A DNA stretch of 57,063 bases from Aminivibrio sp. (GTDB lineage: Bacteria > Synergistota > Synergistia > Synergistales > Aminobacteriaceae), in the NCBI RefSeq assembly GCF_016756745.1, contig NZ_JAESIH010000068.1, forward strand, positions 1 through 57,063, in the 5' to 3' direction. The notes beneath the pieces were generated by a model that saw only the letters and a list, made by a program, of their open reading frames with translations, did no database searches and had not been told where the DNA came from. Shown here one piece after another: positions 1-57,063 of this stretch (position 1 is the stretch's first letter; each line of letters begins with the position of its first letter). Made by a program: the position numbers and the translations under genes.

Positions 1-868
1 TCGGAGATCGCCCGCACGAACGGAAAGATCCTTGAAGAGCACCTCGGAGAGATGGTCCGCTCCACAGTAGAAGAGGTCTTGAACGGACTGCTCGATGCTG
101 AAGCGGATCACATCTGCGGCGCGGAGCACTACGAACGGAGCCCTGACAGGGTGGACAGCCGTTCCGGCCACTATCAACGAAAGCTGAAGACGAAAGCCGG
201 AGAGGTGAAACTCAGGGTCCCCAAGCTTCGCAAGCTTTCGTTCGAATCGGCGATCATCGAACGCTACCGCCGCCGCGAGAGTTCCGTCGAGGAGTCTTTC
301 GTCGAGATGTACCCGGCGGGCATCTCGGTGCGCCGCGTCGAAAGCATCACTGAGGCGTTGTGGGCTGAGCGCGTCAGTCCGGGGACGATCAGCAACTTGA
401 ACAAGAAGATCTACGGCCGGATTGAGGAGTCGTTCACTTCGAACGGAACGTGTTAAAAAAGGACGTTCCGAAGAACAAGGCGGAAGAAGTCGGTCGGATG
501 CTTCGGGCGATTTACTCGCAGGAGTCCCGTGAAAGCGCTCTTGAGAAGGCGGCAAGCGTCGTGACCCGCCTCAAGGATATGAAGCTGCCGAAAGCCGTAA
601 AAATGCTTGAACAGGGAATCGGAGAGACATTGAGCTACTACGACTTTCCTGCGGCCCACTGGAGAAAGATGCGGACTAACAACGCCTCGAGCGGTTGAAC
701 AGGGAGATCCGGAGGAGAACCAACGTGGTCGGAAGCTTTCCGGACAGCGAAGCGGCATTGATGCTTGCGGCGGCCCGACTTCGGTACGATCTCTCCCATC
801 AATGGGGGACGAAGCGGTACATGAACATGGAGCCGTTGCTGGAAAGAGAGATTGAATCCGCTATATAG
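1..868 (+). pseudogene. IS256-family transposase, internally deleted and frameshifted
   Basis: The reading frame enters from outside the window and codes for a typical IS256 N-terminal region up to about position 440 (key string NKKIYGRIEESF). It then jumps directly to the C-terminal region in another frame from about 441. The roughly 100 residues between, which in the family carry two of the three catalytic acidic residues (YLDG and IVSD motifs), are missing. A second one-base shift near 680 breaks the conserved TNNxLERLNREIRRRT motif. The third frame then continues to a stop at 866-868 (QWGTKRYMNME region). Three frames with a core deletion rule out activity. Family assignment comes from the recognisable N- and C-terminal motifs. 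Confidence 0.85.
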
Positions 869-960
869 GACAAAACACATACTATGGGTAAGCTACAGCA
901 GAACCGATTTTCAAGGTGCTATTGTCTGAATTCAACTTTTGCGAAAAACTCTTGACACTA
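1..960 (+). mobile_element. Remnant of an IS256-family insertion sequence, left end outside the window
   Basis: This segment holds a broken IS256-type (mutator) transposase and, about 60 bp past its stop, a sequence around 929-958 (GAATTCAACTTTTGCG followed by TTGACACTATC) that resembles the terminal inverted repeat of this family. The left end and the start of the transposase lie before position 1, so the opposite repeat and target duplication cannot be checked. The element is dead: the transposase has lost its core and is frameshifted. It ends just downstream of the tmRNA terminator. Confidence 0.7.
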
Positions 961-1000
961 TCGAGAATCGGGTTGCTGGAGAGATGTTTCGGTACAAGGG

Positions 1001-1051
1001 GAAAAAGAAAACCCGTCACCCCAGAGAATATAACCCTGGAGAGACGGGTTT
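1001..1051 (-). terminator. Intrinsic terminator of the tmRNA gene
   Basis: Read on the minus strand just after the tmRNA CCA end, AAACCCGTC pairs with GACGGGTTT around an inner hairpin (CCAGGG/CTCTGG) and is followed by TCTTTTT. This is a classical rho-independent terminator. Confidence 0.8.
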
Positions 1052-1063
1052 GTCTTTTCTAAA

Positions 1064-1415
1064 TGGTGGAGCCGGGGGGAATCGAACCCCCGTCCGACAA
1101 GGGCCGGCCGTGGAAGCGCTACGGGCGTAGTTCCCGATTTAATGTCGGCTCAAAACTCCCGGGAACAGGATTTTCTCGCCCAAGCCCCCTTATCTTTTTT
1201 CCGGGACCGGAGACACTCCCCGAAAAGCATCCGCCATTTTGTGTCGCCTTACGCAGAAACGGCGGCTGCTGCCGCGTAAGACGTGGCTGCATTAAGCAGC
1301 CAGTGCGTAGTTATTGTTGTTGACGTTTGTTTTTGTGTCCGCGTTTAACGAGGTTCGGACAACCTCGGCCCGCTCTTCCAGACCCTCCGTCTTGCCGTCG
1401 AGACCAATCGGCCCC
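1064..1415 (-). ncRNA. ssrA: Transfer-messenger RNA (tmRNA, ssrA)
   Basis: The 5' end GGGGCCG (1415 downwards) pairs with CGGCTCC just before the discriminator A and encoded CCA at 1064-1066. The T arm GGGGGTTCGATTCCCCC is intact. About 90 nt into the RNA an open reading frame ends ...AAC AAC AAT AAC TAC GCA CTG GCT GCT TAA (stop at 1294-1292), giving a tag ending NNNNYALAA, the canonical proteolysis tag. Length is 352 nt, normal for one-piece tmRNA. It rescues stalled ribosomes together with SmpB, whose gene lies 13 bp upstream on the same strand. The exact resume codon cannot be fixed by eye. Confidence 0.95.
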
Positions 1416-1427
1416 ATTGATGGCAGC

Positions 1428-1892
1428 TTAATCATCTCTGTTTCTGTGCCGGACCGCCCGTTCCATGTCGCGCTTGGCGTCCCGTTCCGCTATGGAGTCA
1501 CGCTTGTCGTGGAGCAGTTTCCCTTTGACGAGCGCCAGTTCCACCTTGGCCCGCTTCCCTTCCTTGAGGTACATGGAGAGGGGAACGAGGGTGAGACCTT
1601 TTTCCCGGACCTTCGAGAAGAGACGCAGGATTTCGTGCTTCTTCATAAGGAGTTTCCGGTCCCGGAGAGGTTCGTGGTTGTAGTAGCCGCCCTTTTCGTA
1701 GGGGGAGATGTGGACCCCCACGAGCCAGAGCTCGCCGTTCCGGATCAGCGCATACCCTTCCTTGAGGTTGACCTTGCCGTCCCGGACGGATTTAATCTCC
1801 GTGCCCGTGAGGACGATGCCGCATTCAAAGGTCTCAAGGATGAAGTAGTCATGCCGGGCTTTTCTATTTTGCGCTACTGTCCGGTCCGCCAT
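1428..1892 (-). CDS. smpB: SsrA-binding protein SmpB
   Basis: This 154-residue protein has the full SmpB fold: an N-terminal NRKARHDYFILETFECGIVLTGTE-type beta-barrel start, the KSVRDGKVNLKEGYA segment, HISPYE, and a basic C-terminal tail (RDAKRDMERAVRHRNRDD) of the kind that enters the decoding site. It binds tmRNA and delivers it to stalled ribosomes. Length matches the family (about 150-160 aa). The ATG at 1892 has a GGAG Shine-Dalgarno about 8 bases upstream. It lies immediately upstream of ssrA on the same strand, a common arrangement that suggests co-transcription of protein and RNA partner. Confidence 0.96.
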   Translation of the reverse strand: MADRTVAQNRKARHDYFILETFECGIVLTGTEIKSVRDGKVNLKEGYALIRNGELWLVGVHISPYEKGGYYNHEPLRDRKLLMKKHEILRLFSKVREKGLTLVPLSMYLKEGKRAKVELALVKGKLLHDKRDSIAERDAKRDMERAVRHRNRDD

Positions 1893-1955
1893 CTTTATTC
1901 TCCGATGAAGATTTTAGCAAATTAGTCAGGATTAGTCAACAAGACATCTCCTGAG

Positions 1956-1986
1956 AAAAAGAGGCCCCGGCGTGTGCCGGAACCTC
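1956..1986 (-). terminator. Terminator after tRNA-Pro
   Basis: Minus-strand reading shows GAGGTTCCGGC, loop ACAC, GCCGGGGCCTC (two G-U pairs), then TTTTT, placed directly after the tRNA 3' end. Confidence 0.75.
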
Positions 1987-2001
1987 TCCTCAATTCCCAA
2001 A

Positions 2002-2079
<78 letters not shown>

Positions 2080-2138
2080 AAACACCGCACTTCCGAAGAT
2101 GGTATTCCGACAACGGCGAAGATTGTAACACCCCCGGC

Positions 2139-2762
2139 CTACCTCGTCAAACGATCGTCCCTTTTTCTTTCGTCTTCTCCGGGCGCCGCTCCGCCCTTCC
2201 GGTTGTTCCATATTATCCTGTTGCCGGGCGTGCCGTCGGCGGCAAGGGGTATTTCCGTCCAGCCCCAGGGAGTGACCAGGAGGAACCGGAAGGCTATGCC
2301 CTGGGAGCCGAGGGCCCGGATGTGGGAGATGTACCGGTAGACGTCGCCGATGATGAAGGTGTCGCTGATCATCCAGACCCTGCGGCAGAGCTTCCTGTTG
2401 AAGAGGGATGCGTAGTCGATGGCCATGCGGAGGCTGTCCTCGAAATCAGTGGGCCCCACGTTGAGGACGACGGCATCCTCATGGCCTGATGGTTTCTTGA
2501 GGTTGGGAAGGAGATCAGCGTAGTCGTCCACCCACTCGAGCTGGGTGAAGAGTTTCTCCCCGTCCGCCTCGAGCACGCTGTCAAAGAGCGCAGAGAGGGG
2601 ATCGCCGTCGTGTTCGGCAGCTTCGGAGGTGAGCGATTCCTCCATCCACTGTTGCAGCTGGGTCACTATTTTCTGGATGTACCGTGGGTGTTCCGTTCCC
2701 GCCATGGCTGAAAGAATCTCCCCTACCGTCCATTTTTCTTCATTTTCTCGTTCGAATGTCAT
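2139..2762 (-). CDS. Hypothetical protein, 207 aa
   Basis: I do not recognise a family. The frame stays open upstream of 2762, but the start is placed at ATG 2762 (MTFERENEEKW) because a GGAGG Shine-Dalgarno lies 6 bases before it and the upstream extension is low-complexity antisense-like sequence. The protein is soluble and acidic, with a helical N-terminal half (residues 1-90) and a central segment NVGPTDFEDSLRMAIDYASLF followed by a hydrophobic strand/helix region around FRFLLVTPWGW. The C-terminus is short, basic and probably disordered (RKGGAAPGEDERKRDDRLTR). There is no signal peptide or membrane segment. It lies downstream of tupC on the same strand with an 86-bp gap that contains nothing else recognisable. 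Confidence 0.7.
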   Translation of the reverse strand: MTFERENEEKWTVGEILSAMAGTEHPRYIQKIVTQLQQWMEESLTSEAAEHDGDPLSALFDSVLEADGEKLFTQLEWVDDYADLLPNLKKPSGHEDAVVLNVGPTDFEDSLRMAIDYASLFNRKLCRRVWMISDTFIIGDVYRYISHIRALGSQGIAFRFLLVTPWGWTEIPLAADGTPGNRIIWNNRKGGAAPGEDERKRDDRLTR

Positions 2763-2848
2763 GAAATCCTCCGGAACTTCTATTATGGGGGAAGCATAAC
2801 ATATACCGGTTCCCGCCACAACAAAAAAGGGGGGAAAAAAGGCTGTTT

Positions 2849-3532
2849 TCAGGCGGAAATTCTCTCGATTTTTCCCCGCCTCATGAGGACGCGTCTGCCG
2901 CAGACGCCGTCGAGCCACTGGATGTCGTGGGAGGCAATGAGGGAGATGGTGCCCCATTTCTCCCATGCTTCCCTGATCACCCGGGCCATGAGAAGGGCGT
3001 TTTCTTCGTCCACGTGGGCGGTGGGCTCGTCGAGGAGGAGCACTTTCGTCCGCAGGACGAGGCGGGATGCGAGGGCCACTCTCCGCGATTCTCCTCCCGA
3101 GAGCCTGAACCATTCTCTTTTGCCGAAGTCCGGGGACAGGCCGACCATTTCGAGGGCTTCGGCAACCCGGTCGGCGAGGCGATCCGTGTCTCCCCGGGCC
3201 CGAAGTCCGTAGGCCACGTTCTCGAAGACGGACCGCCGGAGGAGGTAAGGTTCCTGGAGGAGGAGGGTTACTTCCCGGCGGAGTTCCCTTTCCCGTTCTT
3301 CCGTTGAGTTTCCCAGGAAGCGGATGGTGCCGGCCGCCGGTTTCAGGAGGAAGGCGAGGGCCTTCAGGAGGGTGCTCTTGCCGCTGCCGTTGTGCCCGGC
3401 GAAGGCGGTGGGGCCGTCGGACGGGATGTCCAGCCGGTCGATGCGCAGCACGGGGTCTTCACCGTAGGAACACACGAGGTCTTGGATCTCGTAGAGAGGC
3501 AGCGTTCGGGATGTTTGGGCTTGCCTGGTCAT
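2849..3532 (-). CDS. tupC: Tungstate-type ABC transporter ATP-binding protein (TupC-like)
   Basis: This 227-residue ABC ATPase has Walker A GHNGSGKST (about residue 38), a Q-loop at LLLQEPYLL, the signature LSGGESRRVALA, Walker B VLLLDEPTAHVDE and a switch His in LIASHD. It would energise oxyanion uptake with the permease encoded immediately upstream. The ATG at 3532 overlaps the TupB stop in an ATGA arrangement, indicating translational coupling, with a GGAGG upstream. Specificity for tungstate over molybdate is inferred from the resemblance of the permease to TupB, not from this ATPase, which is generic. Confidence 0.8.
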   Translation of the reverse strand: MTRQAQTSRTLPLYEIQDLVCSYGEDPVLRIDRLDIPSDGPTAFAGHNGSGKSTLLKALAFLLKPAAGTIRFLGNSTEERERELRREVTLLLQEPYLLRRSVFENVAYGLRARGDTDRLADRVAEALEMVGLSPDFGKREWFRLSGGESRRVALASRLVLRTKVLLLDEPTAHVDEENALLMARVIREAWEKWGTISLIASHDIQWLDGVCGRRVLMRRGKIERISA

Positions 3533-4224
3533 GATGCCGTCCTCCTGCGGAGGGCCGCAAGAGACCAGTTGAGGACGAAGGAGAGGACAAGAAGCAGGAC
3601 GCCGAGAGCGATGCCGGTGGAGAATTCTCCCTTGCCTGTTTCCAGTGTGATGGCGGTGGTGATGGTGCGGGTGTGCCACTTTATGTTGCCGCCGAGCATC
3701 ATGGAGACGCCCACTTCGGCGGTGACCCTTCCGTAGGCGGTGACGGCGGCGAGGAGGATCTGGTGTCTGCTCTCCCAGAGGGTGGAGAGGGCGAGGCGCT
3801 TTCCTCGGGCCCCCAGAGTGAGGAGGGTAAGGCGAAGTCGGTCATCAACGCTTTCCACGGCGGATGCCGTAAGGGCGACCACGATCGGAAGGGCAAGGAT
3901 GGTTTGGCCGATGGCCATGCCGGGGATGGTGAAGAGAAGCCCGTAGCCGCCGAGGGGCCCCCGGTTGGAAATGAAGGCATAGACGAAGAGTCCCACCACT
4001 ACGGTGGGGAGGGAAAGGAGGGTGTCCACGGTGATCCGGAGGATTTTGCGCCCCGGGAAGGAGAAGTAGCCGAGGATGAAGCCCGAAGGAACCCCTATGG
4101 CCAAGGTAACGGCAATGGACAAACAGGAAAGCTTGAGGGTTGTGCTCACTGCCGTCCATACTTCCTCGTTCATGGTGAAGATGAGGCCGAGCCCCTGGAT
4201 GAAGCCTTCCGAAAGGTAGTTCAC
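3529..4224 (-). CDS. tupB: Tungstate-type ABC transporter permease (TupB-like)
   Basis: This 231-residue protein is an integral membrane permease of the TupB/ModB-like group with about five hydrophobic segments. These run from LSCLSIAVTLAIGVPSGFIL, through LLSLPTVVVGLFVYAFI and the GQTILALPIVVALTASAV segment, to a C-terminal FSTGIALGVLLLVLSFVL. The EAA-type cytoplasmic loop is seen at LRLTLLTLGARGKRLALSTLW. Start is GTG 4224 (VNYLSEGF), with AAAGGAGG upstream; the frame extends further 5' only through the leader RNA. No substrate-binding protein (tupA) is encoded next to it. A terminator and structured leader lie directly in front, so expression is probably attenuated. Confidence 0.8.
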   Translation of the reverse strand: MNYLSEGFIQGLGLIFTMNEEVWTAVSTTLKLSCLSIAVTLAIGVPSGFILGYFSFPGRKILRITVDTLLSLPTVVVGLFVYAFISNRGPLGGYGLLFTIPGMAIGQTILALPIVVALTASAVESVDDRLRLTLLTLGARGKRLALSTLWESRHQILLAAVTAYGRVTAEVGVSMMLGGNIKWHTRTITTAITLETGKGEFSTGIALGVLLLVLSFVLNWSLAALRRRTAS

Positions 4225-4243
4225 GGAATTCCTCCTTTTCAAT

Positions 4244-4277
4244 AAAAAAATGCCTCTCCCCATACCGCAGGAAAGGC
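4244..4277 (-). terminator. Leader terminator in front of tupB
   Basis: On the minus strand TGCCTTTCC pairs with GGGGAGAGGCA (one mismatch, eight-base loop region) and is followed by seven T residues. It ends about 20 bases before the tupB start and lies between the tupBC promoter and its first gene, so it can only act as a regulated attenuator. Confidence 0.75.
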
Positions 4278-4395
4278 ACGCTTTGCGTCCTTCCCTCCTT
4301 GCCGTGCGGGAGGCGCTTCCGTTTCCGGGAGCACCCTGTCGGCCATGAATCCGTAGGCTGCCGCCTGTAGGTTTCATGGCTCGGAGGGACCGTCC
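4278..4395 (-). promoter_or_regulatory. Structured leader RNA, candidate Moco/Tuco riboswitch
   Basis: Between the predicted start of transcription and the tupB terminator the minus strand encodes a dense set of helices. One pairs GAGCCATGAA with TTCATGGC around ACAGGC/GCCTAC. Another pairs CCTCCC with GGAGGG. A third is ACGC-AAA-GCGT next to the terminator. The order of conserved-looking purine-rich strings (CTCCGAGCC, GAAGCGCCTCCC, GGAGGGAAGGACGC) and the position ahead of a tungstate transporter fit the molybdenum/tungsten cofactor RNA class. Established knowledge: that class is found ahead of Mo/W transport and cofactor genes. The class assignment is from memory of the motif, not a covariance search. 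A structured attenuator of another class is the alternative. Confidence 0.55.
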
Positions 4396-4402
4396 GCGGG
4401 AT

Positions 4403-4431
4403 ATTGTACCCTGCCCCTTTCCTGAAGGCAA
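4403..4431 (-). promoter_or_regulatory. Sigma70-type promoter of tupBC
   Basis: Read on the minus strand, TTGCCT (4431-4426) and TACAAT (4408-4403) are separated by exactly 17 bases. Transcription would begin near 4396, just ahead of the structured leader. Confidence 0.6.
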
Positions 4432-4444
4432 CCGGAAGGAGCGG

Positions 4445-4610
4445 CCTAAATCCGCAGGCAGCGGGGAGTGTCACCAGTGCTCGCTTGGGCCGCCGGTGCA
4501 GATTGTCGTCCTTGACAACTGCACCTGAAACCGACATCCGTGTCGGTTTCTCTCCCCCGGGCGCTGTGCCCGGCGACACTCCTTCTGCCTGAAAAATTTG
4601 CGGATTTAGG
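4445..4610 (+). repeat. Dispersed palindromic intergenic repeat, copy A (full length)
   Basis: A 166-bp element bounded by CCTAAATCCGCAGG and TTTGCGGATTTAGG. It contains three strong hairpins: GTGCAG..TTGTC/GACAACTGCAC, GAAACCGACA/TGTCGGTTTC (10-bp perfect stem) and CCGGGC/GCCCGG. The sub-terminal strings GGGAGTGTCACC and GGCGACACTCC are also inverted. The same element occurs inverted at 40534-40698 and in partial form at 27925, 36890, 46225 and 46411. The right end lies just before a TACAAT (4623-4628) that may be the -10 box of the downstream isochorismatase-family gene. No coding potential is seen. Confidence 0.85.
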
Positions 4611-4657
4611 GCGGTCATAGGGTACAATAACCGGAGAATACGTGCGGAGGTGGATAC

Positions 4658-5215
4658 ATGATTCCTTTCAGACTGAGGCGGGAGACCGCCTGCATGGTGA
4701 TGGTGGACGTTCAGGAGCGGCTTCTTCCCGCCATTTCCGGAGCGGAGGAGATCCGCCGGAATACGGTGAAGCTGGCGACGGCAGCGAGAGTGCTTTCCGT
4801 TCCCTTCGTGTACACGGAACAGTACCCCAGGGGGCTCGGCCCCACCGATGGGGAGATCCTGGCGGCCTTGCCTGAGGGCGCCCCCCGCATGGAAAAGACG
4901 ACGTTTTCCTGCTGCGACGAGGCCGCTTTTGAAGAGCTTCTTCAGGGAACGGGCCGCTCTGTGCCGGTGATATTCGGCATCGAGACCCACATCTGCATCC
5001 TTGCTACCGTTCTCGACCTCCTTGAGAAGGGCCGGAAGGTGGTGCTCGCCTCGGATGCCTGCGGGAGCAGGGACCCTCTGAAGGCCGAGCGGGCCCTCTC
5101 GGCCATGGTGTCGTCCGGTGCCCTGGCGGTACCCGTGGAGTCGGTGATCTACCACCTGATGGGCAGATCGGGAACGCCTGAGTTCAAGGAGCTTCTCCCC
5201 CTCTTCAAGGGATGA
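4658..5215 (+). CDS. Isochorismatase-family cysteine hydrolase
   Basis: This 185-residue protein has the isochorismatase/nicotinamidase fold with the catalytic triad visible: Asp17 (VDVQERLLPAI), Lys in MEKTTFS, and Cys in FGIETHICI. It ends with the usual segment ALSAMVSSGALAVPVESVIYHLM. Length is typical of YcaC-like hydrolases of unknown substrate. Nicotinamidase motifs for metal binding are not obvious, so the substrate is left open. The ATG at 4658 follows GGAGGTGG by seven bases. It is followed after 45 bp by a malic enzyme gene on the same strand and probably shares its transcript. Confidence 0.85.
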   Translation: MIPFRLRRETACMVMVDVQERLLPAISGAEEIRRNTVKLATAARVLSVPFVYTEQYPRGLGPTDGEILAALPEGAPRMEKTTFSCCDEAAFEELLQGTGRSVPVIFGIETHICILATVLDLLEKGRKVVLASDACGSRDPLKAERALSAMVSSGALAVPVESVIYHLMGRSGTPEFKELLPLFKG

Positions 5216-5260
5216 TGTCCTGAAAAAAACGGAAATTCTGGAAGGAGGCAGCGCGGAACA

Positions 5261-6505
5261 GTGAACATCGACAGGGAAAAGGCCCTACTGCTGCACCGGA
5301 AGGCCCGGGGGAAGATCCGGATCTACCCCACGGTGAACATACGGAACGAGGAAGACCTCGGCATGGTCTACGTCCAGGGGGGCGCATACGCCGCCGCCGG
5401 GATCATGGAAGATCCGGAAGCCGTCTTCGAATATTCGGGGAAGGGAAACCGGCTCGCTCTCATCAGCGACGGTTCGGCGGTCCTGGGCATGGGCAACATC
5501 GGGCCCAGGGCGGCGCTGCCGGTGATGGAGGGCAAGTGCCTGCTCTTCAAGAACTTCGGCGACGTGAACGCCATTCCTCTCTGCATCGACGCCCGGAATG
5601 CCGACGATATCGTCGCCATGGCGAAGATGGTCGCCCCCACCTTCGGGGCGATCAACATCGAGGACGTGTCGAGCCCCAACTCCTTTACCGTGGTGGAGCG
5701 CCTCCAGTCTGAGCTGGACATCCCCGTTTTCTGCGACGACCAGCACGGCACGGCGGTGGTGGTTCTGGCCGCGCTGATGAACGCCCTGAAGCTGGTGGAA
5801 AAGGAGCTCCGGGATACTTCCACGGTCATCATGGGGGCGGGGGCTGCGGGCATCTCCGTGGCGCGGCTGCTGCTCCACGCGGGTGCGGGGCAGGTCACGG
5901 TACTGAACAAGTGCGGCATCATCGGGCCGGGCAACAGCTGCATGAATTTCGTCCAGGAAGAACTGGCGAAACGGCTCGGGGAAACCCGGGGAGGGGCCTC
6001 CCTGGATGAAGCCGTGAAGGGAGCGGATGTTTTCATCGGTCTTTCGTCGAGAGGGAAAATCAGTACATCTCACGTGCGCTCCATGAAACCGGGAAGCATT
6101 ATCCTCGCCCTCTCCATGCCCGAGCCGGAGATCTCCGCGGAAGAGGCTTCCGCCGCCGGCGCCGCCGTTTTCGCCGAAGGGCTCACGGGAACGTCCAACG
6201 CCATGCCGAACCTCCACGCCTACCCGGGGATCGCACGGGGGCTTCTGGACGTCCGGGCCAAGGGGCTGAATGAAAACATCCTCATGGCGGCATCCCGGGC
6301 CGTTGCGGGAGCGGTGGACCGGAGGCGTCTTTCCCGGCGGTGCATCATCCCGGACCTGTTCTCCGATGAAGTGACCCCCAGGGTGGCCGAGGCCGTGGCC
6401 CAGACGGCCATCGCCGAGGGGCTCGCCTCCCTGCATGTTCCGCCGAAACAGGTGTACGAGGAAACCTGGCAGCGTCTCTTCGGCGGCATCATGGAAAGGG
6501 TGTAA
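5261..6505 (+). CDS. NAD(P)-dependent malic enzyme
   Basis: This 414-residue protein is a short prokaryotic-type malic enzyme that decarboxylates malate to pyruvate and CO2 in the cytoplasm. N-terminal motifs include YPTVNIRNEEDLGMVYVQGG and SDGSAVLGMGNIGP; the metal/substrate region carries INIEDVSSPNSF and CDDQHGTAVV. The Rossmann nucleotide site is MGAGAAGISVARLL around residue 190, with LTGTSNAMPNLHAYPG further on. The family usually has FHDDQHGTA; here Cys replaces His. The GTG start at 5261 has GGAGG 12 bases upstream. A strong terminator follows. It links C4 acids to pyruvate and supplies NAD(P)H; cofactor preference cannot be read with confidence. Confidence 0.9.
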   Translation: MNIDREKALLLHRKARGKIRIYPTVNIRNEEDLGMVYVQGGAYAAAGIMEDPEAVFEYSGKGNRLALISDGSAVLGMGNIGPRAALPVMEGKCLLFKNFGDVNAIPLCIDARNADDIVAMAKMVAPTFGAINIEDVSSPNSFTVVERLQSELDIPVFCDDQHGTAVVVLAALMNALKLVEKELRDTSTVIMGAGAAGISVARLLLHAGAGQVTVLNKCGIIGPGNSCMNFVQEELAKRLGETRGGASLDEAVKGADVFIGLSSRGKISTSHVRSMKPGSIILALSMPEPEISAEEASAAGAAVFAEGLTGTSNAMPNLHAYPGIARGLLDVRAKGLNENILMAASRAVAGAVDRRRLSRRCIIPDLFSDEVTPRVAEAVAQTAIAEGLASLHVPPKQVYEETWQRLFGGIMERV

Positions 6506-6511
6506 GAAATC

Positions 6512-6548
6512 ACAGGGGCTGCCCGGAGGAGAGCCCCTGTCGCTTTTT
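6512..6548 (+). terminator. Terminator after malic enzyme
   Basis: ACAGGGGCT and AGCCCCTGT form a 9-bp stem with an 11-base loop, followed by CGCTTTTT. Confidence 0.85.
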
Positions 6549-6555
6549 GCGAAGT

Positions 6556-7113
6556 CTACAGTGCCCGGAAGAGCAGCAATATCGTTCCGGCCAGGGTGAC
6601 GAAGACCGAGTGACGTTCGCTCTTCCAGAGAACGGAAAGGTCGAAGGGGCCGTCCAGGTCTTCCTGGTTCCACCGCTTGGGGAAGTAGCGCCCGGTCCGT
6701 TCCATGTACCGCTCGTACTCCCGGCCGAACTTCCGGCGCAGGAAGGATTCCTCCCAGGGGATGATGAGCACTCCGTAGATCACGAAGAAGGCGACGACAA
6801 AGAGAAGCAGGGCCTTCCAGCCGGCGAGGAGCCCCCAGCCGGCGCCGATGAGGCCGTTGCCTATGTAGAGGGGGTTCCGGGCGAGGGCGTAGGGGCCCCA
6901 GGTGACAAGCCGCTCCGCCCCTACCTGTTCGCCCCGGTAGCGGGTGATGCACCCGGCGGCCCAAAAGCGGACTCCCTGCCCGAGGAAAACAAGAAGAAGC
7001 CCGGCGGTTACGGCGCCGGCGGAAACCGGTTCGGACAGGAAGAAAACTCCAAGAAAGAGGACGGTCCAGAGGCCGCCCCTCAGTTTGAACGCGGCCGCCC
7101 GTATATCATTCAT
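6556..7113 (-). CDS. Isoprenylcysteine carboxyl methyltransferase-family membrane protein
   Basis: About 185 residues with four or five membrane segments and the ICMT/PEMT-type C-terminal signature: GPYALARNPLYIGNGLIGAG, then IIPWEESFLRRKFGREYERYMERTGRYFP. Such proteins methylate small or lipid substrates using S-adenosylmethionine; the bacterial substrates are mostly unknown. The frame is open to 7176, but the start is placed at ATG 7113 (MNDIRAAAF) because it overlaps the upstream gene's stop by a few bases; ATGs at 7122-7128 are alternatives and no start has a strong Shine-Dalgarno. It is probably translationally coupled to the flippase-like gene upstream. Confidence 0.8.
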   Translation of the reverse strand: MNDIRAAAFKLRGGLWTVLFLGVFFLSEPVSAGAVTAGLLLVFLGQGVRFWAAGCITRYRGEQVGAERLVTWGPYALARNPLYIGNGLIGAGWGLLAGWKALLLFVVAFFVIYGVLIIPWEESFLRRKFGREYERYMERTGRYFPKRWNQEDLDGPFDLSVLWKSERHSVFVTLAGTILLLFRAL

Positions 7114-8197
7114 GGTGATCACCATGATCATCGGAAAAATCGTTCTCCCCGGCTTCTTCCTCCACCGGGGGCTCATGGTCGTAGAGTTCCTCCGTGACGC
7201 CCCAGCCCAGCAGCTTCACCGCCACAACCACGCCCATGGCGATGGCGAGGTATTCGGTGAAAAACCGCCACGCGATGGCCATGACGCCCGCCATATTCCA
7301 TGGCACCAGCAGCCCGAAGAGGGCGGCTCCTCCGCCTTCCGCCACGCCGCTCGCCCCAGGGGTGGGGACAAAGTACAGAAGGAACGTGAAAACGGCCTGG
7401 GCAAGCACCGCCTGAAGATAGTGGAAGGGCAGGTCGACCGACGCGATGAGGCAGGGAAGCACTGAAAAGATGAAAAGCAGGTGGAATACGGAAAGGACGA
7501 TCGCCAGGAGAAAATATTTCAACCCGCAGGAAAAGAACATCTGGATGTTGAGGTTGTAGTTGTCCACCTCCAGGTTGATCCGCTTGACGATCTTGAGCAC
7601 CCGTTCGGGCTTGACCACGCCGAAGTTCTTGAGCCACAGGGTGAAGACCCTGCCCCACCTCTTGATGCTCGCGGGCCTGGTAATGCTGAGAACCACGAGG
7701 ACCCAGGAGATGATGATGAAGGCGAGGACGTAGGAGAACACTCCCTTGAGGAAGAGGCGACCCCTGAGGAGTTCCGGTTCGATGAAGACCGCCACGGGAA
7801 CGACGATTCCCAGGATGAGGATTGTGAGCAGGGTCCGGGTGAGGGTGATGGCGATTCCCTTGCCGAGGGCGACCTTCCTCTTGTAGAGGACGTAGACCTG
7901 GAAGGGCCCCCCGCCGCTCTGCATGGGGGTGACGGCGCAGCCGAAATAGTGAAGCCACGTGAGCACCATTCCCAGCTTGAAGTCGATTTTTTCACCGGCG
8001 GCCCGGGCAAGGGCGCAGAATCGGGAGGCGTCACAGGCCCACGCCAAGAGGACAAATACAAGGGCAAGCAGCAGGAGCCGCTTATCGGCACCCAGAACGG
8101 TGGACCAGGTTTCGCCGTCCACGCTGGACAGGAGAACCACGGCGCTGACTCCGAAGGAGAGCAGCAGAAAAAGCACCAGGCCTTTACGAAGGGTCAA
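7106..8197 (-). CDS. Flippase-like membrane protein (lysylphosphatidylglycerol synthase TM / UPF0104 family)
   Basis: This 363-residue protein has about eight hydrophobic segments, starting with LVLFLLLSFGVSAVVLLSS. It carries the family's hallmarks: the WLHYFGCAVTPMQSGGGPFQVYVLYKRK loop near residue 85 and a late PTPGASGVAEGGGAALF motif near residue 285. The C-terminus is acidic and His-rich (EEEAGENDFSDDHGDHHE), possibly metal-binding. The family (COG0392) comprises membrane proteins related to the flippase part of MprF and to glycolipid transport; no aminoacyl-transferase domain is present here. The ATG at 8197 is the first in frame. It overlaps the downstream ICMT-family gene. Confidence 0.85.
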   Translation of the reverse strand: MTLRKGLVLFLLLSFGVSAVVLLSSVDGETWSTVLGADKRLLLLALVFVLLAWACDASRFCALARAAGEKIDFKLGMVLTWLHYFGCAVTPMQSGGGPFQVYVLYKRKVALGKGIAITLTRTLLTILILGIVVPVAVFIEPELLRGRLFLKGVFSYVLAFIIISWVLVVLSITRPASIKRWGRVFTLWLKNFGVVKPERVLKIVKRINLEVDNYNLNIQMFFSCGLKYFLLAIVLSVFHLLFIFSVLPCLIASVDLPFHYLQAVLAQAVFTFLLYFVPTPGASGVAEGGGAALFGLLVPWNMAGVMAIAWRFFTEYLAIAMGVVVAVKLLGWGVTEELYDHEPPVEEEAGENDFSDDHGDHHE

Positions 8198-8234
8198 TGA
8201 AGGGAAAGCCTCCTCTTTCGGCGGAAAAGCCGGA

Positions 8235-8817
8235 CTACGCTTGTTCTATAATACCTGCTGCGACGCGGATGTCATCGGCTATGAATAACATTGTACCAAT
8301 TGTACCAGATTTTACGTCCTCCCTGACTGCTGGGAAGGCTGAATTTTCTCTTTCTGTTTCCTTTCCGGGGCCGGTCGTGACAAGGATAAAACGACAGCCG
8401 CAGTCGGAAGTAATAGGCCGCGGGGGCGTCTCCTGTCATCCGGTTTTTTCGGAGATCAATGCCCATTTCTTCGGACGCACGGATTGCCATGCCGGGAGCA
8501 GACTTCCGGCACAGGCAGCCGGGGAAGCCTTCTTCTACGGGGCTGTAGGGGCATGATAGAAAGTGTCCATGAATGCTCCTTCCCGGGGGAGAAGCTCAGA
8601 TATGCGGCACTGAATTCCCGAGAGAGCCGGTTCCTTGAACATTCCCCCGGCGGTGCCGCTCTGGTTTGCGGCCACCAGAGTCATGAACCCTATGGATCGA
8701 AGCAGCCGGAGAGCTTCCGCGCCGCCCGGCAGCAGTCTTGCCGACGGGGGGTTCGGAGAGGAAGGAAACATTTTCAATGAGGGTACTGCCGCGGTCGAGA
8801 AAAACCGCCCGGGCCAT
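8235..8817 (-). pseudogene. Degraded D-glycero-D-manno-heptose 1,7-bisphosphate 7-phosphatase (GmhB-like HAD)
   Basis: Four segments in different frames line up along a GmhB-type HAD phosphatase. These are MARAVFLDRGSTLIENVSFLSEP from 8817, then SARLLPGGAEALRLLRSIGF..NQSGTAGG. Next comes CPYSPVEEGFPGCLCRKSAPGM (the zinc-binding Cys cluster region), leading to EEMGIDLRKNRMTGD. The last is DCGCRFILVTTGPGKETE with a tail VADDI-like FIADDIRVAAGIIEQA ending at TAG 8237-8235. Total length (583 bp, about 194 codons) equals an intact family member, so the damage is by several small frameshifts. The catalytic DxDGT is also altered (DRGST). Its ATG overlaps the upstream gene's TAA by one base. Sequencing error cannot explain the changed catalytic motif, so real decay is likely. 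Confidence 0.8.
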
Positions 8818-9416
8818 TACTGGACCGTGCTGTCGCCGATGTCCCTCAGGGCGCCGATGTATCCGCCGAGGCTCTCGATGCGGGGGAGGATTCCCAACCG
8901 GAGGGTGTAGGCCAGTTCGAGGGGTTTGCCCTCCTCCACCGAACGGGAAGCCTTCTCGAGCTCCGCGAGCAGTGCCGCCTTGACTTCACCAAGTCCGCCG
9001 CCGCCCACTTCGGAGTCGTTCACCCCGAGAAGAATCTCGCTGTGGTGGATCACCTGGAGGATCCACCCGATCCCTTCCGCCGCTTTCCCGACGAGTTCAA
9101 GCCCTTCCGTCGTCCTGTCGGCTTCGAGGTGGTCCGCGGCGCGGCCGAGCCCCGAAGCGAGACGCTGTTGGTATTCAGAAGCGTCGGTCAGCGTTGCGAC
9201 AAGAAAATCGCGGACCGGCCGACTCCCGAACCGGGCTTCCGTTCCTCCGGACAGGGCAAGGAACGCTTCCTCGTCCAGTTCGGCCCCGTCAATCTCGATG
9301 GAGCGGATCAGCCTGCCCTTTTTCCCGAGGGTCTCCTTCACGATCGTAAGCACGTCCTCTTTCGACGGGGCTTCTCCCGGAAAGACGATCTCTTCACCGT
9401 CAAGATATATTTTCAT
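8817..9416 (-). CDS. Hypothetical protein, 199 aa
   Basis: Not recognised. Start at ATG 9416 (MKIYLDGEEI) with GGGAGGG seven bases upstream; the frame is open further upstream but without a better site. The N-terminal 60 residues look like a small ubiquitin-like or regulatory beta domain (MKIYLDGEEIVFPGEAPS, then IEIDGAELDEEAFLAL). Residues about 75-199 are predicted all-helical, with SEYQQRLASGLGRAADHLEAD and LAELEKASRSVEEGKPLELAY. No signal peptide or membrane segment. It is divergent from fliD across a 183-bp gap, and its stop overlaps the start of the gmhB-like pseudogene. A flagellar chaperone-like role is possible from position and helicity but is speculation. Confidence 0.75.
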   Translation of the reverse strand: MKIYLDGEEIVFPGEAPSKEDVLTIVKETLGKKGRLIRSIEIDGAELDEEAFLALSGGTEARFGSRPVRDFLVATLTDASEYQQRLASGLGRAADHLEADRTTEGLELVGKAAEGIGWILQVIHHSEILLGVNDSEVGGGGLGEVKAALLAELEKASRSVEEGKPLELAYTLRLGILPRIESLGGYIGALRDIGDSTVQ

Positions 9417-9530
9417 GTGCAGCCCTCCCTGGGTGGAGTTTGCCTTGCAGTCCCGCTCCTCCGGAAATCCCGGATGGCGGGCATTCCCGAAAAGCCATTG
9501 TATCATGACCGGCACCTGAACAGGAAAGTT

Positions 9531-9557
9531 TAAGGCGACCCCCTCTTCAGCCGATAA
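9531..9557 (+). promoter_or_regulatory. Sigma28 (FliA) promoter of fliD
   Basis: TAAGGCGA at 9531-9538 and a perfect GCCGATAA at 9550-9557 are separated by 11 bases, matching the flagellar sigma28 consensus TAAAGTTT-N11-GCCGATAA. The fliD start lies about 43 bases downstream. Confidence 0.85.
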
Positions 9558-9599
9558 GAAAGGGAAGCATTATACCCTTATTTTCAGGGAGATGGTTTC

Positions 9600-11651
9600 A
9601 TGGGTGATTACCAGTCCACTTTTTCCATACCCGGCATTTCCTCCAGCATCGACTGGGGGAGCATGGCGGACAAGCTGCTCGAAAACGCCCGGAAGTCCCA
9701 GGAGCCCCTGATAGCCAAGCAGGACACCCTGGAACTGAAGATCGGGCTGTTCAACGAGTTTTCTGCCTCCATGAAAGGCGTCCGGAATACCCTGGCTCCT
9801 CTCAAGCTGGCATCCACCTTTAATGCCAAGACCGCCGAATTCTCGGTACTCTCCGGGGTGAACGCCCAGAGCGTGGTGACTGCCACCGTATCCGCCGATG
9901 CCGCCGTCAGCCGGCACGAGATCGAGGTTCTGCAGAAGGCTGTCGCCCAAAGCCGGTTCAGTGAGAAGATTGAGACTACTGTAGGGGACGCAGGGCTTGC
10001 CGCCTCGCAGAAATTTTACATCAACGTGGGCGGCCGCAGGGCGGAAATTCTGGTCAACACCACCGATTCTCTCACTACCATCGCGCAGAAAATCAACGAC
10101 GCGAAGGACATCACCATCGACCCCACCACGGGAACGGCCTACGGAGAAAGCCTCGGCATCACCGCATCGGTGATCGACAACCGGCTTATCATCAAGAGCG
10201 CCAATACGGGTCTGGGAGAAACTACCGACAAGAGCACCCTCACCAGGGGCAGCGGTACCACCGACAAGCTCGGGTTCACCGTTGCCAAGGACGCGCCGTC
10301 GAACGGAACGCTCACCATCAAGACCGACTCCGTCACCTACGTGGAGGGAACCGATTTCACCGTGGACTCGGGAAGCGACGAGATCACCTGGATTGCGGGA
10401 CACGGGCCCGCGACGGGAACATCCTACGAGGTATCCTACACGGTGAACTCCAACGTCTTCAGCATCGACGGCGACGCCGGGCTGCTTTCACTCCTGAAGC
10501 TGGACGATGACTCGGCGGACCACTACCTCGCAGCCCAGGATGCCGAGATCAAGATCGACGGGCTCACCGTCGCCAGGTCTTCCAACAAGATGAACGATCT
10601 CATCGAGGGCGTGGAGCTTACCGTCAACGGCCCCGGATCGGTTGTCATGGACATTACCCAGGACGCCGAACAGGCGGTGACCGGTATCCAGGACTACGTC
10701 ACCTACTACAACGACCTCATGGACTGGATCAACATCCGCCTGAGCGAGTCATCTTCGGCTTCCAGTTCCGAAAAGGACGACCAGTACAAAAACGACGACT
10801 TTTACAAGAAGTTCGGCCTGCTCCACGGAAATTCCATGCTCTGGCAGACCAAGTCCCAGATAAGGCAGCTCATGACGGATCCCGTCACCGCAGCCTATAC
10901 ATCGAAGACGGGGCGGCCCGTGGTGGGAACCATGGCCGGTGAAGGCCTGACGGAAAACACCGCCTTCACGCTGACGGTGGGCGTCCGGACGGCCACTATC
11001 GAAGTGACCCCCGAGGACACGCTGCAGACCATCGCGAGCAAGATCAACAGCTCTTACGAAATGACCCACGACCCCCAGGGACGGACGTACCCCATCCCCA
11101 TGGCCAGCGCCAAGGTAGTGAACAACCAGCTCGTTATCGAGGCATCGCCGAACCGGAAGTTCTCCCTGGCTGCATCGGACGGCGTTCTGGACACCCTGGG
11201 GCTCGGTACGCCCTTCACCCTTCTTTCCCAGATCGGCATCTCCACGGAGAGCACCGACTACGGCAAAAGCGGGAAGCTGGAATTCGACTCGGACAAGTTC
11301 ATGGAAGCGCTGCGGAACGACCCCGAAGGCGTGGCGGCCATCATGAATACGGTCATGACCAAGATGGATGAATACATCGGCAACATGGTGGACACGACCC
11401 AGATCGAGGTCGGATACACCACGGCGCCCAAAGGCCGGATTGCCAGCCAGATCACCACCTGGCAGACCGAAATCGCCACCATCGACAAGAGAATCGCCGA
11501 ATCGGAAGCCCGTCTCGAGATCCGGGCACGGGGGCTCTATGAACAGTTCGCCCAGGCCGAGGTGAACCTGGCGAAGCTGCAGCAGCAGGCTTCCTGGCTG
11601 GCCTCGGTGGTGAGCCAGCTTTCAGGAACGGGGTCAAGCTCCTCCTCCTGA
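9600..11651 (+). CDS. fliD: Flagellar filament cap protein FliD (hook-associated protein 2)
   Basis: This 683-residue protein opens with the FliD N-terminal motif FSIPGISSSIDWGSMADKLLENARKSQEPL and a helical coiled segment. Domain D2/D3 regions follow, including two flagellin_IN-like repeats (residues about 135-170, TTDSLTTIAQKINDA, and about 470-490, TPEDTLQTIASKINSS). The C-terminal FliD_C region (about 560-683) ends in the coiled coil TEIATIDKRIAESEARLEIRARGLYEQFAQAEVNLAKLQQQASWL. It caps the growing filament and promotes flagellin folding outside the cell. It is longer than enterobacterial FliD (about 470 aa), consistent with extra outer domains. AGGGAGATGG precedes the ATG. It stands alone here, driven by a sigma28 promoter, with no other flagellar gene in the window. 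Confidence 0.93.
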   Translation: MGDYQSTFSIPGISSSIDWGSMADKLLENARKSQEPLIAKQDTLELKIGLFNEFSASMKGVRNTLAPLKLASTFNAKTAEFSVLSGVNAQSVVTATVSADAAVSRHEIEVLQKAVAQSRFSEKIETTVGDAGLAASQKFYINVGGRRAEILVNTTDSLTTIAQKINDAKDITIDPTTGTAYGESLGITASVIDNRLIIKSANTGLGETTDKSTLTRGSGTTDKLGFTVAKDAPSNGTLTIKTDSVTYVEGTDFTVDSGSDEITWIAGHGPATGTSYEVSYTVNSNVFSIDGDAGLLSLLKLDDDSADHYLAAQDAEIKIDGLTVARSSNKMNDLIEGVELTVNGPGSVVMDITQDAEQAVTGIQDYVTYYNDLMDWINIRLSESSSASSSEKDDQYKNDDFYKKFGLLHGNSMLWQTKSQIRQLMTDPVTAAYTSKTGRPVVGTMAGEGLTENTAFTLTVGVRTATIEVTPEDTLQTIASKINSSYEMTHDPQGRTYPIPMASAKVVNNQLVIEASPNRKFSLAASDGVLDTLGLGTPFTLLSQIGISTESTDYGKSGKLEFDSDKFMEALRNDPEGVAAIMNTVMTKMDEYIGNMVDTTQIEVGYTTAPKGRIASQITTWQTEIATIDKRIAESEARLEIRARGLYEQFAQAEVNLAKLQQQASWLASVVSQLSGTGSSSSS

Positions 11652-11666
11652 TTCCTGCGCACCAGC

Positions 11667-11707
11667 AAAAGGCCGGAGGACCTTTCAGGTCCTCCGGCCT
11701 TTTTTCT
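11667..11707. terminator. Bidirectional terminator between fliD and the response regulator
   Basis: AAAAGGCCGGAGGACC, loop TTTC-like, GGTCCTCCGGCCTTTTTT: a 14-bp GC-rich stem flanked by A and T runs, serving both convergent genes. Confidence 0.9.
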
Positions 11708-11722
11708 TTTTTCCCGCCGGAA

Positions 11723-12409
11723 CTAATGCTCCGCGCTTTCCAGTATATGGGACAGGGTTTCCGGAGAAAGCTGGGCGAAGCCGATGCGCCAAGCCAGTAT
11801 GGCCGCCTGGGTCCGGTCCCGGCGATCGAGCTTCTTGAGCACGTGGCTCACGTGGTTTTTCACCGTCTTCTCGGAGAGGACCATCCGGTCGGCCACTTCT
11901 GTGTTGCTCAGCCCCTGGGCGAGCCAGTAGAGTATTTCCTTCTCCCTGGGGGTGAGCTCGTAGAGTTGGTCGTTCTCCTCTTTTCTCCTGGAGAAGGAGG
12001 TGAGGAGTTTTCCCGCGACCCTGGGATCCACGTAGGGCTGTCCCCTCGCCGCCGACCGGATGGCGGAAAGCAGCTCCACCTTTCCGGAAGCCTTGAGGAC
12101 GAACCCGAGAACCCCCGCCGCCGAGAGGGCTGAGAGACAGTCCTCGTCGTCGTAGGCGCTGATGGCCACATACCGTGTTTTGTGGGGAATGTTGTTCAGT
12201 TCCCTGACAAGCTGAATGCCGTCCATCCGGGGCATGTTGATGTCAAAAAGAAGGATGTCAGGCTCTTTTTCCCTGATGAGCGAGAAGGCTTCTTCGCCGT
12301 CACCCGCTTCACCGACGACGGCGATATCCGATTCCAGTTCCAGAAGCTTTTTTAGCCCGTCACGGAAAAGCTTGTGATCGTCCGCAATGAGCACCCTGAT
12401 TAGTTCCAT
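11723..12409 (-). CDS. NarL/FixJ-family response regulator
   Basis: This 228-residue two-domain regulator has a receiver domain (residues about 5-120) with acidic pocket ADDHKLFRDG, phospho-acceptor Asp in ILLFDINMPRMDG, Thr/Ser switch region VAISAYDDEDC and Lys in GFVLKASG. It ends with a LuxR-type HTH (LTPREKEILYWLAQGLSNTEVADRMVLSEKTVKNHV). The start is placed at ATG 12409 because GGGGG lies seven bases upstream; the in-frame GTG at 12415 overlaps that Shine-Dalgarno. No histidine kinase is encoded nearby, so it is an orphan here, and its targets cannot be inferred. Confidence 0.9.
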   Translation of the reverse strand: MELIRVLIADDHKLFRDGLKKLLELESDIAVVGEAGDGEEAFSLIREKEPDILLFDINMPRMDGIQLVRELNNIPHKTRYVAISAYDDEDCLSALSAAGVLGFVLKASGKVELLSAIRSAARGQPYVDPRVAGKLLTSFSRRKEENDQLYELTPREKEILYWLAQGLSNTEVADRMVLSEKTVKNHVSHVLKKLDRRDRTQAAILAWRIGFAQLSPETLSHILESAEH

Positions 12410-12579
12410 TTCCACACCCCCGTCACGCGGGCCGAAGACGGCCGCAACTCCTTTGATGATACGACTGTGCTATAGTGGACGCTGACCCTGAATGTACGGT
12501 AAAGGAATTTCCGCCGGCATCATAGGTCTTAAGAACTATTTTATCACAGATTCCCTGATTTTCAGAGGAGGAGCGCTCT

Positions 12580-13371
12580 TTGACCCGATCCGCCATACCC
12601 GCCCTTTCCCTGTCCCTCAGAAAAAAAGTCGGCCTCGCTGCGGGCCGATTCAAGATGATCTCCCCGGGAGACCGGATCATGATCGGCCTCTCCGGAGGAA
12701 AGGACAGCCTTGTCCTGACGCTGGCCCTCGCGGGACTCCGCAGAAGGAGCCCCGTCCCCTTTTCCCTCGCCGCATGCTTCGTTGACATTACCGGCGGAGA
12801 GACGGACGTCTCGTCCCTGCGGGAATTCTGCGATTCCCTGGACATTCCCTTTTTCGTCCGCCCCCATCCTATCGTGGGAATCATCGAGGCGCGGAATGAG
12901 CGGTCTCCATGCAGCCTGTGCGCCAATATCCGGCGCGGTATCCTGAACACGGCGGCAAAGGAGGAGGGGTGCAATCTCCTGGCCCTGGGGCACAACCTGG
13001 ACGACGTGGTTGAGACGGCGCTGATGAACCTTTTCAACACGGGCAGGTTCAGGGCCTTCCAGCCGAAGTTCCGGCAGAGCAGGTCAGGCATGACGGTTAT
13101 CCGTCCCCTGGTGTTCGCGGAAGAGAAGAAGATCCTGAAGGAAGCCCGCAGGCTCGGGATGCCCGTTCTGCCCTATGTCTGCCCCTTTTCCCTCGATACG
13201 GAACGGGTGAAGGCAAAAAGTATACTTGACAGACTGAGTGCCGGGAACCCGAAAATAAAGTACAATATACTACACGCACTTCAGTACCTGGACGAACGGG
13301 ACAAATGGTCCCAGGGAGAAGCGGAGGCTACAGCCCCCACCATTCCGGGGACGAGCCTGAAGGAGAGATGA
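12580..13371 (+). CDS. TtcA-like PP-loop ATPase (tRNA thiolation family)
   Basis: This 263-residue adenine-nucleotide alpha hydrolase has the PP-loop SGGKDSLVL near residue 40. A CSLC pair in RNERSPCSLCANIRRG and GHNLDDVVETALMNLFNTG follow, as in TtcA-type 2-thiocytidine synthetases that hold an iron-sulfur cluster. A further Cys (YVCPF) could complete the cluster ligands. TilS is less likely because the CxxC and the GHNxDD..ETxLMN motif favour the TtcA group. Start is TTG 12580 with AGGAGGAG seven bases upstream. The next gene begins two bases after its stop, so the two are one operon. Target tRNA position is unproven. Confidence 0.8.
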   Translation: MTRSAIPALSLSLRKKVGLAAGRFKMISPGDRIMIGLSGGKDSLVLTLALAGLRRRSPVPFSLAACFVDITGGETDVSSLREFCDSLDIPFFVRPHPIVGIIEARNERSPCSLCANIRRGILNTAAKEEGCNLLALGHNLDDVVETALMNLFNTGRFRAFQPKFRQSRSGMTVIRPLVFAEEKKILKEARRLGMPVLPYVCPFSLDTERVKAKSILDRLSAGNPKIKYNILHALQYLDERDKWSQGEAEATAPTIPGTSLKER

Positions 13372-13372
13372 C

Positions 13373-15211
13373 ATGGGGAAAAACGACGGACTGTCTTTAG
13401 GGCCCACGCCCTCCGCAAACGGACGGACGTTTCCCGAGAACCCCGACTATCCCGGAGCAAACAGCACCGTAACTGAAAACTACTTCCGCTGGGATCCCCT
13501 TGACGATCCCGATTTTGCCCACCTCATCGTGGGAAAGGGCAGCATCGGCGGCAAGGGGCGTTCCCTGCTCTTTGCCATGGCAAAACTGCGGGACAGTAAG
13601 GAGGAGACGTTGAAACGGGTGATCTTTCCGCCGTCTCTTTTCATCGCCACCGACTCCTTTGATTACGTGCTCCGCCAGATTCCCGACCTGGAAGAACTGA
13701 AGAAGGAGGAACCGGAGGTGATCGAGTACGCCTTCCTCCGGACAAAACTCCCGACGGAAGTGAGCGAAAGAGTTCTGCGCTTCCTCGAGAAGATCACCGA
13801 TCCCATCGTGGTCCGCAGCAGCAGCGTCCTCGAGGATTCGCTGAAATACTCCTTCGCGGGGAAATACCTTTCAACATTCGAGTTCAACGACGGAGAGACG
13901 TCCCTGGAGGAACGGGCCGCCCAGGTGGAGCGGGACATCAAGAAAATTTACGCCAGGACGTTCTTCCCATTAGCGGTGGCCTACCGGTCGAAACACGGCC
14001 TGGGGGACGACCGCATGGGGATCATTCTCATGAGAGTCGCCGGAAAGTGGCGGGGACGGTACTACTACCCCACCATCGCCGGCGTGGGGTTTTCACGCTA
14101 TTACAGGAGGTGGACCACCCGGATCCGGTCCGAGGACGGGATCATCCGCCTGGTCTTCGGCATGGGCACCACGAGCACCAAGCGGGGGTACGCCCGAACC
14201 TTCGCCCTGACACTGCCGAGTCTCCGCCCCGAGGGTCAGAACCCCTTCAACATCATGCGCCATGCCCAGGAGCATTTCCAGGTAATCGACCGGGAGCAGA
14301 AATCCCTGGTGACGGTGGACGTGAAGCGCATCTGGAAGGACATTTTCCCCTACCACAGCTGTTTCCCCGACTATGCCCAGATTTACAGGCCCGACGACGA
14401 CGGCGGGTATTTCACCCCCATGTCCCGCCACGGTTCCACCATCAGGGCCGGTGAAAAGGTCTGCTTCACTTTTGAGGAGTTCGCCTGCCGTTCGAAGCAC
14501 TTCTTCGAGCGGATGAAAAAGCTCCTCGCCCTCCTCGACCGGGAGATGGGCGTGCCGGCGGACGTGGAGTTCGCCTACCACCCCAGCGAAGACCTGGTGG
14601 AGATCGTCCAGGCCCGTCCCCTGTGGCTCAGTGATCAGAGCCAACCAGTGTCCATCCCGGACCTGGAGAACCGGAGGGTGATACTGAAGGCGGACAGGAT
14701 GGTGACCCACGGCGTAAAGGAGAACATCCCCTACCTCGTGTACGTGGACCATCGCATTTACGCTCAGGAGACCAGGTTCCACGACGTGGCCCGGGCGATA
14801 GGCACGGTGAACGAGGCACTGAAGGGCTCCCGGTTCATTCTCGTGGCTCCGGGCAGGGTGGGTTCCAGCAATCCCCTTCTCGGCGTACCGGTGCAGTACA
14901 ACGAGATTACGAGGTGCTCCTGCATCGTGGAGGTGGGTTTTCCCAAGGAGGGGTACATGCCGGAACTTTCCTTCGGTACCCACTTCTTTACGGACCTGGA
15001 GATCGACGGAATCCTCTACATGCCCGTCTACGAAGGGGCGAAGAACAACATCTTCGACGAGAGCTTCTTCGACTCCGCTCCGTACGCCCTGGGGTCCCAC
15101 GCGGGTGTCCGCATCTACTCAGGATCCTTCTCGGTGTACACCGATGGAGACAAAAATTTCGGCGTCGTGGTGGCGGACAGGGTGGACGAACCGGAGAACG
15201 GATGGGACTGA
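13373..15211 (+). CDS. PEP/pyruvate-binding (PPDK N-terminal-like) domain protein
   Basis: This 612-residue protein carries PPDK/PEP-synthase nucleotide-binding domain features: LIVGKGSIGGKGRSLLFAMAKL (residues about 48-72), DPIVVRSSSVLEDSLKYSFAGKYLS near 145, and the C-terminal part of the grasp, MGVPADVEFAYHPSEDLVEIVQARPLW, near 410. The last 190 residues are not a recognisable phosphohistidine or PEP-binding TIM-barrel domain, so it is unlikely to make PEP by itself. Homologues of this shape are annotated only as pyruvate/phosphate-binding proteins. It follows the TtcA-like gene by two bases, suggesting a joint, unknown function. A terminator follows. Confidence 0.8.
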   Translation: MGKNDGLSLGPTPSANGRTFPENPDYPGANSTVTENYFRWDPLDDPDFAHLIVGKGSIGGKGRSLLFAMAKLRDSKEETLKRVIFPPSLFIATDSFDYVLRQIPDLEELKKEEPEVIEYAFLRTKLPTEVSERVLRFLEKITDPIVVRSSSVLEDSLKYSFAGKYLSTFEFNDGETSLEERAAQVERDIKKIYARTFFPLAVAYRSKHGLGDDRMGIILMRVAGKWRGRYYYPTIAGVGFSRYYRRWTTRIRSEDGIIRLVFGMGTTSTKRGYARTFALTLPSLRPEGQNPFNIMRHAQEHFQVIDREQKSLVTVDVKRIWKDIFPYHSCFPDYAQIYRPDDDGGYFTPMSRHGSTIRAGEKVCFTFEEFACRSKHFFERMKKLLALLDREMGVPADVEFAYHPSEDLVEIVQARPLWLSDQSQPVSIPDLENRRVILKADRMVTHGVKENIPYLVYVDHRIYAQETRFHDVARAIGTVNEALKGSRFILVAPGRVGSSNPLLGVPVQYNEITRCSCIVEVGFPKEGYMPELSFGTHFFTDLEIDGILYMPVYEGAKNNIFDESFFDSAPYALGSHAGVRIYSGSFSVYTDGDKNFGVVVADRVDEPENGWD

Positions 15212-15226
15212 AACCCGACATCGTAT

Positions 15227-15275
15227 AAAAACACGCCGGCCGCAGGAGATACAATCCTGCGGCCGGCGTGTTTTT
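15227..15275. terminator. Bidirectional terminator
   Basis: ACACGCCGGCCGCAGGA and TCCTGCGGCCGGCGTGT form a 17-bp stem with A-run and T-run flanks between the convergent PPDK_N-like gene and pgi. Confidence 0.9.
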
Positions 15276-15285
15276 CCCGCCTGTT

Positions 15286-16677
15286 CTAGACGGAGACTTC
15301 CCTGAGGAAGAGCTTTTCCGCCAGTTCGGTCACCTCGAGGGCCTGGGCGCTGTAATCGGGGCGCCCCATGAGACCGTAGGTATAGTTCTTTCCCTGCTCC
15401 ACCCCCGGCTGGTCGAAGGGGTTCACGTCCAGGATGTACCCGGCCAGGGCCGTCACATACTCGTAGAACTGGATCATGGCTCCCATGCGGCGCTCGTCGA
15501 GCTTCGGGATCTCGATGGAGACCACCGGTTTTCCTGACTTCGCGATGGCTGCCGCCGTCGAGATGGCCTCATACCGCCGCAGAGAGTTCATGGATTGCCC
15601 GAAGAGGTAGGACAGGGACACCAGGGTCTTTTCCTCCGTCTCGGGAATGATGATTTCCTCCGTCGGGTCGGCCACCGTCATCACGGTAAAAAGCTTGTCG
15701 TCGGGGCCTTCGGTGTAGAGCTGGATCTGGGAGTGCTGGTCGATAGCGCCGAGGGCCCGCACGGGGGTCGATCCCGTTCCGTTCTTCCCCAGGCTTTCGC
15801 CCCAGAGCTGGGCAAACCATTCGCAGAACCTCTCCAGGGCGTCCTCGTAGGGCATGAGGACCGTCATGTTCCTCCCCTGTCTGTAATGGGCCACCGAGAG
15901 TGCGGCCAGAAGCCAGGCGGGGTTTTCGACGATGGTGTTCCTCGCCGCGAGCTTTCCGTCCATCTCGGCCGCTCCCTCGAGCAGCTTGTCGGCCTGTATA
16001 CCCAGGGCGACGGCGGAGAGAAGCCCGACGGGGGAGAGCACGGAGAAGCGCCCGCCCACATCGGCGGGCAGAACGAGGCGCCGGCAGCCGATCTCGTCGG
16101 CGAAGGGCCGGAGAACCCCCTTCTCTTCATCGGTGATGACCACCACGTGCTCCGCCGCTTTTTTCGGGCCGAGATCCACCTTGAGCCGGTCCCAAAAGAA
16201 AAGGAAATTCGCCATGGTCTCGGCGGTGCTTCCCGATTTGCTGATGACGGTGAACACTGTCTGCCCGGGATCGATGAGGTTCCAGATCGCCCGGTTGTCG
16301 GCCGGGTCCACGTTGTCCGACATGTAGAACCTCGGACCCTGCCGTTTCGCACGGGGCAGCTCGTTCCAGTACGGAGGAAGCAACGCCCCATGGAGCATGA
16401 GATTGCCGAGGGCCGAGCCGCCGATGCCCACCTGGACCATGGCGTCGAAGCCGGAAATCCACTTCCCCGTCTTCTCCACATCGGCGATGTCCCGGGAAGG
16501 GAGGTTGATCCAGCCCACGCCGTCCTGACCTTCGGAAGCTGCCTCCCGAAGCCGGGCATCCCCTTTCCGGAGTATCTCCTCATACCCGGCGACGGTCTCC
16601 ATGCCTACCGCGCCGTCTACAGCCATTCCATAGGACAGAGTGAGCAGTTCCGATACCGTTCCCGATCTTCGAAGCAC
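15286..16677 (-). CDS. pgi: Glucose-6-phosphate isomerase
   Basis: This 463-residue protein matches short bacterial Pgi. It has a VGIGGSALGNLMLHG phosphate-binding turn, the sugar-phosphate motif VISKSGSTAETMANFLFFWDR, GGRFSVLSPVGLL, the DQHSQIQLYTEGP His region, and the C-terminal DQPGVEQGKNYTYGLMG with catalytic Lys. It interconverts glucose-6-phosphate and fructose-6-phosphate. Start is GTG 16677 with GAGGAAGGGG eight bases upstream. It lies 23 bp after the glutaredoxin-like gene and is probably transcribed with it. Confidence 0.93.
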   Translation of the reverse strand: MLRRSGTVSELLTLSYGMAVDGAVGMETVAGYEEILRKGDARLREAASEGQDGVGWINLPSRDIADVEKTGKWISGFDAMVQVGIGGSALGNLMLHGALLPPYWNELPRAKRQGPRFYMSDNVDPADNRAIWNLIDPGQTVFTVISKSGSTAETMANFLFFWDRLKVDLGPKKAAEHVVVITDEEKGVLRPFADEIGCRRLVLPADVGGRFSVLSPVGLLSAVALGIQADKLLEGAAEMDGKLAARNTIVENPAWLLAALSVAHYRQGRNMTVLMPYEDALERFCEWFAQLWGESLGKNGTGSTPVRALGAIDQHSQIQLYTEGPDDKLFTVMTVADPTEEIIIPETEEKTLVSLSYLFGQSMNSLRRYEAISTAAAIAKSGKPVVSIEIPKLDERRMGAMIQFYEYVTALAGYILDVNPFDQPGVEQGKNYTYGLMGRPDYSAQALEVTELAEKLFLREVSV

Positions 16678-16700
16678 GACGTCAACCCCTTCCTCTCAGG

Positions 16701-16937
16701 CTACTGTTCCTGGTTCGCCAGCTCCGCGTCAATAGCCTCCGGGTTGTACCCGACGATATACTTCTCGCCGATCTGCGTGACGGGTACTCCCATCTGGCCC
16801 GTCTTCCGGACCATTTCCATGGCAGCCTCCCGGTTCGCCTGAACATCCACGCTCTCGAAAGCGACACCCTTTCCGTCAAGATACTCCTTCACTTTGGCGC
16901 ACCACGGGCACGTCTTCGTCGAATAAACTTTTATCAT
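16701..16937 (-). CDS. Glutaredoxin-like protein
   Basis: This 78-residue protein is a single thioredoxin-fold domain of the NrdH/glutaredoxin group. It has active site KTCPWCAKVKEYL, cis-Pro segment QMGVPVTQIGEKYIVGYNPEAIDA and no extra domains. It would catalyse thiol-disulfide or persulfide exchange in the cytoplasm. The ATG at 16937 lies nine bases after AAGGAGG; a TTG codon just before it is also in frame. An inverted repeat of CsoR/CstR type (16958-16980) sits directly upstream, between this gene and the divergent NuoE/NuoF operon. Confidence 0.88.
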   Translation of the reverse strand: MIKVYSTKTCPWCAKVKEYLDGKGVAFESVDVQANREAAMEMVRKTGQMGVPVTQIGEKYIVGYNPEAIDAELANQEQ

Positions 16938-16957
16938 CAATCGGCACCTCCTTGAAA

Positions 16958-16980
16958 TATATACCCATAAAGGGTATATA
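16958..16980. promoter_or_regulatory. Inverted-repeat operator candidate, CsoR/CstR-like
   Basis: TATATACCC and GGGTATATA form a perfect 9-bp inverted repeat around the five bases ATAAA. The ATACCC...GGGTAT layout resembles operators of the CsoR family (copper or persulfide sensors). A half-like ATACCCTTT follows at 16987. On the other side, a TATAAT at 17053-17058 without a good -35 is the likely -10 box of the divergent NuoE-like operon. The factor is inferred, not shown. Confidence 0.45.
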
Positions 16981-17108
16981 AGAAAATACCCTTTCAGTCA
17001 AGTTCATTATATACCGAATTTCACCGGGAGAGAAAAATTCGGTCATTGGGAGTATAATGCATACCATATCCGGGGTATTTCACCGAAAATATGCAAGGAG
17101 GAAATGGA

Positions 17109-17609
17109 ATGACCATATCTGCGGCAACCCTCGCGCGTTCAGATCTGGAGACCCGTCTCCTCCCTCTCGCAGACCGCTACAGAGGGAAAAAGGGCATTAC
17201 GATTCCCCTGCTGGCCGATATGCAGAGGGAAATGGGCTACATCGGCCCCGAAGCGGTGGATTTCATGGCGAAAGAGCTGGACATCCCCGCAGCGGAGATG
17301 TTCGGCGTCGCCACCTTCTATGCCATGTTCCGGCTCCAGCCGGAGGGCAGATACGTGGTTCGGCTCTGCCGGGGAACGGCCTGCCACGTCCAGGGCTCGG
17401 CCCGCATCGGAGAGCAGATCCAGCGTCATCTCGGGGTGCAGGAGGGAGAGACCACGAAAGACGGTCTGTTCACCCTGCAGTACGTGGCCTGCCTCGGCTG
17501 CTGCAGTCTCGCTCCCGTGATGATGGTGGGAGAAGAGGTTCACGGAAGACTGACGCCGGAAAAAGCCGTGGACGTGCTTGAAGCCGTCAGGGCTTCCCAG
17601 CGGGAATAG
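17109..17609 (+). CDS. NuoE-like [2Fe-2S] subunit of a NADH-dependent complex (HndA/HydC type)
   Basis: This 166-residue protein has the helical N-terminus of NuoE (LLPLADRYRGKKGITIPLLADMQREMGYI, then MFGVATFYAMFRLQPEGRY) and the thioredoxin-like [2Fe-2S] ligands CRGTAC (about residue 88) and CLGCC (about 129). It passes electrons to the FMN/NADH subunit encoded next. Start is ATG 17109, six bases after AAGGAGG; the frame also opens at 17091, but that lies in the Shine-Dalgarno. It is the first gene of a three-gene operon. Homologues are in HydABC hydrogenases, HndABCD, NAD-linked formate dehydrogenases and Stn transhydrogenases. Confidence 0.92.
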   Translation: MTISAATLARSDLETRLLPLADRYRGKKGITIPLLADMQREMGYIGPEAVDFMAKELDIPAAEMFGVATFYAMFRLQPEGRYVVRLCRGTACHVQGSARIGEQIQRHLGVQEGETTKDGLFTLQYVACLGCCSLAPVMMVGEEVHGRLTPEKAVDVLEAVRASQRE

Positions 17610-17622
17610 GGAGGTACGCACA

Positions 17623-19389
17623 ATGCCCAAGACTATCGTGAAGGTCGGACTGGCGAGCTGCGGTGTGGCAGCGGGAGCGGTCCCCATTTATGAAACCCTC
17701 ACGGGAATCCTTGCAGGTCGGGACGACGTGGAAATCAAGAAGGTCGGCTGCATCGGCCTCTGCTACATGGAGCCCATCGTGGAAGTGGAGCGGGACGGCA
17801 AATCCATCACCTACGGCAAGGTGGACACAGCCATGGCCAAAGAGATCGCCGAATCCCACGTGAACCGGGGGGAGATCGTCCTTCGGGGCGTCATCCTCGA
17901 CCCGGAGAGCACGGCCTGCGAGAACGAGCGCATGGACAGCCAGGTCCGCATTGTCCTCCGGAACAGCGGCCTCATCGATCCTGAGAAAATTGAAGAGTAC
18001 ATTGCCCGCGACGGCTACAAGGCACTGGAAAAAGCCTTCTCCATGAGCCCCCTCCAGGTCATCGACGAAGTCCTCGCCAGCGGCCTCCGCGGCCGTGGCG
18101 GAGCAGGCTTTCCCACGGGGCTGAAATGGAAGTTCGCCAACGGGGCGAAGGGGGACAAGAAGTACTTCGTCTGCAACGCCGACGAGGGCGACCCCGGCGC
18201 CTTCATGGACCGCTCTGTCCTCGAGAGCGACCCCCACAGCATCATCGAGGGAATGGCCATCGGCGCCTACGCCATCGGGTCCGACGAGGGCATCATCTAC
18301 TGCCGGGCGGAATACCCCCTGGCCATAAAGCACCTGAACGTGGCCCTGGACCAAGCCCGGGAGAAGGGTTTCCTCGGGAAGAATATCCTTGGGTCCGGCT
18401 TCTCCTTCGACATCCATATAAAGGAAGGGGCGGGCGCCTTCGTCTGCGGCGAGGAAACCGCCATGATCGCCTCCATCGAGGGACGGAGGGGCATGCCCCG
18501 GCCGCGGCCTCCCTTCCCGGCCAACAGCGGCGTCTTCGGCAAGCCCACGAACATCAACAACGTGGAGACCATCGCCAACATCCCCTGGATTCTGATGAAC
18601 GGGGCGGCGAAGTTTGCCGAATACGGCATCGGCAAGAGCCGGGGCACCAAGGTCTTCGCCCTGGCGGGAAAGATCAAGAAAGGCGGTCTCGCCGAGGTCC
18701 CCATGGGAATGCCCCTGCGGGAGGTCATCTTCAAGGTGGCAGGCGGCATCGCCGAGAACAAGAAGTTCAAGGCGGTCCAGCTCGGCGGCCCCTCGGGAGG
18801 GTGCATCCCCGAATCGCTGCTGGACACACCGGTGGACTATGAATCCATCAACGCCACGGGGGCCATCATGGGCTCCGGCGGCATGGTAGTCATGGACGAG
18901 ACCACCTGCATCGTGGACGTGGCCAAGTTCTTCCTGGCCTTCGTCCAAAAGGAGTCCTGCGGCAAATGCCCCTTCTGCCGCATCGGCACCAAGAGAATGC
19001 TCGAGATCCTGGAGCGGATCACCGAAGGCAAAGGGGCCATGGAGGACCTGGACACCCTGCTCTACCTGGCCCACCAGGTGAAGGAGGGTTCCCTCTGCGG
19101 CCTCGGCCAGACTGCGCCGAACCCGGTGATGACCACGCTGAAATATTTCCGGGAGGAGTACGAGGCCCATATCCGGGACAAAAAGTGCCCCGCCAAGGTA
19201 TGCACCGGTCTCATTCATTACGTCGTCGACCCGGCCGTATGCATCGGCTGCACGAAATGCGCCCGGAACTGCCCCGTCTCCTGCATCGCTGGAGAAGTGA
19301 AGAAACCCCACGTCATCGACGACGAGAAGTGCATCCGCTGCGGACAGTGCAAGAAGGTCTGCCCCGTGGGCGCCATCTCGGTGGAATAA
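17623..19389 (+). CDS. NuoF-like NADH/FMN subunit with extra ferredoxin domains (HydB/HndC/BfuB type)
   Basis: This 588-residue protein is ordered as follows. A thioredoxin-like [2Fe-2S] domain (residues 1-90, ASCGVAAGA and GCIGLCYME) comes first. The 51-kDa core has NADH-loop GLRGRGGAGFPTGLKW (about 160), FMN site NADEGDPGAFMDR (about 185) and the [4Fe-4S] ligands ESCGKCPFCRIGT with a distant Cys in GSLCGLGQTAPNPV. The C-terminal 2x[4Fe-4S] ferredoxin has CIGCTKCARNCPVSC and CIRCGQCKKVCPVGAI. This layout is that of the flavin subunit of electron-bifurcating hydrogenases and transhydrogenases. The ATG at 17623 has AGGGAGG upstream. It lies between the NuoE-like and the large fusion genes. Confidence 0.93.
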   Translation: MPKTIVKVGLASCGVAAGAVPIYETLTGILAGRDDVEIKKVGCIGLCYMEPIVEVERDGKSITYGKVDTAMAKEIAESHVNRGEIVLRGVILDPESTACENERMDSQVRIVLRNSGLIDPEKIEEYIARDGYKALEKAFSMSPLQVIDEVLASGLRGRGGAGFPTGLKWKFANGAKGDKKYFVCNADEGDPGAFMDRSVLESDPHSIIEGMAIGAYAIGSDEGIIYCRAEYPLAIKHLNVALDQAREKGFLGKNILGSGFSFDIHIKEGAGAFVCGEETAMIASIEGRRGMPRPRPPFPANSGVFGKPTNINNVETIANIPWILMNGAAKFAEYGIGKSRGTKVFALAGKIKKGGLAEVPMGMPLREVIFKVAGGIAENKKFKAVQLGGPSGGCIPESLLDTPVDYESINATGAIMGSGGMVVMDETTCIVDVAKFFLAFVQKESCGKCPFCRIGTKRMLEILERITEGKGAMEDLDTLLYLAHQVKEGSLCGLGQTAPNPVMTTLKYFREEYEAHIRDKKCPAKVCTGLIHYVVDPAVCIGCTKCARNCPVSCIAGEVKKPHVIDDEKCIRCGQCKKVCPVGAISVE

Positions 19390-19414
19390 CCTTTCGGGAG
19401 GATTTCGAGCTGCC

Positions 19415-22400
19415 ATGAAGAAAAACATAAAGGTCACACTCAACGGAAAAACAGTCTACGGGTACGAGGGGCAGAGAATACTCGATCTCTGCGCCGACTG
19501 CGGCGTGGAAATACCCACCCTCTGCTACGACCGCCACCTGAGCCTCCACGGGGGCTGCTCCGTCTGCCTCGTGGAAGTGGAGGGTGCAAAAACCCTGCTC
19601 CGGGCGTGCGCCAACACCATCGTCCAGAACATGGTCATCAGGACCGAGACAGAGAAGGCCGTGAGCGCCCGCCGGACCGCCCTGGAACTGCTGCTCTCCG
19701 ACCACGTGGGCGACTGCCGCCCCCCCTGCACCCTCACCTGTCCGGCCAACGGAAACGTCCAGGCTTACATCAATCTGGCCGCCCAGGGGAAATACCAGGA
19801 ATCCCTCGACACGCTCCACCATCACGTCACCCTCCCTGCGTGCATCGGCCGGGTCTGCCCCGCCCCCTGCGAGAAGAAGTGCCGCAGGAATTTCGTGGAC
19901 GACGCGCCCGTGTCAATTAAGGAGATCAAGCGGTTCGTCGGCGACTGGGCATTGAAGAACGACTATCTCGGCGTCATCCCCGAGACCGGGGACAACGGAA
20001 AGACCGTCGCCGTCGTGGGGGGCGGCCCCGCCGGCATCTCCGCGGCCTACTACCTGCGCCTGAAAGGCTACCGACCGGTCATCTTCGAGAAGGAAGCCCT
20101 TCTCGGCGGTATGATGCGCTACGGCATTCCCGACTACCGCCTTCCCCAGGCCATTCTCCAGAAGGAGATCGACTGGCTCCTCGCCCACGGCGTGGAGGTG
20201 CGCACCGGCATGACCCTGGGAAAGAACATCACCCTCGACGAACTCCGCAGGAATTTCGACGGCGTCATCCTCGCCATGGGCTGCTGGAAGTCCTCCCCCA
20301 TGCGGGTGCCCGGAGAGGACCTGGACGGAGTCCTGGGTGGGATCAACTTCCTCTACGACGTGAAGACCAACCCCGACGCAAGAATCGGCAGAAGGGTGGC
20401 CGTGGTGGGAGGAGGCAACACCGCCATGGACGCCTGCCGCTCGGCCCGCCGCCTCGGCGCCGAGGAAGTGTCGGTGCTCTACAGGAGGAGCCGGGAGGAG
20501 ATGCCCGCCGACGATCTCGAGATCGAAGAGGCCACCGAAGAAGGGGTGAACTTCATCTTCCTGGCGGCCCCAAAATCAATCGAGGGGAACGGCAAGGTGG
20601 AACGGGTGGTCTGCGAGCGGATGGAGCTCGGGGAACCGGATGCCTCCGGGCGGCGGAGCCCCGTGCCTACGGGGGAGACCTTCGTCCTCGAGGTTGATAC
20701 GGTCATCGCCGCCGTGGGGCAGGCCATCGACTTCTCAGGGGTGCCCTCGGAACTGCATGACGGCCGGAAGATGAAGGTCGGTCCCGACTACGACACTCCC
20801 CTCCCGGGAGTATTCGTGTGCGGCGACCAGCAGACGGGGCCGAAGATCGCCATCGAGGCCATCGGCAACGGCCACTGGGCCGCCGACTCCCTGGATCACT
20901 ACCTGACCCGGGGAACGCCGAAAAAACCCTTCTTCTACGATATCGTCCGGACGGACCTCGGCCCCGAGGACTTCAGTCACGTGGAGAAAACCGTCCAGGA
21001 ACACGTGCCCATCGTGAGCGGAGAGACACGGCTCGCAAAGCCCTTCGAGGAGTACAGCCCCGGACTGACGGAGGAGCAGACCCTCCGGGACGCGAAGAGG
21101 TGCATGGAGTGCGGCTGCGCCGACGTCTTCGAGTGCAGGCTCCGGAAATACGCCACCACCCACGAGGTACAGCCGGAGAAGCTTGCCGGTGAGCACATTG
21201 CCAAGTTTGAGGATGCGAACCAGTACTATATCCGGAACCTGGACAAGTGCATCCTCTGTTCCAAGTGCGTTCGAGCCTGCGACGAGATCTCCGGCTTCCA
21301 CGCCATCGACTTTGCGAAGCGGGGCTTCGATTCGGTGCTGACGCCCCAGTTCTACAACGACATGGAACACTCCGACTGCACCTTCTGCGGACTCTGCACC
21401 CAGGTCTGCCCCGTGGGAGCCCTCATGGAGAAGCGGGCCGAGCGGTGGCCTCACCTGGAGGTGCCGGAGATAATCAAGACCACCTGCCGGATGTGCTCCG
21501 TGGGCTGCGAACTCGACCTCAACCTGGACCGCAGGCGCTCCCGTATCGTCCGAGTCACCACCGACCCGGACAATCCGACGGCCCCCACCTTCGGGTCGTG
21601 CTGCTTCATGGGACGGTACGGTTTCAGGGACGTGAAGGACTCGGGGAACTTTGACCCGGCAGTGAACGGCGAGTCCGTGTCCCTTGACGAAGCCGCGGCC
21701 GCCTTCGACAACCTTGCCTCCAGGAAGGGCGCAATCTACGTGGCGGGGACGAACCTCACTCTGCAGGAGGCGAAAGCTCTCCGCGACTACGCTGCTCTCC
21801 GCACACCGGAGGCTGTCATTTCCGCGGCGGAAGGAGCGGAATTCCTGCCCTACCTCGCCGAGGCGGGGAAGAGAAAGGATGCCGTCCGGGCTTCCTACGC
21901 CTCCTTCAACGAAGGCGACGCCTTCCTGCTCCTGGGGGCGAACACCGACGAAGACCAGCCCGTGCTGACATCGTGGCTGCGGAGGGCCATGCGGCACCGG
22001 AAAGCATCAGTGGTCTGTCTCGGCGGCACCCCGGGCATACTCGACAGGGGAGACACCGTGATCCTCGCCCCCGAAGAGGGCAAACAGGAGGAAGCGATCC
22101 GGTCCCTCACCGCTGCCGTTCAGGCAACCAGGGAGAAGGCCCCTGTCGATTTCGCGGCCCTGGCAGGGAAGGCAGGCCTGTGCCCCGGAACCTTCGAAAA
22201 GGCTGCCGCTCTCCTTGCCGCCGCGAAGCACCCTGTCACCCTCATGGGAGCGGGACTGCCGGCGAGTGCCTCTTTCGACCTCTCTTCGGCCCTTCAGGGA
22301 GGCCGGTACCTTCTTCTCTTCAAAGGAGCGGGAACGGCGGGACTGCTCTCCGTATTCCCGGAGGTTCTCTCCGTCGCCGAAGCAAAGAAGAACCGGCCGT

Positions 22401-22702
22401 CGCCGGTACTCTTCCTCGGGATCACCCCGGAGGAGGCTGGATTCACGGAAGGCGACCTCAACGGAACGGAATATGCCGTTCTCGCCGCTGATTCCTCTCC
22501 TCTTTCGGAGAAGGCGTCCGTTCTTCTGCCCCTTCGTCCGTGGCCGGAAAAGGAAGGCACCACGGTGAACCTGGAGGGCAGGGAGCTCCCCGTCCGGAAG
22601 GGACCCCTTGCGAAAAAGACGGGAAGGAACATCTGTGACGTTCTTTCAAGGGCGGCTCTTCCCTGGGGAGGAAAAATTCCCTCGAACCCCGTTGTGCGCT
22701 GA
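19415..22702 (+). CDS. Fusion of [2Fe-2S] domain, GltD/NfnB-type flavoprotein and NuoG/FdhA-like iron-sulfur region
   Basis: This 1095-residue protein has the following domains. (1) A [2Fe-2S] domain with Cys37, 48, 51 and 65. (2) A GltD-type N-terminal cluster region with HVGDCRPPCTLTCPANGN and CIGRVCPAPCEKKC (about 105-160). (3) A FAD site VAVVGGGPAGISAAYYL (about 190) and NADPH site VAVVGGGNTAMDACRSA (about 326), as in NfnB/GltD. (4) Two [4Fe-4S] ferredoxin motifs, CILCSKCVRACDE (about 612) and CTFCGLCTQVCPVGAL (about 655). (5) A molybdopterin-oxidoreductase-type CRMCSVGC..C segment (about 690-730) followed by 365 residues that resemble a degenerate NuoG/FdhA core. No H-cluster motif is present. 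With the two preceding genes it fits a Stn/NfnABC-type NADH-ferredoxin-NADPH transhydrogenase. That role is inference. Confidence 0.9.
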   Translation: MKKNIKVTLNGKTVYGYEGQRILDLCADCGVEIPTLCYDRHLSLHGGCSVCLVEVEGAKTLLRACANTIVQNMVIRTETEKAVSARRTALELLLSDHVGDCRPPCTLTCPANGNVQAYINLAAQGKYQESLDTLHHHVTLPACIGRVCPAPCEKKCRRNFVDDAPVSIKEIKRFVGDWALKNDYLGVIPETGDNGKTVAVVGGGPAGISAAYYLRLKGYRPVIFEKEALLGGMMRYGIPDYRLPQAILQKEIDWLLAHGVEVRTGMTLGKNITLDELRRNFDGVILAMGCWKSSPMRVPGEDLDGVLGGINFLYDVKTNPDARIGRRVAVVGGGNTAMDACRSARRLGAEEVSVLYRRSREEMPADDLEIEEATEEGVNFIFLAAPKSIEGNGKVERVVCERMELGEPDASGRRSPVPTGETFVLEVDTVIAAVGQAIDFSGVPSELHDGRKMKVGPDYDTPLPGVFVCGDQQTGPKIAIEAIGNGHWAADSLDHYLTRGTPKKPFFYDIVRTDLGPEDFSHVEKTVQEHVPIVSGETRLAKPFEEYSPGLTEEQTLRDAKRCMECGCADVFECRLRKYATTHEVQPEKLAGEHIAKFEDANQYYIRNLDKCILCSKCVRACDEISGFHAIDFAKRGFDSVLTPQFYNDMEHSDCTFCGLCTQVCPVGALMEKRAERWPHLEVPEIIKTTCRMCSVGCELDLNLDRRRSRIVRVTTDPDNPTAPTFGSCCFMGRYGFRDVKDSGNFDPAVNGESVSLDEAAAAFDNLASRKGAIYVAGTNLTLQEAKALRDYAALRTPEAVISAAEGAEFLPYLAEAGKRKDAVRASYASFNEGDAFLLLGANTDEDQPVLTSWLRRAMRHRKASVVCLGGTPGILDRGDTVILAPEEGKQEEAIRSLTAAVQATREKAPVDFAALAGKAGLCPGTFEKAAALLAAAKHPVTLMGAGLPASASFDLSSALQGGRYLLLFKGAGTAGLLSVFPEVLSVAEAKKNRPSPVLFLGITPEEAGFTEGDLNGTEYAVLAADSSPLSEKASVLLPLRPWPEKEGTTVNLEGRELPVRKGPLAKKTGRNICDVLSRAALPWGGKIPSNPVVR

Positions 22703-22728
22703 GACTGCGGCGAAACATGGTTATACCA

Positions 22729-22764
22729 ATTCAGGGGGCGGCACAAGCCGCCTCCTGAATTTTT
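22729..22764 (+). terminator. Terminator of the NuoE/NuoF/fusion operon
   Basis: ATTCAGGGGGCGGC and GCCGCCTCCTGAAT pair with loop ACAA (one mismatch), then TTTTG. Confidence 0.85.
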
Positions 22765-22784
22765 GTTGATTTTTTGTCAATCTA

Positions 22785-22813
22785 TTGACACGAAGGGCAG
22801 CCGCCTTTAGACT
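22785..22813 (+). promoter_or_regulatory. Sigma70-type promoter of the solute-binding protein gene
   Basis: A perfect TTGACA (22785-22790), a 17-base spacer, then TAGACT (22808-22813), 30 bases ahead of the start codon. Confidence 0.7.
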
Positions 22814-22842
22814 AAGCGGAAAATTTGCAGGGAGGCGAAAAA

Positions 22843-24009
22843 ATGAAACGATACGGTCTGTTTTTTGCAGTCGCGATACTCCTCGCCTTCGGCGCTGCGG
22901 CCTGTGCAGCTCCGTCGGGCGAACCCATCAAGATCGGCTACCTCGCCACGCTCACCGGCGACGGTTCCACATGGGGACAGCATGAACGGGACGGCGCCCT
23001 TCTCGCCGTGAAGGAGCTGAACGAGGCGGGCGGAGTGCTCGGACGCCCCCTGGAACTGGTGTACTACGACGTTCGCGGACGGCAGGAGGACGCCATCCAG
23101 GCAGCGCGGAGGCTTGTCCACGAAGACAAGGTGGTGGCCATCGGCGGTACCAACTACAGCGGGCTGAACATCGCCACCGCCTCGGTGGTCACCGCCGCCG
23201 GTGTTCCCCAGATCGGCACTGCGAGCACCAACCCCGCCGTGACGGTGGACCCGAAGACGGGCAAGGTACGGCCGTTCACGTTCCGGATGAGCTACACCGA
23301 CCCCTACCAGGGGAAGGTCATGGCGGACTACCTTATCAACAAGCTTGGGGTCAAGAGCGCTGCGGTCATCACCGACGTGGGCAGCGACTACTCCGAAGGC
23401 CTGAAGGAATTTTTCACTATCCGGTTCGCGGAGTTGAAGGGCGATCTGAAGGGTGTCTGGGGATTCCGGGGCGGCGACGTGGACTTCCGGGCCCAGCTCA
23501 CGGAAATGAAGGCAACCGGCGCCGAGGCGGTCGCACTTCCCATTCTCTACAAGGAGATGGGGCTGATTATGAAGCAGGCGGCAGAACTTGACTGGAAGCC
23601 TATTTTCATAGGCGGCGACGGTTTCAGCCCGAGTATGCAGGAGATCGCCGGAGACTCGATGGAGGGAAGTTACTGGGTCTATAGCATGGACCTCGGCAAT
23701 CCGCAGATGATATACCTTCTCTCCCGTTTCGAGAAAGAATACGGCGTCCCTGCGGCCGAACCGGGAAATGTTGCGTACGCATACGATCTGGTCACGTGGG
23801 TCGCCGACGCGATCAAGAGGGCTGGGAAAGCCGACCCCGTGGCGGTCAGGGATGCCATGGAAAACACGAAAGACCTCCGTCTCGTCCATTTCACCCTCAC
23901 GGTGGACAAGGAGACCCACAACCCGCTGAACAAGCCCGCCGCTATGATGCTCTGGAAGAATAAACAGCTGAACTTCCTTGAGATGTGGGCCCCCCAGGAC
24001 ACATTCTAG
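22843..24009 (+). CDS. Branched-chain amino acid-type ABC substrate-binding protein (LivK-like)
   Basis: This 388-residue protein starts with a signal peptide (MKRYGLFFAVAILLAFGAAACA). The AAAC could be a lipobox or the residues before a signal-peptidase I site. It has a type I periplasmic-binding fold: IKIGYLATLTGDGSTWGQHERDGALLAVKELNEAGGVLGRPLELVYYD, GGTNYSGLNIATASVV and a hinge FRMSYTDPYQGKVMADYL. It would bind an amino acid or related organic acid outside the membrane. ATG 22843 follows GGGAGG by seven bases. It has its own promoter and terminator, and no permease or ATPase genes of its system are in the window. The ligand cannot be read from the sequence. Confidence 0.9.
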   Translation: MKRYGLFFAVAILLAFGAAACAAPSGEPIKIGYLATLTGDGSTWGQHERDGALLAVKELNEAGGVLGRPLELVYYDVRGRQEDAIQAARRLVHEDKVVAIGGTNYSGLNIATASVVTAAGVPQIGTASTNPAVTVDPKTGKVRPFTFRMSYTDPYQGKVMADYLINKLGVKSAAVITDVGSDYSEGLKEFFTIRFAELKGDLKGVWGFRGGDVDFRAQLTEMKATGAEAVALPILYKEMGLIMKQAAELDWKPIFIGGDGFSPSMQEIAGDSMEGSYWVYSMDLGNPQMIYLLSRFEKEYGVPAAEPGNVAYAYDLVTWVADAIKRAGKADPVAVRDAMENTKDLRLVHFTLTVDKETHNPLNKPAAMMLWKNKQLNFLEMWAPQDTF

Positions 24010-24027
24010 CGCATACTCAGCACGGCA

Positions 24028-24067
24028 GGCGGAGCGGGGGAAATCAAATCCCCCGCTCCGCCTTTTT
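24028..24067 (+). terminator. Terminator after the solute-binding protein gene
   Basis: AGGCGGAGCGGGGG and CCCCCGCTCCGCCT form a 14-bp stem with nine-base loop, followed by TTTTT. Confidence 0.9.
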
Positions 24068-24078
24068 CGCCTTCCGCC

Positions 24079-25653
24079 CTACCCTTCCCTCGCGGCGGCG
24101 ATCTTCCCCTTTTCAGCGGAGACCAGAATCCGGGACATCCATTCCTCCCGCTCCTCCGGAAAGTCATCCCGGTAGTGAACACCCCGGCTCTCCTCCCGGA
24201 GGAGAGCCGCCCGTGCCACCGCTTCGGCGGTGAAGGCGAGCCCCTTCATCTCCAGGGCATGGAGGAGGTCCACGGAATCTCCCACCTTCAGGGGCGGACA
24301 TGAGACCTTCCATTCCTCCAGGGCCGCCGCGCACCGGCGGAGACCGTCACCGCTCCTGCAGGGGCCGAGCCCTTCCTGGACAACGGCCCGGAGACGATCC
24401 CCGGCATCCCGGGGACGGATTCCCCCTTCGGGGGCGAGGAAGGACAGGTCTGCCGGGATTTCCGTAACGTCCCCAATGCCGCCTTCCCCTGCTTCTTCGG
24501 CGGAGAACCGGCCGGCCCGGAGGCCGAAGGTGACGATGTTCGTCAGGGCGTTGCCTCCCATGCGGCTGGCTCCGTCCACCCCTCCGGTCACCTCACCGCA
24601 GGCGTAGAGCCCCGGAAGGGCGGTTCGTCCCTCGGTGTCGATGGGAATTCCCCCCGTGAAATAGTGCTGGATGGGGGAAAGCTCTACCGGCCCGGTCCGT
24701 CGTTCCGGCGGAAGGTCCAGCATGAGGGACACCCGTACATCAGGGATAGTCAGCATCTCTTCCCCCAGGTTTTCCAGGTGAAGCAGGGTCTTTCCTCCCT
24801 GCCTCTCGTGGCGGGAGAGGAAAATGGCACTCTTGTCCCTGGCAAAGTAGTTCGCCTCTTTCCCCGAGGTGAGCCCCCAGGAGAGAATGGCCTCCCGGAG
24901 GAATTCCCGGCCGTTTTCATCGGTGACGGGAATGTAGTCCACGATGGCAAGCCCCACCATCCACAGAGGGAAGGCGGGATCCTTCCAGCCCAGGGGGTAG
25001 AACTGGACGTACTCCATGTCCGCGAGATCCAGACCGGCCTCGAGGGCGAGGGCGTATCCGTCGCCGGTCATCCGTGCGGGGTTGTCCGTCCTGGAGTAGA
25101 TTCTGCCTCCCCCGCCGGAGGCGAGAATGACGGCGGAGGCTGGGGAGCGGTATTTCCGCCCCGTCTTCCAGTTCACCCACTCCAGCCCTTCCGCCCCTCT
25201 CTCCCCGGCGAGAATTTTCGTTGCGACACAGTTTTCGAGGATGGAGACTCCTTCCGCCCTCGCAATGGCGGCGAGTTCCCTGGTCAGGCCTCTCCCTCCC
25301 ATGATCTCGGAAGGGGCTGATTCCCGCACGGTGGCACGCCCCGAGTCGGTGATCTTCAGCGTGACGCCCCAGTCAGCCAGCGTCCGGAGGGTTTTCTCCG
25401 ATTCTTCGGCCAGCGTCCGGACGAGCTTCCGGTCGTTCACTCCCCGGCCGATCTCCACGACGCGCCGGAAGTGATCTTCGGGGGTCACCGTTCCGGACGA
25501 GAGGGAAAACAGCCCCCCCGAATAGGCTGTACAGTTCGCGTCGCCGCAGGCTGTCTTGGAGAGCAGCAGGACCTCCGCTCCTTTTTTTGCCGCCGCGACC
25601 GCTGCGGTAAGACCTGCCCCGCCCGCCCCGACGACGATGATTTTTTTCTTCAT
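24079..25653 (-). CDS. FAD-dependent oxidoreductase, fumarate reductase/aspartate oxidase flavoprotein family
   Basis: This 524-residue protein has the FAD-binding N-terminus IIVVGAGGAGLTAAVAAAKKGAEVLLLSK and the substrate-channel motif NCTAYSGGLF in place of the usual SxxAQGG. It also has ASGGGGRIYSRTDNPARMTGDGYALALEAG, YVQFYPLGW, the HYFTGGIPID capping motif, LYACGEVTGGVDGASRMGGNAL and a C-terminal helical domain. It resembles the flavoprotein of succinate dehydrogenase/fumarate reductase and NadB, without an iron-sulfur partner gene nearby. Substrate is unknown. The start ATG at 25653 has a GGAGGAGG upstream. It is convergent with the solute-binding protein gene. Confidence 0.88.
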   Translation of the reverse strand: MKKKIIVVGAGGAGLTAAVAAAKKGAEVLLLSKTACGDANCTAYSGGLFSLSSGTVTPEDHFRRVVEIGRGVNDRKLVRTLAEESEKTLRTLADWGVTLKITDSGRATVRESAPSEIMGGRGLTRELAAIARAEGVSILENCVATKILAGERGAEGLEWVNWKTGRKYRSPASAVILASGGGGRIYSRTDNPARMTGDGYALALEAGLDLADMEYVQFYPLGWKDPAFPLWMVGLAIVDYIPVTDENGREFLREAILSWGLTSGKEANYFARDKSAIFLSRHERQGGKTLLHLENLGEEMLTIPDVRVSLMLDLPPERRTGPVELSPIQHYFTGGIPIDTEGRTALPGLYACGEVTGGVDGASRMGGNALTNIVTFGLRAGRFSAEEAGEGGIGDVTEIPADLSFLAPEGGIRPRDAGDRLRAVVQEGLGPCRSGDGLRRCAAALEEWKVSCPPLKVGDSVDLLHALEMKGLAFTAEAVARAALLREESRGVHYRDDFPEEREEWMSRILVSAEKGKIAAAREG

Positions 25654-25675
25654 GGTTCTCCTCCTCCCTATGAGC

Positions 25676-25702
25676 GGAGCCCCGCGGCGTTCGCGGGGCT
25701 CC
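25676..25702. other. Strong intergenic hairpin without T-run
   Basis: GGAGCCCCGCG and CGCGGGGCTCC form an 11-bp perfect stem with a 5-base loop between the EF-G-like gene and the FAD oxidoreductase gene. No T-run follows on the minus strand, so it may stabilise an mRNA end or weakly terminate. Confidence 0.6.
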
Positions 25703-25728
25703 GTGGTCGTTCCGTGTTTCAGGGGACC

Positions 25729-27810
25729 CTATTCCTCTTCGTCCTCCTGTTTGTGGGCTGCGATAACCTTCTTCGCGATCTCGGCGGGGACCTCCTCATA
25801 ATGGTCGTATTCCATGGTGAAGGTTCCTCTGCCGGAGGTCATGGAGCGGAGGATGATGGCGTACCGGAACATCTCCGCGAGGGGGCACTGGGCCTTGACC
25901 ACCTGCTGGTGTCCCTTGCTGTCGATGCCGAGGATCCTTCCCCTCCGTCCGTTGAAGTCGCCCATGACATCGCCCAGGTACTCCTCGGGGACGGTGACTT
26001 CCACGTTCATGATGGGCTCCAGGAGCACGGGGTTCGCCTCGAGAATACCCTTCTTAAAGGAAAGCCGCGCTGCGAGCTTGAAGGCCATTTCAGAGCTGTC
26101 CACGTCGTGGTAGGAGCCGAAGTAGAGGGTGGCCTTGAAGTCCACCACGGGGAAGCCGGCAAGGGGCCCCTTGACGAGGGCTTCCCGGAGGCCCTTCTCG
26201 ACCGCGGGAATGAATCCCTTGGGGATGGCGCCGCCGACAATTTTATCCTCAAAAACGAAGCCCTCTCCCCGCTCGAGAGGAGTGTACCGGATATGGACAT
26301 CGCCGTACTGACCGTGGCCGCCCGTCTGTTTCTTGTGCTTGCCCTGGGCCTCGGCGGTCTTCCGGATAGTCTCCCGGTAGGGGACCTGGGGGGTCTTGGT
26401 GTCCAGTTCCACGCCGTACCGCTCCTTTATACGTGAAAGGACGATGTCGATGTGCATGTCGCCCATTCCGGAGAGGACGCTGTCGTTGGTCTCGGCGTTC
26501 TTTTCGAAGGTGAGGGTGGGATCTTCCTCGAGGATCTTGTGGATGGCATTGCCCAGCTTGTCTTCGTCGGCCCGGCTCTTGGCGACGATGGCCACGCTGT
26601 AGACGGGCTTCGGGAAGTCGATGGGCGGGAAGGTGATCGTGGAGCCCTTCACGGAAAGGCTGTCTCCCACCTGGGTGCTGTGAAGCTTAGGAATGGCGAG
26701 GATGTCGCCCACGGTGATCTCCTTGACGTCCTTGCCCTCTTTGCCGGTCATGAATTTGAAGGCGCTGATCCGTTCCTCTTCGCCCTTGTTCACGTTGAAA
26801 ATGGTGTTGTCTGTCGTGAGGCTTCCGGAGTTGACCCGGATGAAGGAAAGCTTGCCCACGTAAGGGTCAACCATGATCTTGAAGCAGATGGCGGAGAACT
26901 GCCCTTCGGGATCGGGGGCGATCTCGATGCTTTCCTGCCCCTTCAGGGCGGGACGGCTCCTGGAGTCCAGAGGAGAGGGGAAGAAGTCGGCGATAAAGTC
27001 AAGGATCTGATGAACGCCCACGTTCATGGCGGAAGAACCTGGGAAGACAGGCATAACTATGCGGGAAGCGATGGCCTTCCTGAGAGCGGGAAGAAGCTCA
27101 TCCACGGAGATGCTCTCGCCGTCGAGGTAGCGCATCATGAGTTCGTCGTCCGCCTCGACGATGGCCTCCACGAGGGATTCCCTTGCCTGGGCGGCCTCGT
27201 CGGCCATCTCGGCGGGGATGTCGCCCTCGGTGAACTTACCGCTGCCGTCGGCTTCATACATATATGCCTTGTTCCCGAGGAGGTCCACCACTCCTTTGAA
27301 GGAGGCTTCAGCACCTATGGGCAGGAAGACCGCCACGGCCTTGTCGCTGTAGTCCGACCGGATGTCGGTCAGCACCTTGGCGAAGTCGGCGTTTTCCCGG
27401 TCGAGCTTGGAAATGTAGAAAGCCGTGGGAAGATTGAACTCGCTTCCCATCTCCCAGACCTTGTCGGTCTGGACTTCGATGCCGCTGACGCCGCTCACGG
27501 CAATGAGCAGCGAGTCGGCCACCCGGATGGCGGACCGCATTTCTCCCACGAAGTCGGCGAATCCCGGGGTGTCGAGGACAAAGAGCTGCCTGCCCTTGCG
27601 CTCCATGGTGATAAGGGAAGTATTGATCGAGATTTGCCGTTTCTGTTCTTCCTGGCTGAAATCGCTGACGGTATTGCCGTCCTCGACCTTCCCCAGTCTG
27701 GACGTGATGCCGTTATCGAAAAGCATAGCCTCGACGAGGGACGTCTTTCCTGCCCCTCCATGGGCCGCAATTGCGATACTGCGTGTGTTCTCAGGCTGAC
27801 GGGTTCCCAT
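25729..27810 (-). CDS. Elongation factor G-like GTPase (EF-G2 type paralogue)
   Basis: This 693-residue protein has the five-domain EF-G layout: P-loop AIAAHGGAGKTSLVEAMLF (residues about 12-30), G3 FVLDTPGFADFVGEM, G4 SKLDRENADF (canonical NKMD changed to SKLD), and domain II region IMVDPYVGKLSFIRVNSGSL. Domain III has VLSGMGDMHIDIVLSRIKERYGVELDTKTPQVPYRETI. Domain IV has KHKKQTGGHGQYGDVHI, and domain V has EPIMNVEVTVPEEYLGDVMGDFNGRRGRI. It belongs to the paralogous EF-G group rather than the str-operon fusA: the P-loop differs and no rpsL/rpsG/tuf are near. The function of such paralogues is not settled. The C-terminus is acidic (KQEDEEE). Confidence 0.9.
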   Translation of the reverse strand: MGTRQPENTRSIAIAAHGGAGKTSLVEAMLFDNGITSRLGKVEDGNTVSDFSQEEQKRQISINTSLITMERKGRQLFVLDTPGFADFVGEMRSAIRVADSLLIAVSGVSGIEVQTDKVWEMGSEFNLPTAFYISKLDRENADFAKVLTDIRSDYSDKAVAVFLPIGAEASFKGVVDLLGNKAYMYEADGSGKFTEGDIPAEMADEAAQARESLVEAIVEADDELMMRYLDGESISVDELLPALRKAIASRIVMPVFPGSSAMNVGVHQILDFIADFFPSPLDSRSRPALKGQESIEIAPDPEGQFSAICFKIMVDPYVGKLSFIRVNSGSLTTDNTIFNVNKGEEERISAFKFMTGKEGKDVKEITVGDILAIPKLHSTQVGDSLSVKGSTITFPPIDFPKPVYSVAIVAKSRADEDKLGNAIHKILEEDPTLTFEKNAETNDSVLSGMGDMHIDIVLSRIKERYGVELDTKTPQVPYRETIRKTAEAQGKHKKQTGGHGQYGDVHIRYTPLERGEGFVFEDKIVGGAIPKGFIPAVEKGLREALVKGPLAGFPVVDFKATLYFGSYHDVDSSEMAFKLAARLSFKKGILEANPVLLEPIMNVEVTVPEEYLGDVMGDFNGRRGRILGIDSKGHQQVVKAQCPLAEMFRYAIILRSMTSGRGTFTMEYDHYEEVPAEIAKKVIAAHKQEDEEE

Positions 27811-27924
27811 TCCAACTACCTCCTCCGGCGTCTCGTGCTTTGCCCCGGACCGTTTTTACGTCCATTGAGGGCAATTTCAATATCTTACGCATAATGTTTC
27901 CGTTCGTCAATAAATGTCGCCCTA

Positions 27925-27974
27925 CCTAAATCCGCTAATTTTTCAGGCAGAGGGAGTATCGCCGGGGACCGTTT
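27925..27974 (-). repeat. Dispersed intergenic repeat, copy D (partial)
   Basis: CCTAAATCCG at 27925 is followed by the sub-terminal block TTTTTCAGGCAGAGGGAGT and ATCGCCGGGG, matching the left part of copy B. The remainder of the element is lost. It occupies most of the 198-bp gap between gatB and the EF-G-like gene; nothing else is seen there. Confidence 0.75.
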
Positions 27975-28008
27975 CGGCCGCCGGATCCAGGGTAAAAACG
28001 GATCGCAT

Positions 28009-29499
28009 CTACCGGTCCTCTTTCAGCCGGCGTTCAAGGATACCGGAGATGGCGGCGACGTCTGCCTGGCCCCTTGCCTCCCTCATGACAAGGCCCGCGA
28101 GAAATTTGATCTTCTTTCCCTTGGGGTCCCTGCCCGAGCGGATTTCTTCCACCACGTCGCCGTTGGCCCTAAGGACCCGCTCCACCATTTTTTCCACGTC
28201 TTCGGAGGACAGACCTCCGGGAGAAGCCCCGGCCGCCTCGAGGGCATCCTTGAAAGATCGCCCTTCCGCCAGGCGGGCGAAGACCTCTCGGGCCACCGTG
28301 GTGGAAAGCTTTCCGCCGTCCACAAGGGAGACCAGTTCCGCCAGAGCGGAGGGCTTCACCGGGAAGGAGTCCATGGAAAAACCCTTCTCGTTCATCACCC
28401 GGAAGACTTCGGTGCGGATCCAGTTGGCCGCCCGTAAAGGAGAAGCGCCGCTTTTGACGCATTCCTCGAAGTACAGGGCCACGGGAAGGCTCTCCGCCAT
28501 GAAGGCGGCATCGGTCTCAGGAAGGCCGTACTTCTCCGCGAACCGCCCCTCTTTGGTCCAGGGCAGTTCGGGCAGGGCGTTTCGGGTGCTTTCCAGAAGC
28601 TCTTCCGTCACCACGATGGGAGGGATGTCGGGGTCCGGGAAGTAACGGTAGTCGTCGGCGGCCTCCTTGCTTCTCATGGAGGTGGTGACACCCTCGCCGT
28701 CGTTCCAATGGCGGGTCTCCCTCTCCAGGCTGCCTCCTTCGGCAAGGACCGCCGTCTGGCGGCGGATTTCATACTGCAGCGCCCGCTCCACGGCCCGCAG
28801 GGAGTTCATGTTCTTGATTTCCGTCCGCTCGCCCCAGCACAGCACCTCCCCGGTGGCTTCGTCGGTCTTCTTCACCGACACGTTGGCGTCCACCCGGAGA
28901 GACCCCCGCTCCATGTCGCCGTCGGAGACGCCGAGGTAGCGCATCGTTTGGCGAATGCGGGCGACATACTCCCGGGCCTCCCCGGGGGAGGTGATGTCGG
29001 GCTCGGAGACGATCTCCGCCAGGGGGACACCGCCCCGGTTGTAGTCCACGAAGGAAAAGGCGGCCCCTTCCAGGCGCCCGTCGGCGGCCGAGTGAACCAG
29101 TTTTCCGGCATCCTCCTCGAGGTGGAGCCTGGTGATGCGGATCCGACGTGGCCGGCCGTCGTCGCCGGGAATGAAGATCTCTCCTCCCTCGGCGAGGGGA
29201 AGGTCGTACTGGCTTATCTGGTATGCCTTGGGCAGGTCGGGGTAGAAATAGTTTTTCCGGTGGAAGACCGAGTGGTTCTTGATGGTGCAGGACAGGGCCA
29301 GCCCGGCCCGGACACCCAGTTCCACCGCCTTTTTGTTCAGGACGGGAAGGCTCCCGGGGAGGCCGAGACACACGGGGCAGACGTTGGTGTTCGGCTCGGC
29401 CCCAATGTAGTCCGTGGAGCACGGGCAGAAGATTTTCGTGGCCGTGGAAAGCTGCACGTGGATTTCCAGGCCGATGACGGGGATGTACCGGAAAGTCAT
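28009..29499 (-). CDS. gatB: Aspartyl/glutamyl-tRNA(Asn/Gln) amidotransferase subunit B
   Basis: This 496-residue protein starts YIPVIGLEIHVQLSTATKIFCPCST and carries the zinc-binding pairs CPCS and CPVC (NTNVCPVCLGLPG). It also has the phosphorylation/ammonia-channel regions NYFYPDLPKAYQISQYDLPLAEGG and FVDYNRGGVPLAEIVSEPD, and a C-terminal Yqey-like tail (LAGLVMREARGQADVAAISGIL). It amidates mischarged Glu-tRNA(Gln) or Asp-tRNA(Asn). ATG 29499 overlaps the gatA stop (ATGA). The frame is open for another 100 codons upstream, inside gatA, and that extension is not the gene. Confidence 0.95.
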   Translation of the reverse strand: MTFRYIPVIGLEIHVQLSTATKIFCPCSTDYIGAEPNTNVCPVCLGLPGSLPVLNKKAVELGVRAGLALSCTIKNHSVFHRKNYFYPDLPKAYQISQYDLPLAEGGEIFIPGDDGRPRRIRITRLHLEEDAGKLVHSAADGRLEGAAFSFVDYNRGGVPLAEIVSEPDITSPGEAREYVARIRQTMRYLGVSDGDMERGSLRVDANVSVKKTDEATGEVLCWGERTEIKNMNSLRAVERALQYEIRRQTAVLAEGGSLERETRHWNDGEGVTTSMRSKEAADDYRYFPDPDIPPIVVTEELLESTRNALPELPWTKEGRFAEKYGLPETDAAFMAESLPVALYFEECVKSGASPLRAANWIRTEVFRVMNEKGFSMDSFPVKPSALAELVSLVDGGKLSTTVAREVFARLAEGRSFKDALEAAGASPGGLSSEDVEKMVERVLRANGDVVEEIRSGRDPKGKKIKFLAGLVMREARGQADVAAISGILERRLKEDR

Positions 29500-30998
29500 C
29501 GGACGTTCCCTCCTTCCGTCGCTGCACTCCTGGGCGCCATGCGCGCCTTTCCGAGGTGCCGCTCCAGGACGGCCGCGGCGTTCAGCAGTTCGGGCTCGCC
29601 CCACTGGGGCGCGATGAACTGGACGCCCACGGGCAGGGGTTTTTCTCCGCCGGTGAATCCGCCGTTGAGGGACAGGGCCGGCAGTTCGGCGAGGTTCACA
29701 GGAAGGGTGAACACGTCGGCCAGGTACATCCGGATGGGGTCGTCCACCAGCTCGCCCTTTTTGAAGGGGGGCGCTGGGGCCGTGGGCAGGGCGATGAGGT
29801 CGCACTCTTCGAAGGCCTTCCGGAACTCGGCCTTCATGAGAGAGCGGACCTTCTGGGCTGTGAGGTAGTAGGCATCGTAGTACCCCGAGCTGAGCACGTA
29901 GGTCCCGGTGAGGATCCTCCGCTTCACCTCGGTGCCGAAGCCGGCCCCCCGGGTTGTGAGGTAGAGGTCGAGCAGGGTGTCCTCCCTGCAGGAAAGACCG
30001 TACCGGACTCCGTCGAACCGGGCCAGGTTCGAGCCGGCCTCGGCGGGGGCGAGGATGTAGTAGCAGGGCAGGCCGAACTCGAGGGAGACGGGAAGGGAGA
30101 CCTCCACGATCTCCGCCCCCTCCTCCCGGCAGAGGTTCAGGGTATTTTCCAGGACCCGGCGTACCTCCGGGTCCACGGAGGACTGCATGGCGTCAAGCTC
30201 CTTCACCACGGCTATTCTCTTTCCCCTGAGGGAGACGGCAGCGAGATGCGCCGTGTAGTCCGGGCGCTCCCTGCGGCTGCACGTTCCGTCCCTGGCGTCG
30301 GGAGCGGCGATGACCGAAAGCAGGAGGGCGAGATCCTCCACGGTGCGGGCGAAGGGGCCGATCTGGTCGAGGGACGAGGCGAAGGCCACGAGGCCCCACC
30401 GGCTCACGAGGCCGTAGGTGGGCTTGAGGCCGTAAATCCCGCAGTAGGAGGCCGGCTGGCGGATGGACCCTCCCGTGTCGCTCCCGAGAGCCAGGGGGGC
30501 ATACCCGGCGGCCACAGCCGCGGCGCTTCCCCCGGAGCTGCCTCCCGGCACCCTGCCGGTATCCCAGGGGTTGGACGTCGGGTGAAAGGCGGAGAACTCC
30601 GTGGAGCTTCCCATGGCGAACTCGTCCATGTTGGCCTTTCCGGCGAAGACGGCCCCGGCCCCGGCGAGCAGTTCCGCGACTCTCGCGTCGTAGGGAGGGA
30701 TCCACCCCTCGAGGATCCTGCTGGCGCAGGTTGCCGGAACTCCCCGGAGGCACATGTTGTCCTTCAAGACAACGGGCACGCCCGCGAGAGGACCGGGGTC
30801 CATACGGCGGGCGATCATTCCGTCGATCCGGGCAGCTTCTTCCCGTCCCCTGTCGGCGGTGAGGGCCAGCATAGCGGACAGTTCCGGTTCGAGGTCTTCG
30901 ATCCGGGAAATACAGGAGGCGAACACCTCCGACGCTGAGAAATCCTTAGCTTTTATGCCGCGGACCATCTCCGCGGCGGAGAGGGCAAAGAGCTCCAT
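29496..30998 (-). CDS. gatA: Aspartyl/glutamyl-tRNA(Asn/Gln) amidotransferase subunit A
   Basis: This 500-residue amidase-signature enzyme releases ammonia from glutamine for GatB. The catalytic Lys is in GVPVVLKDNMCLRG (about residue 78), the two Ser are in VPGGSSGGSAAAVAAG and LGSDTGGSIRQPASYCG (about 150-180), and the family signature KPTYGLVSRWGLVAFASSLDQIGPF follows. Length is typical (about 485). The gene starts three bases after gatC ends and overlaps gatB by four bases, so C, A and B are translationally linked. Confidence 0.96.
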   Translation of the reverse strand: MELFALSAAEMVRGIKAKDFSASEVFASCISRIEDLEPELSAMLALTADRGREEAARIDGMIARRMDPGPLAGVPVVLKDNMCLRGVPATCASRILEGWIPPYDARVAELLAGAGAVFAGKANMDEFAMGSSTEFSAFHPTSNPWDTGRVPGGSSGGSAAAVAAGYAPLALGSDTGGSIRQPASYCGIYGLKPTYGLVSRWGLVAFASSLDQIGPFARTVEDLALLLSVIAAPDARDGTCSRRERPDYTAHLAAVSLRGKRIAVVKELDAMQSSVDPEVRRVLENTLNLCREEGAEIVEVSLPVSLEFGLPCYYILAPAEAGSNLARFDGVRYGLSCREDTLLDLYLTTRGAGFGTEVKRRILTGTYVLSSGYYDAYYLTAQKVRSLMKAEFRKAFEECDLIALPTAPAPPFKKGELVDDPIRMYLADVFTLPVNLAELPALSLNGGFTGGEKPLPVGVQFIAPQWGEPELLNAAAVLERHLGKARMAPRSAATEGGNVR

Positions 30999-31001
30999 AC
31001 C

Positions 31002-31313
31002 CTATTCCTCCTCCAGGATCCGGGGAACGACGAAGAAGCTGCCCTTCCTCTCCGGTGCGGCTGCCAGCACGTCATCCCGGACGGTGGACCGGACAGGCTC
31101 GTCCTCCCGGAGAGGAGGGGCTTCCCTCTCGGAAAAGAGAAAGGGATCCACCCCGTCGAGATTCAGCCGCCCTTCTTCCCGGGCCCGGGAAAGGGTGGCG
31201 AAATGGCCCAGGATGGCTTCAAAATGGCGCACGAGAGGTTCTATCTCTTTCTCCTCCACGCGCAGCCTGGCGAGATCGGCCACGTGCCGAACGTCCTTTT
31301 CGCTGATCGTCAT
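31002..31313 (-). CDS. gatC: Aspartyl/glutamyl-tRNA(Asn/Gln) amidotransferase subunit C
   Basis: This 103-residue protein has the GatC pattern: ISEKDVRHVADLARLRVEEKEIEPLVRHFEAILGHFATL, then the extended belt containing REDEPVRSTVRDDVLAAAPERKGSFFVVPRILEE. It wraps around GatA and stabilises the GatAB interface. First gene of gatCAB, 55 bp after ligA on the same strand. Confidence 0.95.
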   Translation of the reverse strand: MTISEKDVRHVADLARLRVEEKEIEPLVRHFEAILGHFATLSRAREEGRLNLDGVDPFLFSEREAPPLREDEPVRSTVRDDVLAAAPERKGSFFVVPRILEEE

Positions 31314-31368
31314 TGGCTTTGCCTCCTGTTCGACGAAACGACCGGTGGGGTATTTCTTGAAGAGACCT

Positions 31369-33423
<2,055 letters not shown>

Positions 33424-33431
33424 TCAGCCTC

Positions 33432-35015
33432 CTACTCCCCTGCGGCCTCACCGCCGTCCTCCCTGGTGCGGGAAGGCAGGGGCTTCATGGTCGGGAAAAG
33501 AATGACATCCCGGATGGACCTGGAGTCGGTGAGGAACATGACAAGCCGGTCCACGCCGATGCCCAGTCCTCCCGTGGGGGGAAGGCCCGTCTCGATGGCG
33601 TTTATGAAGTCCTCATCGAAATCATGAGCCTCGTCATCGCCGGCCTCCTTCTTTTTGAGCTGGTCCTCGAACCGGCCCCGCTGGTCCAGCGGATCGTTCA
33701 GCTCGCTGAAAGCGTTGGCCACTTCCTTGCCGCAGATAAAGAGCTCGAACCTGCGGGTGTAGTCCGGGTTCTCCGGGTCTCTCTTGGCGAGAGGGGAGAT
33801 CTCGGTGGGATGGCCGGTGACGAAGGTGGGCTGGATCAGCTTCTCTTCCACAAAGGTCTCGAACATGAGATTGAGGACCGTGAACCGGCTCTCGGTTCCC
33901 TTGATCTCCACGCCCCGGTCCTTGGCTATCCTCCGGGCCTCGTCGTCTTCGGCTATGCCGCGGAAATCGATGCCCGTGTATTCCGCCACCAGGTCGAGCA
34001 TGCTCCCCCGCTTGAAGGGCCTGTCGAAGTCGAGATCCACGTCCTGGAAACGGACCTTCCTAGGATTGCCGGGCCCGCAGACCACGTCGGCGGCGTTCCG
34101 GATGATCTCCTCGGTGAGGTCCATCATGTCGTGGTAATCCGCATAGGCCCAGTAGACCTCCATGGCTGTGAACTCCGGGTTGTGCATGGTGTCGAGCCCC
34201 TCGTTGCGGAAGTTCTTTCCCATCTCGTAGACCCGGCCGAACATGCCCACCACGAGACGCTTCAGGTAGAGCTCCGTGGCGATGCGGAGGTACATCTCCA
34301 TGCCGAGGGCGTTGTGGAAGGTCTTGAAGGGGCGGGCGTTGGCGCCTCCGGCAAGGACCGACAAAATCGGGGTCTCCACCTCGATGGTACCATGGTCCTC
34401 CAGGGTTTTCCGAATGGAGGAGATGATCTTCGACCGTTTCCGGAAGGTCTCACGCACCTCGGGGTTGGCTATGAGGTCGGTGTACCGTCGGCGGTACCGT
34501 ACTTCAGTATCCTTCAGGCCGTGCCACTTCTCTGGCAGAGGACGGAGGGCCTTGCAGAGGAGCACGCACTCCCGGACGTGGATGGTGAGTTCCCCCCGCT
34601 GGGTACGGAAGGGGTGGCCGATGATGCCGACCCAGTCGCCCGAGTCGACCCATTTTTTCGCGAAGGTGTACTTCTCCTCGCCCATGGCGTTGAACTGGAA
34701 ATAAAGCTGCAGGCTGTCCGTCTCGTCGGCCAGGTTGGCGAAAGCGGCCTTCCCGTGCTTGCGGAGGGCCATCACCCTGCCGGCGGTGACGATGGTCACC
34801 GACTCGTCAATCTCGTCCTCGGCCAGGTGGCTGAAGTTCTCCCGCACGTAGGCGAGGGAGTGCTTCCGGTCCCACTTCTCCACGAGGTAGGGGTTGTAGC
34901 CCTCCTCGGCAATCAGCCGCTCAAGTTTGTCCTTCCGCTGACGAACAATCTCGTCCTCTCCGTCGTTCCCCTGGGGGATACGGTTCGGGGCGTCCTTTTC
35001 ATATTGTACATCCAC
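33432..35015 (-). CDS. lysS: Lysine--tRNA ligase, class II
   Basis: This 527-residue class II synthetase has an N-terminal OB anticodon domain (VTAGRVMALRKHGKAAFANLAD) and motif 2 FRNEGLDTMHNPEFTAMEVYWAYADY. It also has a lysine-binding ELFICGKEVANAFSELNDP and motif 3 GLGIGVDRLVMFLTDS. The frame runs to 35057, but the start is GTG 35015 (VDVQYEKDAPNR), nine bases after AAAGGAGAG; this gives a 16-bp overlap with the dus gene upstream. Adjacent to ligA. Confidence 0.95.
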   Translation of the reverse strand: MDVQYEKDAPNRIPQGNDGEDEIVRQRKDKLERLIAEEGYNPYLVEKWDRKHSLAYVRENFSHLAEDEIDESVTIVTAGRVMALRKHGKAAFANLADETDSLQLYFQFNAMGEEKYTFAKKWVDSGDWVGIIGHPFRTQRGELTIHVRECVLLCKALRPLPEKWHGLKDTEVRYRRRYTDLIANPEVRETFRKRSKIISSIRKTLEDHGTIEVETPILSVLAGGANARPFKTFHNALGMEMYLRIATELYLKRLVVGMFGRVYEMGKNFRNEGLDTMHNPEFTAMEVYWAYADYHDMMDLTEEIIRNAADVVCGPGNPRKVRFQDVDLDFDRPFKRGSMLDLVAEYTGIDFRGIAEDDEARRIAKDRGVEIKGTESRFTVLNLMFETFVEEKLIQPTFVTGHPTEISPLAKRDPENPDYTRRFELFICGKEVANAFSELNDPLDQRGRFEDQLKKKEAGDDEAHDFDEDFINAIETGLPPTGGLGIGVDRLVMFLTDSRSIRDVILFPTMKPLPSRTREDGGEAAGE

Positions 35016-36042
35016 TGCATTCTTCTCTCCTTTCGAAGTACGCGTCACAACGTTCAAGTATCCCCCGGAGTTCCGTCCAGCAAAGTACGCGGGCCGCCGC
35101 CCTGCGGAGCCCGCCTATACCCCGGACGCCCCTGAACATGCCGGAAAGAAGGCGCTTTACGAAAAGCACCGCCATCCGTGGGCCGCAATAGCCGCACACC
35201 GAGTCGCCGAAGTGCAGCAACAGAGACATCTGGAAATCCGGGGACGGATTTCTGTAACTATTATGCACGTCATACCCGAGAAACGCCAGAGTGCGGGCAA
35301 AGAGGAAGGGGTCAGCCAAGGCGCCCCTCGCCATCAGGACAGTCCGGCACCCCCGCCGGAGATAGTCCGCCGCCTGCTCCGGGGTGTAGACGTCACCGCT
35401 GGCGCAAATTTTTTCCGGGAATTTCGCCGCCATGGCCCCCACGATCTCCCGGTCAGCCTCTCCTGAATACCGCTGGGCGGGAGTGCGGCCATGAAGGCAG
35501 ACCAGGGAGGCACCGGCATCCAGAAGCCCCCGACAGAACTCCTCCGTCGTCAGGGGGTAACCGGGAGGGCATTTTCGGATCTTCGGCCATACGGGCAGTC
35601 CCAGGCCCGACAGAGAGGAAACCATCGAAAATGCCGTGCCCGGGTTTTCGAGGAGCCGGGCCCCCGCTCCCTTTTTGAGTACCTTGGGCATGGGACAGGC
35701 CATGTTGATCCCTACCGCCCGGAAGGACGTCCCCTCCAGGGCGGTCTCGGCGCCCCGCAGCATGGTCTCCGTGTCGCCCGCGAAGAGCTGGACAATGACC
35801 GGCGCTTCACCGGGCAGGATGTCGAGCATGGCCGCCGTTTTCCTGTTGGCCCGCCGGAGCCCAGCGCAGCTGATCATCTCCGTGTGGACAGCCGCGGCAC
35901 CGAGGAGCGAATAGAAGAGCCGCAGGGGGGGAATGGTCACCCCGGCGAGGGGGGCCAGCAGGAGGGGGGATTCGAGAGCCAGCCCACCCGCTTCTGTGCG
36001 GTGCGGTGCGACCACGGAAAAGACCGGAGGAAAGGCGCTCAC
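34999..36042 (-). CDS. tRNA-dihydrouridine synthase (DusB-like)
   Basis: This 347-residue flavoprotein reduces uridines in tRNA. It has LLLAPLAGVTIPPLRLFY (canonical APMAGVTD..FR), the catalytic Cys in GINMACPMPKVLKKGAGARLL, the FMN-binding VCLHGRTPAQRYSGEADREIV and ICASGDVYTPEQAADYL, and RRGCRTVLMARGALADPFLF. The start is taken as GTG 36042, overlapping the coaX stop by four bases (GTGA). This leaves a 30-residue N-terminal extension, and a later GTG is possible. It overlaps lysS at its 3' end. Confidence 0.9.
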   Translation of the reverse strand: MSAFPPVFSVVAPHRTEAGGLALESPLLLAPLAGVTIPPLRLFYSLLGAAAVHTEMISCAGLRRANRKTAAMLDILPGEAPVIVQLFAGDTETMLRGAETALEGTSFRAVGINMACPMPKVLKKGAGARLLENPGTAFSMVSSLSGLGLPVWPKIRKCPPGYPLTTEEFCRGLLDAGASLVCLHGRTPAQRYSGEADREIVGAMAAKFPEKICASGDVYTPEQAADYLRRGCRTVLMARGALADPFLFARTLAFLGYDVHNSYRNPSPDFQMSLLLHFGDSVCGYCGPRMAVLFVKRLLSGMFRGVRGIGGLRRAAARVLCWTELRGILERCDAYFERREECSGCTI

Positions 36043-36806
36043 AGCGGGCGGTTCCGCTCGTGGATGAGCCGGAGCCCTTCCAGGGTGAGCCACGGGTCCA
36101 CTGTGGTGATGGTTTCCGAGATGGCGCCGATAACCGCCGCGTGGCCTCCCGTGGCCGCCACGGGCGTTCTGCCGCCCAGTTCGTCCCAGGTCTTCCGGAC
36201 GAGAAAATCCACGAGCCCCGCGTTGCCGAAGAGAATTCCCGCCTGGATGGAGCCGATGGTATTGTTCCCGATGACGGTCTTCGGGGGTTCCAGGGAGACC
36301 TGGGGCAGCTTCGCCGTGCGCCCGAAGAGAGATTCCATGCCCGTCACCAGGCCGGGGGAGATGGTCCCCCCAAGGTAGGCCCCCTCGTAGTTCAGGATGT
36401 CGAGGGTGATGGCCGTGCCGAAGTCCACCACGATGAGGGGCGCGCCGTACTTGGCCTTCCCCGCCACGGAGTTCACAAGCCGGTCGGCCCCCACTTCATG
36501 CTTGGGCGAATAGGCGATGTCGATGCCAAGGTCCAGGGCGGACGTCACCTTCACTGGTTCCACCGCGAGGTATTCCCTCAGGCCCTCGGAGAGAGCCATG
36601 TCGAGGGAGGGTACGACGCTCGAGTAGATGGCCCCGTCGATGGACGCCCGGGGGATGCCGCAGATGTCCAGCAGGTTCAGCAGGAATATGCCCAGCTCGT
36701 CGGAGGTGCGCCTCTCCGACATGAGTCTCCAGTGCTTCACCAGGGTCTCACCGTCGTAGATGCCGATGACCGTGGTGGTGTTTCCGACGTCAAGGACCAG
36801 CAGCAT
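36039..36806 (-). CDS. coaX: Type III pantothenate kinase
   Basis: This 255-residue ASKHA-fold kinase has the phosphate-binding LLVLDVGNTTTVIGIYDG at the N-terminus, GADRLVNSVAGKAKYG, the PHOSPHATE-2 region LIVVDFGTAITLDIL and AYLGGTISPGLVTGMESLF. It catalyses the first step of coenzyme A synthesis and is not inhibited by CoA in characterised members. GAGGAGG precedes ATG 36806. It heads the minus-strand cluster coaX-dus-lysS-ligA-gatCAB. Confidence 0.95.
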   Translation of the reverse strand: MLLVLDVGNTTTVIGIYDGETLVKHWRLMSERRTSDELGIFLLNLLDICGIPRASIDGAIYSSVVPSLDMALSEGLREYLAVEPVKVTSALDLGIDIAYSPKHEVGADRLVNSVAGKAKYGAPLIVVDFGTAITLDILNYEGAYLGGTISPGLVTGMESLFGRTAKLPQVSLEPPKTVIGNNTIGSIQAGILFGNAGLVDFLVRKTWDELGGRTPVAATGGHAAVIGAISETITTVDPWLTLEGLRLIHERNRPL

Positions 36807-36889
36807 AGTACCGTCCTCCTCTTTTGAAGGATTTCAACATCAGGACATTATACCCTGTCGGGAGGGAAATTTCGTCCCCCAAGTCCTAA

Positions 36890-36921
36890 CCTAAATCCGC
36901 AGGCAGAGGGAGATAATGCCG
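36890..36921 (+). repeat. Dispersed intergenic repeat, copy E (end fragment)
   Basis: CCTAAATCCGCAGGCAGAGGGAG matches the left terminus of the repeat family with the central hairpins deleted. It lies in the gap between comEC and coaX. Confidence 0.65.
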
Positions 36922-36939
36922 GCAGCACAGGGCGGAACC

Positions 36940-38397
36940 TCAGAAAAAGATCATCCCGGCGAGGAGCGCAAGCAGGGCTCCCCCGAAGGTTCGGAGCCCC
37001 GGCCTGAAGAGGCCGAAGGCGAGGGAGACGATAAAGGCGGCGCTGCCCGCAACGGCGAACGCCGGCGACCAGGAGGCAGACCACGGTATGAATGACGTGA
37101 GAGTATCCGCCGCCCACTGCCAGAGGAGAAAGAGCCCCTCGGCGGCGGCGGCGATATAATACCCCCCGGGTATCCCCGCAAGGGCAGGTATTGAGAGCAC
37201 GGCGGCGAAGGGGTAGAGAAAGGCAAAGACCGGGAGGGCCGCCATGTTGACCAGGATGCCGGACAGTGGGACAGCGCCGAAGACGGCGGCTGTCTGGGGG
37301 TAGGTGGCGAGCCAGACCAGAGGGCTTGCGGCAAGGGCTGCCCTCCAGCCCGTTCCCCGTTCGGCAAGAGCGGACAGCAGAAGGGCTGCCGTAACGGACA
37401 GCCTCCATCCGAGGTCGGCGTACCACTCGGGCCTCCAGAGAAGGAGAAGAAGCCCCGCCAGGGATACGGCGTTGAGGGGGCTCCCCTTCCGTCCAAGGGC
37501 ATAGCCGAGGAGTACGGACTGCACCATCAGGGCGGCCCGGAGGGCGCTTGGCGCTCCCCCCGCCAGAAGGGCGTAGCCCCAGAGAAGGCCGCTTGTCGCG
37601 AGAATCCGTCCGCGGAAGGACAGCCTCCGGCGAAGAATGCCGAGGGAGAGAATCTTCCAGACAGCCGCAGCGGCGAGGCCCACGTGGAAGCCGGAGACGG
37701 CGAGAAGGTGGGCGGTTCCCCAGGTCCTGTGGCCGTCTGCGAGGGAGGGGTCCCGAACGCCGAGAAAGGCGGCGAGAAGATAGCCCCTGGTGGCCGGAGG
37801 AAGGTTGAGGAGTATGTTCCTGCGAAGGGCCGTTCTGAGGGCGGGCAGGCCGAAACGCCTCTCCCGCCGGGGCAGCAGTTCGTCGGGGAAAACCTCGGCG
37901 GACACGCCCCTGGCCCGCCAGTACAGGTCTTCCCTGAAGGATGAATTTTCCCTGATCCTGAAAGGTACTGCCTCGCCGGCGAATGTGAGGGTCTCCCCTT
38001 CCATGACGGACCGGTCCGGCCGGAGCCTGAGAAGGTACCGTCCCGTCGCGCCGTCCACCACCACGACCCTTGAGGAACCCCACGGGCGTTCGAGGATCAC
38101 CACGCCGCCGTCGAGAACCCGTCCCCGGAGCGGGGAAAAGTTCTGCACCCTCCAGGTTGAGAGGAAGGAACACAGGAAGGCCAGAAGGGCCAGAGCGAGG
38201 CAGTAAGAAAGAAACCGGGCGGGACGGCGGCCGGAAAGAAGGAGAAGGAGCCCGAGGCATACAAGTGATGCGGCGGCTCCGGCCGCAGAAGGGGGCATTC
38301 CCCTATCGCCGAGGACGAGGGCCGTAAAGACCGCTCCGAGGAGGAAGAGAAGAGGGGCCCGGGCGATGCCTTCGTCATATCCCGGAAGGGGGATCAT
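36940..38397 (-). CDS. comEC: ComEC/Rec2-family DNA uptake channel, lacking the C-terminal metallo-beta-lactamase domain
   Basis: This 485-residue polytopic membrane protein has an N-terminal hydrophobic pair, a soluble OB-like segment (residues about 85-180, VVILERPWGSSRVVVVDG) and a competence domain. The signature is HLLAVSGFHVGLAAAAVWKI (about 235), followed by GGAPSALRAALMVQSVLL and NAVSLAGLLLLLWRPEWYADLGWRLSVTAALLL. Full ComEC is usually 650-800 residues and ends in a metallo-beta-lactamase domain; here the protein stops after a last hydrophobic segment and no such domain is encoded downstream. ATG 38397 overlaps the comEA stop (ATGA). It would import single-stranded DNA. Confidence 0.88.
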   Translation of the reverse strand: MIPLPGYDEGIARAPLLFLLGAVFTALVLGDRGMPPSAAGAAASLVCLGLLLLLSGRRPARFLSYCLALALLAFLCSFLSTWRVQNFSPLRGRVLDGGVVILERPWGSSRVVVVDGATGRYLLRLRPDRSVMEGETLTFAGEAVPFRIRENSSFREDLYWRARGVSAEVFPDELLPRRERRFGLPALRTALRRNILLNLPPATRGYLLAAFLGVRDPSLADGHRTWGTAHLLAVSGFHVGLAAAAVWKILSLGILRRRLSFRGRILATSGLLWGYALLAGGAPSALRAALMVQSVLLGYALGRKGSPLNAVSLAGLLLLLWRPEWYADLGWRLSVTAALLLSALAERGTGWRAALAASPLVWLATYPQTAAVFGAVPLSGILVNMAALPVFAFLYPFAAVLSIPALAGIPGGYYIAAAAEGLFLLWQWAADTLTSFIPWSASWSPAFAVAGSAAFIVSLAFGLFRPGLRTFGGALLALLAGMIFF

Positions 38398-39095
38398 CGC
38401 AGGTCGACGTGGTTCCTGATGCTCTCCAGCTTTTTTGGGCCTATACCCTTCACCTTCAGGAGATCCTGCAGGGATGAGAACTTGCCTTTCTGCGCCCGGT
38501 ATTCGAGGATGGCCCGAGCAATCGTCGGACCGATCCCGGGGATACGCTGGAGTTCTTCCAGGGATGCGGTGTTCACCCTCACGGCTCCGCCGACATTGCC
38601 GCCAGGAATTGCGGGCGGCCGGAGGAAACCGCTGTCCGGCGGGGCGCCGGAAGCTGAGGCATCGTTCTTTCCGCCGTCCTCCCCCGCCAGGGGGACATGG
38701 ACATGCACCCCGTCCGCCAGGGGAGCGGCCAGGTTGACCTTCACGGGATCAGCGTTGGGAAGCAGTCCCCCCGCAGCGTCCACCAGGTTGTGAACTCTGC
38801 TTCCAGGAGGGAGGGAATAGACTCCCGGCGAAGCCACGCCGCCGGTGATGTAGAGCACCCACTCCTTCGCCTCCGGAGGCTCCTGAGCGGGCATGGAAAC
38901 TTCCGGCGGTGCGGAGGGTCTGTCTGCGGGCACGGTTATGGAGAGGGCGGGGCCGGCCTTCGCTCCCGAGGGACGGTCCACGAAACGGCCCGAGAAAAGG
39001 AACACCACTATTCCCGCCAGGACAAAACACCCGATTCCCAGGGCGAAGAAGGCGAGCCCCTGGTATTTCGGATCGGAAAAAATACCTTTCTTCAC
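38394..39095 (-). CDS. comEA: ComEA-family DNA-binding protein (SLBB plus helix-hairpin-helix)
   Basis: This 233-residue protein has one N-terminal membrane anchor (LAFFALGIGCFVLAGIVVFLFSG), a proline-rich linker, an SLBB domain (LYITGGVASPGVYSLPPGSRVHNLVDAAGG) and a C-terminal HhH pair (VNTASLEELQRIPGIGPTIARAILEYR, then LLKVKGIGPKKLESI). It would bind double-stranded DNA outside the membrane for uptake through ComEC. It overlaps comEC by four bases and lies 12 bp after miaB. Confidence 0.94.
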   Translation of the reverse strand: MKKGIFSDPKYQGLAFFALGIGCFVLAGIVVFLFSGRFVDRPSGAKAGPALSITVPADRPSAPPEVSMPAQEPPEAKEWVLYITGGVASPGVYSLPPGSRVHNLVDAAGGLLPNADPVKVNLAAPLADGVHVHVPLAGEDGGKNDASASGAPPDSGFLRPPAIPGGNVGGAVRVNTASLEELQRIPGIGPTIARAILEYRAQKGKFSSLQDLLKVKGIGPKKLESIRNHVDLR

Positions 39096-39107
39096 TGCCC
39101 GTCCCCC

Positions 39108-40439
39108 CTATTTTCCGTTTTCGACGATCCGGCCGGAGAGGCACCAGTTGTCCGCCCGGGTGATCTCCACTCGGACAAACCGGCCGAGCATCTCCTCCCC
39201 CGCCTCCACGAGCACCACCTTGTCGGAAGGGGTCCGCCCCTGCAGGAGTCCATCTCCCCGGGGGGCGAAGTCGTCCAGAAGCACGGGGAAAAAGCTCCCC
39301 ACGAGGGATTCGTTGATCTCACGGGCGATTCTCGACTGGAGGATATTCACCCCATTCAGCCGTGCCATTTTTTCCCGGTGGGGAACCTGATCCTCCCGGC
39401 GTGCCGCCCCGGTACCCTCCCGGGGAGAGTAGGCGGCGGAGTGAACGAGGTCGAACCGGAATTCCTCCAGCACCTTCAGAGATTCCCGGTAATCCTCCTC
39501 CGTTTCCCCGGGGTGCCCCACGATGAGATCCGTGGTGAGGCCGACTCCCGGCAGTCGGCTCCGGATTGCGGAGACCACGGCCCGGTACTGCTCCACCGTG
39601 TATCCCCTGTTCATGAGGGCGAGGACGCGGTCGCTCCCTGACTGGATGGGCAGGTTGATGGAGGGGCAGATCACCGAAGAATGCTCCGCCATTACCTCCA
39701 CAATGTCGGGAGTGAAGTCCCGGGGATGGGAGGTAGCGAACCGGAGAAGCCGGACTCCCGTCTTCAGGGCGCCGTCCCTCAGGAGGTCGGCGAAGGTGTA
39801 GCCGTTGGTGAAATCCTTTCCGTAACTGTTCACGTTCTGCCCAAGCAGGGTGATCTCCAGGACGCCGTCGGCCGCAAGGGTTCTCATTTCCTCGAGGATA
39901 TCCTCGGGGGGACGGGAGACGAAGCGCCCCCGGACGTAGGGGACGATGCAGTAGGAGCAGAAGTTGTCGCAGCCGTGGGATATGGTAACGAAGGCTTTCC
40001 AGGGGTTGACCCGCTCCACGGGGGCGCCGGGGAGTTCGATGAATGCTCTTGGGTCGTCGTCAAGGAACAGGAAGATTTCACCGGGAGATGCCATGAGCTT
40101 CTCCAGGCCGTCAGGCACGGCGCCGATGTGCCTGGGGCCGGAGACGAAGCGGACCCAGGGGAACCGGGCGGCCATTTTGCGGCCCACGTTCTGGGCCACG
40201 CAGCCCGTCACGGCAACGAAGGGCTTCCGCTCTCTCTCCCAGCGGGGGGCGAACCTGCCAAGGTCGCTCCAGACTTTCTGCTCGGCTTTGTCGCGGATGC
40301 TGCATCCGTTGAGGATGACCACGTCGGCCTCCTCCTCGTGAACCTCGGTCCATCCCCGTTCTTTCAGCGCTGTTTTCATTTTGTCGCCGTCATAGACATT
40401 CATCTGACAGCCGTAAACTTTCAGGGCATATCGGTACAC
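39108..40439 (-). CDS. miaB: tRNA-2-methylthio-N6-dimethylallyladenosine synthase
   Basis: This 443-residue radical-SAM methylthiotransferase has the N-terminal cluster Cys in VYGCQMNVYD, LNGCSIRDKAEQK and VTGCVAQNVG, and the radical-SAM CDNFCSYCIVPYVRGRFVSRP. It also has LLGQNVNSYGKDF, INLPIQSGSDRVLALMNRGYT, TDLIVGHPGETEEDY and a C-terminal TRAM domain (DNWCLSGRIVENGK). It modifies A37 of tRNAs reading UNN codons. The start is GTG 40439 with GGGAGGAG upstream; the longer open frame reaches into repeat DNA and is not coding. Confidence 0.94.
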   Translation of the reverse strand: MYRYALKVYGCQMNVYDGDKMKTALKERGWTEVHEEEADVVILNGCSIRDKAEQKVWSDLGRFAPRWERERKPFVAVTGCVAQNVGRKMAARFPWVRFVSGPRHIGAVPDGLEKLMASPGEIFLFLDDDPRAFIELPGAPVERVNPWKAFVTISHGCDNFCSYCIVPYVRGRFVSRPPEDILEEMRTLAADGVLEITLLGQNVNSYGKDFTNGYTFADLLRDGALKTGVRLLRFATSHPRDFTPDIVEVMAEHSSVICPSINLPIQSGSDRVLALMNRGYTVEQYRAVVSAIRSRLPGVGLTTDLIVGHPGETEEDYRESLKVLEEFRFDLVHSAAYSPREGTGAARREDQVPHREKMARLNGVNILQSRIAREINESLVGSFFPVLLDDFAPRGDGLLQGRTPSDKVVLVEAGEEMLGRFVRVEITRADNWCLSGRIVENGK

Positions 40440-40533
40440 GGAAGAACTCCTCCCGGCGGTTTTGAATTGAAGACACTCGGTCAGAAATTGATTATACCCC
40501 GTAACGGGAAGAATGAAAAATTCGGTTCGCCCA

Positions 40534-40752
40534 CCTAAATCCGCAGGTTTTTCAGGCAGAGGGAGTGTCGCCGGGCACAGCGCCCGGGCCGAGAAACCGA
40601 CACGGATGTCGGTTTCAGGTGCAGTTGTCAAGGACGACAATCTGCACCCCCCGCCCAAGCGTTCCCCGGTGACACTCCCCGCTGCCTGCGGATTTAGGAC
40701 ACTCCCCGCTGCCTGCGGATTTAGGACACTCCCCGCTGCCTGCGGATTTAGG
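40534..40752 (-). repeat. Dispersed palindromic repeat, copy B, with three tandem 27-bp ends
   Basis: 40534-40698 is copy A in inverted orientation: CCTAAATCCGCAGG, GAGGGAGTGTCGCCGGG, the GAAACCGACA/TGTCGGTTTC hairpin, GTGCAGTTGTC/GACAATCTGCAC and GGTGACACTCCCCGCTG. The right-hand terminal unit (ACACTCCCC...GGATTTAGG, 27 bp) is repeated at 40672-40698, 40699-40725 and 40726-40752 without a change. A TAGAAT shortly after the last unit could be the -10 box of the following gene. Confidence 0.88.
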
Positions 40753-40797
40753 GCCCATGTAGTAGAATAGAGAAAAACGGCCGAGGGGGTATTGAAA

Positions 40798-41271
40798 GTG
40801 AAACATTTTCGTTTTTTCTTGCCGGCTCTTCCGGCTCTCCTGATAATCCTGGCCTTTCCGGGCACTGCCCCGGCATGGACTCTTCCCGACATTCCCGGCT
40901 TCACCGGAGAGGAAGTACAGCGGACTCCGCTGGAGGCTCCATCGGGTAATTTCGGTGAATGGCTTGTTCGGGTCTACACCGCCGGCGGGGGGCGGACACT
41001 GAAGGCCACCCTGATGGCCGGCCCCGGAGCCGGAGAGCTTCGTACTCCCCCTGAAGGCTTCTCGGCCGATGACCGGCCTCTGGGATTCGGTTCTTCCTAC
41101 GAGGGACTCACCGTCGAAGGGAAACGGGCTCTCCTGGAGGAAGTCCCCTCGGTGGGGCAGGCCCTGGCGGTTGCCCTGACCGACGAAGCCACTCTCACTC
41201 TCGAATCGTCTTCCCTGTCCCGGGAGGACATGGTTTCGGCAGCCTCATACATCGTGAAGTCCCTGCAATAA
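40798..41271 (+). CDS. Small exported protein of unknown function
   Basis: A 157-residue protein with a Sec-type signal peptide (VKHFRFFLPALPALLIILAFPGTAPAW), probably cleaved after APA. The mature part is about 130 residues, with no transmembrane segment or Cys. It contains PSGNFGEWLVRVYTAGGGRTLKATLMAGPGAG and a C-terminal half LTVEGKRALLEEVPSVGQALAVALTDEATLTLESSSLSREDM. I do not recognise a family. Start is GTG 40798, eight bases after GAGGGGG; a TTG six bases earlier is too close to it. It is isolated between the repeat cluster and a terminator shared with rubredoxin. Confidence 0.75.
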   Translation: MKHFRFFLPALPALLIILAFPGTAPAWTLPDIPGFTGEEVQRTPLEAPSGNFGEWLVRVYTAGGGRTLKATLMAGPGAGELRTPPEGFSADDRPLGFGSSYEGLTVEGKRALLEEVPSVGQALAVALTDEATLTLESSSLSREDMVSAASYIVKSLQ

Positions 41272-41299
41272 AAAGGAGGCCTTTCGGCCTCCTTTTTTT
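41270..41299. terminator. Bidirectional terminator
   Basis: AAAAAGGAGGCC, TTTC, GGCCTCCTTTTTTT between the exported protein gene and the convergent rubredoxin gene. Confidence 0.9.
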
Positions 41300-41307
41300 A
41301 TTGCGTT

Positions 41308-41469
41308 TTACTCCTCGGGCTCGAACATATCCTTGCCCACGGCACAGACCGGGCAAACCCAATCGTCGGGAATGTCTTTAAAAGCTGTTCCGGGAGCCAC
41401 CCCCGAATCGGGATCGCCCTCGGCGGGGTCGTAGACATAGCCGCACACGGTGCACACATACTTTTTCAT
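41308..41469 (-). CDS. Rubredoxin
   Basis: This 53-residue protein is a standard rubredoxin: two knuckles [16 protein letters not shown] and [17 protein letters not shown] supply four Cys for one iron, and the aromatic core residues are present. It transfers single electrons in the cytoplasm, commonly to oxygen/superoxide-detoxifying enzymes in anaerobes. Start is ATG 41469 with AAGGGGG upstream; the longer open frame includes promoter sequence. It stands between pepP and the terminator. Confidence 0.96.
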
Positions 41470-41584
41470 GAGATATCCCCCTTCTGGTGTTCTTCGTGAT
41501 TGTGTTTCCTGAAGATCATTATATCTATTTCCGGCAAGAAAAGGCAACCGGAGAAACAGATTCCGCTGATTCTCCCCCGGCACG

Positions 41585-42673
41585 TCACAGCGCGGGGGCT
41601 TCCCTTCCCTCCCCGCCGGAGAGGCAAACCGCGCCGCCGGCGGTGACGAGGTAGTCGTCCTCGATCCTCATGCCGCCCCAGCCCTCGATATAGATGCCCG
41701 GCTCAACGGTGACCACGTCCCCTTCCTCCAGGACGTCCCTGGAGTGGGGAGAGAGCCGCGGCACTTCGTGAACCTCCATCCCGAGGCCGTGCCCGAGGCC
41801 GTGGGGGAAATGCTTTCCCCATCCCCGGCGGGTGATCACGTCCCTGGCGACGGCATCCACAGCCTTGCCTTCCACACCGGGGCGGAGGGCCTCCACGGCC
41901 CGCTGATGGGCTTCCAGGAGGGTGTCCTGGATATCCCTGCTCTGGGGGGAGAGAGGGCCGATGGTAAAGTTTCTGGTCAGGTCGGACATGTACCCCTCCA
42001 CTGTGGCGCCGAAATCCACGGTGACGATGTCCCCCTTCCGGAAGGCCCGGTCGGTGGGTACGCCGTGGGGCAGGGCGCTCCGCTCGCCGGAGGCGACGAT
42101 GAATTCGTTGTTCCTCCATCCCCCTTCGGCGCCGTTTTTCCTCAGGGTGTATTCAAGCAGGGCGTTGAACTCCTTCTCCGTCATGCCCTCCCGGACCTCA
42201 AGGTAGGCATGATAGGCCAGGGCGGCCGCCTTCCGGATGAGGGCCGCCTCGCCCTCTTCCTTCCTCCGCCGCAGGGAGGGTAGAAGCCCGGAGCAATCTT
42301 TCCAGACAGAGACCGATGGTTCGAGGGCGCTGAAAATGGAAACGGAGAGCCGCTCCGCCTCGAATCCGGCGGTTTCCCACCGTCCCTGCCGCAGAATGTC
42401 CGCCGTCTTTCCCTGGAGGGATCCGCCATCCACAATGACGATGTCGAAAGGCGACTCTGCCCGGGCCTGGAGAGCATAGCGACCGTCAGTAAGGAGATAG
42501 TTCCTGTCCTCCGACACGACGAGGGCGCCGCTGCTTCCCCGGAAGCCGCTCAGGTAGGTCATGGACTCGCTGTTGTACCGCTCCGCCACCACAAGGACGA
42601 AAACATCCGCTCCTTCCTGCCCGAGGCGTTCCCGGAGACGGGCAACCCGTCCGGAAATTCCTTCCCTGTTCAT
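41585..42673 (-). CDS. Xaa-Pro aminopeptidase (M24 family)
   Basis: This 362-residue metallopeptidase has a creatinase-like N-terminal domain ([27 protein letters not shown]) and the pita-bread catalytic domain with metal ligands visible. These are Asp in [20 protein letters not shown], His in [15 protein letters not shown], Glu in [12 protein letters not shown] and the last Glu in MRIEDDYLV. It removes N-terminal residues preceding proline, useful in a peptide- and amino-acid-fermenting cell. It starts five bases after the preceding AIR-synthase-like gene, in the tkt-queH operon. Confidence 0.92.
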
Positions 42674-42677
42674 GGAG

Positions 42678-43655
42678 TCATTCTCCCTTCGACCGGCCGA
42701 GCAGGCCCCATAATTCCTCGGCGACGTTGTCGGGACAGTTTCCCCGGCCCCCGACGAACCGTCCTGCCGAAGCGGCGGGAATCCCCTTCTTCGCCAGCCT
42801 CGCCAAGGCTTCCTCCTCGTGTTCGGGAGCCACCACCGCCAGGAGGACTCCGGAGGAGATGAGATGGAAGGGATCGAATCCCAGGCCCTGACGCGCCCGT
42901 TCAGTAAGAGGTGAGAGGGGGATTTTCCCGTAGTCCAGCTCGACGCCGAGACTGCTGAGCCGCATGATCTCCGCTATGCCCCCCCCGATGCCCCCCTCGG
43001 TGGGGTCGTGAAGGAACCGGGCGATGTCCCGGAGGCACTTCGCTTCCTCAAGGACCGAGATGTCCTCCAGCCAGCCGGCGGCCTCCCGGACGCCATCGGG
43101 ACCGATGACAGGTTCCAGGAGGTCGGGCCTGTCCGAGGCAAGGATGGCCATACCCTCGAGGCCGGCATGTTTCGTGAGAATCAGCCTGTCCCCGGGACGA
43201 ATGTCCGTGGCCCGGTGGGCGTATTCCGTCGGGCCCATCATTGTTCCCACGAGAACGGGCTGGTCGTAGCGGTCCGTAAGTTCCGTATGGCCTCCCACCA
43301 CTGCCGCCCCTATGGAGAGGCAGGCCTCGTGGATTTCCCTCATGAGGCCTTCCACCATGGGAATGCCCTGCCTGGAGGGGATGAGGAGGGTGACCACGAA
43401 AAATGAAGGGTCTCCTCCTTTGCAGGCGATGTCGTTGGCATTGATGTGGACGAGAAATTTCCCCGCTCCTGCGGACGCCCCGACTATGGGGTCGGAGGCC
43501 ACTGCCACGTATTTTCCATCCGGCCACCGGATGAGCGCGGCATCTTCCCCTATGCCGGGACCGATAATCACCTCGGGCCGGGATGCCCCGCAGAACCGGA
43601 AAATGCTTCCTTCAAGCTGACCCGGGGGAAGTTTCCCCACCGGAGACTGATTCAT
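42678..43655 (-). CDS. AIR synthase-related protein (HypE/ThiL-like fold)
   Basis: This 325-residue protein has the AIR-synthase N-terminal features PGIGEDAALIRWPDGKYVAVASDPIVGA and VHINANDIACKGGDPSFFVVTLLIP, and the ATP-binding GAAVVGGHTELT. The C-terminal domain contains LHDPTEGGIGGGIAEIMRLSSLGVELD. It is related to HypE hydrogenase maturation protein but lacks the C-terminal PRxC-type Cys tail, so a hydrogenase role is not supported; proteins like this occur in hydrogenase-free genomes. Start is ATG 43655 with GAGGTGAAG upstream, giving a 44-bp overlap with queH. Substrate unknown. Confidence 0.82.
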   Translation of the reverse strand: MNQSPVGKLPPGQLEGSIFRFCGASRPEVIIGPGIGEDAALIRWPDGKYVAVASDPIVGASAGAGKFLVHINANDIACKGGDPSFFVVTLLIPSRQGIPMVEGLMREIHEACLSIGAAVVGGHTELTDRYDQPVLVGTMMGPTEYAHRATDIRPGDRLILTKHAGLEGMAILASDRPDLLEPVIGPDGVREAAGWLEDISVLEEAKCLRDIARFLHDPTEGGIGGGIAEIMRLSSLGVELDYGKIPLSPLTERARQGLGFDPFHLISSGVLLAVVAPEHEEEALARLAKKGIPAASAGRFVGGRGNCPDNVAEELWGLLGRSKGE

Positions 43656-44199
43656 GTGCTTCACCTCTTCGCAGGCTGAAAATGCAGCCGCAGTAGGACT
43701 GCCTGTAGAGACCGAGCTCCTTCGACATGGCGACGGAGCGGACAAAACCGTTGTTCTTCCGGAAGATCCTTGACAGCCACCGTAGGCCGAAAGCCCGAGC
43801 CGTTTCCTCCCCGATGGCGTTGATGAGCGCCCCGTCCTTGTGGGGACTGATGGTCAGGGTGGTGGAGAGCAAAGGGATACCCTCGCGGAGGGCCGCCCGT
43901 GCCGCCCCCTCGAGCCGAAGCCTGAAGCAGAGGGCGCACCGCCTGCCGCCCTCCGGCTCCCCCGCCAGGGGCGAGGCCGCCTCCATCCACGAAGGAGTGC
44001 AGGTATCCTCCACGATGACGGGAACTCTTCCCGCCGCGAGGAAGACGAGGGCCTCCCTTCGTTTTTCTTCCTCTTCCGCAGGGTGGATATTGGCGCCGTA
44101 CCAGTAGAGAGTCACGGCATACCCCTCCGCCGAAAGATCGGCGAGGGGCACCGTGGCGTCAGGAGCACAGCATGCGTGGAGAAGAAGCCGTTGTCCCAC
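43612..44199 (-). CDS. queH: Epoxyqueuosine reductase QueH
   Basis: This 195-residue protein matches the QueH family. It has an N-terminal LLLHACCAPDATVPL (adjacent Cys), a CALCFRLRLEGAARAA CxxC motif near residue 90, STTLTISPHKDGALINAIGEE, FRKNNGFVRSVAMSKELGLYRQSYCGCIFS. It makes queuosine from epoxyqueuosine in tRNA using an iron-sulfur cluster, as the non-cobalamin alternative to QueG. The start is GTG 44199, nine bases after tkt. Its 3' end overlaps the next gene by 44 bases. Confidence 0.93.
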   Translation of the reverse strand: MGQRLLLHACCAPDATVPLADLSAEGYAVTLYWYGANIHPAEEEEKRREALVFLAAGRVPVIVEDTCTPSWMEAASPLAGEPEGGRRCALCFRLRLEGAARAALREGIPLLSTTLTISPHKDGALINAIGEETARAFGLRWLSRIFRKNNGFVRSVAMSKELGLYRQSYCGCIFSLRRGEAHESVSGGETSPGSA

Positions 44200-44207
44200 G
44201 GGTCCGG

Positions 44208-46148
44208 CTATTTTCCCGAAAGGGACTCGAAGGCTTTCGCCAGGGAGACCTCGTCGAGGCCCATGGCTGCGATGACGTCGGGGGAGCTGCCGGACTCTCC
44301 GTAGGTGTGCACCCCCACGGCCCTGAAGGATGCGCTGAGCCCCAGCTCCGTCATCCGGGCGGCGAGGATGGACCCCATGCCGCTGTTCACCGAGTGGTCC
44401 TCGCAGGTGAGAATACGGCCCGTGGCCGCCGCTTCCTGCAGGGCCCCGTCGTCGGGGGCGAGAGGACTGGACACGCAGTACACAGACACCTCCATGCCGT
44501 GTTTCTCTCGGAGAATGTCCCGGGCTTTCACAGCCCGCTCCGTCATGGCGCCGAGGGCGAAGATGGCGCCGTCCTTCCCGGGGCGCACTTGTACCGCTTC
44601 CCCGTAGCGAAAACGGTAGTCGCCTCCGAAGAGAGGGTGTGCTTTTTCATCCGTCAGGACGTCGAGCTTGCTCCGGCCCATGGCGATGCAGACGCACCCC
44701 GCCTCGCCGAGGGCCCAGCGGGTGGCCCTGTCCGTCTGGTTGGGGTCTCCGGGCACCACGAGCTTCCAGCCGAAGGTGTTCCGGAGCAGCCCCACGTAGT
44801 CGATGGCCTGGTGGGTTTTGCCGTCCTCGCCCACGTCGAGGCCCACGTGGGTAAGCACCGTCTTGAGGTTGGCGGAATTGATGTCGTTCAGCCGCTGCTG
44901 GTTGTACACCTCGCACAGGCCGAAGACGCCGAAATCGGCCCACAGGGAGACCACGCCGGCAGTGGAAGCGGCCCCGGCGGCGGTAGCGGTGGAATGTTCC
45001 TGGATGCCCGCCTGGATGAACCAGTCGGGGCATTTTTTCGCGAAGTCCCCCGTCTTCACCGAGCCGGCAAGGTCGCAGTCGAAGACGAGAAGGGGCGTTC
45101 CGCCTTCCTTCCCGTAGTTTTTTTCGCCCACGTCGGCGAGGGCGGTACCGAAGGCGGAGCGGTTGTCCGTCTTCTTGTCCGCTCCGTAGGTGACGGGGTC
45201 TCCAAGATCGAGGTCCGCCTTCGCGGGCGCCACGTGTCTTCCTGCGGGGACCGGTGCCGACTCGCGAATTTTCCTTGCCTCGTCGAGAAGGGACGGGTCG
45301 CCGCCGAGCTCCTTCATGGCCTGGACGTACAGTTCCGTTCGGGGAGCCTTGCCGTGGAATTCAGGCGTGTTTTCCATGAAGGACACTCCCCTGCCCATGA
45401 CGGTCCGGCACAGGATGACCGTGGGCCTGCCACAGGACACGCTCAGGCGGAGGGCGGTGTAGAGTTCCCGGAAGGAGTGGCCGTCGCATTCCATCACGTT
45501 CCATCCGTCGGCCTTCCAGAGGGCGGGGATGTCCGCGGGCATGACCGATTCGATGGTTCCCGAGATCTGGATGTTGTTCCAGTCCACCAGCGCGGTGATA
45601 TTGGCGAGATTCTCCTTGACGGCGATCCGCCGGGCCTCGGCACTCTGGCCCTTGGTCTGCTCGCCGTCCCCCATGAGAACGTAAGTTCGCTTGCCGTTGT
45701 TCCTTGCTTTCTGGGCGAGGGCGAAGCCGACTCCTGCGGAAAGGCCTTGGCCGAGGTTGCCGCTTCCCCAGTCGATGCCCGGCACGTCCCGCTCCACGTG
45801 ACCCTGGAATGGGGAACCACACTGGCGGAAATGGGCAACTGCGTCCATGGGCGGGAAGAATCCCCACTCCGCGAGGGCGGCGTAAGCTCCCGGCGAGGTG
45901 TGGCCGTGGCTGACGGAAACATAGTCCCGGTCAAGTCCCGAACAATTCTCCGGCGTCAGGTCCGCAACGCCGTAGACGGTCAGATACATTTCCGTGCTCG
46001 AAAGGGAACCGGCAGGGTGGCCGCTCTCCGCGAGGGTGACCATGGTGACTGCGTTTCGTCTGCAGCGTGCGGCGGCTTCCTCGAGGGCACGGACCATGGC
46101 ATCATCGAGGGAGCCGACGGAAAAATTCTTTAGTGCGGGAAGGTTCAT
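44208..46148 (-). CDS. tkt: Transketolase
   Basis: This 646-residue protein has ESGHPAGSLSSTEMYLTVY near the N-terminus, the TPP-binding LMGDGEQTKGQSAEARRIAVKENLANITALVDWNN, and in the pyrimidine domain the catalytic Glu in QAGIQEHSTATAAGAASTAG. A C-terminal transketolase domain (TCEDHSVNSGMGSILAARMTE) follows. It moves two-carbon units between sugar phosphates. ATG 46148 follows AAGGAGG by nine bases; an upstream in-frame ATG precedes the Shine-Dalgarno and is not used. First gene of the tkt-queH-AIRS-pepP unit. Confidence 0.93.
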   Translation of the reverse strand: MNLPALKNFSVGSLDDAMVRALEEAAARCRRNAVTMVTLAESGHPAGSLSSTEMYLTVYGVADLTPENCSGLDRDYVSVSHGHTSPGAYAALAEWGFFPPMDAVAHFRQCGSPFQGHVERDVPGIDWGSGNLGQGLSAGVGFALAQKARNNGKRTYVLMGDGEQTKGQSAEARRIAVKENLANITALVDWNNIQISGTIESVMPADIPALWKADGWNVMECDGHSFRELYTALRLSVSCGRPTVILCRTVMGRGVSFMENTPEFHGKAPRTELYVQAMKELGGDPSLLDEARKIRESAPVPAGRHVAPAKADLDLGDPVTYGADKKTDNRSAFGTALADVGEKNYGKEGGTPLLVFDCDLAGSVKTGDFAKKCPDWFIQAGIQEHSTATAAGAASTAGVVSLWADFGVFGLCEVYNQQRLNDINSANLKTVLTHVGLDVGEDGKTHQAIDYVGLLRNTFGWKLVVPGDPNQTDRATRWALGEAGCVCIAMGRSKLDVLTDEKAHPLFGGDYRFRYGEAVQVRPGKDGAIFALGAMTERAVKARDILREKHGMEVSVYCVSSPLAPDDGALQEAAATGRILTCEDHSVNSGMGSILAARMTELGLSASFRAVGVHTYGESGSSPDVIAAMGLDEVSLAKAFESLSGK

Positions 46149-46224
46149 TTTCGTATCGCCTCCTTGAATTGTGACGATACCCATTATACCCAAGTCGGGG
46201 GAAAAAATCAGAAAAGGGCGGCCC

Positions 46225-46513
46225 CCTAAATCCGCAGGCTTTTCAGGCGGAGGGAGTGTCGTCGGGCATACGGTAAATTCGCCCTCCCCGGGGGCGAAGA
46301 GATCCCGCTCCGCGCTCTTTTTGCGGAGATATCCCCTGGAGGGGGGTGCATGAGGTGAGAGAAACAGGCACGGACGTCGGTTTTACAGGCAGGCAACCGG
46401 CGAACGAAGGCCTAAATCCGCAGGCAGCGGGGAGTGTCACCGGTGCTCGCTTGGGCCGCCGGTGAGGCTCCCCGCCGGGGTGGCTTCGGGCGGTCCTGCC
46501 GGACCGCCCGAAG
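46225..46513 (-). repeat. Dispersed intergenic repeat, composite copy C
   Basis: Two partial elements lie side by side in the 405-bp gap between alr and tkt. 46225 onward is the B-type left end (CCTAAATCCGCAGG, TTTTCAGGCGGAGGGAGTGTC) with a diverged centre that keeps GGACGTCGGTTT. 46411 onward is the A-type left end (CCTAAATCCGCAGGCAGCGG, GTGTCACC, TGCTCGCTTGGGCCGCCGGTG). The second one ends near a perfect hairpin TTCGGGCGGTCC/GGACCGCCCGAA at 46486-46513. No gene is seen in the gap. Confidence 0.8.
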
Positions 46514-46553
46514 GTGTCTTTCACATCGGCACGCAGCAGGAATTCCGCAGCCA

Positions 46554-47666
46554 TCAGGAGATGTAGATTCTCGGAACCCTCCTGAGGAACATGACGGGCA
46601 CTTCATAGTTGATGGTGTTTCTCGCGGCGGCGATTTCCTCGGGGGAAATATGTTCGCTTCCCTGCCGGCCGATAAGGACTACCTCGTCGCCTACCTTTAC
46701 TTCCATTCCCGTGACGTTCACCATCATCTGGTCCATGCAGATGTTCCCCGCATGGGGGACCCGTTTTCCACCAATGAGGACGTCCACCTTCATGGAGAGG
46801 GCCCGAGAATATCCGTCGGCATACCCCACGGGAAGCACAGCCATGGTTTCCGTCCCCCGGGTCATGTACTTCAGGCCATAGCCCACGCCGCTTCCCCGGG
46901 GGAGTTCCTTCACGAGGGCCACTTCCGTTTTCACCTCGAAGGTGGGAAGGAGCTCCACGGACCGGACACATTCCGACGAGGGGTACATGCCGTAGAGGAT
47001 AACTCCGGGACGGACGCCGTCGAGATACTTGTCCGGGCATGCGAGAATCCCGGCGCTGTTGCAGGCGTGGCGTAAGGGAACGGAAAGTCCCCTGGCTTCC
47101 GCGGCAGCCAGGGCCTCCTTCAGCCCCGAGAACTGGTACTCAGTGAAATCGAGGCGCCGCTCGTCCGCCGTGGCGAAGTGGGTGTACATCCCCTCCAGGA
47201 AGAGCCCAGGCAGGGTTCCCAGCTCGTCGAGAACGGCGGGGATCTCTTTCGGAGTAAACCCGATGCGGCTCATGCCGGTATCCACCTTCACGTGGACCGG
47301 CGTCTTTTTCCCCTGCCTGACCGCCTCGGCGCTGAGGGCGCGGGCGAAGGAAAGATCGGTGATCGTCGCCGTGACATCCTGCCTGACATATTCCGCCGCC
47401 GACCGGGCGGGAGCGGGCCCGAGGACGAGAAGGGGCGCGGTGACGCCTCCTTCCCGCAGCTCGAAGGCCTCGTCGGGAATGGCCACGGCAAACCGCCTGC
47501 ACCCCGCTTCCGAAAGGGCTTTGCAGACCTGGTGAATACCGTGCCCGTAGGCATCGGCTTTAATGACTCCGAAAATTTCCGGTCCCGGCCCCACATGGCG
47601 CCGTACGGCCAGAAAATTGGCTTTCACGTTCGCAAGATTGACTTCCATTCGCGTGGCGCGGTGCAT
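46554..47666 (-). CDS. alr: Alanine racemase
   Basis: This 370-residue fold-type III PLP enzyme has the PLP Lys in FGVIKADAYGHG (Lys36), VHVKVDTGMSRIGF, the HACNSAGIL region, RPGVILYGMYP and the catalytic Tyr region GSGVGYGLKYMTRGTETMAVLPVGYADGY. It makes D-alanine for peptidoglycan. ATG 47666 follows AAGGGGG. The neighbouring Na+/alanine symporter upstream on the same strand suggests linked alanine handling, though a strong terminator separates them. Confidence 0.95.
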   Translation of the reverse strand: MHRATRMEVNLANVKANFLAVRRHVGPGPEIFGVIKADAYGHGIHQVCKALSEAGCRRFAVAIPDEAFELREGGVTAPLLVLGPAPARSAAEYVRQDVTATITDLSFARALSAEAVRQGKKTPVHVKVDTGMSRIGFTPKEIPAVLDELGTLPGLFLEGMYTHFATADERRLDFTEYQFSGLKEALAAAEARGLSVPLRHACNSAGILACPDKYLDGVRPGVILYGMYPSSECVRSVELLPTFEVKTEVALVKELPRGSGVGYGLKYMTRGTETMAVLPVGYADGYSRALSMKVDVLIGGKRVPHAGNICMDQMMVNVTGMEVKVGDEVVLIGRQGSEHISPEEIAAARNTINYEVPVMFLRRVPRIYIS

Positions 47667-47687
47667 AAGGATCCCCCTTCCTTCCGG

Positions 47688-47718
47688 AAAAAAGGGGACG
47701 GGATCCCGTCCCCTTTTT
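47688..47718 (-). terminator. Terminator between the symporter gene and alr
   Basis: AAAAAGGGGACGGGA and TCCCGTCCCCTTTTT make a perfect palindrome that terminates transcripts of the symporter gene; alr would then start from a promoter within the short space or by read-through. Confidence 0.85.
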
Positions 47719-47738
47719 CCGAAACTGCCGTCGTTTCG

Positions 47739-49133
47739 TTAGACCTTCAGGGTACCGTTCCGGCGCTTTTCGTCGAAGTCCTTCACAAGCTTCCTCATCT
47801 CGCCGGAGAGGATGAGGAGGGCCACAAGGTTCGGTACCGCCATGAGGCCGTTCAGGGTGTCGGCCATATCCCACAGGTTGTCGAGGAAGACTTTGGCATT
47901 GCCGAGGAACACGCCGCCTGCCGCGCCGAGAACGATGAGGACGACCCAGAGAACCTTCAGAACGGGGATGACCTTCGTTCCGAAGATGTAGGTGCCGCAG
48001 GTCTCGCTGTACCAGTACCAGCCGAGGATGGTGGAGAAAGCGAAGAGGCCCAGCCCCACGGAGAGAATCATGGTGCCCGTGCCGCCGAGGACGACTTCAA
48101 AGGCGGACAGGGAGAGCTTCGCGCCGGAGAGTTCGGGATTTCCCGTCAGCACTCCGCTGGTGAGGATTGCAAGAGCGGTAAGGGTGCAGATGATGATGGT
48201 GTCGGTGAAAACTTCAAAGAGACCGTACATGCCCTGGCGGACAGGATGATCCACCACTGCGGTGGCATGAACCATGGGAGCGGATCCGAGGCCGGCTTCG
48301 TTGGAAAAAACGCCCCTGGCGATGCCCCGGGTGATGGCCGCCCTGACCGCCCATCCCGCGATGGCTCCGGGCATGGCCATGGGATCGCTGAAGGCATACT
48401 TCACGGCGTTGCTGAAAGCCGGTACGATCTGGTCGCTGTGGGCGGCAACCACGATTATGGCGCCGACGATGTAAAAGATGGCCATGAAGGGAACGAGGTA
48501 GGTGGTGACGTCGGCGATACGCTTCAGGCCGCCCACGATGACAAGAGCGGTAAGCACGGCGATGGCGATTCCGGTGTAGATGTTGGGGATGCCGAAGCCG
48601 AGATTGAAGCCTTCAGCGGTGGAGTTGGCCTGGACAGCGCAGCCGATGCCGAAGGAGGCGAGGAACCCGAAGAGGGCGAAGAGCCAGGCGAGCCATTTCT
48701 GACCGGCGGCCTTGTCGAGGATGTACATGGTACCGCCCCGCCAGTTGCCCAGTTCGTCCTTTTCACGGAACCGGACCGCCAGGGTGACTTCCGCCATCTT
48801 TGTTGTCATGCCGAATACGGCGGAGACGAGCATCCAGAAAAGGGCCCCGGGGCCGCCGAGGTGAAGAGCCGTGGCGACACCCGCGATGTTGCCCGTTCCC
48901 ACCGTGGAGGCGAGAGCGGTGGAGAGGGCTGCGAAGGAGGAGATGGCACCTTCGCCTTCCTTCTTCTTGCCGAGGTTGCCGAATACTTCCTTGAACATAA
49001 GACAAAAATAGCGAAGCTGGGGCACACCGAGAACGATGGTGAGGTAGACACCTGTGCCTACCAGGAGGGCCAGCATCCAGGGCCCCCATACGATACTGTT
49101 GATAACCCCGTTGATCCTCATTACTTCCTGCAT
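47739..49133 (-). CDS. Sodium:alanine/glycine symporter (AGCS family)
   Basis: This 464-residue protein has about ten transmembrane segments and the AGCS motifs: ALASTVGTGNIAGVATALHLGGPGALFWM near residue 75, MAEVTLAVRFREKDELGNWRGGTMY, and ITRGIARGVFSNEAGLGSAPMVHATA near 275. It imports alanine or glycine with sodium. The gene lies directly downstream of the glycine reductase operon, so glycine or alanine import is plausible. A separate promoter precedes it at 49306-49333. The leader between promoter and ATG contains an eight-T run of unclear role. Confidence 0.93.
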   Translation of the reverse strand: MQEVMRINGVINSIVWGPWMLALLVGTGVYLTIVLGVPQLRYFCLMFKEVFGNLGKKKEGEGAISSFAALSTALASTVGTGNIAGVATALHLGGPGALFWMLVSAVFGMTTKMAEVTLAVRFREKDELGNWRGGTMYILDKAAGQKWLAWLFALFGFLASFGIGCAVQANSTAEGFNLGFGIPNIYTGIAIAVLTALVIVGGLKRIADVTTYLVPFMAIFYIVGAIIVVAAHSDQIVPAFSNAVKYAFSDPMAMPGAIAGWAVRAAITRGIARGVFSNEAGLGSAPMVHATAVVDHPVRQGMYGLFEVFTDTIIICTLTALAILTSGVLTGNPELSGAKLSLSAFEVVLGGTGTMILSVGLGLFAFSTILGWYWYSETCGTYIFGTKVIPVLKVLWVVLIVLGAAGGVFLGNAKVFLDNLWDMADTLNGLMAVPNLVALLILSGEMRKLVKDFDEKRRNGTLKV

Positions 49134-49305
49134 AATTTGCGATTCCCCCTCTCATGTTATTCAGCGCGCAAATTTCTCCCCTCCGGGCTCTCCCGGAACG
49201 GGGGTGCCTCCAAAACAAAAAAAACGGCGGAATCCGGAACAAGCTGCAGATTGGAGTCTCTCTTTCCCCCCTTTAATGTTCGAATAGGTTCATTCTTTCA
49301 GAAAA

Positions 49306-49333
49306 ATTATAGCATAGATCATTCCTCTGAAAA
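49306..49333 (-). promoter_or_regulatory. Promoter of the AGCS symporter gene
   Basis: Minus-strand TTTTCA (49333-49328), 16-base spacer, TATAAT (49311-49306). The -10 box is perfect and the -35 is 4 of 6. The leader of about 165 bases is AT- and G-rich in blocks. Confidence 0.55.
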
Positions 49334-49363
49334 GAGAACAGGGAAGGCAGAATCAGCCTTCCC
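49329..49363 (-). terminator. Terminator of the glycine reductase operon
   Basis: Minus-strand GGGAAGGC, seven-base loop, GCCTTCCC, then a T-rich TGTTCTCTTTT tract, directly after the grdD stop. Confidence 0.7.
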
Positions 49364-49371
49364 AACTAATG

Positions 49372-50520
49372 TCAAATATATCCGCCGGCTCTGAGAATGT
49401 CTTCAGCCCTGCCGAGATGTTTCCCGGGAACCTTGATTACGGGACCGGTGCATCCCATGGAAGATTCGGCATAAATCCCCTCTTTCCAGAGAACCTTGAC
49501 GCCGTCTTCGATGGACAGGACGTCCACGCCGTGGATTTCCTCGTCGGTCGGTTCAGCTGGAGGAGCGGTCACCTGGTCCGCGGAGGAGGCTTTCCGGGCG
49601 AGCCCTTCGAGCACGGCGTCCAGGCCTGCCTTCCGGGCAGCGGCAAGCTCCGCCGCCACCTTTTCCGGCAAATTGCCCGCCGCGGCCCTGGCGGTATATT
49701 CCAGGGCGCCCGCGATGACCGGGGCTCCGGAAGCCCTCGAGATGATGGAGATAACTCTGTTCCACCCCTCTCCCGCCGAGGGACCGTAGCCCCACCCGAG
49801 GGATTCGTAGGATCCCCCAGTGGTGAAGGAGGAGAACATCTTCATCAGCACGTTCCCCGTGAGGGTGTCGGTGACGCAGATATCCACGGCTCCGGCAAGA
49901 ATGTCGTTCCCCCTGAGGACAGCGCCTCCGTCTTTCCTTATGCTGGCGCCGAAAGAAATGGGGTATCCCTTCTCCTTCAGGGAATTGAGGGTTTTATAGG
50001 CAAGCTGGGCACCGTCCACGTTGAGGATTCCCACCGAAGGATTGTCCAGGCCGATGGCCTTTGCGGCCGCGATGCCGTACAGGGCGTTCCTGACCATTGC
50101 CTCCACCCTGCCCGCCGCGGAGGTACCGGTGGACGAGGCTAGGATCATGGGTCTGCCTCTGCCTGGAGTCAGAACCCTTCCGATGGTGGTGACACCAAGG
50201 GGGAAGGGATAATGGAGCGCCACGGCGCCGGCGATCCGCCCATCGGAAAGGGCTTCTTCCATGGCCTTCGCCACGTCCTCCTCGCAGTCCGGGGTCTCGA
50301 TCCATGCCAGGTCCTCGAAGCCGGGGATCCTAGGACCGATCATGACCACCCCTATCCGGGCCGAATTTTCCTGGGCCAGCCTGGCGCCCCGGGCGAGTTC
50401 TTCCGCCCCGAGCTCGCTGCCCGCGGCCATGAGACCCACGGATATCCGGGGTCCTCCCGATCGGGCATCGGATACGATTTCCGCCAGGGCTTCGCCTATG
50501 AGCTTCCTGATATCAGACAT
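49372..50520 (-). CDS. grdD: Glycine/sarcosine/betaine reductase component C, alpha subunit (GrdD)
   Basis: This 382-residue protein resembles phosphate acetyl/butyryltransferases, as GrdD does: LHYPFPLGVTTIGRVLTPGRGRPMILASSTGTSAAG, GILNVDGAQLAYKTLNSLKEKGYPISFGASIRKDGGAVLRGNDILAGAVDICVTDTLTGNVLMKMFSSF and the C-terminal YAESSMGCTGPVIKVP. With GrdC it releases acetyl phosphate from the carboxymethyl-selenoether carried by GrdA. Last gene of the operon, 15 bp after grdC. Confidence 0.93.
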   Translation of the reverse strand: MSDIRKLIGEALAEIVSDARSGGPRISVGLMAAGSELGAEELARGARLAQENSARIGVVMIGPRIPGFEDLAWIETPDCEEDVAKAMEEALSDGRIAGAVALHYPFPLGVTTIGRVLTPGRGRPMILASSTGTSAAGRVEAMVRNALYGIAAAKAIGLDNPSVGILNVDGAQLAYKTLNSLKEKGYPISFGASIRKDGGAVLRGNDILAGAVDICVTDTLTGNVLMKMFSSFTTGGSYESLGWGYGPSAGEGWNRVISIISRASGAPVIAGALEYTARAAAGNLPEKVAAELAAARKAGLDAVLEGLARKASSADQVTAPPAEPTDEEIHGVDVLSIEDGVKVLWKEGIYAESSMGCTGPVIKVPGKHLGRAEDILRAGGYI

Positions 50521-50535
50521 GGTCTTTCCTCCCGT

Positions 50536-52065
50536 CTACAGCTTTCCTGACAGTTCCGAGAGAACCTCCAGGAGAAGGGCCTTGATGTCGTCTTTGGAAA
50601 CAGCTGCTCCCGTTTCCGCTTTTCCGGAAGGAGGCTCAAGAAGGAAGGAGGCGCCGTCGGCAAGGTTCGTGAGCCTTGCGAGGAAGAGGCTTCCCTTCCC
50701 GATGATCATGGCCCGTTTCATGGTTCCCGCCTTCAGCGCCTCGCAGGCGTGCCCCACGAAGGGCACTCCCGAGGGGATGTGCCCCTGGGTGTGGGCGAAG
50801 CCGGTAACACCCCGCTCCTTGACGAAGGTCATCATGTCGGCCTTCTCGATGGCTTTCTTTGTAACGGCAAGAGCGGCGGTCATCTTGATGTTCGCCAGGG
50901 GGACATCCCCCGCGCCCGCAGGAAGGGTGATTTCGTTGATGTGGAGCTCGGCGGCGTACTTGTCAACGTCCATGAAGGAAAGCCCCGCCTTCTCCAGGGG
51001 ATCGAGGATGAGAGCCGTGGTCACCGCCTGGGGGGACGATCCGGCGCCAACGGTGTGCTTGCCGAGGACGTCGAGCCTCATGACGGGGTACGTTCCGTCG
51101 TCGGGAACGAGGAGCACGGCAAAGTTCCCGAGGCAGTCCTCCAGGGCCGGCATCTTCTTCTTTACGTGGTCGCGGCCGTTCATGTAGAGTTTTGGTACGG
51201 CGCCGCCCGCGAGCACGACGCAGTTCTTCCGTGCGCCGGAGGCCACCTGGGCCGCACCGGCGATCATGGCGTTGACAGGACCGGCACAGAAGCTCCGGAC
51301 GTCGCAGCCGCTGGCGTTGACGCACCCGGCGATCTCGGCGATGGCCTTTGCGAAGTTGCCTCCGGCTCGCTGATTCATGTCGCCTGCGCCTTCCTCGGAG
51401 CACTCGATGACGAAATCCACCTCTTCGGGGGCCATGCCCGTATTCTTCAGCAGGTGCAGGAGGGAGAGCACTCCCCCGGCCTTGCAGGCGATGTTCTCGA
51501 GCAGCACGTAGGCGAAGAGGCAGTCGTCCACCTCGTGGCCGTTTCTGGCGCAGCCCACGACCTTTCCGTTGAAGTACAGGGGAAGGGCTTTTTTGTGAGC
51601 GGTCTCGTGGGCAATCTCGTCGGCGGAATGGCCTGCCTCGAGGCGGGCGAGCAATTTGTCGTTCATCACCGGGCTTGCGGCGAGCTTTTCCCTGACCGAG
51701 GCGGCGAAGGAGGCATCCAGCCAGATGATGTCGAAGACGTCGCATATATCCATAAGGCCGAGGAACTCATCCTCGGGCATGATCTCACCATAGGTCCCGT
51801 AGCGGTTTGAACCGGCCATCCTGTTGACGTACCAGGGCTGCGGGGTGTTTTCCAGGGCCTCGAGGCCGATGCCGCCGATGTAGGCCTGGTTGGGGGCATA
51901 GTCCCGGGCTTCCTCGTATTTCTGCATGAAGGACGGCAATTCCCGAAGGAACTCGGTCTCACCCTTCGTCTCTCGTTCGATGAACGGCGTGTTTCCGTAA
52001 TGGAATCCTGTTTCGGGAGCGTGGTTCAGGCAGTAGGCGTATCCTTTGATTCCTGCGGTGGCCAT
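50536..52065 (-). CDS. grdC: Glycine/sarcosine/betaine reductase component C, beta subunit (GrdC)
   Basis: This 509-residue thiolase-fold protein (FabH-like) has IKGYAYCLNHAPETGFHYGNTPFIE at the start, VDFVIECSEEGAGDMNQRAGGNFAKAIAEIAGCVNASGCDVRSFCAGPVNAMIAGA in the middle with the candidate acceptor Cys, and the late FAHTQGHIPSGVPFVGHACEALKAGTMKRAMIIGKGSLFLARL. It takes the acetyl group in the last step of glycine reduction. ATG 52065 follows GGAGG; the longer open frame runs into the intercistronic hairpin and is not used. Confidence 0.93.
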   Translation of the reverse strand: MATAGIKGYAYCLNHAPETGFHYGNTPFIERETKGETEFLRELPSFMQKYEEARDYAPNQAYIGGIGLEALENTPQPWYVNRMAGSNRYGTYGEIMPEDEFLGLMDICDVFDIIWLDASFAASVREKLAASPVMNDKLLARLEAGHSADEIAHETAHKKALPLYFNGKVVGCARNGHEVDDCLFAYVLLENIACKAGGVLSLLHLLKNTGMAPEEVDFVIECSEEGAGDMNQRAGGNFAKAIAEIAGCVNASGCDVRSFCAGPVNAMIAGAAQVASGARKNCVVLAGGAVPKLYMNGRDHVKKKMPALEDCLGNFAVLLVPDDGTYPVMRLDVLGKHTVGAGSSPQAVTTALILDPLEKAGLSFMDVDKYAAELHINEITLPAGAGDVPLANIKMTAALAVTKKAIEKADMMTFVKERGVTGFAHTQGHIPSGVPFVGHACEALKAGTMKRAMIIGKGSLFLARLTNLADGASFLLEPPSGKAETGAAVSKDDIKALLLEVLSELSGKL

Positions 52066-52105
52066 GGGGGTCCAACCTCCTTGTGCTTTTCTCTCTTGAG
52101 CTTCG

Positions 52106-52128
52106 GGGCCCGGAGATTCTCCGGGCCC
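52106..52128 (-). other. Intercistronic hairpin between grdB and grdC
   Basis: GGGCCCGGAGA and TCTCCGGGCCC form an 11-bp perfect inverted repeat with one central base. It lies after the grdB stop with no T-run, so it is more likely a processing or mRNA-stability element than a terminator. Confidence 0.65.
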
Positions 52129-52143
52129 GTGCATGAACATCCG

Positions 52144-53451
52144 TCAGTCGGCAAACACCGTCTGCTCGGAAATCTCCGTCTGAAGCGCCTTCAGGGATTT
52201 CTCCACCAGGCGGCGCCGGATTTCCTTCTCTTCCTCCATGGTCCTGGTGGGGTCGCCGAGAGGATGGGGGATGGCAATGGCGGGAACGATCCTGTTGGCT
52301 CCCACGGTGAGGGAGATGGGAACTATGGTGCACACGTGAACCACGGGCAGGCCTGCACGCTCGATTTCCTTGACCATCGTTGCGCCGCAACGAGTGCAGG
52401 TTCCTCAGGTGGATGTGAGGATGACGGCGGTCACTCCGTCGGCGATGAGCCTCCGGGCTATCTCGGCGCCGAACTTCTTGGCGCTCGCCACCGCCGTGCC
52501 GTTGCCCACGGTGGTGTAGAACTTGTTGTGGAGTTTCTTGAAAACGCCTTCCTTCTCCATGTCGCGAAGAACGTCCACGGGGAGGACCCTGTCGGCGTCC
52601 TGATCGGCGTAGGTGGCGTCGTAGCCGCCGTGGGCCGTGCAGTAGCGGTCGGCGGTGAGGTCCATAACGCCGGTGATGTCGTACTCGCCGAACTTGCTGG
52701 CGCTGGATGCCTCGATGTGGTCGGGGTTGCCCTTGGGGCAAATGCCGCCGGAGGTGACCAGGGCGATGACCGCGTTCTTCATGTCCTTGATCGCCGGATT
52801 GGGGGCCACCCTGTCGAATACGGGCATGGGATACTCGGTGACGAAGGGCTCTCCCTTCAGTTTGGCGGTGAACATGTCCACCGCCCGCTCGGCGGCGAGC
52901 TTGTCGTAGAACTTGTTCTTCCTGACGCCCCGTTCGATATAACCTTCCTCCGCGGGGGTGCCGAGCTTCTCGCCCTTCAGGAGCTTCAGGACGAGGGCCG
53001 CCATGGCGGGTATCGCTTTCCTCATGCCTGCGGCGCTGTCCGGAGTTTCCACGATGTAAAAGCTCTTTTTGTACATCTCCACGCCGGGATTCTCGGGATA
53101 CATTCCGGAGACCGCAGGAATGCGGAGCTGCTTCACCGCTGCCTCGCACACGGCGCCGCAGGCGGTTCCGTAGCGGCCGGCGTTGAAGGCGGGCCCTGCC
53201 ACCACGGCGTCGGGCTTGTACTTCTTCATCATGTCGATGATCTCGGCGCCTGCCTTCTCCATGTTGGAGGCGAAGTAGGAGTCGCCGCAGATCACGGTGG
53301 CCACTATTTCAGCATCGGCTCCGAGAGCCGCCTTCAGAGCCGTTCCGGGCCCGACTATTCCCTCGCGGATCTCGGGAGCGATGTCCGCTTTCTCTTCGCC
53401 TCCGATGCCGGCGTAGAACTGGTTTATATAATGAATGATCCGGTATGACAC
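52144..53451 (-). CDS. grdB: Glycine reductase component B, selenoprotein subunit GrdB (in-frame UGA = Sec)
   Basis: One 435-residue protein is interrupted by an in-frame TGA at 52407-52405, codon 349, in the family motif TSTUGTCTRCG. Sec followed by CxxC is the known GrdB redox site, and the frame continues with VKEIERAGLPVVHVCTIVPISLTVGANRIVPAIAIPHPLGDP, which is standard GrdB. N-terminal features are IIHYINQFYAGIGGEEKAD and TVICGDSYFASN. With GrdE it binds glycine as a Schiff base and hands the carboxymethyl group to GrdA. A SECIS-like hairpin follows the UGA. Automatic calling would split this gene at the UGA. Confidence 0.95.
52377..52393 (-). promoter_or_regulatory. SECIS-like hairpin for grdB Sec insertion
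   Basis: TCGTTGC-GGC-GCAACGA, a 7-bp perfect stem with a 3-base loop containing G, starts 11 bases after the UGA within the coding sequence. This is the expected place for a bacterial SECIS read by SelB. Confidence 0.7.
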
Positions 53452-53468
53452 AATTACTCCCTCCCCTC

Positions 53469-53945
53469 TTATAGGGCGTACTTGCTGAACTGTGCCCGAA
53501 TGCCGCTCACGGCTTCAGACAGTTTCTCGGGGTCGAGCACCATTTCCATCATGCTGATCTGCTCTTCCCAGGCGTTTGCATCGCATTCGTCCCGAATCTC
53601 CTGTTCAAAGACATGGTATACGGCGAGTCCAGACTGGACTCCGGCCAGGGGACCTGCAAAGGTGGGGTCTCCGTTGCTTACCGTTTCGGCGTAAATTTCC
53701 GCGCCTTCGGCATCGGAGGAACCCAGAATGACGACCACGTTTTCCGGGCCGTACTTCTCAGCGGCATCCTTGATGCGCTGCTGGTTCTGCAGATCCATGG
53801 CTCCTGCGGCGGTTCAGACGAAGCATTCGGTCACCGAGAAGACGATATCGGCGCCGCTGTCCTTCAGGCATGCTTCCATGGCGGGGCCGGGAACGCCGTC
53901 GCGCTCACCGAGCAGCAGAACTTTTTTACCTGCCAGTTTGGCCAT
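53469..53945 (-). CDS. grdA: Glycine reductase component A, selenoprotein GrdA (in-frame UGA = Sec)
   Basis: This 158-residue protein has an in-frame TGA at 53816-53814, codon 44, in the invariant [20 protein letters not shown] motif. Sec44 is the position known for GrdA. It begins [40 protein letters not shown]. The C-terminal part is [54 protein letters not shown]. The Sec takes the carboxymethyl group from component B and forms a selenide-sulfide with Cys41, later reduced by thioredoxin. ATG 53945 has AAGGAGG upstream. A SECIS hairpin after the UGA is less obvious than in grdB. Confidence 0.96.
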
Positions 53946-53982
53946 GCTGTGACACCTCCTTGTCGTTGTGCGGTTCGTCGGA

Positions 53983-55269
53983 TCAGATGGTGTAGGCTCC
54001 GAGTTTCGTGAAGCCGAGCTCGCTGGTGGCTCCGAGAATGGCCTGGAGCTCCACGGTGATGGTGCCGTCGGCGGCGAGGGATCCCTGCCAGCCTCCGGCA
54101 ATGACGTTGGCTTCCTCGGGAACGCCGATGACCTTCTTCATGGGAGGAAGAACGATCACTTCATTGGCGTTTCCGGCGGTAACGCAGGCATCGCCCTCGG
54201 GGCAGGAGTCGGCGAGGGACTGGCTCGCACCGTCCTGGCCGGCGTATTCGTCGGTAAGAAGGGTGGTCTTGATTCCGGCCCGCTCGGCTTTCCAGCAGTT
54301 CATGATCAGGTCGGCGTCAGGGTTGCCGAAGCCTTCCTCGGAGATGAGGAGGCCGTCCACGCCGAGGGTCTTCGCCAGCTTGACGGAGTAGGAGGAGCTT
54401 CTCTTCTTGTCGGCGAGGGTCACGTTTTCGTTGGTGACGATGCAGCCGAGGAAGTTGAAGTCCTTGCCGTGGCGCCTGAACATGTGGTGGATCACCGGGT
54501 TGTTCTGGTGGGAGTAGGTGTTGTTCTTGTCGCAGGCTGACACGCAGTTGCCCGAGACGATGGCTCCGTCCATGACTTCCGTGGGGTTGAGGAAGGTGGG
54601 AAGGATTTTTTTCACGTCCACGCCGTAGAGGTAGGTGTCGTGAAGAAGCCCCTGGGACTGGAGCATGTAGAGATAGGCGACTTTCGGCAGTCCGGGGTGA
54701 GCCGCCATGGCGTCCCTGAGGCAGGGCGTCTCGTAGGTCTCAACCTCGTCGGCGGGCGTGCCGAGGCACTTCTCGGCAAGGTACGCCGCAGCCTTCAGCC
54801 CCGCCATTCTGCAGGCGGTCTCGTAATCGTGCTTGTCGATCCCCTCGACGTTTTCGAGGATAATCACCACGTTGCAGGTCCGGGAGTACGGCGTATAGTC
54901 GGCCCCTGGGCCGCTCATGTCGATGATGCCTTCCTGGAAGCGGACGATCTTTCCTGTGGTCACGACGGCGGCTCCGGAAAGGACGAGGGTCTTGCCCTCA
55001 CCGACGGATTCCACGTCGGACACCATGCCCGGGAACACTCCGCCGGGGCCTTCCATCTTGAAGCGGGGCTCTACTACGTCCTTCACGGGAAGAATGCGGA
55101 CGCTTTCGCCGGGTAGAGCAAGGTCCACATCCACCTTCGCAAGCCGTTCATCGCCGGCGAGAACGGAAAGGAGTTCCTCCCTGTTCACAGTCAGCACGCC
55201 GCCCCGGACGAAAGTCTTTTCTCCCCAGGCCAGCTTGTTGATCTTCACTTTGTGCAGCTCGAGTCTCAT
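53983..55269 (-). CDS. grdE: Glycine reductase component B proprotein GrdE (alpha/gamma subunits)
   Basis: This 428-residue proprotein contains the self-cleavage site [13 protein letters not shown] with Asn241-Cys242; cleavage makes a carbonyl (pyruvoyl-type) group on the new N-terminal Cys residue that forms the substrate Schiff base. The position equals the known Cys242. Other features are [38 protein letters not shown] and [44 protein letters not shown]. It pairs with GrdB. The presence of GrdE, not GrdG or GrdI, makes glycine the likely substrate, but paralogues are close and a sarcosine or betaine role needs phylogeny to exclude. Confidence 0.94.
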
Positions 55270-55303
55270 GGTTGTCTGTTTCCCCCCTTTTGGGCGTGAA
55301 AAA

Positions 55304-55624
55304 CTACTTCAGAAGAGCCTCCACGTTTTCCCTGATCTTTTCCAGGGTCACATCTCCGCCGCTGATCCTGGCGACTTCCGCGCCGTCCTTCCAGAACAGG
55401 AACGTGGGAAGCCCCATGACCTTGTTCGCGATGGCAACTCTCCGGTTCCCGGAAACATCCACGGAACAGAACTTCACTTTGCCTTCGTACTCCTCCGCCA
55501 TCTTGTGGACGTTTGGGAGCAGCGCCATGCAGGGACCGCACTTGGGGCCCCAGAAGTCAACGAGCACGGGAAGAGCGCTCTCCTTGACCTCGGCGTCAAA
55601 ATTCTCCTTCGTCAATTCAACCAT
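55304..55624 (-). CDS. trxA: Thioredoxin of the glycine reductase system
   Basis: This 106-residue thioredoxin has active site VDFWGPKCGPCMALLPNV and cis-Pro VMGLPTFLFWKDG. It uses CGPC with preceding GPK, as seen in thioredoxins of grd clusters. It would reduce the selenide-sulfide of GrdA. ATG 55624 follows AAAGGAGGTGAAGG. No thioredoxin reductase gene (trxB) is present between it and grdX, where many grd clusters carry it. Confidence 0.94.
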   Translation of the reverse strand: MVELTKENFDAEVKESALPVLVDFWGPKCGPCMALLPNVHKMAEEYEGKVKFCSVDVSGNRRVAIANKVMGLPTFLFWKDGAEVARISGGDVTLEKIRENVEALLK

Positions 55625-55640
55625 TATCCTTCACCTCCTT

Positions 55641-56063
55641 TCAATGACCGTTCTTCAAAGATTCTCCCGGCCACAGGCCGTACCGGGAAAGGCTTTCCTT
55701 CATGAGCTCGGCGTCTATATAGGCGAAATCGTCCCGGACGGCGCCGGGCATTCCCCTGTCGGTGAGAATCCGCTCCTTCTCGGCGGAATACACACCGAGG
55801 GCGTTTTCAACGTATTCCAGGGACTGGAGGTCGAGAGGCGGCCTTGATTCACCGGCGGGACGCTCCAGGAGGACGGAGCGGTACGGGTGCTGGTGGGGGC
55901 GGAGATTGCCGTAAAGGGGGTGGGACAGTAGAATCCAGCCCATGTGGACAAAATCTCTCGACCGCAGGAGAACAGCGAGAGAATCGCCCTCGACAAAATC
56001 GCAGGACGGGACGGTGTTCCGCAAAAGGGGATTGTTGGTGACAAGAAGCCTGCGACAGGACAT
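55641..56063 (-). CDS. grdX: GrdX family protein
   Basis: This 140-residue protein matches GrdX: LLVTNNPLLRN near the start, then SHPLYGNLRPHQHPYRSVLLERP near residue 48, and a C-terminal helical tail LMKESLSRYGLWP. GrdX is conserved at the start of glycine reductase operons; its biochemical role is not known. First gene behind the glycine riboswitch, with AGGGAGG seven bases before ATG 56063. Confidence 0.9.
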   Translation of the reverse strand: MSCRRLLVTNNPLLRNTVPSCDFVEGDSLAVLLRSRDFVHMGWILLSHPLYGNLRPHQHPYRSVLLERPAGESRPPLDLQSLEYVENALGVYSAEKERILTDRGMPGAVRDDFAYIDAELMKESLSRYGLWPGESLKNGH

Positions 56064-56167
56064 TCAACTGCCTCCCTATGCCTATAGGTAAGACACTCTC
56101 TGTCGCATAGCCCCGGAGAGGAGGGGAAACCGCATCGGGGGAGCTATTCATTTCAGAGATCCGTCCG

Positions 56168-56263
56168 GCCGCAATCCTTTCGCCTGAGAGTTTCCGACCG
56201 CCCTGCCGGGCCGGCCTTGCCCCTTCGGCGCTTTCCTGTGTGCTGGAAAGTCTCTCTTGCGGC
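56168..56263 (-). promoter_or_regulatory. Glycine riboswitch, single aptamer visible
   Basis: Minus-strand sequence has the glycine aptamer hallmarks: P1 GCCGCAA/TTGCGGC (7 bp), AAGAGAG after P1, a central GCGCCGAAGGGGCAAG and the 3' CTCTCAGGCGAAAGGA. A second complete aptamer is not visible, although CTATGC/GCATAG and GACAGAGAGTGTC hairpins follow before the grdX Shine-Dalgarno. A CCCCTCC stretch could pair with the AGGGAGG, so translational control of grdX is plausible. Established knowledge: this class binds glycine and commonly controls glycine use. Confidence 0.9.
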
Positions 56264-56361
56264 GTTCATCCGGAGATCACGTTTATTTTACACAATGAGA
56301 AAAAGGAGTCAAGCTTTTTGTGAACGAAACAACAAAATGAATTTCAGGGCCGGGCAGAGGA

Positions 56362-56388
56362 AGAAAAAAGGGCCCCTGAAGGGGCCCT
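56362..56388 (-). terminator. Terminator of the NSS-type symporter gene
   Basis: Minus-strand AGGGCCCC, TTCA, GGGGCCCT followed by TTTTTCTT. Confidence 0.9.
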
Positions 56389-56407
56389 CCAAAAAAAACG
56401 GCTTCCG

Positions 56408-57063
56408 TCACCACTTGAGGCCGGTGATGAAAATGTACAGAATCCCGAGAGGAGCGACGATCCGGCAGACCCAGATCCACAGCTCCATGAGCCCGAAGGA
56501 AACGGTTCCTTCGTTGGTGACTTCCTTCCGTGCGTCCGCCGTCCAGATCCAGCCCACGAAGAGAGCGATGAACGCGCCGCCGAGAGGCAGAAGAACGTTG
56601 TTTGAAATGAAGTCCATGGCGTCGAGGAAGTCTTTGCCTGCGATCTTCGGCGCTCCGGCCAGGGACATGGCGGAGGGTACGCCGAGGGCGAAGATGAGGA
56701 GTCCCATGATGACCGCCGCCTTGGGCCTGCCCCACCCCTTGTCGATGACGTACGACGCCACGACTTCGAGAAGTGAGATGGCCGACGTCAGTGCGGCGAT
56801 GAAGAGAAGCAGGAAGAACAGGGCGGACCAGATCGACCCGCCGGCCATCTTCGCGAAGACCGAGGGAAGGGTGACGAACGTCAGTCCGGGGCCGGCTCCC
56901 GCGTCCACTCCGAAGGCGAAGACAGCCGGGAAGATGGCGAGTCCCGCAAGGATGGCCACCAAGGTATCGATGACGCAGACCTGGATCGCCGCTCCGGGAA
57001 GAGCGGTCTGTTTGTCCACGTAGCTGCCGTAGGTGATCATGCACCCCATTCCCAGGGAGAGGG
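56408..57063 (-). CDS. Neurotransmitter:sodium symporter (NSS) family transporter, C-terminal part
   Basis: The frame enters from beyond the window end (LSLGMGCMITYGSYVDK reads back from 57063) and continues for about 217 residues. Hydrophobic segments include VCVIDTLVAILAGLAIFPAVFAFG, IWSALFFLLLFIAALTSAISLLEVVASYVID, AAVIMGLLIFALGVPSAM and the final LWIWVCRIVAPLGILYIFITGL. The GAGPGLTFVTLPSVFAKMAGG and ALTSAISLLE motifs are those of LeuT-type symporters. It imports an amino acid with sodium; the substrate site lies outside the window. It sits upstream of the glycine-riboswitch-controlled operon, so it may supply glycine, but it has its own terminator. Confidence 0.92.
   Translation of the reverse strand, partial: LSLGMGCMITYGSYVDKQTALPGAAIQVCVIDTLVAILAGLAIFPAVFAFGVDAGAGPGLTFVTLPSVFAKMAGGSIWSALFFLLLFIAALTSAISLLEVVASYVIDKGWGRPKAAVIMGLLIFALGVPSAMSLAGAPKIAGKDFLDAMDFISNNVLLPLGGAFIALFVGWIWTADARKEVTNEGTVSFGLMELWIWVCRIVAPLGILYIFITGLKW

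Follow-up and report, generated by a model that had tools for sequence, protein, structure and literature searches.

A P3-lacking Moco RNA ahead of tupBC in Aminivibrio sp. and a candidate ON-type variant ahead of tungsten enzymes

What kind of RNA lies between the promoter and the first gene of tupBC in Aminivibrio sp., and how might it act on tungstate uptake? The DNA in question (the window) is the whole 57,063-nucleotide stretch of contig NZ_JAESIH010000068.1, and the leader features lie on its minus strand. A sequence-only reading had listed a promoter TTGCCT-N17-TACAAT, about 120 nt of nested helices, an intrinsic terminator with seven Ts and the tupB Shine-Dalgarno, with tupBC as the genes downstream. 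It had read the leader as a possible Moco/Tuco riboswitch and had allowed for a divergent or new class. As an observation, this is correct almost to the base.

The tupBC leader and its surroundings

The best NCBIfam model for 4224-3529 (minus strand) is the tungstate ABC transporter permease TupB (1.4e-80), and that for 3532-2849 (minus strand) is the ATP-binding protein TupC (4.7e-54), each with a score below the model's strict cut-off; the two genes share 4 bases where tupB ends and tupC begins. The GTG start of tupB (4224-4222) is preceded by the Shine-Dalgarno sequence AAGGAGG at 4237-4231, and relatives, the closest being Synergistaceae MAGs with 94% identity, align with TupB from residue 1. 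Because a 300-aa open reading frame (4431-3529) is also listed, running open from TTG 4431 through tupB, the leader could be taken as coding sequence for an N-terminal extension of TupB. However, neither the TupB model nor the relatives reach upstream of about 4221, and the promoter, the Shine-Dalgarno sequence and the RNA covariation described below all argue against an extension, which is left with next to no likelihood.

The sigma-70-type promoter occupies 4431-4403, with the -35 hexamer TTGCCT at 4431-4426, a spacer of 17 nt and the -10 hexamer TACAAT at 4408-4403. The promoter scan gave 1 site against 0.3 expected in shuffles, and both hexamers are identical across the leaders of four related genomes, where the spacers vary. 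The transcript 4405-4222 folds at -81 kcal/mol (z = -3.97; 1 of 200 dinucleotide shuffles was equally good), in keeping with the nested helices, which prove to be a leader RNA of 119 nt (4398-4280). Terminator-like sites number 3 in the region against 1.5 expected, which is weak evidence taken alone; the hairpin at 4279-4250, followed by the U-tract TTTTTTT at 4250-4244, is kept in sister leaders.

Just upstream of the promoter, at 4445-4610 (minus strand), is a stretch that also folds well (z = -5.5). It is a palindromic, MITE-like repeat of a 160-bp class with the terminal inverted repeat CCTAAATCCGC. A second copy lies in the window at 40534-40693 (plus strand), the genome as a whole holds 58 matches (full-length copies, partial copies and fragments), and a check of eight copies by eye showed 5-bp flanking target duplications in seven. 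The tupBC -35 box stands 13 bp downstream of the repeat's end; in two sister genomes the same site is empty. The dispersed copies, the target duplications and this absence were the grounds for rejecting 4445-4610 as a second regulatory RNA. The repeat shares with TwoAYGGAY RNA (RF01731) two hairpins with GGAY loops, and its match to that family falls just short of the gathering score (42.4 bits, threshold 43); it differs in that the match here is the inside of a dispersed element bounded by terminal inverted repeats and flanked by target duplications. The repeat is probably mobile DNA that inserted next to the promoter and is not part of the switch, with a possible effect on promoter strength. 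(Elsewhere the minus strand of the window carries a match to the bacterial selenocysteine insertion element SECIS_4 (RF01990) at 52367-52404 with 58.4 bits, a glycine riboswitch aptamer (RF00504) at 56162-56269 with 63.3 bits, and a tmRNA gene at 1064-1892, directly downstream of an smpB-looking open reading frame.)

A Moco RNA that lacks P3

The leader is a member of a known riboswitch class. Rfam's Moco RNA model (RF01055) matches 4398-4280 from end to end (model positions 1-135 of 135) with 71.1 bits and E = 3e-15, against a gathering score of 36 bits, and no second riboswitch family among the Rfam covariance models scores above its threshold in this stretch. The junction consensus CUCCGAG / GGAAAC / AAGGAG is present around P1, P2, a P4 with a GNRA cap (GAAA) and P5, while the positions of the P3 stem, between P2 and P4, are deleted in the alignment. 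The gene context is also that of the family, with the window copy before tupBC and other copies before tupA, aldehyde:ferredoxin oxidoreductase (AOR) and Mo-hydroxylase genes, and predicted alternative pairings couple the expression platform to P1. Nothing was found in favor of a new riboswitch class unrelated to Moco RNA, as the weak match to RNaseP-T (18 bits against a gathering score of 60) is at chance level; such a class is contradicted by the end-to-end RF01055 match and has virtually no probability. The reservation in the sequence-only reading about a divergent or new class can thus be dropped in favor of an ordinary P3-lacking Moco RNA.

That reading had proposed two checks, the RF01055 search just given and a covariation analysis of tup leaders, and the second points the same way as the first. 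The window's own genome and its relatives, 61 genomes in all, yielded 99 RF01055 matches, with at least one match in 36 of them. From 49 distinct RNAs of this collection that do not precede tup genes a covariance model (R1), independent of the curated one, was built and searched against the window and against 80 loci that surround tupB homologues in other genomes. R1 scores the window leader at 75.5 bits (1e-19) and finds 27 Moco RNAs at the 80 loci, including most of the Synergistota tup loci; the record titles of the 27 read Synergistaceae, Synergistales, Synergistes, Synergistota, Thermovirga, Thermovirgaceae or Acetomicrobium. Within these 28 RNAs (window plus 27), 17 of 25 pairs show two-sided changes, 95% of pair cells hold standard pairs, and the covariation score is 0.54, compared with 0.19 in shuffled controls and no more than 0.13 after sliding of the partner strand, in an alignment that was fitted to the model and is biased towards its structure.

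A predicted termination switch and its ligand

How such an aptamer could act on tupBC is suggested by the pairings open to the 3' strand of P1. In the RF01055 alignment and the constrained fold, the 5' strand CCCTCC (4388-4383) pairs with the 3' strand GGAGGG (4298-4293). The latter is shared with a predicted antiterminator, whose 5' arm AGGGAAGGACGC (4296-4285) pairs with the 5' arm of the terminator (4279-4269) at -18.7 kcal/mol by RNAduplex, with z of about -2.3 relative to shuffles. This pairing is also present in sister leaders, and over 70 leaders the complementarity between the P1 3' strand and the terminator arm has a mean z of -0.9, which is indicative, since the sequences are related. 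In constrained folds P1 is compatible with the terminator, and the antiterminator excludes both. Because P1 and the antiterminator are mutually exclusive in this way, a P1 stabilised by ligand would give termination. Binding of the cofactor (most likely Tuco, the tungsten form, possibly Moco or both) would close P1, 4388-4383 with 4298-4293, and make its 3' strand unavailable to the antiterminator, so that the terminator 4279-4250 would form and tungstate uptake would be off; without ligand, the antiterminator could form and tupBC would be transcribed. This OFF direction is the one expected for an uptake system.

The energies allow another reading, in which the terminator merely lowers tupBC expression as a constitutive attenuator and the aptamer is decayed or unused. 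The state with P1 and the terminator (-75.6 kcal/mol, compared with -67.2 kcal/mol for the antiterminator) is indeed the predicted minimum without ligand, and the leaders at loci L170, L160 and L032 show little or no energy difference between the two states. A decayed aptamer, however, fits poorly with an intact consensus, with compensatory change that keeps the pairs in relatives, and with orthologous leaders that keep the antiterminator complement, and this reading is improbable. Since the static energies favor P1 plus terminator, the unliganded default of a working switch would have to depend on folding kinetics or on partial folding. Both the direction of regulation and the ligand are inferred from these pairings and from gene context. 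Taken together, the evidence argues that a P3-lacking RF01055 riboswitch very probably controls tupBC by transcription termination, OFF with cofactor, which is most likely Tuco.

The other Moco RNAs bear on which cofactor is sensed. The window's own genome has five RF01055 matches, of which the four outside the window lead tupA (NCBIfam TupA, 1e-95), a Mo-hydroxylase (molybdopterin-dependent aldehyde oxidoreductase by NCBIfam), a response regulator and a tungsten-type AOR; the RNA ahead of tupA also lacks P3. Contig C45, which bears a modB-like gene (187 bits, over the modB cut-off), has no RF01055 match. Across the 61 genomes there are 94 distinct RNAs, 40 of them before tupA- or tupB-type genes. 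At most tup loci the RNA stands ahead of genes in the order tupABC; in the nearest relatives of the window it stands directly ahead of tupB.

Several further arrangements were seen. Moco RNAs occur in tandem upstream of tup genes (L052:1497-1983, L056:1501-1988 and L070:1527-2010) and back to back on opposite strands (L044:2543-2936, and C188:5708-6089 of genome G036). One family of response regulators is directly preceded by Moco RNAs at eight loci (L012, which is C76:14043-14157 of the window's own genome, and L180, L138, L162, L169, L164, L174 and L040), a TRAP-transporter-like gene coming next at L012. At L165 and L177 the RNA precedes a periplasmic binding protein gene, FecB/BtuF-like by eye, perhaps of a Mol-type molybdate/tungstate uptake system.

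Regulski et al. (2008) counted 58 RNAs without P3 among 176 Moco RNAs and found Tuco-related genes in 17 of the 19 organisms carrying such RNAs, a correlation between P3 absence and use of the tungsten cofactor (PMC2408646). Deletion of P3 from the E. coli Moco RNA abolished regulation (PMC2408646), so deletion alone is presumably no specificity switch. P3 is missing from nearly all Synergistota Moco RNAs examined, including those before Mo-hydroxylases, and its absence is therefore no marker of the gene's metal here. That the window RNA senses Tuco, alone or in preference, is moderately favored because of the tungstate-transporter context and the contrast with modB. Sensing of Moco by the same class of RNA, or of both cofactors with no discrimination, is a real though lesser possibility: P3-less RNAs precede Mo-hydroxylase genes at 17 loci in the same genomes, and such a downstream gene is, by NCBIfam, a molybdopterin-dependent aldehyde oxidoreductase. 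Against it stand the presence of the RNA at both tungstate-transport loci of the genome, its absence from the contig with the modB-like gene, and the published tie between P3 loss and Tuco. The leader would make tungstate uptake in Synergistota subject to feedback from the cofactor through a known class of riboswitch, one RNA class being reused across a small Mo/W regulon.

A variant ahead of tungsten enzymes and the comparison with known RNAs

The weakest RF01055 match of the genome, at C43:36782-36892 (plus strand; locus L013/L190) with 40.9 bits, lies before AOR. This RNA and four similar ones in relatives are all exactly 111 nt long and share a set of departures. Four of the five have the P1/P2 junction CUUCGAC in place of the CUCCGAG of ordinary Moco RNAs. 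All have a P2 without the CCUA/AYGG motif, P4 loops that are GNRA other than GAAA, and a P5 with G-C/C-G rather than C-G/C-G pairs, followed by GCAAAG rather than GGAAAG. A covariance model (R2) built from these five picks out a group in Synergistota with 64-100 bits and lengths of 95-97 nt, whereas ordinary Moco RNAs reach at most 58 bits under R2 and are mostly at least 102 nt long. R2 also found a few clear members among 395 sampled genomes from the phylum of Desulfacinum infernum; in 16 tupB-bearing genomes outside Synergistota it gave two matches, the better of which has the ordinary GGAAAC loop. The set so defined comprises 28 distinct aptamers from Synergistota and the Desulfacinum phylum, chosen by score and length, and its split from ordinary RNAs rests on those two measures. 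With 27 of the 28 aligned, the covariation score is 0.50, compared with 0.21 when shuffled and at most 0.17 when slid.

The genes behind these RNAs, mostly called by eye outside the window's own genome, are for the most part AOR genes; behind two variants lies a gene whose best model is that of the tungsten-cofactor radical SAM maturase (TIGR04317, with one of the two genes tested), and in the Desulfacinum phylum most variants precede a formate dehydrogenase-like gene. The expression platform differs as well. A single terminator finder, used on both sets, places the 5' arm of the terminator on the 3' strand of P1 in 22 of 22 variants with a scored terminator and in 3 of 69 ordinary Moco RNAs (Fisher p = 3e-18, which is overstated because the sequences are related). 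A ligand-stabilised P1 should prevent termination when the terminator is built on the P1 3' strand, and the variant should thus have an ON-type architecture.

These features suggest a two-sided regulon, in which ordinary P3-less Moco RNAs would shut tungstate uptake (tupA, tupBC) while the variant, marked by its changed P1/P2 junction, the loss of the tetraloop-receptor motif from P2 and GNRA loops that are mostly not GAAA, would turn tungsten enzymes (AOR, formate dehydrogenase) ON. We put this forward tentatively, as a reading that could well hold and that stops just short of probable: the tupBC leader would be the OFF half, and the variant a separate, undescribed cofactor-sensing subclass, possibly a selective Tuco sensor. 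The RF01055 model already catches the variant above threshold, and no description of it was found in the open-licence full-text literature. The tupBC leader itself is ordinary in kind, and what makes it interesting is chiefly the ON variant paired with it: an ordinary OFF and a variant ON RNA in one genome would form natural sensor pairs, which makes discrimination between W and Mo cofactors testable.

Two known RNAs invite comparison. Moco-II (RF01713) shares with the window RNA a molybdenum-related name and the standing of a candidate cis-regulator; it differs in being listed for Proteobacteria (PMC2864571), and it was rejected as an identity, with no match in the window or at the AOR-linked loci. 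The close relative is the 'Tuco' subtype of RF01055, with which the window RNA shares P1, the P2 bulge motif CCUA/ACGG, the GAAA-capped P4, the P5 loop, the junction CUCCGAG...AAGGAG, the lack of P3, a terminator-type platform and a W/Mo gene context. It differs from the subtype of 2008 in its host, Synergistota being absent from the groups named in the abstract of that paper, and in its gene pair, which is tupBC without tupA, the latter lying elsewhere in the genome behind its own copy of the RNA.
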